Shown: positions 1-39,390 of the stretch, piece by piece | Position numbering within the stretch: the stretch's first letter is position 1 | Layout: each line of letters starts with the position of its first letter | Source: Candidatus Woesearchaeota archaeon | GTDB taxonomy: Archaea > Nanobdellota > Nanobdellia > Woesearchaeales > UBA12501 | NCBI GenBank assembly: GCA_016180035.1 | Contig: JACPCA010000010.1 | Coordinates: 1 to 39,390, forward strand | Reading direction: 5' to 3' | DNA length: 39,390 nucleotides | Position numbers and translations under genes: made by a program | The notes under the pieces: generated by a model | What the model saw: only the letters and a program-made list of their open reading frames with translations | Told to the model about the DNA's origin: nothing | Database searches by the model: none

Positions 1-461
1 ATCTTGGTAAGGGCGCAGTAGAGGAATCTGGCGACGACTTTCGGGCTGTTGTGGATGAGAAGGCTCGGGATGGAATCAAGCAGGAAGAACGCGTCTGATG
101 GCAGCGACTTGAAAGCTGACGAAAGCGCTATAGAGCCTTCTGTCAAGGCTGCTGTGCTGGACAGGTGGATCGTTGCCTTGCTGTCTTGTTCTTTCTTTCC
201 CTGCGCAGCGCAGATCGTGCACACGATGAAAGCCTTATCTGGACCGATGCCCTCATCGCTCAGGCTTGACCGGATGGCAGTGCAGGGCTGAGAAGAGGAA
301 AGCACGAGAGCGGTTGATCCCGCGGAAATATTCTCTTTGAGGATGGCGAGGGCGGCAGCCCGCAGGTTGTCTGATGCCACTTCAACTAGCACGACCCAGT
401 GCTTGGGCAGGCTTGCAAAGAGATTCTGTACGTTTTTGCTTATTGAGTCTTGCGGTGGCAT
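1..461 (-). CDS. Partial RecA/KaiC-fold-like protein without a visible P-loop, running off the left edge
   Basis: Open minus frame from ATG at 461 (MPPQDSISKNVQNLFASLPKHWVVLVEVASDNLRAAALAILKENISAG...FLLDSIPSLLIHNSPKVVARFLYCALTK) with no stop to the edge; resembles the 506-1174 product (LFLDSISVLSLYHTPKDVSRFAAFLSK). Missing from the ORF track. Confidence 0.7.
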   Translation of the reverse strand, partial: MPPQDSISKNVQNLFASLPKHWVVLVEVASDNLRAAALAILKENISAGSTALVLSSSQPCTAIRSSLSDEGIGPDKAFIVCTICAAQGKKEQDSKATIHLSSTAALTEGSIALSSAFKSLPSDAFFLLDSIPSLLIHNSPKVVARFLYCALTK

Positions 462-505
462 GGTGGCGTGGTGTTGTACAGGAAGTATATTGATTGATGC
501 TCTTA

Positions 506-1174
506 TCACGTTTTCCTATCAAGCTTCCGCCGTGGAGATGCGACTGTGACCACTCGGTGGACAGTTGATCGTAACTGGTCAATGCAGGTTCCTTTTCTCC
601 TGAATGGCGGAGCCTGGATGATGACCCATTCGATATGCTCCTTCTTGAGCGTCTTGGAGAGGAACGCGGCAAACCTGCTGACATCTTTGGGAGTGTGGTA
701 TAAGGAAAGGACAGAGATGGAATCCAGGAAGAGCACCTTATTCTTGGACTTGACAGTCTTGATAACATCCATCACGGTCCAGATGAGATCGTCAATGTCA
801 AAGCCGTCCCGGAGATAGGCGCATCGGGGAATTGTGGGAAGAGTGGCATGTCCATGATGCGACACGCCGTCAATGAACCATACGCGGCGGATGCTGATGC
901 TGCGCTCTTTCAGGATGGAAGCAAGATTCCGATACGGGCGCTGAAGGGAAAGATAGATGCACTGGTACTTATGCTTGTTGACCAGCAGCCGGATCATTTC
1001 CATGTTCACGTCAAAATACTGCTCGACAGGGACGTGAAGGAGGAAGCTCGTGTCGTGCAATCCCTTCCGAAAGTGGGATTCCAGCTCTTTCGTGATATTG
1101 GCGCCGTTGATGAGGAGATCACCCGCAGCTTTCACGGCTTTCTTTTTGGCATTGCGTTTCATGATGATAATCAC
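506..1174 (-). CDS. RecA/KaiC-fold-like protein, no Walker A motif visible, Walker-B-like KVLFLDSISVL
   Basis: Long ORF in line with neighbouring minus-strand genes; similar to the upstream and downstream paralogues. Confidence 0.7.
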   Translation of the reverse strand: MIIIMKRNAKKKAVKAAGDLLINGANITKELESHFRKGLHDTSFLLHVPVEQYFDVNMEMIRLLVNKHKYQCIYLSLQRPYRNLASILKERSISIRRVWFIDGVSHHGHATLPTIPRCAYLRDGFDIDDLIWTVMDVIKTVKSKNKVLFLDSISVLSLYHTPKDVSRFAAFLSKTLKKEHIEWVIIQAPPFRRKGTCIDQLRSTVHRVVTVASPRRKLDRKT

Positions 1175-1206
1175 GTTCTTACCATAATCGTTACCGCTCT
1201 TGATCG

Positions 1207-2184
1207 TTACTGCCCTTCTTCGGAAAATACTTCCTGCGCCGGATAGACGACGATGCCATCCTCGCTGGTGATCTGCATGGCAGCAATCTTCTTCTGGAAC
1301 TTCGCGCCGCGAATCTTCAGGATTTCCAGCGCGTTCTCCCGGACATTGCCGCGCTTGAAGTTGTACATGACGATAACGCCGTCGGCAAGGAATTCCTCGA
1401 CACCGGACGCTGTCAGATGATGCACGACATCAGTTGATTCCGAGATGAGGAAGGACGTCGCGCCGATCTCCTCAAACAGCTTGAACAGCTGCTCGACGTA
1501 GATGCGGTACGTCTCTTCTTTTCCGACAAAAGCGGCGGCAATCGCGGAGAGGGAATCTACGACAATCCTGTCCGGCACGAACCAGTCGGGAAACAGCAGC
1601 GGCTTGACATCGATCAGCAGTTCTCCTCGCGCCTTTTCCAGCATGGCTTCCACTTGCCGGGTGATGTCAAACGGGCTGAAGCGCTTGATGAGCAGGCTGC
1701 CTTTCTTCTCCATCGCTTTCCATTCCCAGCCAAAGTCATCCATGTGATTCTTGAGCCGATCTTCAGACTCTTCAAACGTAAGATAAAGGCACTTTTCCCC
1801 GTGAGACGCGGCATAGGCAGCAGTCTGAAGGCAGAAGATGGTCTTGCCGGATCCCGGCCCGCCGCAGACAAGGATAGAAAGCCCTTTGGGGATGCCTTTG
1901 TCAAGCAGAGAATCAACACCAGGAATGCCGGTAAAGATCCAACCTCCCTCTTTGGGCACTACCGATTTAGGCGCTATTCTTTTTTTGTCTTGCGGCAGCC
2001 GGCCCCTGATAGTGTCTCGCTGGTCCCGAACATGGCCTGGCATAGCCATTGGCTTCTTTTTCAGGGACGCTGCCATGTCCCTGTGGAGAGAAATCATGTC
2101 AATGCCGAGGGAGGAGAAGCTATTGTCGCCCAAGCTGTTCTCGCCGCTGCTGCTTTCAGATGATGGGAATGGAGAGGAAGCCAT
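1207..2184 (-). CDS. KaiC/RadA-like ATPase
   Basis: GIPGVDSLLDKGIPKGLSILVCGGPGSGKTIFCLQTAAYAASHGEKCLYLTFEES is a typical KaiC-domain P-loop region. Confidence 0.88.
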   Translation of the reverse strand: MASSPFPSSESSSGENSLGDNSFSSLGIDMISLHRDMAASLKKKPMAMPGHVRDQRDTIRGRLPQDKKRIAPKSVVPKEGGWIFTGIPGVDSLLDKGIPKGLSILVCGGPGSGKTIFCLQTAAYAASHGEKCLYLTFEESEDRLKNHMDDFGWEWKAMEKKGSLLIKRFSPFDITRQVEAMLEKARGELLIDVKPLLFPDWFVPDRIVVDSLSAIAAAFVGKEETYRIYVEQLFKLFEEIGATSFLISESTDVVHHLTASGVEEFLADGVIVMYNFKRGNVRENALEILKIRGAKFQKKIAAMQITSEDGIVVYPAQEVFSEEGQ

Positions 2185-2273
2185 GACAAAGTTTGGGACG
2201 ATGGGATTTAAAAATGTTGTGATAGCAAAAGTGCCAAAATCAGCCTATAACAAACCTTAAATAGAGGTGATGT

Positions 2274-4352
2274 GTGAACAGAGAGATGATTCATACTCTG
2301 GAGAATAGCGCCGCTAAAAAAACAGCTCTTCTTTTCTTCCTCGCTTTCATTCTGTTGCTTTCTTTCCCTGCCATCATTGCGCAGGAAACAAGCGTGGCGA
2401 ACAGGAGCACGGACAAGTGGATCTATAACAGCGACTATCTTGTGCTGGACGTCAACCTTGCCACGACAGCAGAAAAGAGAGCCAATGGCCCGGCGCCGTA
2501 TCTGGATTATGTATCAGCAGACATCACGTTCTACCCCCGCGAAAATGACCTCCAGAAAGTGCTGTCAAGAGAGTATACCCCCCAGCCTGCCGAAGAGGGT
2601 GACAAGCTTATTTTCCGATGGGACACTCCGCGCGACAGCAGCCTCTTCCGTGCAGACATGAAAAGCACGGTCAAGATCTCTAACAAGCCCATGAGGATCA
2701 CCAAGAGCGTTGCCTTCCCGATCCAGAAAAAAGACATCCCTGATGATGCAGAAGAGTACACCAAGCCGGCGAAGATCATTGATGTCAACGCCGACATCGT
2801 CAATCTCGCATCGCAGCTGGCTGCCGGCGAAACAGACCTGATGGCCGTCGTGGACAAGATAGCGTTGTGGACGACGGACAATATCAAGTACGATCTCAGC
2901 ACAGTGACCGCAGAGGCAACGCAGCAGGCAAGCTGGGTGATGGCGAACAAGGTCGGCGTCTGCGACGAGCTTACCTCCCTGTTCATCGCCCTGCTCCGCT
3001 CGAATGGCATCCCGGCACGCTTCGTCTCCGGCATCTCCTACACCAATTCCGACCTGTTTTCAGAGCGGTGGGGTCCGCACGGCTGGGCAGAAGTGTATTT
3101 TCCCGACTATGGCTGGATACCGTATGACGTGACCTATGGCGAGTACGGCTTCATTGACCCGACGCACATCACGTCCAAGATCTCTGCTGATGCTGAAAAG
3201 ATCACGACGAAGTACGGCTGGCGCGGCAAGGATGTCACGCTGGACATCAAGGGCTTCGAGAGCAGCGTGAAGATTGCCGACTACGGAACAGAGCTGTCCC
3301 CGTATATTGACCTTGATACGGAGGTGTTCAAGGGCAGCGTCAATTTCGGCTCGTACAATTTTGTGACGGCAACCGTAAAAAACAAGGGGGCATTCTATCA
3401 GCCGCTGGACGTCTTCTTATCCAAGACAGAGAAGCTGACCGTGCTCGACAATAACCGGCAGCATGTCCTGCTCAAGCCGTACGAGGAGAAAAAAGTATTC
3501 TGGAGAATCCATGTCGATCCGGAGCTGGAGAAAGATTTCATCTACACCTTCCCTGTCTCTGTCTCGACGCTCGGAGAGGTGAGCCAGCAGAAGGAATTCA
3601 AGGCGATCAAGGGCGGCATCATGATCACGAAGGACAGGATGGAAGAAACTATCACCCGGATGAAAGGGGAAGAAAAGAAAGAGTACAACACTGCCATCAC
3701 GGTGGAGTGCAATGCTGACAAGGGAGAGTTCTACGCAGAAGAATCCCCGATGATCCAGTGCACCCTAACCAACAAAGGCAACACGTTCTTTAAAGGCTTG
3801 AGCGTGTGCATCAAGAGCCAGTGCGACACGATCGACCTTGGCATCCAACAGCAGAAGACGGTCTCGTTCCAGCTTGGCGCGACAGAAAAAGGCCTCAACG
3901 AGATTGTCATCGACATCAGCAATGATCAGCTCAAGGAGCAGCACGTGGTCGAGTTTTCTGTCACGGACAAGCCAGGCCTCACTATCGGAAACATCATCGC
4001 TCCAGGCGAGGTCGGATTCAAGGACAGCTTCAGCGTGAATGTGACTATCGACCGGACGTCAGATTCTGCACCGACGAATGTTCATATCACCTTCAAGGCA
4101 GGCGGGGCAAGCCAGACGATGGATCTTCAAGAATTAACCCAGCCCCAGCAGTACCAGATCATCATGAGCGGGTCCGACCTGAATAAGGGGCAGAACGAGA
4201 TCACGGTTGAGGCCGCCTATCAGGACCGGTTAGGAAACACGTTCACCGCATCAGGAAAAGGAACAGTCACGCTCCGGCCCCTGAGCGTATGGCAGAAAGC
4301 GTATGTTGTTCTCCGAAATATCGGGAATGCTGTTCTTGGAGTGTTTAGCTAA
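2274..4352 (+). CDS. Secreted/membrane transglutaminase-like protein
   Basis: N-terminal signal/TM segment; NKVGVCDELTSLFIALLRSNGIPARFVSG...GPHGWAEVYFPDYGWIPYD carries Cys-His-Asp transglutaminase core motifs; beta-rich C-terminal part. Confidence 0.88.
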   Translation: MNREMIHTLENSAAKKTALLFFLAFILLLSFPAIIAQETSVANRSTDKWIYNSDYLVLDVNLATTAEKRANGPAPYLDYVSADITFYPRENDLQKVLSREYTPQPAEEGDKLIFRWDTPRDSSLFRADMKSTVKISNKPMRITKSVAFPIQKKDIPDDAEEYTKPAKIIDVNADIVNLASQLAAGETDLMAVVDKIALWTTDNIKYDLSTVTAEATQQASWVMANKVGVCDELTSLFIALLRSNGIPARFVSGISYTNSDLFSERWGPHGWAEVYFPDYGWIPYDVTYGEYGFIDPTHITSKISADAEKITTKYGWRGKDVTLDIKGFESSVKIADYGTELSPYIDLDTEVFKGSVNFGSYNFVTATVKNKGAFYQPLDVFLSKTEKLTVLDNNRQHVLLKPYEEKKVFWRIHVDPELEKDFIYTFPVSVSTLGEVSQQKEFKAIKGGIMITKDRMEETITRMKGEEKKEYNTAITVECNADKGEFYAEESPMIQCTLTNKGNTFFKGLSVCIKSQCDTIDLGIQQQKTVSFQLGATEKGLNEIVIDISNDQLKEQHVVEFSVTDKPGLTIGNIIAPGEVGFKDSFSVNVTIDRTSDSAPTNVHITFKAGGASQTMDLQELTQPQQYQIIMSGSDLNKGQNEITVEAAYQDRLGNTFTASGKGTVTLRPLSVWQKAYVVLRNIGNAVLGVFS

Positions 4353-4368
4353 ATTGGAGTGTTTAGCT
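4336..4368 (+). repeat. 15-bp tandem duplication TTGGAGTGTTTAGCT (18-bp period) spanning the transglutaminase stop codon
   Basis: 4336-4350 and 4354-4368 are identical. Confidence 0.9.
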
Positions 4369-4396
4369 GGATCGCAAGAGATCAGGAGATGGGAGG

Positions 4397-4714
4397 ATGC
4401 GCAAGCCCCAGAAGAAAACACGGCAGGAAGAGGCATTGTCCCACTTCCACCAGCTCTTCAGGCAGGCCTCTGCTGTTGCTAAGGCAAACCCTGCACTTGC
4501 GGATAGGTATGTCCTGATGGCGCGGCGGATTGCCATGCGGAACAGGATCAGCATGCCGCGGCAGTTCAAGAGGATGATCTGCAAGCACTGCTACCGATTT
4601 CTGCAGCCTGGAACAACCGCACGAGTGCGCGTGGCAAAGAGACGGGTCATCTGGTACTGCCGAAATTGCAAGAAGTATAGCCGGCTCTTGTTTTCTGCAA
4701 GAAAATCCGCTTAA
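4397..4714 (+). CDS. rnp4: RNase P protein component 4 (Rpp21/Rpr2-like)
   Basis: RQFKRMICKHCYRFLQPGTTARVRVAKRRVIWYCRNCKKYSRLLF, CxxC...CxxC in the Rpr2 context. Confidence 0.85.
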   Translation: MRKPQKKTRQEEALSHFHQLFRQASAVAKANPALADRYVLMARRIAMRNRISMPRQFKRMICKHCYRFLQPGTTARVRVAKRRVIWYCRNCKKYSRLLFSARKSA

Positions 4715-4754
4715 GACGTGGGAGAGATTGCTTTCGGATTGATATGGAAGAACC

Positions 4755-5014
4755 GGCTCTGTCCTAAATCTTTTAACGGAGGCACTGCCGCCTAGCGTAG
4801 TCTTAGACTATCTGGCGATACCTGAAGACTCGTTACGATTACGCTTGGTACCCATGCGAACGGAGCGCGGCAGTGCCTCCGTTAAAGGTGGTGCTATTGC
4901 GCTCTGTTCGAGCGTGCCAATCGCACGTATCCCGAGTATCCTAGCATCTGCTTAGGAGATCATGCACGGCGCTCGGCAATAGCACCACCTTTAATCGAGA
5001 TTTAGGACAGAGCC
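4755..5014. mobile_element. Non-autonomous palindromic element (family 1, copy A) with terminal inverted repeats and two internal long-stem hairpins
   Basis: Outer arms 4753-4771/4998-5016 (19 bp, perfect); stem 1 4772-4791/4867-4886 (20 bp, perfect); stem 2 4882-4900/4976-4994 (19 bp, perfect); flanked by perfect 9-bp direct repeat GGAAGAACC (4746-4754 and 5015-5023). Confidence 0.85.
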
Positions 5015-5100
5015 GGAAGAACCACCAGTAAGAACTTCCCTACTCCAGAGTACTCAATGATGGAAAAATTTATAAAGAATTCCTTCCTCACGCCCGGTCT

Positions 5101-6183
5101 ATGGCAGCACAGGGTGGTTTAGTAGAGGTAGACTATGTTGAAGACCGGCTTCGGTCATCTATGCAAAGCTCCTTCAAGAAAGTCCGTGATGACATGAAGC
5201 AGCTGCAGCAATGGCAGCAGTTCCTCGTCAATGACGCAAGAGACACCAGAAAAAACCTGGAGGGCCTTCGCAAAGACGCCATCACCAATGAAAAATTCAA
5301 CATTCTCCGCATCTACCTCAACGAGGTAAAGCAGGAGCTGAAGAAAGCAGAACAGCTCCAGCAATCTATTGACGGCATCCGTACTGACTATCTCTCTAAA
5401 AAAGACTTCCAGGCCTATGCAGCAGAGCTTCTCCAGCAGCTCCGCCGCGTCGAGCGCGTAGCAAAACAGGCAACCCCCCAGGAAGAATTCCGCAAGCTTG
5501 CCGCAGAAGTCAACACCGAGCTGGATCATGTCAAAGAGGACATGGCCGGCGTCGAGAACCGAGGCGGGAAGGTTGTTGATGCCCGAATCGATCATTTTAT
5601 GGAGAGTTTCAACAACAAGGTTGCAGAGCTCAAGCAGCAGGTCGCCCAGTACCGCGATGAGACCTCCCGCTTCATCAAGAAAAGCCATGTGGAAGAGCTT
5701 GTGCACGATATCAACACGGAATTCAACACGCTCAAGCAGGTTGTTGAAGAGCTCGTGCTTCTCCAGCGTGATGCAGAAGAGAAGATCCAGCGCCTCCGAA
5801 AGCGGCTTCGTGAAGAGGAAGAGCAGGGAAAGGCAGGGATGATGGCAGGAACAAGGGGGAAAGGGACATCATTGTCAAGAACACCCTCATCCAGAGCAGC
5901 GGCAAACGTGATGTTTAAGACCGGCAATGAACAGGAGTCCGCATCACCATCATGGCGATGGCTGAAGGCCTGTGGAGGCGTGCTGATTGCGCTGTCCTTC
6001 GCCTCTATTGCCGGAAGCATCGGCGCCTATGCTGCAAACAAGCTGGCATGGATTGACTGGCTCGTGGCTAGTGCAGTTATCCTCTTTGCTGTTGGAACGG
6101 TGCTCTGGGCTATTGCCAGCGTAAAACAAGGTCGGGAACAGGCGCAACAGGCAAAGGGTGTTGGCGGGAGCAAAAAAAGATGA
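5101..6183 (+). CDS. Long coiled-coil protein with two C-terminal transmembrane segments
   Basis: Heptad-rich, K/E/Q-rich sequence followed by GGVLIALSFASIAGSIGAYA and WLVASAVILFAVGTVLWAIASV. Confidence 0.8.
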   Translation: MAAQGGLVEVDYVEDRLRSSMQSSFKKVRDDMKQLQQWQQFLVNDARDTRKNLEGLRKDAITNEKFNILRIYLNEVKQELKKAEQLQQSIDGIRTDYLSKKDFQAYAAELLQQLRRVERVAKQATPQEEFRKLAAEVNTELDHVKEDMAGVENRGGKVVDARIDHFMESFNNKVAELKQQVAQYRDETSRFIKKSHVEELVHDINTEFNTLKQVVEELVLLQRDAEEKIQRLRKRLREEEEQGKAGMMAGTRGKGTSLSRTPSSRAAANVMFKTGNEQESASPSWRWLKACGGVLIALSFASIAGSIGAYAANKLAWIDWLVASAVILFAVGTVLWAIASVKQGREQAQQAKGVGGSKKR

Positions 6184-6326
6184 AGCAAAAAAGGATGATG
6201 GTGGTAATACCTGCCTTTTCCGCCTGCTTATTCATTCGTTGATGACCAACTGCCACGCCTCGCATAAAAAAGAAAATACATATATACTACTTCTCCCTTA
6301 AAACGCGAAAAAGAGGTGCCTCAGCA

Positions 6327-7151
6327 ATGGGGAAAATCGTAGGGGTCATTTCTATCAAGGGCGGGGTTGGCAAGACAACGACTGTAGCCAATCTAGGGGC
6401 AGTTCTCTCTCACGAATTCGGGCAGAAAGTGCTTGTTGTTGACGCCAACTTCTCCGCAGCCAATCTCGGCCTCCATTTCGGGCTCGTGAACCCGGAAGCT
6501 ACCCTGCAAGATGTCATGGTGGATAAGAAGCGGGTGTGGGAAGTCATCTATGAATACTGGGATAACTTCCACATCATCCCGTCCCATGTCGTGCCAAAAA
6601 AGGTCAACCCTCTCAAGCTGAAAGGGAAGCTCAACCTGATCAAGGACAAGTACGACATCATCCTGATCGATTCTTCTCCTTCATTAAATGAAGAGATCTT
6701 GGCAACCATGATCGCCGCCGACGAGCTGCTCGTCATCAGCAGCCCGGATTATCCTACCCTAAGCTGCACGATTCACGCCGTGAAGATTGCCAAGCGCCAG
6801 GGAACACCCATTACCGGCATCATCCTCAACAAGGTCCGCAATAAGGAATTTGAAGTGTCCACCGAGGATGTCGAAGCAGCGACGGGAACTCCAGTGATCG
6901 GCGTGCTGCCGGATGACGTGAACCTTCTCGCAGCGCTATCCCAGACAAGGCCGGCAGTCGAGCACGACCCGTACAGCGATGCCGTCATCGAATACAAGAA
7001 GATTGCGGCAGCCATGGCCGGCCAGTCGTATGATGATCCCCGCTTCACGGCAAAACTCCGGCGGATCTTCAGCAAGGACATCCCAAAAGAAGAGGTCAAC
7101 CGGCAGCTTCTCCGAGAAGGGCTGCTGAACCAGCCGCCTTCAGGTTCCTGA
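6327..7151 (+). CDS. MinD/ParA family ATPase
   Basis: MGKIVGVISIKGGVGKTTTVANLGAVL deviant Walker A; DIILIDSSPSLNEE. Confidence 0.92.
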   Translation: MGKIVGVISIKGGVGKTTTVANLGAVLSHEFGQKVLVVDANFSAANLGLHFGLVNPEATLQDVMVDKKRVWEVIYEYWDNFHIIPSHVVPKKVNPLKLKGKLNLIKDKYDIILIDSSPSLNEEILATMIAADELLVISSPDYPTLSCTIHAVKIAKRQGTPITGIILNKVRNKEFEVSTEDVEAATGTPVIGVLPDDVNLLAALSQTRPAVEHDPYSDAVIEYKKIAAAMAGQSYDDPRFTAKLRRIFSKDIPKEEVNRQLLREGLLNQPPSGS

Positions 7152-7164
7152 AAGCGGGGCAGCC

Positions 7165-7665
7165 ATGGCGTCTTCGACAGCATTCAAGCCTGCGCTTTGG
7201 ATCATCTTTATCGCAGGCATTCTGGGAATGATTCTCTCTTTGTTTCTGGCCGTGACGCATTACACCGGAACCGGCGGCGCGTGCCCGAAACCAGCTCATG
7301 GCCAGCGGCCGGCCTGCGACATCGTCAACCAGAGCGTTTATTCTGAAGTGCTTGGCATCCCGATTGCAGGAATTGCCTTTTTAGTATTCTTGTGGTACGC
7401 CATCGCATCCCGCACCCTGCTGAGGGGAAAAGACCTCACCGATTGGCATGCATGGCTCACGCCAAACCATCTCCGATGGAGCATTAGTATTGTGGCAGCG
7501 GCAAGCCTTGTGGTTGCAGGATACCTCTTGTTCATCTTGTATGCTGTTCTGAAAACAGCCTGCATCTATTGTTTGATGACGCATACGCTGACCTTGATCG
7601 TCTTTGCGGCAGCGGTGTTGGGAGTGTGGAGGAAGAGTGGAAAGAGCGCCACGCATAGATGCTGA
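7165..7665 (+). CDS. Vitamin K epoxide reductase (VKOR) family membrane protein
   Basis: Multiple TM segments, ACDIVNQSVYSEVLGIPIA and active-site-like CIYC motif. Confidence 0.88.
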   Translation: MASSTAFKPALWIIFIAGILGMILSLFLAVTHYTGTGGACPKPAHGQRPACDIVNQSVYSEVLGIPIAGIAFLVFLWYAIASRTLLRGKDLTDWHAWLTPNHLRWSISIVAAASLVVAGYLLFILYAVLKTACIYCLMTHTLTLIVFAAAVLGVWRKSGKSATHRC

Positions 7666-7737
7666 CCTGACGAGCAAGTCCATCGCATACAACCGATCAC
7701 CCAATACCTTAAATACAACTCTTATTCTCCTGCAAAC

Positions 7738-8001
7738 ATGGAATACGATCTTGAGATTGAGAAGGCTATCGACAAAGTGAAGCAGGAACATGCCCGGCGC
7801 GTCTGCATCCAGCTGCCGGATGGCCTGAAAACGCGCTCCAAAGAGATCTGCGACAGGATCCAGCAGGCAACTGGCGCCACGGTAATCATCTGGGCAGGGT
7901 CAAACTTCGGCGCCTGCGATCTCGCGCTCGACGTGGAGCGCATAGGGGTTGATCTTCTTCTGGCATGGGGCCATACGGAATGGCAGTATCGGACAGCATA
8001 G
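7738..8001 (+). pseudogene. Truncated Dph2-like diphthamide synthesis protein (N-terminal domain only)
   Basis: VCIQLPDGLKTRSKEICDRIQQATGATVIIWAGSNFGACDLALDVERIGVDLLLAWGHTEW matches the Dph1/Dph2 N-terminal pattern, then stops at 87 aa. Confidence 0.65.
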
Positions 8002-8035
8002 AAATAGTTAAAGAGTTAAACATCCTGAAAAATTC

Positions 8036-8578
8036 TTACTCTCCTCTCTTGTCAGCAACTGCGTCAAGCGAGGATGGAAGGCGGCTTGCTGATTGGAGAA
8101 GCCTTTCTTCCAGATCACGCAAGAATGGCAACAACGTAAAGGATGATGGCCCTTGAACATTCCCTATTTCTTGATGATAAGTATGCATATGAGGAGAACA
8201 GGCAAGTTCCCACGTTCTCTGTCCTTCGTGAGGATCGTCCCAGACCACACGCCAGTGAACCTGACCGGTAGGAGCAACAGCCTCGTACAGCGCAGGGCGT
8301 AATGGCCGGTACTGTTTAGTGTCATCAACGATTTCTAGAAGTTCAACCTCTGCATGGACAACGACCTCATGGCGATCGTACTGCAAGCCCGGAGAAACAT
8401 CAGGAATCCTGTCTATCGATGCTGCTGAATCACCAGTAGAAAGTTTTACCAGCGCAACATCAGAACGATATCGCCCGGTAAGAGCAGCACGACTACCATT
8501 GCCCACCCCCGCAGGTTCCAAAGACACAGCGGCATAGCCCATTGTTCGTGCTTCAGCCATAAGCAAACTACCCATCAC
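8036..8578 (-). CDS. Hypothetical protein
   Basis: 180-aa ORF in an otherwise empty interval; no family recognised. Confidence 0.5.
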   Translation of the reverse strand: MMGSLLMAEARTMGYAAVSLEPAGVGNGSRAALTGRYRSDVALVKLSTGDSAASIDRIPDVSPGLQYDRHEVVVHAEVELLEIVDDTKQYRPLRPALYEAVAPTGQVHWRVVWDDPHEGQRTWELACSPHMHTYHQEIGNVQGPSSFTLLPFLRDLEERLLQSASRLPSSLDAVADKRGE

Positions 8579-8682
8579 ACAGTCACCATAATCAAACAGG
8601 TAGAATAATTGAAGATAGAGAAGTATATATAGTTTGCTTTTTAAAACCTAAAAACGATTAAAAGATGATGAATAACAAGACA

Positions 8683-9105
8683 TCATAACTCCAATTCACC
8701 GTCAATCTCTCGGGCTACCTTGCGAAGATCATCGCAGGCGCGGAGGAGGTCTTTTTCTATCTCGTCAACAACTGCTTCGAGGGTTCCGACTCTCAGAAAG
8801 TACTGGTTCCGTTCATTAACAACAAGGCCCGCGTCAAGGAGCTTGTCAAGATGGTGAATGACCGTTCCCCTGCTGAGGCTGGTCTTGTAGGCAAGCTCGT
8901 CGCTAGTCAGGGGCTGGTTTCGCTTGGCTGCCTGGAGAAGCTCGATGAAGATGCGGAAGCAGCTTCTGTCCTTGTCGCGGAGGTTGAACAAGCCGAGAGA
9001 ATTCCCAAACCATTGGAGCTCTTCGTTGAGGTCGCGCCGGACCGGCTTTCGGACGCGGATGATCGTGATGCGCTGATGGGTGATCGGAAAGGAGATGGTT
9101 GCCAT
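8683..9105 (-). CDS. Winged-helix/ArsR-type transcriptional regulator divergent from grpE
   Basis: PLTSDELAYKTSLSRGTVIHHLDKLLDAGLVVNERNQYFLR helix-turn-helix/wing. Confidence 0.82.
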   Translation of the reverse strand: MATISFPITHQRITIIRVRKPVRRDLNEELQWFGNSLGLFNLRDKDRSCFRIFIELLQAAKRNQPLTSDELAYKTSLSRGTVIHHLDKLLDAGLVVNERNQYFLRVGTLEAVVDEIEKDLLRACDDLRKVAREIDGELEL

Positions 9106-9147
9106 GAAATAGCAGGGGAAGGCGGACTTTATAAAATTTGCCCGAAA

Positions 9148-9196
9148 ACTTTAAATATTACCTGTTTATCCTAAGTAGAATTGGTTGATTTAAAGT
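9148..9196. promoter_or_regulatory. Divergent promoter with perfect 9-bp inverted repeat ACTTTAAAT...ATTTAAAGT
   Basis: 9148-9156 and 9188-9196 lie between the HTH gene and grpE; both arms are TATA-like. Confidence 0.6.
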
Positions 9197-9227
9197 AAAC
9201 AAATACTCAAGAATAGGTGGGAAAAAG

Positions 9228-9785
9228 ATGGAAAACCAAAAACAGGAAAGAAAACAACAAGAACCGGAAACAGGCCTCCCTAAAATAGAGAAAGAGGAGA
9301 AAACAAAAAACAGCGAGAAAAAAAGTGATACCACTCAAACCATCGCCGGCCTTACCCGGGCCAACGCTGACCTCACCACTACCCTCAAGCATCTTCAGGC
9401 TGATTTTGAGAACTACAAGAAGCGTGTCGATCGCGACCAGGAAGAGTACAAGAAGTTCGCTGCAAAAAACATCATCGCCAATATCCTTCCCATCATGGAT
9501 ACCTTTGACCAGGCCCTGCGGGAAATAAAACCGGAAGACAAGAAAAAAGAGTTCGTCAAGGGCATCGAGCTCTTGTATGCCCAGCTCTATTCCTTCCTTG
9601 AATCCTGCGGTGTCAAAAAGATGCAAAGCATCGGAATGCCATACAATCCCTTATCCCACGAAGCGCTCCTGGCCGAAGAAGCCAAGGACGCTGCACAAAA
9701 AAACAAGGTCATTGAAGAATTCCAGCCCGGATACCTGATGCACGGCAAAGTGATCCGGCATGCCAAAGTGAAGATTGGAAGATGA
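9228..9785 (+). CDS. grpE: GrpE nucleotide exchange factor
   Basis: LKHLQADFENYKKRVDRDQEEYKKFAAKNIIANILPIMDTFDQAL...GYLMHGKVIRHAKVKI; located before dnaK. Confidence 0.95.
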   Translation: MENQKQERKQQEPETGLPKIEKEEKTKNSEKKSDTTQTIAGLTRANADLTTTLKHLQADFENYKKRVDRDQEEYKKFAAKNIIANILPIMDTFDQALREIKPEDKKKEFVKGIELLYAQLYSFLESCGVKKMQSIGMPYNPLSHEALLAEEAKDAAQKNKVIEEFQPGYLMHGKVIRHAKVKIGR

Positions 9786-10419
9786 TAAGATAAACGGAAA
9801 AAAGCAGGAAAAAATGGCAGGACCTAACAACACGGGCAGGAGCAGCAAGAAACTGTTCATCATCACCAAAGACACGCCAAAAGAGCAGATGATTGCGCTC
9901 GCCCCGCCATGCCAGTGCAGCAAGTGCGAGAACGGATGCCATTACGGAAGCGGCGTGCTGGATGACAGCGACCTGCAGCCCATGGCAGGCTATCTCCACA
10001 TCAGCGTCGAGAAGCTCAAAGAGAAGCATCTGGAACGCGTCGAAAAGTTCAACACCGCCAAGTACCGCCCAAAAATAAAACGCGAGCACAACAAGCCTTA
10101 TGGCGCCTGCACGTTTTTCAGCAGATGGAAAGGATGCACAATCCATCCGGTGAAGCCGCTCGAATGCAAGACCTCAACAGGCTGCGGAGCGCACGGAGAA
10201 ACAGCATCGGTGTGGTTTGACATCAGCCAGTTCGTCAACAAAGATGATCCGGAATCCATACGCCAGTTTGCCGCCTACCTCCAGTCCGGCGGCAAGACGA
10301 TCCCTGGAGCATCGCTCCAGGATCTTGTTCCGGATGGACGCAAGCTCAAGGACATCTTGTCCTACAAGATATTGAAACAGGATGATGCAGAAAAATATCA
10401 TGATGCAGAAAAAAATTAA
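9775..10419 (+). CDS. YkgJ-like (UPF0153) cysteine-cluster protein; start may be ATG 9814
   Basis: CQCSKCENGCHYGSG...YGACTFFSRWKGCTIHPVKPLECKTSTGC. Confidence 0.82.
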   Translation: MEDDKINGKKQEKMAGPNNTGRSSKKLFIITKDTPKEQMIALAPPCQCSKCENGCHYGSGVLDDSDLQPMAGYLHISVEKLKEKHLERVEKFNTAKYRPKIKREHNKPYGACTFFSRWKGCTIHPVKPLECKTSTGCGAHGETASVWFDISQFVNKDDPESIRQFAAYLQSGGKTIPGASLQDLVPDGRKLKDILSYKILKQDDAEKYHDAEKN

Positions 10420-10464
10420 AAAGAAAAAAGAGTAAAACACCGCGATACAACGGAGGAACAAACC

Positions 10465-12375
10465 ATGGCAAGATCAAAAGCGATAGGAATCGATTTAGGG
10501 ACAACTTTTTCAGCAGTAGCCATTCTTGAGGCAGGGAAGCCGGTGATCATCCCGAACGCTGAAGGCGACCGGACAACGCCAAGCGTCGTCACCATCAAGG
10601 ACGGCGACCGCGTCGTCGGAAAAGTCGCGCGGAACCAGGCCATCATCAGCCCGGCAAACACCGTGCGGAGCATCAAGCGCCACATGGGCGACAAGGATTT
10701 CAAGGTCACCATCGATGATGATTCGTACAGCCCGCAGGAGATCAGCGCGATGATCCTGCAGAAGCTCAAGCAGGACGCCGAAGCCTATCTCGGCCATCCG
10801 GTGAAAGACGCTGTTGTCACGGTTCCAGCCTATTTTAACGACTCCCAGCGCCAGGCAACAAAAGATGCAGGAAAGATTGCCGGCCTGAACGTGCTCCGCA
10901 TCATCAACGAGCCGACAGCAGCCTCCTTGGCATACGGGCTTGACAAGAGCAATGATCACACCATCCTCGTCTTCGACTTCGGCGGCGGAACATTTGACGT
11001 CTCTGTCCTCGAACTCGGCGACGGCGTGTTCGAAGTCAAGGCGACCTCCGGCGATAACCATCTCGGCGGCGACGATATTGACGACATCATCATTGACTGG
11101 CTTGCAGACCAGTTCAAAAAAGAGCACCGCATCGACCTGCGCAGCGACAAGGTTGCCCATCAGCGCCTGAAAGAGGCAGCAGAAAAGGCAAAGATCGAAC
11201 TGTCCTCTGCCCAGAAGGCGCCGATCAACCTTCCGTTCATCACTGCGGACCAGACCGGGCCGAAACACCTGAATGTTGACCTGACAAGAGCCCTGTTCGA
11301 AAAGCTGATCGAACCGATCCTGAAGCGGCTCGAGAGCCCGACCAGGCAGGCGATCAAGGATGCCAAGCTCGACTCCAGCGGCATCGACAAGGTCGTCTTT
11401 GTCGGCGGATCAACCAGGATCCCCGGTGTCCAGCGCCTCGTGAAGGACCTGCTCGGCAAAGAGGGCGACAAGTCCGTCAATCCCGACGAGGCAGTCGCGC
11501 TTGGCGCTGCCATCCAGGCAGGCATTCTCGGCGGAGAGATCAAGGACGTGCTGCTGTTAGATGTCACCCCGCTCAGCCTCGGCATTGAGACATTAGGCGG
11601 CGTGTCCACCAAGCTGATCGAGAAGAACACGACCATCCCGACGAAGAAATCGCAGGTCTTCAGCACGGCATCAGACAACCAGCCGGCAGTCACCATCCAC
11701 GTGCTGCAGGGCGAGCGAAGCATGGCAGCAGACAACAAGAGCCTTGGCCGGTTCGATCTTGTCGGCATCCCTGCTGCGCCGCGCGGCGTGCCGCAGATCG
11801 AGGTCACGTTCGACATTGACGCGAACGGCATCGTGAACGTCTCTGCCAAAGATCTCGGCACGGGAAAAGAGCAGAAGATCACGGTCAGCGGCTCCGGCAA
11901 CCTGTCCAAGGACGACATCGAGCGGATGAGAAAAGAGGCAGAATCGAACGCTGATGACGACCAAAAGAAGCGGGAAGAAGTAGAGATCATCAACCAGGCG
12001 GACACGCTTGCCTACACGACAGAAAAGGCCATGAAAGACATGGAAGGCAAGGTTGATGAGGCAAAACTCAAGCCGCTGAAAGAAGGCATCGGGGAGCTTA
12101 AGAAGCTTCTGGAGCCAAAAGACAAGGACGTTGCTGCCCTCAAGAGCAAGCTGGACGAGATCAACAAGCTCGCGCAGGACGCAGCCACGGAGCTGTACCA
12201 AAAGGCTGCTGCGAAAGCGAAAGAAGGCCACGACGGCGGCAGCGCTGGCAGTGAAGGCATGAGCGACGATGACGTCCGAAACACCTTTGGCGGAAAGCCA
12301 GGCGGCAAAGCAAAAGATACTGTCGTTGATGCCGACTTCAAGGTGGATGAGGAGAAGAAAGGAAAGAAGAAATGA
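10465..12375 (+). CDS. dnaK: Molecular chaperone DnaK (Hsp70)
   Basis: [62 protein letters not shown]. Confidence 0.98.
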
Positions 12376-12423
12376 TCAGGACATCTGTGCCAGCGGCTCT
12401 GTAGAAAATGTCGCCCTACATGG

Positions 12424-12493
12424 GGGCGCCGCCGTGCCTAAACGTTGTTTAGGTCTCTTTTATTTCCCACCTCGCCCGGGCAGGGTGGGAAAT
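12424..12493. mobile_element. Truncated palindromic element (family 2, copy B): GGGCGCCGCCGTG end plus core hairpin, right end missing
   Basis: 12424-12436 equals 27885-27897; core CCCACCTCGCCCGGGCAGGGTGGG is identical to the copy at 27923-27946. Confidence 0.75.
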
Positions 12494-12540
12494 GCCTCCG
12501 CCATCATAACCTTAATAAACCACCAAGATGGGGAAACCCC

Positions 12541-13032
12541 ATGACCCTTATTGATACCCCGTGCACCCCTTCATCGTTCGATCGCCTTGCCGCGCTGTGC
12601 AGGGAAATTGCAGCCAAAGACAGATGGAAGCAGAAGCAGACCATCCTCTCGTTTTACCCGTTCATTCTTGAAGAGGCCCGCGAATTGGAAGAGGCTGTCA
12701 AGAACAACGATGCGAATGAGCTGAAAGAAGAGCTCGGCGACCTGATGTGGGACATCCTCCATATCAGCATGATCGCGGAGCGCGATGGGCTGTTCACGCT
12801 CCATGACGTGCTGGATGGCGTGCATCAAAAGATGACGGAGCGGCACCCGCATGTCATCGGAGAAGGCGCGCCGCGGGAGATGACACAGGGCGAGTGGAAC
12901 AGCATCAAGCAGCGCCAGAACGAACGGAAGAAAGGCAGCCCTGCTGTTCCAATAACCCTGCCAATAATCCCAAGCGCGGTACTTCCGATCAGACAGGAAA
13001 AACAAGAGAGAATAAACGAGGGAACAGCATGA
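12541..13032 (+). CDS. mazG: MazG-type nucleotide pyrophosphohydrolase
   Basis: EEARELEEAVKNNDANELKEELGDLMWDILHISMIAE. Confidence 0.9.
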   Translation: MTLIDTPCTPSSFDRLAALCREIAAKDRWKQKQTILSFYPFILEEARELEEAVKNNDANELKEELGDLMWDILHISMIAERDGLFTLHDVLDGVHQKMTERHPHVIGEGAPREMTQGEWNSIKQRQNERKKGSPAVPITLPIIPSAVLPIRQEKQERINEGTA

Positions 13033-13673
13033 GAGCGCCGTCAGCGAGCCATGCTACAACAAGCCTCCCGAGCATTGAGCAGGCGCTTGCCTTGTTTGAC
13101 GAGTACAAGGTGCCAAAAAATATCAAGGCCCACTGCCAAAAAGTCAGCGAGGTTGCCACTTTCATCGCTCGCAAGATGGAACGGCGCGGCATGGTGATTG
13201 ACGTGGAGCTTGTCCGCATCGGCGCTGCGCTGCACGACTGGATGAAGGCAGCAACGCTGGAGAGGCTGGAAGAGACCAAGCAGTTCGGCTGCACGCCGAC
13301 TCCGGAAGAGAAGGCCATATGGAAAAAGATCCGCGCCCGATTTGCAGGAAAGCACGAAGGAGAGATCGCGGCAGAGCTGCTGCAGGACAAGTATCCTCAA
13401 CTGGCGGCCTTCCTCCGAAAAAAAGATGCGATTATGATAGCGCCAGATGCGCCCCAGTCATGGGAATTGCGGATGGTCCACTACGCTGACTGGCGCGTGC
13501 TTGGCGATACGATAGTTTCGCTTCAGGAGCGGATGGACGATATGTCGCAGCGGTATGCTGTCAAGATCGCAACGCGCGGCCCGGCATGGTGGACGATGAC
13601 CCAGCAAAAAGAATTGGAAAGCGAAGCCATGATCTGCACAGCAGCCGGCATCACCCCGAAGGATATCCGATGA
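13029..13673 (+). CDS. HD-domain hydrolase
   Basis: HCQKVSEVATFIARKMERRGMVIDVELVRIGAALHDWMKA, H...HD motif; start set by ATGA overlap with mazG. Confidence 0.82.
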   Translation: MRAPSASHATTSLPSIEQALALFDEYKVPKNIKAHCQKVSEVATFIARKMERRGMVIDVELVRIGAALHDWMKAATLERLEETKQFGCTPTPEEKAIWKKIRARFAGKHEGEIAAELLQDKYPQLAAFLRKKDAIMIAPDAPQSWELRMVHYADWRVLGDTIVSLQERMDDMSQRYAVKIATRGPAWWTMTQQKELESEAMICTAAGITPKDIR

Positions 13674-14431
13674 CAACCCAACACGCGATGGCGATGAAGC
13701 GATCAATAATGCAGAAGGAAGCTCCAACAATGATGGAGAAGCAGGCTCCGATGAAAGAGCAGCCTTCACGCGTGCCAAACGGCTCTGCCATCAAAGCGGT
13801 CATATTCGACTATGACGGCGTGCTCGTAGATTCCCTGCACATCGGCTTCGAGGCATACCAGGAGATAGCAGCATTTGCCAATTCAAAAGGATTCTCGACG
13901 GTTGACGAGTTCAAGGAAGCGCAAACACAAGGGTACCTCACCACCATGAAAGAATGGGGGATCGTAACTCCCGAACAGATCAGGATGGCAGGAATCATCT
14001 ACCAGGAGTCAACGAAGAAGCGCCATGGCAGCATCCGCCTGCCGCACAACCTGAAGAAAACGCTCGACGAGCTCTCCAAAAAATACACCCTTGCCATCTG
14101 CTCGGCAACGTATGTCACCATCATCAGCGATGCATTATCCCGCCACGGCTTGCACGGCTATTTCAGGCACATCACCGGCCATGAAGACTATCGGGGAAAG
14201 ACGAAGCCGGATCCGATGGTGATCCAGACGTGCCTGGCAAGGCTGAACATCAAGCCGCACGAAGCAGTCTATGTCGGCGACATGGTGCATGACATCCGGA
14301 TGGGAAAGGCAGCCAACATCAAGACGATCATCGTGCACGGCAGCAGCTGGAATACGAAAGATACGCTCGCCAGCGAAAAGCCAGACGTGCTGATCGAAGC
14401 CTTCAGCGATCTCTGCAAGGTGCTCTCATGA
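13670..14431 (+). CDS. HAD-superfamily hydrolase (phosphoglycolate-phosphatase-like)
   Basis: [23 protein letters not shown]...AICSATY...[37 protein letters not shown]; start set by ATGA overlap. Confidence 0.88.
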
Positions 14432-15558
14432 CAAAAAAAGAATATTATTCAACGCTTGGCGTGGACAAGAACGCCAGCAAGGAAGAGATCAAGAAAGCGT
14501 ACAAGAAGCTCGCCAAGCAGTACCACCCGGACCTGAACAAGAGCCCGGGAGCAGAGCAGAAATTCAAAGAGATCAATGAGGCAGCTGCCGTGCTTGGCGA
14601 TGATGAAAAGCGTCGGCAGTACGACCAGTTCGGCACGGCAGACTTTTCCAATATGGGCGGGCAGGGCGGGTTTGACTACAGCGAATTCATGCGCGGAGCA
14701 GACTTCACGTTTGACTTCGGCGACATCTTTGACCAGGTCTTCGGCGGGGGGGCAGGAAGGCGAAGCGGGCGGCGGCGCGCAGCCAGAGGATCAGACTTAT
14801 TGTACAACTTGGAGATAACTCTAGAAGAGGCAGTGTTTGGTGTTGAAAAGACGCTGTCCATCCCGCGGATGGAGCACTGCAGCACCTGCAAGGGCAGCGG
14901 GGCAAAAGACAGTTCCGCAGTCACCACCTGCCAAACCTGCCATGGGCGGGGCATGGTGCAGCAGGCACAGCGCACCCCCTTCGGCATCTTCGCCACCACC
15001 AGCACCTGCCGGCACTGCGGGGGAGAAGGCAGCGTCGTCAAGGATGCCTGTCCGGACTGCGATGGCACGGGCTTGGTAAAGCAGGCGAGAAAGATAACGA
15101 TCAATATCCCCTCCGGTATTGAGACCGGCATGCGCCTCCGAAGCCAGGGCCAAGGCGAAGCTGGCGAGAAAGGAGGGCCATCCGACGACCTGTACGTCCA
15201 GCTCCATGTTCTTGAGCATGATACGTTCGAGCGCCACGGGCATGACCTCTACACTGAAGTTGCGATCAGCTTTGTCCAGGCAGCGCTTGGCGGAGAGATA
15301 GATGTTCCTCTCTTAGACGGAAAGAACGCGCGGCTAGAAATTCCTGCTGGAACACAGACCAACACCATCTTCCGATTGAAAGGAAAAGGCGTAGATACAG
15401 CACACCGCACCGGCGACCTTCAGGCGCGTGCCGTCATCCAGACGCCAGCCAGGCTGAGTAAGAAGCAGAAAGAGCTTCTTGTCCAGTTTGCCAAGGAGGG
15501 AGGAGACAAGCTCGAGCCGCAGAAAGGATTCTTCTCGAGATTGAAGGAGAAGTTGTGA
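14428..15558 (+). CDS. dnaJ: Chaperone DnaJ (Hsp40)
   Basis: J domain with HPD, G/F region and four zinc-finger CxxCxGxG-type repeats. Confidence 0.97.
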
Positions 15559-15638
15559 GGTGGTTTCTGTTCTGCTATTCCACAGGAGAAAGAGAGGAGA
15601 AAAAAGAGGATTTTTTGGGAGAGGATAATTTGACGAAG

Positions 15639-16886
15639 TTATCCGGCTAATAACCACTTCCAGAGAGGGATAAAGGTGACCTGAATATTCTTTTTTTTCG
15701 TCACGTCATCTGTATCTTTGGTTATTACGAGCAATTCTTTACCTTTTAATTTCTTTGCTACAGCAAGGGCGTTTTTAATCTCTGGATCTTCACTAAACTT
15801 TACTTCGATAAGAAGATTATTATGAACCACATCAATTTCATAGTACTCTCTCCAAAAGAATTTTGCGCCAAGATGTGAAACCACTGCATTTTCGGCAAGT
15901 TGCGGAAGCAAAATAAGCAATTCCTTCTCTGAAGAAAAAGCAGCAGCCAAGGATGGTGTGCCCAAGTATGCCTTTTTTGCTTTTCGCGCACGGGCAACTG
16001 GAGAACCGCGGTAGTTATAAAGGAATCGAACTAAAAAAGCGCTTTCCAAATAACCAACATATTTTGAGACTGTTTGATACGTCACTTTTAAAGCAGAAGC
16101 GAAGGTTGCATATTCTATCAAACTTCCGGGCTTTCTGGCGATGATCTCAAACAGTTCACGCAAAACTGCTGGTTCGGCGACATCGTATACCTGGGGGATA
16201 TCATAAAAAATTATTTTTTCAACAATGCTTTTTACATAATTACCTATCTTTTCAAAGTCCGTTTCGCGTATCATTTCTGGAAATCCGCCAGTAGTAAGAT
16301 AAGATACTAATTCTTTCTTTAGGGTTGATTTCTGTATCTTGGTATCTTGAAACGAGATATTTTTAAGGGTAAGAAATTCCCTAAAGCTCAAGGGAAGAAG
16401 TTCAAACTCATAAATTCTTCCTGCAAGGCTCTCTTTTGATTTTTTTAGGAAGATACTTGAAGAGCCAGAGATAAAAAATTTTATTCCGCCGAGGTCGTAA
16501 TACCTCTTAAGGATGATCTGCCAGTCCTTTACATGGGTGATTTCATCAAAAAAAACATACACCCCCTTAAGTTCTTTCTTAAGAATTTCCGTTTCATAAA
16601 GGCTTAGGATAGTTTCGATGATTTCCGGCTCTTTTCCCAGCAGTTCATCAAAGGAGAAATAGAAAAGATGTTTTGGCTCATTTTCCCGCAAGAGATCATT
16701 TATCATCTGGTACAGCAAGGTCGTTTTACCGACCCTTCGCAGGCCAACAACGGAAATGATCTGTTTATCTTTTTTATAGTTGAGTAATGATGTATAGAGT
16801 TCCCGTGGGGTTAGAGCTTTTATTGATGAGACTTCTCTCCCTTCCCACCATGGGTTTTGTCGGATAAGACGATCAATCATCTCCAT
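15639..16886 (-). CDS. AAA ATPase with C-terminal DUF4143 (PD-(D/E)XK-like) domain; start moved to ATG 16886
   Basis: VVGLRRVGKTTLLYQMI; GVYVFFDEITHVKDW; FFISGSSSIFLK; C-terminal YYEIDVVHNNLLIEVKF. A TATA-like TTTATATATA sits about 25 nt upstream of 16886, as expected for a leaderless mRNA. Confidence 0.85.
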   Translation of the reverse strand: MEMIDRLIRQNPWWEGREVSSIKALTPRELYTSLLNYKKDKQIISVVGLRRVGKTTLLYQMINDLLRENEPKHLFYFSFDELLGKEPEIIETILSLYETEILKKELKGVYVFFDEITHVKDWQIILKRYYDLGGIKFFISGSSSIFLKKSKESLAGRIYEFELLPLSFREFLTLKNISFQDTKIQKSTLKKELVSYLTTGGFPEMIRETDFEKIGNYVKSIVEKIIFYDIPQVYDVAEPAVLRELFEIIARKPGSLIEYATFASALKVTYQTVSKYVGYLESAFLVRFLYNYRGSPVARARKAKKAYLGTPSLAAAFSSEKELLILLPQLAENAVVSHLGAKFFWREYYEIDVVHNNLLIEVKFSEDPEIKNALAVAKKLKGKELLVITKDTDDVTKKKNIQVTFIPLWKWLLAG

Positions 16887-16929
16887 ATTCTTTAGGAAAT
16901 GGTCTTTATATATAAATCTTTCTATTAAC

Positions 16930-16972
16930 ATACTTTTAAAAGTATATTAATTGTAATTAATCTACTTTTAAA
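16930..16972. promoter_or_regulatory. Palindromic operator candidates upstream of the 15639-16886 ATPase promoter
   Basis: ATACTTTTAAAAGTAT perfect palindrome at 16930-16945; ATTAATTgtAATTAAT at 16946-16961; TACTTTTAAA repeated at 16931-16940 and 16963-16972. Confidence 0.6.
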
Positions 16973-17084
16973 TATGAGCTTAAAACGCGTCAATTGGGAG
17001 TCCGTTGCACGACCCACTATCAACTGGATAAATCACCTGGATAAAGAAAAACCATAGCGGCCAGCCAACGACCAACAAGCTCAA

Positions 17085-17136
17085 GCCGCAGAAAGATTCT
17101 TCTCGAAGTTGAGAGAAAAGTTGTGAGAGGAAAGAG
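17085..17136 (+). pseudogene. Decayed duplicate of the 3' end of dnaJ
   Basis: acaagctcaagccgcagaaagattcttctcgaagttgagagaaaagttgtgag aligns with dnaJ 15506-15557 (acaagctcgagccgcagaaaggattcttctcgagattgaaggagaagttgtgag), roughly 85-90% identity with a frameshifting 1-nt gap. Confidence 0.85.
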
Positions 17137-17245
17137 CAGTTGTGCCATTTTTGACGATTGTAACTCGGTAAAATATAGCTATTTTGCCGATTGGCAATCG
17201 TAACATTTATAACTTTTTTGAGACTAGTTAGAGAATTGAAGAGGA

Positions 17246-17500
17246 TTAACACGCCTCCGCCTGCACATGGAGGTACTGCCCATCATCACAGGAGTATTCT
17301 TCAATCATGCCATCTATGCAGGATGACTGAAACATCTCTGCCGTATCGTCGGGATAAGTATAGGTTACACTGCCATCCAGGTGGTCAAGACAGGGCGAAG
17401 GAAAAGGCGACGAGGCCTTTCCTGCTGGCGCACAACTGGCAAAGGCGAGCAACACGACAAGGCAGGAGATGACGATGGCAGCATCAGCAAGGAATCGCAT
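17246..17500 (-). CDS. Small Cys-containing putative lipoprotein
   Basis: MRFLADAAIVISCLVVLLAFASCAPAGKAS signal with lipobox-like AFASC, then EEYSCDDGQ. Confidence 0.7.
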   Translation of the reverse strand: MRFLADAAIVISCLVVLLAFASCAPAGKASSPFPSPCLDHLDGSVTYTYPDDTAEMFQSSCIDGMIEEYSCDDGQYLHVQAEAC

Positions 17501-17593
17501 ACAAAGATTTAAGCTGGATTTGTTTATAAATATTGCTGTTCGTGTCTCCGTAGCATAGTTAAATAAGAGAGAAAAGGAAAAAGACAGAAAAAA

Positions 17594-17671
17594 TCAAGAG
17601 CTGCATGCAGCCAAGCTGACCAACAGCACCAGAACCACAACAACAGTTGCAACGTCTAGGACATTTCTCAT
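17594..17671 (-). CDS. 25-aa lipobox-only micropeptide (absent from ORF track)
   Basis: MRNVLDVATVVVVLVLLVSLAACSS* preceded by GAGGTGA Shine-Dalgarno and an upstream TATA-like CTTTATATAC. Confidence 0.6.
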   Translation of the reverse strand: MRNVLDVATVVVVLVLLVSLAACSS

Positions 17672-17774
17672 GCGTCACCTCGATTATGATACATATCAAG
17701 AAGAAAAGGTATGCCCGTATATAAAGTATTTGTTTTTCAAAGCGTTCGCTCTGTTTTCAAAGTTTTAGACGTCT

Positions 17775-18284
17775 TCACGCACAAGCCCCTTCCTTGCAGC
17801 CTGCAGGGCACGGCTTGCTGTCCTTTAACGGAAGGTTTGCCGGAGAGCATTTGTAATAGTCCAGCATCGTCCCATCAGCAGAGCAGCTGTTCTGATAGTC
17901 CTGATAAAGGCAGGAATCGAGATAGTCTGTTGCGCCGTCCTTGTTTCGATCCGCGTCTGGCACGGCGTTCTCATGGAGCAGGGTGCAGAGTCCTGGATAG
18001 CCGAGCGAATAGTGGAGGGCAACTTGGCCGCTGGAGTGTGGGGCTGGGTTAGTGATGCAGCTCCTGGCACGGGAGACCTTGCAGCTGCTGTCACAGCCAT
18101 CCTCGTCATCGGCATTTCCGTCGTCACAGGATTCTCCGGTGTCCACGATGCTATTGCCGCAGGAGCTGACTGCCCGGCCGGTAATATCATAAAAAAAAAT
18201 CTTCACGGAGGGAAAGAAAAGGATAAGAGAGATCAAAATAAGTGAAAGAAATAAACCGTAGGATAGGAGTACCAGTTTCTTCAT
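17775..18284 (-). CDS. Secreted protein with Myxococcus-type Cys-rich repeat (DUF4215-like)
   Basis: N-terminal TM; CGNSIVDTGESCDDGNADDEDGCDSSCK; C-terminal CPAGCKEGACA. Confidence 0.82.
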   Translation of the reverse strand: MKKLVLLSYGLFLSLILISLILFFPSVKIFFYDITGRAVSSCGNSIVDTGESCDDGNADDEDGCDSSCKVSRARSCITNPAPHSSGQVALHYSLGYPGLCTLLHENAVPDADRNKDGATDYLDSCLYQDYQNSCSADGTMLDYYKCSPANLPLKDSKPCPAGCKEGACA

Positions 18285-18296
18285 TATCTTCCCTCG

Positions 18297-18947
18297 TCAT
18301 GCAAATATCGTTCCTCGCTCGCCGCAGTCCCCTTTCATCCTGGTATAATACGAGGAATTTGCTCCCCAGCCGATGCACTTGTACCGCGTGGCATTGAGGC
18401 ACAGGTCAGGATCGCCGTATTGGCAGATGCAGTGGCCTTCAAGAAGCTCATTGCCTTGCTCGTCCATGACAGGCTGCCAGGGCTTGCCTTCATTGTCAGT
18501 CAGGATGGGCTGCTGGGCGCACCCGTTCGGGCAGGAGAGAAACTTGTCCCACTGCCCCTTGTTGCACTGATAGAGGTCGCTGCCACGGCATTGGTTATGA
18601 TGGCCTGGCGTGATGACGAGCGGACCGAGCATCACCCAGTCAAAGCATTCCACGCATTCTCCCCTGTCGCAGTAGATCGGGCAGGCCTGGACAAGCGTGT
18701 ACTTGTCATCCTTGCACGCGTACAGATCCTTGTCGGAGCAGATTCTCCGGCCCTCCACGCAAGGCTGGTCAAGGCGCGCTGCCTTGCTGAGCGCGACAAG
18801 GTCGGAATAGATGATATCGCGAGAGACGGTGTTCCCAGTGACAGGAGCAGAAGAAGCAGTGGGAAAGAAGGATTGGTACCCGATAAGGAAGAGCATACCT
18901 GCCACAAGAACGACAATGGCCAGCAAAAATTCGTGGTGCTGCGCCAT
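18297..18947 (-). CDS. Membrane-anchored Cys-rich extracellular protein
   Basis: N-terminal TM FLLAIVVLVAGMLFLIGY, then repeated CSDKDLYACKDDKYTLVQACPIYCDRGECV-type modules. Confidence 0.75.
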   Translation of the reverse strand: MAQHHEFLLAIVVLVAGMLFLIGYQSFFPTASSAPVTGNTVSRDIIYSDLVALSKAARLDQPCVEGRRICSDKDLYACKDDKYTLVQACPIYCDRGECVECFDWVMLGPLVITPGHHNQCRGSDLYQCNKGQWDKFLSCPNGCAQQPILTDNEGKPWQPVMDEQGNELLEGHCICQYGDPDLCLNATRYKCIGWGANSSYYTRMKGDCGERGTIFA

Positions 18948-18949
18948 GA

Positions 18950-19072
18950 TCAGGCAGAGGAATCGATTGTTAACGAATCCGTTCTAGAGCAATAAGGGCA
19001 CCGATTTGGCTGCCGGTCTGATTTAGGTGAAAAGCGGTAATTGCATTGCTTGCAGCGGTATTTCATAAACAT
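18950..19072 (-). CDS. 40-aa zinc-ribbon protein (absent from ORF track)
   Basis: MFMKYRCKQCNYRFSPKSDRQPNRCPYCSRTDSLTIDSSA* with CxxC...CxxC; GAGGTG Shine-Dalgarno just upstream; stop lies 2 nt before the 18947 start. Confidence 0.8.
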   Translation of the reverse strand: MFMKYRCKQCNYRFSPKSDRQPNRCPYCSRTDSLTIDSSA

Positions 19073-19206
19073 CACCTCGGAAGAAGAAAAGGAGATTGAT
19101 TATTTAAAGATTGCGGGAAACAAGGGGATTGGGATGTTGGTTATTGTTAGAAGGTGTTGGTTCGCATATCTCACCAACTGCCTACTGGCCACCACCCAAC
19201 TCCTGA

Positions 19207-20091
19207 TTACGGCACACTAAGGCTCAATTGGATGATTTCGGAGTAGAGCGTGACATTGTTCAACACGAACGTCTCGATCAGCGCACCGAGGACAAGGAAG
19301 ACAAGAGAAAAAATGAAGAGGTAGCTGTTGAACTTGAAGACGAACCAGAAACGCTCGGAACGGAACTTCTCCAGCAGGACATCCTTCGAGATGATGCTGC
19401 CAGAGATCGAAGCAAGGAAATACGACAGCGCCTCAACAATCATGTGAGGGAAGACGATGAGGAGGATAAGAGCAAAGTAAAAGAACGGGTTGACGCCGGC
19501 AGCCGTGGCAGCAGCCTTCGCCGTGATCCCAAAGATTGTCCCCCAGACAGAAGCGTTCCAGACGATGAGGAAGATGCCCCCGTTGCCGGTCAGCAGGGCC
19601 ATGAGAAAGCAGGCGATGAGAACCTTAAAATTGTTGGAAAGAAGATGGCTGAACAGGCCAGGGCTGAATTCGATGGCTTTTCCTGCAGCATGGCTGCCCG
19701 CGCCGCCGGCTTTTCCGCGGAATTCGAGCTGGTCGCGGAAGAGGTCGCCGGAAGCGTAATTGTCCAGCACGATCGTGGAAACAGAATAGGTCAGCAGGAT
19801 GCCAAGAAAGAGAAAGATGTACACCTTCGTGACATCCCAATCATCAGCAAAAAGGCGCGGCAGGGAAAATCTGGACTCCATCATCTCCTGCCGTTCCTCA
19901 ATATCAAATATCTTGTACAGTTCCGGAAGGAGCAGGAGAGAGATGAACGCTACAGACACCAAGGCAGGATTCTTTGGAAACAGGAGAGAAGAGATAGAGA
20001 CGCTGAACAGCGTATAGCCCACGCCAAGAAGGAAGGCATACCTCGCCCTATTTTCCAGCCAGTCTTCCGGAAAGACGTGTTCAAGAACCAT
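19207..20091 (-). CDS. SpoIIM/DUF95-family integral membrane protein
   Basis: FSHLLSNNFKVLIACFLMALLTGNGGIFLIVWNASVWGTIFG and PHMIVEALSYFLASISGSIISKDVL. Confidence 0.82.
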   Translation of the reverse strand: MVLEHVFPEDWLENRARYAFLLGVGYTLFSVSISSLLFPKNPALVSVAFISLLLLPELYKIFDIEERQEMMESRFSLPRLFADDWDVTKVYIFLFLGILLTYSVSTIVLDNYASGDLFRDQLEFRGKAGGAGSHAAGKAIEFSPGLFSHLLSNNFKVLIACFLMALLTGNGGIFLIVWNASVWGTIFGITAKAAATAAGVNPFFYFALILLIVFPHMIVEALSYFLASISGSIISKDVLLEKFRSERFWFVFKFNSYLFIFSLVFLVLGALIETFVLNNVTLYSEIIQLSLSVP

Positions 20092-20200
20092 GCTGATACT
20101 AATCCTGATTCTATTTTATAAAGATTGTGGAGATTTCTACCAAGCTGGAAAGAGATATCTCAAAGAGAACAAGAATAATAGTCGCAGGTCGCCAAGGCCA

Positions 20201-20695
20201 TTATCCGCAAACACCATCCAGACAAGCAGTCCCGGCCGGACAGGTTCCTTCTACCTTGATAGGCAGCTGCCCTGTAGAGCAAGCATACGATTCAAAAGCA
20301 GCAGGGCCTGTGCAGGCTGGCACGAAGTCAGTATAGCTGCAGCCAGCAGCGTTATGATGGTCAATGCCGCAGTCCGTGCCAACAGAATAATGGACTGCTG
20401 TTCCAGCAAGGCCAGCATGCCCGGCAAGCTCAGACTGCTCAGCGATGCATGTTCGTAGCGGTCCAGCCTTGCATTCACTGCCGCAGCCATCACCGTCATT
20501 TGCGTTTCCATCGTCGCATTCTTCGCCGCCCTCCAGCACGCCATTGCCGCAGGGCTGCGGGTAAGCAACAATTTCTGGTGTTGTGTCTGCAGCAGGTGTG
20601 GCCTCGGTTGATTTTCCAGTGGCCTGGCAGCCGGCAAATGCTGCAAGAAGCACGATAATGACAATCAGCCCAAGAACATTCCACGCGTCGTTCAT
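20201..20695 (-). CDS. Putative lipoprotein with Myxococcus-type Cys-rich repeat; paralogue of 17775-18284
   Basis: LLAAFAGC lipobox; CGNGVLEGGEECDDGNANDGDGCGSECK; C-terminal CPAGTACLDGVCG. Confidence 0.82.
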   Translation of the reverse strand: MNDAWNVLGLIVIIVLLAAFAGCQATGKSTEATPAADTTPEIVAYPQPCGNGVLEGGEECDDGNANDGDGCGSECKAGPLRTCIAEQSELAGHAGLAGTAVHYSVGTDCGIDHHNAAGCSYTDFVPACTGPAAFESYACSTGQLPIKVEGTCPAGTACLDGVCG

Positions 20696-20835
20696 GATGA
20701 TGCCTCGCAGATTGAACTATCTAAAACTGCAGTTAGGTATTTTGGTTGTTTAAAAACCGGTTCGCAACTATATAAATGTTGCGCCAGAAAATGAAAAAAA
20801 ACAAAAAAAGAAGTGCGGCATCTGCACCAGCACTT

Positions 20836-21417
20836 TTATTTCAGCAGCCCGCCCCTTGCATTGATGCTCGGCCGTGCTTTCTCAACGCCTTTTCCTTTCT
20901 GGAAGAGGGCGCGCCCGTGCTTTCCTGCATTGGTGAGGCCGCGGAACACTCGTCCCGTGTGCTGAGGCTGATGGATCCATCGGATGCGCGGATCTGCAAG
21001 CACAGCAGGATGGTTCTTGTCAACCATAATAATTTCAAACCAGTAATAAGCCCCGTCCTTGGCAAGCCAGTAGGAGTTGAGAACTTCACAATTGGCGTAT
21101 TTGCTTCCCGCGCGCTCCTCTGCAATGCGTGCGTAGGATTTGGAAAGGACCATCCGAAGCCGGGCATGCTTTGACTTTCTGCCGCCGCGCCCGATCTTTG
21201 ACCTGGTATGGCCGCCTCGCTCCACGCGCTGCCGGACAATGAAAAAGCCCTGCTTTGCCCGGAAACCGAGAGAACGCGCACGGTCAGGCCGCGTCGGGTG
21301 ATCGATGCGGAGCGTTGAAGGATCCTGCCTCCACGCAATAAGGCGCTGCCGCCAAAGTTCTGGATGAGAAGATTTCGGCTTTTTCCAAGCCTCGCGAACA
21401 TATTTGAGATATCCCAT
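20836..21417 (-). CDS. rpl15e: Ribosomal protein L15e
   Basis: MGYLKYVREAWKKP...RLIAWRQDPSTLRIDHPTRPDRARSLGFRAKQGFFIVRQRVERGGHTR; conserved L15e pattern. Confidence 0.95.
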   Translation of the reverse strand: MGYLKYVREAWKKPKSSHPELWRQRLIAWRQDPSTLRIDHPTRPDRARSLGFRAKQGFFIVRQRVERGGHTRSKIGRGGRKSKHARLRMVLSKSYARIAEERAGSKYANCEVLNSYWLAKDGAYYWFEIIMVDKNHPAVLADPRIRWIHQPQHTGRVFRGLTNAGKHGRALFQKGKGVEKARPSINARGGLLK

Positions 21418-21544
21418 CGTAGCGCCTCCATTGGTTGGTATTGTTCATATTCCGGAAGGATTCAGGGGAGCAGCCCTACATGTCCAGCCGGCAAGGGGCA
21501 AGGAAAACAGTTGCTTTATAAATGTTATGGTGCTCATAGGGGAA

Positions 21545-22312
21545 ATGGCCCATGTCCAATACCAGCCTAAACAGCGCACAGCCCAACCTGTTGACCGCCT
21601 CTGGGAAGTTGACCTTGCCCGCGGCATTGCCATACTTCTCGTCATCGTGTTCCATATCTTCTTTGATCTTGACTTTCTCGGCATCGTGCCGAACGAGATG
21701 TTTCACGGCGGCTGGCTCGTGCTTCAGAGGATTGCGGCATTATCCTTTCTTGGGCTTGCGGGCGTGAGTGTTGCGCTGGCAGCAGCGAAGCATCAGGACG
21801 ACATCTGGAAGCGCTGCTTCCGCCACGGCAGGACCGTGTTCTTCTGGGGCATCGTGGTGACAGCTGTGACGTATCTGTATCTCAGCGACAGCTTTGTGGT
21901 GTTTGGCGTGCTCCACCTGCTCGGCCTGAGCATCCTTCTCGCTCCGCTGTTCCTGCGGCTTCCTTTTTTTGCCAATGCGCTCATCGCAGCAGCGTTTTAT
22001 GGAGTTGGGAAGATCGTGCAGGATATTGCGGCAGCAACGCCAGCCTGGCTATGGCTCGGCATCGCGCCATCATCCTTCTCCAGCGTTGACTATTTTCCAG
22101 TCTTTCCATGGATGGGCATGGTCGTGCTTGGTGTTGGGCTTGGAACGCTTCTCTTTCCCGATGGAAAACGCAAAATCAATTTGATCGCGCTGCCGGCAAC
22201 AGCTCCGAGAGGCTTGGACTGGCTGCGATGGCTTGGGACAAAAACGCTGTGGGTGTACCTGATCCATCAGCCGGTGCTGATTGCGGTCTTGACGGCATGG
22301 AAAAGTATTTAA
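21545..22312 (+). CDS. DUF1624/heparan-alpha-glucosaminide N-acetyltransferase-like membrane protein
   Basis: RLWEVDLARGIAILLVIVFHIFFDLDFLG; multiple TM; TATA GCTTTATAAATG about 30 nt upstream supports start 21545. Confidence 0.8.
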   Translation: MAHVQYQPKQRTAQPVDRLWEVDLARGIAILLVIVFHIFFDLDFLGIVPNEMFHGGWLVLQRIAALSFLGLAGVSVALAAAKHQDDIWKRCFRHGRTVFFWGIVVTAVTYLYLSDSFVVFGVLHLLGLSILLAPLFLRLPFFANALIAAAFYGVGKIVQDIAAATPAWLWLGIAPSSFSSVDYFPVFPWMGMVVLGVGLGTLLFPDGKRKINLIALPATAPRGLDWLRWLGTKTLWVYLIHQPVLIAVLTAWKSI

Positions 22313-22336
22313 GATACGCCGCTATGGATAACGATT

Positions 22337-22801
22337 ATGGCACTCCCTTCCGTTGGCTCAGCAGCCCCAGACTTCAGCCTTCCTGACCAGGATGGGAAAG
22401 AGCATCACCTCTCAGCGTATCGCGGACAATGGGTCATTCTCTATTTTTATCCAAAAGACGACACGCCGGGCTGCACGGTGGAAGCGTGCGAGTTTCGTGA
22501 TCAGTATCAGAAGCTGAAAAAAGCCGGCGTCATTGTTTTCGGCATCAGCGCTGATCCTGTCAAGAGCCATGAAAAATTTGCCGCAAAATTCAGCCTTCCT
22601 TTCCCCCTTCTTGCTGACGAAAACAAAGAGGCAGTGAAAGCGTACGGCGTCTGGGGGAAGAAGAAGTTTATGGGCAGGGAATTCATGGGGATCCTGCGCA
22701 CGACATTTTTGATCTCACCGGATGGAAGGATTGCAAACGTGTACGAGAAGGTCAAGGCCGAAGGGCATGCGGAGGATGTGATGAGGGATATACCTTTTTA
22801 A
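22337..22801 (+). CDS. Peroxiredoxin (Bcp/AhpC-TSA family)
   Basis: GSAAPDFSLPDQDGKEHHLSAYRGQWVILYFYPKDDTPGCTVEACEFRD. Confidence 0.95.
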   Translation: MALPSVGSAAPDFSLPDQDGKEHHLSAYRGQWVILYFYPKDDTPGCTVEACEFRDQYQKLKKAGVIVFGISADPVKSHEKFAAKFSLPFPLLADENKEAVKAYGVWGKKKFMGREFMGILRTTFLISPDGRIANVYEKVKAEGHAEDVMRDIPF

Positions 22802-22865
22802 TCGTTAAGAATGACTTCTCCATCCCTTGTTTTTGACCAAAACCAACGAAAACTTTATATAGATG

Positions 22866-22885
22866 TACGTGTAAACGTACACGTA
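22866..22885. promoter_or_regulatory. Palindromic operator TACGTGTA-AACG-TACACGTA overlapping the vapB start
   Basis: 8-bp perfect inverted repeat between TATA-like TTTATATAG and the ATG. Confidence 0.65.
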
Positions 22886-23118
22886 TGGCAACGAAAACGC
22901 TGACTATTACCGAAGACGCGTATAGCCTTCTCGCTGAACGAAAGGCAGAAGGAGAAAGCTTCTCTGAAGAAATCCGGCGGCTTCTTACAAAAAAAGGAAG
23001 CAAGAGCATCTGGGATTATTTTGGGGTATTGTCATATGAAGAGGGAGAAACTCTTCTTAAAGATCTAAAAAAGATGCGAGAGATAAACCTAAACGCGGTA
23101 AAGGAGAGGATAGCGTGA
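22885..23118 (+). CDS. vapB: VapB-type antitoxin
   Basis: MATKTLTITEDAYSLLAERKAEGESFSEEIRRLL; overlaps the PIN gene by ATGA-like junction. Confidence 0.85.
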   Translation: MATKTLTITEDAYSLLAERKAEGESFSEEIRRLLTKKGSKSIWDYFGVLSYEEGETLLKDLKKMREINLNAVKERIA

Positions 23119-23501
23119 GAGTCCTAGACAGCACCTTTCTGATTGACATGATACGGGGAGATCAAAAGACCATCTCTCTACGTGGCGAAAAACAGCTGTT
23201 TTTGACAACACAGATCAGTATGTTTGAGGTTATTCGCGGCTTATTCTATCGGCAGATGGCGCCAGCAAAAATTCATCAAATAATGGACATGTTTGAGAAT
23301 ATTCGTGTTTTACAATTAGATGACTCTGCTGTTATAAAAGCAGCTGAAATCTCCGCAGGCCTCATGAAGAAAGGAGAGCCAGTCCCTGACGCTGACTGTT
23401 TAATTGCAGGCATTGCACTGAGTAAGGGAGTTTCAACAATCATCACAAAAAATGTCAAACATTTCTCAAGGATTAAAGGGCTTACGGTTGAAACGTATTA
23501 A
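23115..23501 (+). CDS. vapC: VapC-type PIN-domain toxin
   Basis: RVLDSTFLIDMIRGD...PDADCLIAGIALSKGVSTIITKNVKHFSRI. Confidence 0.9.
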   Translation: MRVLDSTFLIDMIRGDQKTISLRGEKQLFLTTQISMFEVIRGLFYRQMAPAKIHQIMDMFENIRVLQLDDSAVIKAAEISAGLMKKGEPVPDADCLIAGIALSKGVSTIITKNVKHFSRIKGLTVETY

Positions 23502-25258
23502 CAAGCCTTGGAACAAGCTATTACCTTCTTCACCATATACACCCCTTCCTTCTCATACCCCAGCTTCTTAAAATATTCCCGCGCGCCGATGCCAGAGATG
23601 GCCAGCATCTTGTCTTTTCCATGCTGCATTGCAATCTCCTCTGCTTTCTGCATCAGCCTCTTGCCCCAGCCATGATGCTGGACTCCTGCCTTGCCACCGC
23701 TGCTGCCGATGGCCGCTGCTGGCCCGTAGACGTGCAATTCTCGTACAAGAGCTGATGCGGGAGTGATTTCGCTGCGCAGGCATTTCGATGGAAAGCGCAG
23801 CCGACAGAAGCCGTAAAGGTGCTGTTCTGTTTCCGCTGCAATAAAAAACTCTTTTCCACCGCTCGCTTCATATTCTGTGACGGTGATGCCTGGCTGCCCT
23901 GGCTGCTCATCGCCAAGCCCATGCATCGTGCGAACCTCCCTGCATCGGATGCACTGGCACGCCACGCCGCGTTCTCGTGCAAGCTCGGCAACATACTGGC
24001 GAAGATTGGTGCGGCTGACGCCGGCAGTTGTCTGGCTGGTCGGGATGTCGCGCTGGATACGCATGATCCTGCAATATCGTGGAACGCGGCGCTTGAATTC
24101 CACGATGCGGTCCGCAGCTTCTTCCGTCGTCAAGGGCATGAAAATCCCCTTCTCATACAGCTTCTGAAGGGCGGTTCCTGGCATGACCATGCACGGATAA
24201 ATCTTCAGCATATCTGGACAGTAGTCTTGATTCGAAAACAGTTCGATCATGCCGGCAATATCCTGCTCGCGGCTGATGGCAGCAAAACCTGCCGTCGGAG
24301 AGCCCGGCATATAATGGAACGTCAGCTTGAATCCGAGATCGCGCAGTTCCCTGATGGAGCGTTTCGTATCGGAGAGCGTGTGGCCTCGATGCGTTATTTG
24401 GAGCACGTCATCATACACACTCTGGACGCCAAGCTCGACGTTCGTGCAGCCCTGCTCCAGCATCCTATTGCCGTGCTGCAGGAATCCCCAGTCCGGCTTG
24501 GTCTCGATGACAAGCATGACGCACCGCACAGCCGCGGTTTCATTGCGCTGCTGTTCCTCTTGGAGGCTTCGCTGCGCCTTTGCTTTCAGCTCCGATACTT
24601 TTTTGTGGATGCTGGAGATCCGCTCCGCGCTTCCGACAGCGCCCGGAAGCTCGAAGAATTCGCGAAATCGCATCACGTCAAGCACGCCGTCGTGAAAGAA
24701 CATCTCTGAAAAATCATTCATGCCCTTGAAGATGTCGCGCACAAATTCATCCTGGTAAGCAGCATCTTCAGCCGGAAACGTGCCCCCCTGGATGATGACG
24801 TTCACCTTGTCAAACGCATGCCCGAGAACAGCGTACTGCTCGAGCCGGTTGAACACGACAAGGTAGGGATCAAAGCCTGCTCGGATCGAGCGCATCGTGC
24901 TGGGCTCTTTTCCCGTGTAAGATTGGGGGACGTCGCCGAACACGCTGCCCTTGCCGCCGGGACAGTAAACACACACGCCATGCGGGCAGTTGGCAGGGCG
25001 GGACATGATGGCAAGCGGCGCAACGCCGGAGATGCTCCGCACCGGCTTTGTTTGGAGATGCTTGAGGATCGGAAGATCAACAGGCACGGCATGGAGAAGG
25101 ACTTGGATGTCTGTCGGGATGCTGGGAAAGCGATGTTTCCTGCAGAGCTTGACTTTCAGTTTTGCAATCTGCTCTTTAGAGAGATCGCTTTCCTTGATGA
25201 GGGAGATAAGCTCCTGATAATATGCCTGCTCGGTAGCCGTCTCGGTACTATCTGCCAT
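23498..25258 (-). CDS. elp3: Elp3-type tRNA U34 radical SAM/acetyltransferase; start moved to ATG 25258
   Basis: RSISGVAPLAIMSRPANCPHGVCVYCPGG radical-SAM Cys region; C-terminal GNAT HHGWGKRLMQKAEEIA. Confidence 0.95.
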   Translation of the reverse strand: MADSTETATEQAYYQELISLIKESDLSKEQIAKLKVKLCRKHRFPSIPTDIQVLLHAVPVDLPILKHLQTKPVRSISGVAPLAIMSRPANCPHGVCVYCPGGKGSVFGDVPQSYTGKEPSTMRSIRAGFDPYLVVFNRLEQYAVLGHAFDKVNVIIQGGTFPAEDAAYQDEFVRDIFKGMNDFSEMFFHDGVLDVMRFREFFELPGAVGSAERISSIHKKVSELKAKAQRSLQEEQQRNETAAVRCVMLVIETKPDWGFLQHGNRMLEQGCTNVELGVQSVYDDVLQITHRGHTLSDTKRSIRELRDLGFKLTFHYMPGSPTAGFAAISREQDIAGMIELFSNQDYCPDMLKIYPCMVMPGTALQKLYEKGIFMPLTTEEAADRIVEFKRRVPRYCRIMRIQRDIPTSQTTAGVSRTNLRQYVAELARERGVACQCIRCREVRTMHGLGDEQPGQPGITVTEYEASGGKEFFIAAETEQHLYGFCRLRFPSKCLRSEITPASALVRELHVYGPAAAIGSSGGKAGVQHHGWGKRLMQKAEEIAMQHGKDKMLAISGIGAREYFKKLGYEKEGVYMVKKVIACSKAC

Positions 25259-25289
25259 GATGGCAGGGAAATGATGAAGTTTTATAAGG

Positions 25290-25727
25290 CTATTGCTCAT
25301 ATAAACATGCATTCCCTTGTTGGGTGCTTCTCAAAAATTCATCCGGAGTAACAATCCTGACTCCTGCAAATTCTTTCAGTTTCAATAAATGAGGGTCGCC
25401 AGTGACCAAATAGTTAACCCCTCCTTCGATTGCTGTTTCTAAGATGGTATCATCATCCGGATCCTCTTTGATAATATGGACTGTTTTTCGAATCTTGACC
25501 ATTTTTGCTATTTGAAGAATGAGTGCAACAAACAGCTCTTTCTCGTCTTTAGTAAAACAAAATTTCGGATAGTCCATTACTCGCTGCAATTCACTAATCT
25601 GTTCTGAGGATGTAACAATTACTATTTCGCCATGAAAGCATTGCCGGAAAATTTTGTTCGGTTTTCCTTCCCAGCCAAGTGCAGAAATAAGAATGTTGGT
25701 GTCTAAGAGGACTTTCGTCGAGACCAC
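25290..25727 (-). CDS. PIN-domain putative toxin
   Basis: KVLLDTNILISALGWEGKPNKIF...EDPDDDTILETAIEGGVNYLVTGDPHLLKL. Confidence 0.88.
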   Translation of the reverse strand: MVSTKVLLDTNILISALGWEGKPNKIFRQCFHGEIVIVTSSEQISELQRVMDYPKFCFTKDEKELFVALILQIAKMVKIRKTVHIIKEDPDDDTILETAIEGGVNYLVTGDPHLLKLKEFAGVRIVTPDEFLRSTQQGNACLYEQ

Positions 25728-25966
25728 CTCACTGCCTCATTGACATCCTCTTCCGTCACCCCTTTTTTTTTAAACCGTTGCTGAATGTCTTTTGATAATT
25801 TTTCAAATTCTTTCTTCGCATCTATCTCTACTTTTTTGAACAGGACACCCTCTTTTACCGCGAATGGGACAAACCTGTCGCCAGGATTGAAATCTTCCTG
25901 TTCTCGGATACCCTGAGGAACAACCAGCTGCCCCTTCGGACTCATTTTCACCAAATCAGTTTCCAT
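25703..25966 (-). CDS. AbrB/SpoVT-type antitoxin
   Basis: METDLVKMSPKGQLVVPQGIREQEDFNPGDRFVPFAVKEGVLFKKVE; overlaps the PIN gene. Confidence 0.85.
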   Translation of the reverse strand: METDLVKMSPKGQLVVPQGIREQEDFNPGDRFVPFAVKEGVLFKKVEIDAKKEFEKLSKDIQQRFKKKGVTEEDVNEAVRWSRRKSS

Positions 25967-26076
25967 TGTTTTCCCTCTCATAAACCGATCGTTAGAGTCA
26001 GTTAAACAGTTAAACTATTTAAATGTTTCTTTATCCAACCATCCCAGCAGCGCGCCGATCAGATAAGCCAGCCTGA

Positions 26077-26607
26077 TCACCCATACACTAACTTCCCAAT
26101 CTCCTCATATTTGTATTCTTGCAGGACCCCATACACTTCATAATCCTTGATCAGCGTGTGAAATCGCTGGCGTATCTCTTTTAAGGTTCGGTCAAACTGT
26201 CCTGGATTCTCTGCCATGATGTCAAGGATAAAATCCCATTTTCCGATAATGCCCGCAACATAGGTGACATACTTGTGATTCCTAAGGTATCGAAGAAATT
26301 CTTTCTCCTGCTCCTCGCTTGGATTATAAAGCGCGATGAAAACATAATTGATGACCGGATATCCCATGGCAGGCGGGTTATAGATTGGGGTGAATCCGAG
26401 GATGACGTGATGGTCAACAAGCTTCTTGATCCTGTTTCGGACAGCGTCGCGGGACAAGCCGACGCTTTTTGACAGGTCCGCGAGGGATGCCCTTGCATTT
26501 TCATCCAGTTCTTGCAAGATGAGCTTGTCATGCTTGTCGAAGGGGTAAGCAGGCCCATACGTCGGAGCAGGGCGGAAGCCCTTCAGCTCTATCTTTTCCT
26601 TGCGCAT
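26077..26607 (-). CDS. Lrp/AsnC-family transcriptional regulator
   Basis: LDENARASLADLSKSVGLSRDAVRNRIKKLVDHHVILGFTPIYNP. Confidence 0.92.
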   Translation of the reverse strand: MRKEKIELKGFRPAPTYGPAYPFDKHDKLILQELDENARASLADLSKSVGLSRDAVRNRIKKLVDHHVILGFTPIYNPPAMGYPVINYVFIALYNPSEEQEKEFLRYLRNHKYVTYVAGIIGKWDFILDIMAENPGQFDRTLKEIRQRFHTLIKDYEVYGVLQEYKYEEIGKLVYG

Positions 26608-26608
26608 G

Positions 26609-26656
26609 ACACGCAAAATACGCTTTTATTATTTAAATATATCGTATTTTGCGTGT
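26609..26656. promoter_or_regulatory. 14-bp perfect inverted repeat ACACGCAAAATACG..CGTATTTTGCGTGT bracketing an AT-rich promoter
   Basis: Arms 26609-26622 and 26643-26656 flank ATTTAAATATAT directly upstream of the Lrp gene. Confidence 0.8.
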
Positions 26657-26701
26657 TTTTTAAGAAATAACTGTTTATATTACCAATTTTACAACTGTTT
26701 G

Positions 26702-27235
26702 ATGGCAAAAAGCAACAAGAAACGACAAGAGGCAACGTTCACGCAGAAGCCAAGACCAAATTTAAAGATAAGTGATGATCCGGCCTTGGATGAGATAGTC
26801 TTGGACCTTTCCCCTGAACAAGAAGTGATTGACCATGCGACTCGCAAGCCAATCCCCGGATTAACAAGACGGGGATTCTCATTTTCATGCCCGTATAGGA
26901 TAGCTGATCGCAATATTTATCCTGCGAGGCCAGTGAGCAGCAGGTCATTCTTTTATACGGGCCTCTCCCAAAAGGCAACCAAGCCTGAAGTAAAAACAAT
27001 TGGGGCGGAGCAGTATACAGAACAATACTTGAGACATGCAGGGCATCTTGATGATAGGGCAAAAATAGTATTTTTAGAGGTGAAACCTGCACTGTACACC
27101 ACACCGCAGCAGCCAACAGATGGCGGAGCGCCGCTGAATGCATTTGAAGTTAGAGGGGTGCTCTATCGGCTGAACGATGATTATGTACCAGACCTAAACC
27201 AAAGGAAAGCAAGAGCATTTATATACAAGCGCTGA
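26702..27235 (+). CDS. Hypothetical protein; start revised to MAKSNKKRQEATF
   Basis: ORF with TATA-like TTTATATTA about 25 nt upstream of ATG 26702. Confidence 0.65.
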   Translation: MAKSNKKRQEATFTQKPRPNLKISDDPALDEIVLDLSPEQEVIDHATRKPIPGLTRRGFSFSCPYRIADRNIYPARPVSSRSFFYTGLSQKATKPEVKTIGAEQYTEQYLRHAGHLDDRAKIVFLEVKPALYTTPQQPTDGGAPLNAFEVRGVLYRLNDDYVPDLNQRKARAFIYKR

Positions 27236-27251
27236 TGCCATAAACGGCATT

Positions 27252-27842
27252 ATGGAAATGTCCCGCCTTGAGAAGTTCTTTGTGAACAGCAGTGTGTATA
27301 ATTATGTTTATGCAAAGACGCTTCTTGCCCGCTGGCAGCAGTTTGTCGGCGGCGCTATCCACGACAAGGTGCTGGAGATTGGCTGCGGGCGCGGGAAAAC
27401 ATCCTTGTTCCTCAAGAAACAGTATCCAACTATCACGCTGACGTCGCTAGACTATGACTATGCCCAGATCGAACTTGCGAAGCAGATCCCACAAGATGCT
27501 GCAAACGATGCTGCAAACAGCATCACCTTCGTTCAGGGAGACGCGACACGCCTTTCCTTTCGCTCTGCCTCATTTGACACTGTCGTCCAGATCATGGCGT
27601 TCCATCACATCTCCAACTACAAAGACGCGATGAAGGAAACAGCAAGAGTGCTGAAGAAAGGAGGGACCTTTGCCATGCTGGACCTTGGAACGCCATTCTT
27701 CAACAGGCTGGTACATTTCTTCTTCACCCCGGAAGCGGTGTTTACCAAAGAAGAAATGCTTGATGAAGTGCAAAAGGCAGGCTTCATAATTGAGAAAGAA
27801 CAGGGCAGGCGAATACTGTTTATTGTTGCGAAAAAGAAATGA
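27252..27842 (+). CDS. Class I SAM-dependent methyltransferase
   Basis: KVLEIGCGRGKTSLFLKKQYP...DTVVQIMAFHHISNYKDAMKETARVLKKGG. Confidence 0.92.
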   Translation: MEMSRLEKFFVNSSVYNYVYAKTLLARWQQFVGGAIHDKVLEIGCGRGKTSLFLKKQYPTITLTSLDYDYAQIELAKQIPQDAANDAANSITFVQGDATRLSFRSASFDTVVQIMAFHHISNYKDAMKETARVLKKGGTFAMLDLGTPFFNRLVHFFFTPEAVFTKEEMLDEVQKAGFIIEKEQGRRILFIVAKKK

Positions 27843-27884
27843 GTTCCTGGTTACAGGTTTTTATAAAGTGTCCAATCTTATGTT

Positions 27885-27988
27885 GGGCGCCGCCGTGATT
27901 TTCTTTGCAAACTTTATTTTTTCCCCACCTCGCCCGGGCAGGGTGGGGAAAAAATAAACTTAATCGAGGTTTAAGCACGGCGGCGCCC
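27885..27988. mobile_element. Palindromic element (family 2, copy A)
   Basis: Terminal arms GGGCGCCGCCGTG 27885-27897 and CACGGCGGCGCCC 27976-27988; internal hairpin 27913-27958 (TTTATTTTTTCCCCACC..GGTGGGGAAAAAATAAA). Confidence 0.8.
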
Positions 27989-28027
27989 ACTTATACCGTA
28001 AGAGACCCTACAAGAATGTACTGACAA

Positions 28028-30277
28028 TCACCCCCTTCTCCCCTCCCTCCGTTCCCGTATCCCTTCCAATCGTGATCCTATCTTCTGGACATTGGGAACA
28101 TGGACATCGTTGGCGTATACGGCAGCGCTGGTGCGCTGTTCTCCGATTCCGCTCTTGCCGAGAGATTCAAGCCCGGCAATTTCCTGCTCGATAGATTTCA
28201 TCTCCTGGAGCTCAGCAAGAGAGATGGAACGCCCGGCTTGGGAAAGTTCCTGCAAGCCATTTCCTTTTTCGCTGAAGTTGGGGAATGCCCTGCTGGCGCG
28301 CGGCGCTTGTTTGGGCTGGCCTGCGATGAAATCAAATACTGGCTTTTCCGGAAAGAGCTGCTGGCGGGGAAACAGCGGCAAGGGCTTGGATTTTCTGGCG
28401 GTGCTTGCCTCCTCCGATGCGGAGAGCAGGCCTTCCTCGACAGGGTTCAGCTCATGGAAAACGGGCATGACCGCATCCGGCTCTCCTGGAAGCAGCTGTT
28501 TGAAAGAAGAGACAGCCGTCGTCACGATAGCCCTGTTTTTTAGCGTGAACAGTTTTTCCTTCACACGCTCGAACGGAGTGGCCTTGCCGCCATGCCTTGA
28601 AGAGGCTCGCAGGCTGCGCTGGGCTGACAGGGCAGCAGCAAAAAGGATGGCTGTATAGCCAGCCAACAGGGCAAGCTTGGGCAGCAGCAGGCTGATGCCA
28701 AAATCAAAAAATAGGGCTTCTTTGATCACGGTCTCGCTGAGAACGAACGGATTGAAGCCGGCAAGCGCCCTTAGCAGGAACGGCATGTTCTCGATAGGGA
28801 GGATGGCGCTGGAGAACAGGAGCAGGATGCTGGCAACGCTGATGCCGGCAAGGATGGTGGTCTCTTCCGACGTGAACAGCGTGCCGAGAAGGATGCCAAG
28901 CATGACGAACAGGGCGCTAATCAAGGCGAGAAGGAAGGGCAGGGAAAGAAGAGAAGGCCATAGGGCTGCCTTGAAGAACACAGCGGAGATGGCAAGAAAG
29001 ATAGCGAGCTGCACTGCCATGATGATCAGCGCGGTGAGCGCCGTGGCAATCATGAACGTGCTGTCGATGGTCGGCGTGATGCTGTTGCGGAAGAAGGAGG
29101 AGGATTTCTTCTCGACCATGACAAGAATAGAGCCAAGAAGGATTCCAGTGATCATCATGACAAGCACGAGAATCGTCGGGAAAGCGTAATTGAAGTGCGT
29201 TGTCCTGTCCAGGACCGGCACGATCTTCATCGTGATCGGGTTGACGATGGTTGCCGCGTCCTTGATCTCCAGCGTCGTGGATATCTTCTTGATGTTGTTG
29301 AGCGACACCTGCATCTGGTTGAGGAGCTGAAGGCTTCCGGTGAGCGTGTCCTTGACTGCGGCAAGGTCCTGCTGGGCAGCTGCCTTGGCAGACTCGAGCT
29401 GGCCAAGCCTGGCATCTGCACCAGCCACGCTTCCGACCACGGCGATAATGGAATCATTCAGCGCTGCCTCTCGCTGGCGGTAGTCGATCTTGTACTGGAG
29501 AAGGCTTGCTTCGTACTTGTCCAGCAGGCTGCTGGCCTCGCTCATGCCTTGAGTCTCCTTGCGGAGCTGGCTGATCAGCAGCTCTTCATCGCCCATCGTC
29601 GCCAGCGTCAGCTGCTTGAGGAAGTCTGCCTCTGCATTGAGCTTGGTGATAGGTTCGGTGCCGATAGGAGCAGCGTCGAGACTGGCAATCGCCGACGATG
29701 CGCTGGCTGACTTTTCAGCGATGGCATCATAGCCGTGCGTGAGATCAACAACAGTGGGAACTCGTGAGTCCGCCTCTCCTTCTGTATTGGCAAGGCGCTG
29801 GAGGAGGTCATCTGTCAAGTTCCTGCTGATGGCCTCGGATTCATTCTTTACCTTGGACGACATCACCGCAAGCACGTTATGGACGAGGTTGATGTCCGAG
29901 GGGTCGACGTAGAAGAGGATATCCTGGGGGCCGTCCTGCTTGACGTCAAGATCCGGGGGGAAGATGATGCAGATGCTTGCCCTGCCGCGCTTGACGCTGT
30001 CGATGCAGGCGTCTTCGACCGGATGCCTGGCGACATCAAACTCGCTCTCCGAAAGCTGGGTGAGGACAGATATCGTGACATTGCTGTAGCGCGTGGAATA
30101 CACGCCGACATTGATGTGGAACTGGTCCGTGTCGTTGTAAGCTAAGCCGGCGAGAAGGATGAGGAGCAGCGGGCCGAACACGATGATAAGGGCAGAGCTC
30201 TTCGACCGCATCAGGATCTTAAAGTTTTTTCTGATGATGGTCTGGATCTTTTTGCATCGTGACACGAGCGGTTTCAT
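28028..30277 (-). CDS. ABC-2 type transporter permease
   Basis: N-terminal IIRKNFKILMRSKSSALIIVFGPLLLILLAGLAYN, large extracytoplasmic coiled region, C-terminal six-TM block. Confidence 0.85.
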   Translation of the reverse strand: MKPLVSRCKKIQTIIRKNFKILMRSKSSALIIVFGPLLLILLAGLAYNDTDQFHINVGVYSTRYSNVTISVLTQLSESEFDVARHPVEDACIDSVKRGRASICIIFPPDLDVKQDGPQDILFYVDPSDINLVHNVLAVMSSKVKNESEAISRNLTDDLLQRLANTEGEADSRVPTVVDLTHGYDAIAEKSASASSAIASLDAAPIGTEPITKLNAEADFLKQLTLATMGDEELLISQLRKETQGMSEASSLLDKYEASLLQYKIDYRQREAALNDSIIAVVGSVAGADARLGQLESAKAAAQQDLAAVKDTLTGSLQLLNQMQVSLNNIKKISTTLEIKDAATIVNPITMKIVPVLDRTTHFNYAFPTILVLVMMITGILLGSILVMVEKKSSSFFRNSITPTIDSTFMIATALTALIIMAVQLAIFLAISAVFFKAALWPSLLSLPFLLALISALFVMLGILLGTLFTSEETTILAGISVASILLLFSSAILPIENMPFLLRALAGFNPFVLSETVIKEALFFDFGISLLLPKLALLAGYTAILFAAALSAQRSLRASSRHGGKATPFERVKEKLFTLKNRAIVTTAVSSFKQLLPGEPDAVMPVFHELNPVEEGLLSASEEASTARKSKPLPLFPRQQLFPEKPVFDFIAGQPKQAPRASRAFPNFSEKGNGLQELSQAGRSISLAELQEMKSIEQEIAGLESLGKSGIGEQRTSAAVYANDVHVPNVQKIGSRLEGIRERREGRRG

Positions 30278-30307
30278 GGGGCTGCATTCTCTTTTTTTTA
30301 GCATGGC

Positions 30308-30347
30308 TGTTCTTCTGTTGCTGCTGCTGTTCTTCTGTTGCTACTGC
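30308..30347 (-). repeat. Two 20-bp tandem units (TGTTCTTCTGTTGCT[G/A]CTGC)
   Basis: 30308-30327 and 30328-30347 differ at one position. Confidence 0.85.
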
Positions 30348-30392
30348 TGTGCCTATGTTGCTGCTTGCTTGAAGCTATTTATCTGAAGCTGC

Positions 30393-31370
30393 TTACCTGA
30401 TCATCGTCTCAAAAACATCATTGAGCGTCGGCCGCTGGAGAGAGACATCAACAACCTCTTCCTTCTGCTGTTCGACAAGGTGGATGATGGACTGGAGCAG
30501 ATGCTCTGCTTCAGGAGACTGGGCGATGAGGACGCCGTCAGCTTCCCGGATCGTGCCGATGGGAATGTTCTGCAAGGCAAGGCTTTTCTTGAGCTTCTCA
30601 TAATTTCTTGATCTCAGCTCGAGGTGAACCTCCTGGCCCTGGTAGAGAAGGCGCTTCAGGCCGGCCACATCCCCTTTCTCGACAACATGATGATTGTGCA
30701 GGATGGCGATCGTGGTGCACAAGTGCTCCATCTCTTCCAGGAAGTGGGAGGCGATGATGACGGTCGTCCCGGCAGCATTGATCTTCTTCAGCATGGCCCA
30801 GATCTGGCGCCGGCTGGCAATGTCCAGGTCTGCGGTGGGCTCGTCAAGGATCAGCACGCGCGGGCCATGGATGAGCGAGACAGCGATGTCCAGGCGCTTC
30901 TGCATGCCACCGGACAGCTCGCCGGCGATCGTTTCTGCCTCGTTCTGCAGGCTGAGCATGGTGATGGCATAGCCGATGTTTTTCTGCAGCTTTTCGCCGG
31001 AAAGATTGTATAACGAACCGAAGTACGAAAGGTTTTCTGCCACGGTCAGCTCGTGATAGAATGACGGTTCCTGGGCAGAAAAGCCGAACCGGCGCCGGGC
31101 AGCAGACGGCTCGCTTGCGACAGGAACATACTGCGGATCAATGCTGTCATCCGATGAGCCTTGATGGTACAGGATCTCACCGCTGTCGGGCTGAAGATAG
31201 CCGATAAGAAGCTGAAGAAGGGTGGTCTTGCCGGACCCGCTCACGCCGATAATGCCGAAAATGTCTCCGGCATGGATGTCAAACGAGACATTGGACAGCA
31301 CTGGCCGATGAGAGAACTGTTTAGACAATGACCTAACTCTGATTAGCGCCTCCCCAACATCCTCGGACAT
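30393..31370 (-). CDS. ABC transporter ATP-binding protein
   Basis: GIIGVSGSGKTTLLQLLIGYLQPDSG, LSGGMQKRLDIAVSLIHGPRVLILDEPTADLD. Confidence 0.95.
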   Translation of the reverse strand: MSEDVGEALIRVRSLSKQFSHRPVLSNVSFDIHAGDIFGIIGVSGSGKTTLLQLLIGYLQPDSGEILYHQGSSDDSIDPQYVPVASEPSAARRRFGFSAQEPSFYHELTVAENLSYFGSLYNLSGEKLQKNIGYAITMLSLQNEAETIAGELSGGMQKRLDIAVSLIHGPRVLILDEPTADLDIASRRQIWAMLKKINAAGTTVIIASHFLEEMEHLCTTIAILHNHHVVEKGDVAGLKRLLYQGQEVHLELRSRNYEKLKKSLALQNIPIGTIREADGVLIAQSPEAEHLLQSIIHLVEQQKEEVVDVSLQRPTLNDVFETMIR

Positions 31371-31492
31371 GAAGAAGATAATGGAAAGAAAGTTTTTAAA
31401 GGTATGGTGTCATTGGGGAGTGGTTCTGAAAAGAATACGCTGAAAAGGAAAAAGCAGTTATCTTTAAATACCGCCATGCCCATCTGGCAATA

Positions 31493-32851
31493 ATGGTCCT
31501 CGACAATCTCGGCCAATCATTGAAGAACACGCTGTCCAAGATCACCAGCGCGCTGTTTGTAGATGAAACGCTCATCAATGAGCTCGTGAAGGACATCCAG
31601 AAGGCCCTTCTTCAGTCCGATGTCAATGTCAAGCTCGTCTTTGAGCTGACCAAGAAGATAAAAGAGCGGGCTATCAAGGAGGAAACCCCTGGCGGCCTGT
31701 CCAAGAAGGAGTGGCTGGTCAAGATCGTGTACGACGAACTGGTCTATTTCTTAGGGCAGGAAGAAGCAACGATAGATATCAGCAAGCCGTCAGTGACGAT
31801 CATGCTCGTCGGCCTGTTCGGCAATGGAAAGACCACGACAGCAGGGAAGCTGGCCAAGTACTTCCAGAAGCGCGGCCACAAGATCGCCCTGTTGTCGACA
31901 GACACCTGGCGCCCGGCAGCCTTCAGCCAGCTGGAACAGCTCGGAAAAAAGCTGAACATCCCTGTCTATGGCAATCCAAAAGAAAAAGACCCTGTCAAGA
32001 TCTACAAGAGCGTTGAGGCAGAGCTGAACAAGGCAGATGTAGTCATTGTTGACACTGCAGGCCGCGACGCGCTGTCCGACGAGCTCATCAAGGAACTGCA
32101 GCGGCTCAATGGAGCGGTGAACCCGCAGCACACCTATCTCGTCATCAGCGCTGACCTCGGCCAGGCTGCTGAGCAGCAGGCACGGGCGTTTCACGACAGC
32201 TGCAAGGTTGACGGCGTCATCATCACCAAGATGGAGGGCACGGCCAAGGGCGGCGGCGCTTTGATCGCCTGCGCCGTGACTGGGGCAAAGGTCATCTTTA
32301 TGGGTGTCGGCGAGAAGCTGGATGATCTTGAAAAGTTCAAGCCCGCCAATTTCGTCGGCAGGCTTCTCGGCATGGGCGACCTTGACGCGCTTCTCGAAAA
32401 GGCCAAGGAAGCCATAACAGAAGAAGAGGCGCAGGACCTCAGCAAGAAGCTCCTCAAGGGAGAGTTTAATCTTGTTGATTTGTATGACCAGATGCAAGCC
32501 ATGAAGAAGATGGGGCCGTTATCCAAAGTGATGGAGATGATCCCCGGCATGGGCCAGCTCAAGCTTCCAAAAGAGTTCCTGGCCGGCCAGGAAGGAAAGA
32601 TCGACACCTGGAAGCACGTCATGGACAGCTGCACCAAGGCAGAGCTTGAAGATCCCGACATCATTGATGCTGGACGCGTCGAGCGGATTGCAAAGGGTTC
32701 TGGAACATCAACTGGCCAGGTCCGTGAACTGCTCAAGCAGCACCGGCAGAGCAAGAAGATGATCAAGATGTTCAAAGGCTCATCGCCTAAAAACATGGAG
32801 AAGATGATGAAGAAGATGCAGGGAGGGCTGGCTGGAACAAAGTTTGGATAG
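31493..32851 (+). CDS. srp54: Signal recognition particle protein SRP54
   Basis: MLVGLFGNGKTTTAGKLAKYFQKRGHKIALLSTDTWRPAAFSQL; M domain MIPGMGQ...RVERIAKGSGTS. Confidence 0.97.
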   Translation: MVLDNLGQSLKNTLSKITSALFVDETLINELVKDIQKALLQSDVNVKLVFELTKKIKERAIKEETPGGLSKKEWLVKIVYDELVYFLGQEEATIDISKPSVTIMLVGLFGNGKTTTAGKLAKYFQKRGHKIALLSTDTWRPAAFSQLEQLGKKLNIPVYGNPKEKDPVKIYKSVEAELNKADVVIVDTAGRDALSDELIKELQRLNGAVNPQHTYLVISADLGQAAEQQARAFHDSCKVDGVIITKMEGTAKGGGALIACAVTGAKVIFMGVGEKLDDLEKFKPANFVGRLLGMGDLDALLEKAKEAITEEEAQDLSKKLLKGEFNLVDLYDQMQAMKKMGPLSKVMEMIPGMGQLKLPKEFLAGQEGKIDTWKHVMDSCTKAELEDPDIIDAGRVERIAKGSGTSTGQVRELLKQHRQSKKMIKMFKGSSPKNMEKMMKKMQGGLAGTKFG

Positions 32852-32964
32852 GCAAGTCATTCTTATCTTTTCTATCCTCCACCTTGCCACGTTATTTCCT
32901 ACATCTTTATAAACAACGACCTTAAAATCTATATAATCATTATATGAAAGACTTATATAGGAGT

Positions 32965-33235
32965 ATGCCTTCTATAGTTTTGACGAGAGAGACGAATGTG
33001 CTGGGGGTGGAACTATGGGAACGGCTATGGGACCATGTTTCTATGGTCGGTGTGGCTATACTCTGGACGAGCTTGACTTCAAGCTTGAAATGATGAGCCA
33101 TGTGGAGTATGAGACAGGGTAATATGGATAGAGAGCTTTGAAAAACCCCTTTTTCAATAGTGTATCTTGGTTTTTCAAAGCGGCTCTATTGAGAATTTTG
33201 ACAAATTTGATGGTTTTTCAAAATTCTCAATATTT
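32965..33235 (+). ncRNA. Candidate structured transcript (could instead encode a microprotein)
   Basis: TATA-like ACTTATATAG at 32951; perfect hairpins GACCAT/ATGGTC (33031-33048), AGCTTGA/TCAAGCT (33070-33085), CTTTGAAAAACC/GGTTTTTCAAAG (33136-33180), ATTGAGAATTTTGA/TCAAAATTCTCAAT (33188-33231). Confidence 0.4.
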
Positions 33236-33365
33236 TTCTTTTTTGGTGGTGATTACTCATAAAGAGGTTGCTGTGGTTAGCAGATGCCTTTTTCTTTTTT
33301 ATTCACTAATACCGGATACTAACACTACCACAATACATATATAGGATTTTTAATTCCCTTCTGCC

Positions 33366-34343
33366 ATGGCTGGAACAAAGGATAGCATGGCAATGCTCGG
33401 CGTACTTGACTTCTTCCATAAGCAATGCGAGCAAGCTATGGCGCTGGGCAAGAATATCGCCCTTCAGCCTCCGATCAATGCGATCATCGTCGGCGGTGTC
33501 GGTGGAAGCGCGCTGGCTGGTGACATCCTTTCCTGTTACCTCCAGCACCGCGTTCCTTTCGTCGTCAACCGTGACTATGCACTGCCTGCCTGGATCAACA
33601 AGAACACGGCCGTGTTCATCATCTCTTATTCTGGCAATACTGAAGAGACGCTCAGCATGTACCGCCATGCAAGAAAAAAAGAGTGTAAGATAATCATTCT
33701 TGCGTCCGGAGGCCAGTTGATCGAAAATGCCAAGCGCGACAAGGTTCCCGTGATCGAGGTGCCGATGGGCCTGAACCCGCGCGACGCTATCGGCTACATG
33801 GCCATCCCCTTCATCAATGTCCTTCAGCAGTCCGGCATCGTGCCGTATTCCAAGGAATTGCCAGACCTCGTCCGCGTGCTCCGCCAGGATACGAAAGCAA
33901 AGGCCAAAGAGATTGCCGGAAAGCTGGTGGGCAAGATCCCGATGTTCTATTCTTCCGCCTCCATGTCCTGCGTCGCCAGGGCATGGAAGAACAAGATGAA
34001 CGAGAATGCGAAAATTCCGGCGTTCTGGAACGAGCTGCCGGAGATGAACCATAACGAGATTAATGGCTTCTCTCACCTGTTAGGGGAATACTTTGTCATC
34101 TTCATCTCCGATCAGGATGATGATCAGGCGATCAAGACAAGGATGGAAGCAACGCGGAAGCTCCTCTTAGGACAAGGCGTTCAGACCTTAGAGCTTCGCC
34201 AGTCCGGCGATAACCGCCTGGCGCGCGTGTTCTCGTCACTTCTTCTCGGAAGCTATGTGAGCTATTTTCTGGCGCTGGAGTACGGCATCGACCCAAGCCC
34301 TCTGCCGATGGTGGAGAAGCTGAAAGGGATGATACGGCGGTAG
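33366..34343 (+). CDS. SIS-domain bifunctional phosphoglucose/phosphomannose isomerase-like
   Basis: NAIIVGGVGGSALAGDIL, VFIISYSGNTEETLSMYRHARKK, PEMNHNEINGF. Confidence 0.9.
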   Translation: MAGTKDSMAMLGVLDFFHKQCEQAMALGKNIALQPPINAIIVGGVGGSALAGDILSCYLQHRVPFVVNRDYALPAWINKNTAVFIISYSGNTEETLSMYRHARKKECKIIILASGGQLIENAKRDKVPVIEVPMGLNPRDAIGYMAIPFINVLQQSGIVPYSKELPDLVRVLRQDTKAKAKEIAGKLVGKIPMFYSSASMSCVARAWKNKMNENAKIPAFWNELPEMNHNEINGFSHLLGEYFVIFISDQDDDQAIKTRMEATRKLLLGQGVQTLELRQSGDNRLARVFSSLLLGSYVSYFLALEYGIDPSPLPMVEKLKGMIRR

Positions 34344-34344
34344 G

Positions 34345-34657
34345 GGCTCTGTCCCGAATCTCCTCATGGGCGGTGCTGCAACAGAAAATGTTCCATTTTC
34401 TTAGTTGCGCTTGGCTTCGCTCAGCAACTGCCCAGCACCGTGCCCGGTCTTTCCAGCCAATGCGCGGATACTTGGTGGACGGTCGGATAGTAAACGCGAA
34501 CAGAGCGCAGCAGCACCGCCCATTTCAGGAGAGGAATGGCACTGCTGCGCTCCGTCGGCACGTATAGCCGGCCGTGATACCGAGTTTTTCATTCATTGAC
34601 AGGCAATGGATGACTTCGCTAGGCAGCAGTGCCATTCCCGACATTCGGGACAGAGCC
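34345..34657. mobile_element. Non-autonomous palindromic element (family 1, copy B, opposite orientation)
   Basis: Terminal arms 34345-34359/34643-34657 (15 bp, perfect); stems 34366-34379/34510-34523 and 34533-34548/34623-34638 (perfect); loop-edge motifs shared with copy A. Confidence 0.85.
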
Positions 34658-34737
34658 AGCGATAAGGAAAGAAAAAGATGGAAGAAAAGTAGCCAATAAC
34701 CGTAAAGTTTAAATAGTTGTAGCCTATAACTTCTTGT

Positions 34738-35646
34738 ATGGTATACCTCGAAAAGATGACAGTCAAAGGAAACGTATATTACAAGCTTGTCCATACTATC
34801 AAACAAGGAAAAAAGATAACTCATCGGGCGAAGTATTTGGGCAAAAGCCTGCCGCCGAAAGAAAGGGTAGAACAGCTCAAGAAAGAATTTCTCCTCCAAC
34901 TAACCAGCAAAAAATACCAGTATCTCTCCGAAAGCGATATTGACGCGATAGAACACAAAAGATCAGCTTACCAAAAAGAGATGCACGTGTGCAGCCCTCT
35001 CGAAAGAGAAAAGAGGCTTAATGAATTTATGGTGAGATTCACTTATGAAAGCAGCAAGCTTTCTGGAGTCATGGTCACCCTCCGCCAAACCTCACTTGTC
35101 TTGAATGAAGGGATCATCCCAACTGACATAAAGAATGTAACCACGATAAAAGAACTTGAAAATCACAAGAAAGGAGTCCTTATCATTATCAAATATGGCG
35201 GGGCTTTCACGCCTCGGTTCGTCAAAAAGCTTCATGCAATCCTCTTTGATGGTGTTGATAGTATCATCGCTGGAAAGACCAGGGATGAACTGCAAAGAAA
35301 CGTAAAACTGGCAGGAACACCTTATGTTCCACCGCCGTGGAGAATGGTCAAAAAAGAATGGCCTTCCCTCTTTGCATGGCACAAGGCACAAGGCAGGAAA
35401 CTCCACCCCATCGAGCTTGCTGCCATCCTCCACTTAAAGGTTATCAGCTTGCAGCCGTTTGTTGACGGAAACAGCAGGCTCTCCCGATTGCTGATGAATT
35501 GGACGCTTTGGAAGAAAAAATACCCCCCCGTTCATATCCCTATAGAAGATTTAGAACGGTATTATGCAGCCTTAGACAAGTACCAGATAGAAAAAGATGA
35601 AAAGCCGTTTATTGACTACATAAAAAAAAGGTATTTGGCAAGTTGA
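34738..35646 (+). CDS. Fic-domain protein with degenerate active site
   Basis: AAILHLKVISLQPFVDGNSRLSRLL aligns with the Fic HPFxDGNGRxxR motif but has Gln for His and Ser for Gly. Confidence 0.85.
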   Translation: MVYLEKMTVKGNVYYKLVHTIKQGKKITHRAKYLGKSLPPKERVEQLKKEFLLQLTSKKYQYLSESDIDAIEHKRSAYQKEMHVCSPLEREKRLNEFMVRFTYESSKLSGVMVTLRQTSLVLNEGIIPTDIKNVTTIKELENHKKGVLIIIKYGGAFTPRFVKKLHAILFDGVDSIIAGKTRDELQRNVKLAGTPYVPPPWRMVKKEWPSLFAWHKAQGRKLHPIELAAILHLKVISLQPFVDGNSRLSRLLMNWTLWKKKYPPVHIPIEDLERYYAALDKYQIEKDEKPFIDYIKKRYLAS

Positions 35647-35658
35647 CCCTCACCTTGA

Positions 35659-37203
35659 TCACTCCACTTTCGTCGCGCTGCTGACATCAAGGCTGTTGGA
35701 CTTCATGTGGATCTTGTGCTCGCCCATGGAGAACGTCAGCACGGATGGCGGGAGCTGGAAGTCGCCAAGGATGCTAAGCTTGCTCTGAATGTGATACACG
35801 ATCAGGCGCTCTTCCTGCGGGCTCAGGTCAAACGTCCAGTACACGACATCGCCAAACTGGGTCTTCAGCACTTTCGACGGGACAAGAGTATGGGACCGCT
35901 GCGGATCGAACTTGATGAGCGCAGGGACTTTCTCGATCACCTGCACGCCCCCGTACTGGTGATGGCTCTTGTTCTTCACGGTAAGCACGACCTTTAAGTC
36001 AACGACACCGCCCTCCTGCAGGCTGATCCGCTCCGCGCGCTTGGTGATGCTGATCGGGGAGCGGAACATGAAATAGAGGAAAACCACCAGCCCTGCAATG
36101 AGGACGGCGTAGAGAAGGATGCGATAGTTCGATACCACAACAACAGGGGTTGACGCTCCAGGCTGCAGGTCAATCGTAAAAATATGCTGGTACATGCCCT
36201 CGACACTGCTTAAGACGGATGGAGGGGTTGTCGCGCTAAAGAACCGCTTTAGATTCCCGGCAGGAATCATGACCTGCTGCTCTTCGCGAATGTTCTGCCG
36301 GTTAGCAATCGTGTACGTCTCTGTTGTCTTCAAGAAGAAGGATTCTGTCAAGGACACTTCGGTGGAGAAGGGCATGCTGTAGGCGGCAACTTTTACTGGA
36401 AAGGAGCTTGAATACAAGGTATCATTGCCATCCACGATCGTCAGGAAGAGCGTAGTCTGGACCGGCTCCAACGTCGGAGGGAGGTTGAGGGCAAATTCGA
36501 GAGATTTCGTCTCGTTCGGCCCAAGTTCTACAGAAGAGGTGGAAGAGATGAGCTTGACCTTGTCTGTTCCGGCAATCTCCAGCTGGCTCGTGTCAAAATC
36601 AACACCAAGGACTGCCCGCTGGACTGGTGCAGAATCGAGCGTGACAAGAAGGCCGTGGTAATATCTGGCGTTATTATTCGTCAGGCCGATCGTGATGGGC
36701 TGCTGCTCCCTTGGACTGAGGTCTGCTGGAAGGGAAGGAACGACAGAGATGTTCTTGACGTAGGATTCTACTGGCAAGAGGTATATATCGAGAACAGCAT
36801 CAGCCTCACGCTGGAGATAGGATGATTTTACCTTCACACGGACCGCATACGGCCTGCCTTCATCACGAACGAGATAGATGTCTTTGAGGAATACCTTTGT
36901 TATAACTGAGCCGCCCTGCTTGATCTTGATCCCGCTCAGCCCATGGGCTGGAGGGTCGGTCAGCATACTCCACTCGACGCCTTCATGCTCCACGGAGATG
37001 CGAAAGACATCATCAATCGTCTCGTTATTGACGATGGTCAGGTAGAACGATGCCCATTCATCAACCTTGACCTTGTTGCTCTCGGTCTGAGCAGTGAGAA
37101 TGACAGCGCTGGCAGAAACAAGGCTGGCCAAGGAAAGAAACAGGACAAGGAAGATTAACAGGTTGGCTGAACGGGAAAGGCTGGCACGGCAGATGGGAAT
37201 CAC
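35659..37203 (-). CDS. Secreted surface protein with C-terminal TM and NEW3-like beta domains; likely GTG start at 37203
   Basis: Signal-like ANLLIFLVLFLSLASLVSASA; late TM ILLYAVLIAGLVVFLYFMF; TATA TTTATATACC about 25 nt upstream of 37203. Confidence 0.75.
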   Translation of the reverse strand: MIPICRASLSRSANLLIFLVLFLSLASLVSASAVILTAQTESNKVKVDEWASFYLTIVNNETIDDVFRISVEHEGVEWSMLTDPPAHGLSGIKIKQGGSVITKVFLKDIYLVRDEGRPYAVRVKVKSSYLQREADAVLDIYLLPVESYVKNISVVPSLPADLSPREQQPITIGLTNNNARYYHGLLVTLDSAPVQRAVLGVDFDTSQLEIAGTDKVKLISSTSSVELGPNETKSLEFALNLPPTLEPVQTTLFLTIVDGNDTLYSSSFPVKVAAYSMPFSTEVSLTESFFLKTTETYTIANRQNIREEQQVMIPAGNLKRFFSATTPPSVLSSVEGMYQHIFTIDLQPGASTPVVVVSNYRILLYAVLIAGLVVFLYFMFRSPISITKRAERISLQEGGVVDLKVVLTVKNKSHHQYGGVQVIEKVPALIKFDPQRSHTLVPSKVLKTQFGDVVYWTFDLSPQEERLIVYHIQSKLSILGDFQLPPSVLTFSMGEHKIHMKSNSLDVSSATKVE

Positions 37204-37237
37204 CTGAAAAGAAGAAGGGAGGATTGGTATATAAATG

Positions 37238-37259
37238 TTGTGGCAGTCCGATGCCACGC
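37238..37259. promoter_or_regulatory. Single palindromic site GCGTGGCATCGGACTGCCACAA (minus strand) upstream of the surface-protein TATA box
   Basis: Matches the ATPase upstream site 38598-38619 at about 16/22 positions, with the same spacing to the TATA box. Confidence 0.65.
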
Positions 37260-37302
37260 GGTATCCCGAAACTATTTCACCCTTGTTGATTTTTTATTAT
37301 GC

Positions 37303-38565
37303 TTATCGAAGTAAAAACTTCCAGGCAGGGATGATAGGGATGCCATTTTCTTTTTTTTCATCTTCAAGGCACACAATCATCATTCTTTTTACTTTTTTTC
37401 CAAAAACATGAGCAAATTTTTTCAGTTGTTGCACGTCAACCTTTCTTGTTTTTATTTCTATGCCTTCTAGTTTTCCTCCAGATTCAAGAACAATGTCAAC
37501 TTCAAATCCGTTGGCATAAAAAAAAGAAGCGTTTGTTTTGGTAACTATAACATTTTCCAGCATGGCAGGGAGATATTTTTCGAAAGAGGCGTTACAAGCA
37601 AAGATGATATTTGGTGTGGCAAAGTAAACTTTTTTTGCTTTTCGCATGCTGGCAAGAGGGCTTCCACGGTAGTTAAAGAGGAATCGAACAAGGAAACTAA
37701 ACTGAAGGTAATCAAAATAGGAGGAAATTGTTCGTGAGTCCTTGCCCAAGTCTCTGGAAAGCTGCTGGAAATTTAAAAGTGCGCATGGCTTTTGGCTAAT
37801 AACGGTAGACAAGGCACGCATCAGACCGATATCTTTAATGGGAAATTCTTCTGGCAAGTCTTTATAAATAATTCTCTCTATAACAGTTTCATAAATATAT
37901 TTTCTTGCTATCTCTTCATTTTCTTCATGAACCAGCTCAGGGAATGACCCATATTTTATATAGCGATAAAAATGAGGCATAACTTCATGCGCCCAGATAT
38001 TTTGGGATGCTTTCACTTTCTCAATCGCCACACCCCTCAAGATAAGAAATTCCTGAAAAGAAAGGGGCTCTAACGTAAAATCAAAAATCCTTCCTGCCAA
38101 GCTCTCTTTTGACTGCCGTCGAAGCCGAACAGAAGCCGATCCAGACAGGAAAATTTTCAAGTTTGGATAAAGGTCGTAATACACTTTCACTTTATTTTCC
38201 CAATCCGCTACTTTCTGCACTTCATCCAGAAAAAGATAAAGGCGGCCCCCTGCTTTCTCAAAGCTCTTTCCTAAAATAAACTTTTGGTATGTTTCCAAAA
38301 CTTCTCGGATATCAGGCACCTGCTCGTCAAAAGAGAAATATAGGATATGCGCTGCTTTTGTTATTTTCAAAAGTGCTGCAATAATCTGAAACAAAAGTGT
38401 TGTTTTGCCAACCCTCCGAAGCCCTTGGAGCAGCAGGATTTGCCGCTTGTCAAGATAAGGCTGGATTTCATGATAAAGATCTCTTTGAAACGGCTTTAGC
38501 CATCCTTCTTTGACCTGGCCTGTTTTCCACCAAGGATTCCAGCGTTCCAGATCAGAAAGCTCCAT
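37303..38565 (-). CDS. AAA ATPase with C-terminal DUF4143 (PD-(D/E)XK-like) domain; start moved to ATG 38565
   Basis: LLQGLRRVGKTTLLFQII; RLYLFLDEVQKVADW; IFLSGSASVRL; FEVDIVLESGGKLEGIEIKTRK. TATA at about 38589-38597 leaves start 38565 leaderless. Confidence 0.87.
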   Translation of the reverse strand: MELSDLERWNPWWKTGQVKEGWLKPFQRDLYHEIQPYLDKRQILLLQGLRRVGKTTLLFQIIAALLKITKAAHILYFSFDEQVPDIREVLETYQKFILGKSFEKAGGRLYLFLDEVQKVADWENKVKVYYDLYPNLKIFLSGSASVRLRRQSKESLAGRIFDFTLEPLSFQEFLILRGVAIEKVKASQNIWAHEVMPHFYRYIKYGSFPELVHEENEEIARKYIYETVIERIIYKDLPEEFPIKDIGLMRALSTVISQKPCALLNFQQLSRDLGKDSRTISSYFDYLQFSFLVRFLFNYRGSPLASMRKAKKVYFATPNIIFACNASFEKYLPAMLENVIVTKTNASFFYANGFEVDIVLESGGKLEGIEIKTRKVDVQQLKKFAHVFGKKVKRMMIVCLEDEKKENGIPIIPAWKFLLR

Positions 38566-38597
38566 TTTTACTATAAAACAGCCCAACTATATAAATA

Positions 38598-38696
38598 TTA
38601 TGACATTCCGATGCCATAACTTCCAAGAAGTTATGACGTTCTGATGCTATAACTTCTTAGAACTTATGACATTCTAATGTCATAACTTTTATAGTT
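38598..38696. repeat. Three 33-bp tandem repeats each containing a 22-bp palindrome (operator array)
   Basis: Palindromes at 38598-38619, 38631-38652, 38664-38685; the last is perfect (TTATGACATTCTAATGTCATAA). Confidence 0.88.
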
Positions 38697-39390
38697 AGAC
38701 ACACAGCCCGTTCTCACAGCCGCGGGGACAGGTGATACTGTTTGCCGGGTCTTCTTCTGGCAGGCCATCAGAACTGCAACGAGAGGTGATGACAATCGAA
38801 TTTCCAGCACTGTCCGTGCCACAAATGTCGTCTTTAATCACGCCATCGGACCCGGTAACGTACCCTGCTCGTTCTGGAGTAGCTTCAGTACGCGTGCAGG
38901 ACACCATAATGGTTTCCGGAACACAAGCGCCGTCTCGGCAGACTTCGCTTATAGGGCAATAAAAGGTCTCATAACTGTAGGTGCCATATTCTGTACATAA
39001 ATAATCATATCCTTGGTAGGCAGCGGAACAAGCATCAGTGTACTCACCAGTTTCAACACCATCCCTCATTTGAATAACATTCCCTGTGGTATACCTATGC
39101 ACTGTCCTGATACCGCCCTCGCTATCAGTACAGGAGAATTCAGGAGCGTCGGGGATACACCGCCCATCAAGACAGTACTCTCCTTCATCACATGGGTATA
39201 CTAACGACACGGGAACGTCGCCATCGACACATTGGTTAATCAATGGAACACAGGTATAATCATAGACCATGTGAGGATTACCAAGCACACAGTAATCAGT
39301 AGATGCATAATCTCCATCAATACCATTCCCAATTACAACCACCCTGTTCAGGATGTGCATAGCATCTTCAAACTTCTTGAAATACAACGA
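38695..39390 (-). CDS. Partial Cys-rich secreted protein, running off the right edge
   Basis: YDYTCVPLINQCVDG...YDYLCTEYGTYSYETFYCPISEVCRDGACV...CPRGCENGLCV; the ORF-track start is a TTG at the window edge and the frame is open beyond it. Confidence 0.8.
   Translation of the reverse strand, partial: SLYFKKFEDAMHILNRVVVIGNGIDGDYASTDYCVLGNPHMVYDYTCVPLINQCVDGDVPVSLVYPCDEGEYCLDGRCIPDAPEFSCTDSEGGIRTVHRYTTGNVIQMRDGVETGEYTDACSAAYQGYDYLCTEYGTYSYETFYCPISEVCRDGACVPETIMVSCTRTEATPERAGYVTGSDGVIKDDICGTDSAGNSIVITSRCSSDGLPEEDPANSITCPRGCENGLCV

Follow-up and report, generated by a model that had tools for sequence, protein, structure and literature searches.

The 313-bp element at positions 34345-34657 of the window (the whole stretch of 39,390 nucleotides analysed here, from a Candidatus Woesearchaeota archaeon), designated copy B, is, taken by itself, very probably a MITE of an IS5-type element, and its interior is occupied by an inverted pair of a conserved hairpin module of about 105 nt. 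The outer element is of a known kind; the new part is the interior module, previously unnamed and with no description found in openly licensed papers, which is most likely a mobile, REP-like DNA hairpin carried here by IS5-type MITEs. That the module is conserved and dispersed is solid. A first-pass annotation of the sequence had recognised copy B and a second element, copy A, as one family. The family is real, but its outer element has turned out to be more ordinary than implied, namely a MITE with IS5-type ends, and the hairpin module is broader, being found in 21 genomes. The parts of the two copies are as follows.

34345-34657, minus strand: MITE copy B (313 bp, the nested 49-nt insert counted), from a family with at least 19 full copies in the genome
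34345-34359: terminal inverted repeat of copy B, GGCTCTGTCCCGAAT
34643-34657: terminal inverted repeat of copy B, ATTCGGGACAGAGCC
34336-34344: left flank of copy B, GGCGGTAGG, a probable decayed 9-bp target duplication (6/9) overlapping the end of the isomerase gene
34658-34666: right flank of copy B, AGCGATAAG, the other half of the decayed duplication
34532-34639, minus strand: hairpin module 1 of copy B, with stem GGGAATGGCACTGCTGC and core CTAGCGAAGT...ACGGAGC
34428-34510, plus strand: hairpin module 2 of copy B, in the orientation opposite to module 1; 32.8 bits, model positions 14-96
34380-34428: nested insert of 49 nt, a double hairpin (AACAGAAAATGTTCC...GCTCAGCAAC) that interrupts the stem of copy B's module 2
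4755-5014, plus strand: MITE copy A, 260 bp, complete, without the nested insert
4746-4754: left 9-bp target duplication of copy A, GGAAGAACC
5015-5023: right 9-bp target duplication of copy A, GGAAGAACC
4775-4883, plus strand: hairpin module 1 of copy A; 76.9 bits with a model that contains copy A
4884-4992, minus strand: hairpin module 2 of copy A, opposite in orientation to module 1; 70.3 bits, copy A again being part of the model

The reverse complement of 34345-34657 aligns over its full length with 4755-5014, and the loop motifs named in the first-pass annotation are conserved in this alignment. GGCTCTGTCC ends are present at both termini of both copies, and the stems indeed differ between A and B while remaining paired, every sequence claimed for them having been verified. 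As had also been stated correctly, a single nucleotide separates copy B from the isomerase stop codon (34341-34343). With the covariance model R2, which includes copy B, module 1 of this copy reaches 83.7 bits (E 2.5e-18), and the 5' stem strand of module 2 resumes upstream of the nested insert, up to 34379. Compared with shuffled sequence, copy B folds with a z-score of -8.9 as RNA and -9.9 as DNA, and copy A with -13.8. Two features had escaped the first reading: the extra 49-nt double hairpin (34380-34428) within the second hairpin of copy B, and the homology of hairpins 1 and 2 to each other in inverted orientation.

The genome assembly that contains the window (1.08 Mb, 66 contigs, 94% complete) harbours at least 19 full copies of the family along with several truncated ones, the copies being 260-313 bp long with no plausible gene inside. 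Perfect 9-bp target duplications surround 14 of the 19 full copies, and the flanks of two more match at 8/9. In copy B, GGCGGTAGG and AGCGATAAG agree at 6/9, as reported earlier; within the family, this value is attained by only 0.9% of mismatched left/right flank pairs, and with most full copies duplicated at 9/9 the description of a decayed 9-bp duplication is a fair one. Both sides of the terminal repeat have changed between the two copies as described (CCTAAAT/CCCGAAT), but this is weaker evidence for pairing, since inverted repeats at transposon ends have other causes.

Terminal repeats of the GGCTCTGTCCTRAAT type together with 9-bp duplications also border IS5-type insertion sequences of about 900 bp in related genomes, and because the ends and the duplication length are the same, copies A and B are assigned to the MITEs of an IS5-type element. 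In other genomes, GGCTCTGTCCTRAATCTC ends are found on elements of 896-904 bp with IS5-type transposases, and elements of 896-909 bp with the same or related ends encode a protein that matches DDE_Tnp_1 and the NCBIfam IS5-type transposases. Further short elements, present in several genomes within the order, possess the same ends and 9-bp duplications. An IS5-type transposase is present in 39 of 194 relatives. None was detected at E 1e-5 in the window's own assembly (94% complete, 66 contigs), and the mobilising enzyme is therefore missing or lost; past mobilisation is possible without a resident transposase, given that a MITE with a lost source needs none in the genome. Near the isomerase homologues of six relatives the hairpin module is absent, in line with an insertion in this lineage; no exact empty site for copy B was found, none of the relatives examined being a close enough strain.

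Other assignments of the outer element were considered. An IS256/Mutator-type transposase (PF00872), suggested by the end sequence, is absent from the window's genome, and a weak PF00872 match in G001, a genome of the same genus, was rejected because it has no matching ends. A composite transposon on contig C57 (2919-4851, ends 1.9 kb apart) was likewise discarded: only vapBC-like and methyltransferase-like genes were seen there by eye, and there is no duplication around it.

Several further elements deserve mention. Some transposase loci end in GGCTCTGTAGAAAATCTC, which corresponds to the ends of a sister MITE family; a copy of that family at 12395-12482 of the window is truncated, has GGCTCTGTAGAAAATGTC ends and an inner hairpin TTTCCCACCTCGCCCGGGCAGGGTGGGAAA, and overlaps the predicted start of the downstream open frame. 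In other genera, the same GGCTCTGTCCTAAAT ends border MITEs of about 165 bp (L189, L190, L192, L197-L200), which carry one hairpin of a different kind (GGTTAGCATC...GATGCTAACC); the stem of this hairpin, too, varies from copy to copy, and the changes affect both of its sides. Two copies at unrelated loci, L009 and L010 (G000, C57 and C45), are both truncated at one internal point (GTCGCTAGG) and have no target duplications. Finally, a comparison of L005, L007, and L011 with L031-L034 reveals mosaic copies that join subfamily B stems to subfamily A-like loops, which suggests gene conversion between copies.

Inside the element, both hairpins are one and the same module of about 105 nt arranged in inverted order, so that hairpin 1 has its homologue in the reverse complement of hairpin 2. 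The loop is about 75 nt long, mostly 74-77 nt among 105 modules outside the window's genus. The core has the form 5' GC-[CNA]-GC-[GNA]-GT ... AC-[GNA]-GC-GC 3', that is, a C-N-A bulge, GC, a GNA-GNA internal loop, and GT-AC, and the N of the bulge is hypervariable while its neighbours are invariant. A sheared G.A geometry of the GNA/GNA loop is predicted from the sequence of the core. Among 30 modules from the window's genome and G001, 13 of the 17 stem base pairs show double changes; there are 116 double-changed cells and only a handful with a one-sided (G.U) change, a result far above the shuffled and slid controls. The accompanying figure of 100% pairing is biased at the outer stem ends, because trimming there relied on pair extension; this matters less for the inner pairs.

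The covariation was evaluated by a tree-aware randomisation with a purpose-written script (FastTree, parsimony changes re-placed on branches, APC-corrected G test). Within the genus, the eight best of 3,216 column pairs are all stem pairs, of which only one taken alone lies beyond the whole null distribution. With 60 modules from 13 genomes, all 12 of the highest-ranking column pairs (out of 4,887) had been predicted to pair, and seven of them lie beyond all null values. The inner pairs 24-100 (CG to UA) and 29-95 (UA to CG) covary, as does the non-canonical pair 27.97 (A.G to C.A), all of them ranking near the limit of the null; further coupled changes of the inner helix can be seen by eye in G120, G175, and G159. 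Pair 30-94 of the proposed structure received no support from covariation. These results, together with a covariance-model search of archaeal genomes, bear out the initial idea of a dispersed family kept paired by selection or copying. The possibility that stems arise by inverted copying of the target was rejected, because stems within one genome resemble each other (TTGACAATGCTGC and GTGACAGTGCTGC in G156). A related long hairpin, GGGCGCCGCCGTG...CACGGCGGCGCCC, lies at 27882-27988 of the window, with the same CCCACCTCGCCCGGGCAGGGTGGG centre and without GGCTCTGT ends.

Of 194 genomes of the order, 13 contain the module according to the first covariance model, R1, which reports as many as 17-19 copies in one genome. 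The second model, R2, was trained on 60 diverse modules and recovers the module in 16 of 371 genomes sampled from the phylum, all of them belonging to the same order (the share of other orders in this sample was not established), and the two models combined give 21 module-bearing genomes. In 99 control loci, mostly bacterial and 756 kb in total, a convincing score was obtained in one only, a Woesearchaeota contig. In a DNA-pattern scan of genome contigs, the matches listed were mostly due to chance, but three of them fell on Woesearchaeota contigs; viral contigs gave two pattern matches, about the number estimated for chance, one of which scored 18 bits with R2 (E 0.35) and the other nothing.

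The module also occurs outside the outer element described here: it stands alone between genes in other families (e.g., G156, G068, and G091), forms inverted pairs in G016, G169, and G007, and is found within MITEs with other ends in G005 (GGCTCTGTAGAAA) and G007 (GGGTGCAGTCAAGT). Among 80 elements, a long open frame is overlapped by 6, and 72 could be assigned to a gap between two genes. Where the flanking genes are co-directional, 35 of 42 elements are nearer to the stop codon (median 8.5 nt) than to the start codon (62.5 nt), a bias that would be equally expected from selection sparing promoters. No gene recurs convincingly beside the modules, and at the sampled loci the modules of congeneric species have no neighbouring genes in common, which suggests turnover of the module. 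For standalone modules, neither a target duplication nor an empty site has been demonstrated.

Covariation of this strength around a conserved core is typical of structured RNAs, and the elements often lie directly behind stop codons; the module might accordingly be a structured non-coding RNA, or an RNA element of gene 3' ends, which has spread with mobile elements and whose RNA folding is under selection. However, selection at the RNA level is expected to leave G.U in large excess over A.C, and among 1,050 inner-stem pairs the mismatches comprise 27 G.T and 16 A.C (p = 0.13 against equality). Since both are about equally frequent, pairing is probably needed in the DNA, the balance itself being only suggestive. 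Moreover, modules face both directions within every inverted pair as well as relative to the neighbouring genes, and no Rfam match was obtained for the window elements or the modules of other genomes (only for tRNAs elsewhere in the loci). The mismatch balance and the two orientations favour pairing at the DNA level, without proving it, and an RNA element is judged unlikely.

Still less probable is that the element is only a MITE with passive hairpins, in which template switching during replication copies one arm onto the other and covariation arises without function. Watson-Crick pairs make up nearly all of the stems and G.T intermediates are few, as such copying would produce, and hairpin correction in replication could be the source of some of the stem covariation without selection. 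But this reading leaves unexplained the near-invariant core motifs beside a hypervariable bulge base, the coupled change of a non-canonical pair, the constant loop length of about 75 nt, and the presence of the module outside these MITEs, in other families.

In copy B, the insert (34380-34428) occupies the shoulder of the module 2 stem. C64b, C16b, and, in module 1, C36:8333 have a related insert at the corresponding place, which makes four elements of the window's genome; another related one resides in an element of G007 (L204), and G169 contains a comparable insert (L263, L264). The common position may point to a favoured insertion site, or to common descent combined with exchange between the hairpins. 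The 49-nt double hairpin is also partly matched at C58:13067 and C14:9897, and one MITE copy (L074 1339-1693; G000, C16) contains a further insert of about 91 nt with two hairpins between modules 1 and 2. That the module is an attC-like recombination site, folded as a single strand and used by a tyrosine recombinase with the nested inserts as recombination products, would suit variable stems with a fixed structural signature and the shared insert position in four copies here, along with the comparable insert of G169, but is very improbable in view of hairpin ends without conserved RYYYAAC/GTTRRRY boxes, the lack of an integron integrase over the cut-off in the 21 module-bearing genomes, and the fact that no cassette arrays were seen.

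The explanation that is somewhat favoured as a whole is that of a trans-mobilised MITE carrying a paired DNA hairpin read by a protein. Copy B would be a non-autonomous MITE mobilised by an IS5-family DDE transposase acting in trans, an enzyme recognising the GGCTCTGTCC ends and making 9-bp target duplications; the cargo of the MITE would be an inverted pair of the ~105-nt module. The module would act as folded DNA, extruded or single-stranded, in which a stem of free sequence presents a fixed core (the C-N-A bulge, two G-C pairs, the GNA/GNA internal loop, and GT/AC pairs) to a protein reading that shape. The module itself would have been dispersed through the order, probably by its own mobility, and the IS5-type MITEs of this genus would have picked up the pair and multiplied it. 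No protein recognising the module has been found.

More tentatively, the module may represent a new class of mobile structured DNA, in which a sequence-free stem with a fixed bulge and GNA/GNA core is read by shape and moved by a protein, and which is dispersed in Woesearchaeota-type archaea, riding in unrelated MITEs, with neither a RAYT-type Y1 transposase nor an integron integrase as the explanation. Woesearchaeota-type DPANN genomes are small, yet carry this dispersed, structure-conserved hairpin, in which conservation at the level of shape, with compensated stems, occurs in what is apparently DNA. The covariance model can find the module in any genome, and the questions raised are which protein reads the C-N-A bulge and the GNA/GNA loop, and whether that protein moves the hairpin. 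The case is also a caution that archaeal intergenic repeats may covary strongly without being RNA.

Parallels with known systems are partial. In GNA mini-hairpins of the d(GCGNAGC) type, CGNAG can form GNA/GNA with sheared G.A pairs, and the module core has CGNAG on both strands; however, those hairpins are a DNA structural motif rather than a genetic element, and the corresponding geometry in the module is deduced from its sequence. Integron attC sites likewise fold from a single strand into hairpins of variable sequence whose structural features are conserved, whereas in the module it is the outer stem that varies and the inner core that is conserved. No RYYYAAC or GTTRRRY boxes were read by eye at the module ends, where the outer stems vary, and the integron integrase TIGR02249 exceeded the cut-off in none of the 21 module genomes, with no match at all in the window's genome; sub-threshold matches occur in all 14 control genomes as well.

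The REP/BIME/REPIN repeats of bacteria are mobilised by RAYT Y1 transposases (PMC2817692, PMC3116915). Like them, the module is a dispersed extragenic palindrome, often in inverted pairs, but it is about 105 nt long against 20-40 nt for REP, its stems vary freely around a fixed inner core, and it has no association with a Y1 transposase. The latter (PF01797) is absent from the window's genome and from 11 of the 13 module genomes, being present in two of these 13 versus 66 of the 181 others, and no conserved flanking tag of the REP tetranucleotide type was seen by eye at the modules. The closest resemblance of the outer element is to IS5-derived MITEs, since copies A and B are short and gene-free, belong to a family with many intergenic copies and 9-bp duplications, and have ends common to an IS5-type insertion sequence. 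Unlike in such MITEs, the interior consists of two covarying hairpin modules instead of a deleted transposase gene, and the hairpin module also exists without these ends.
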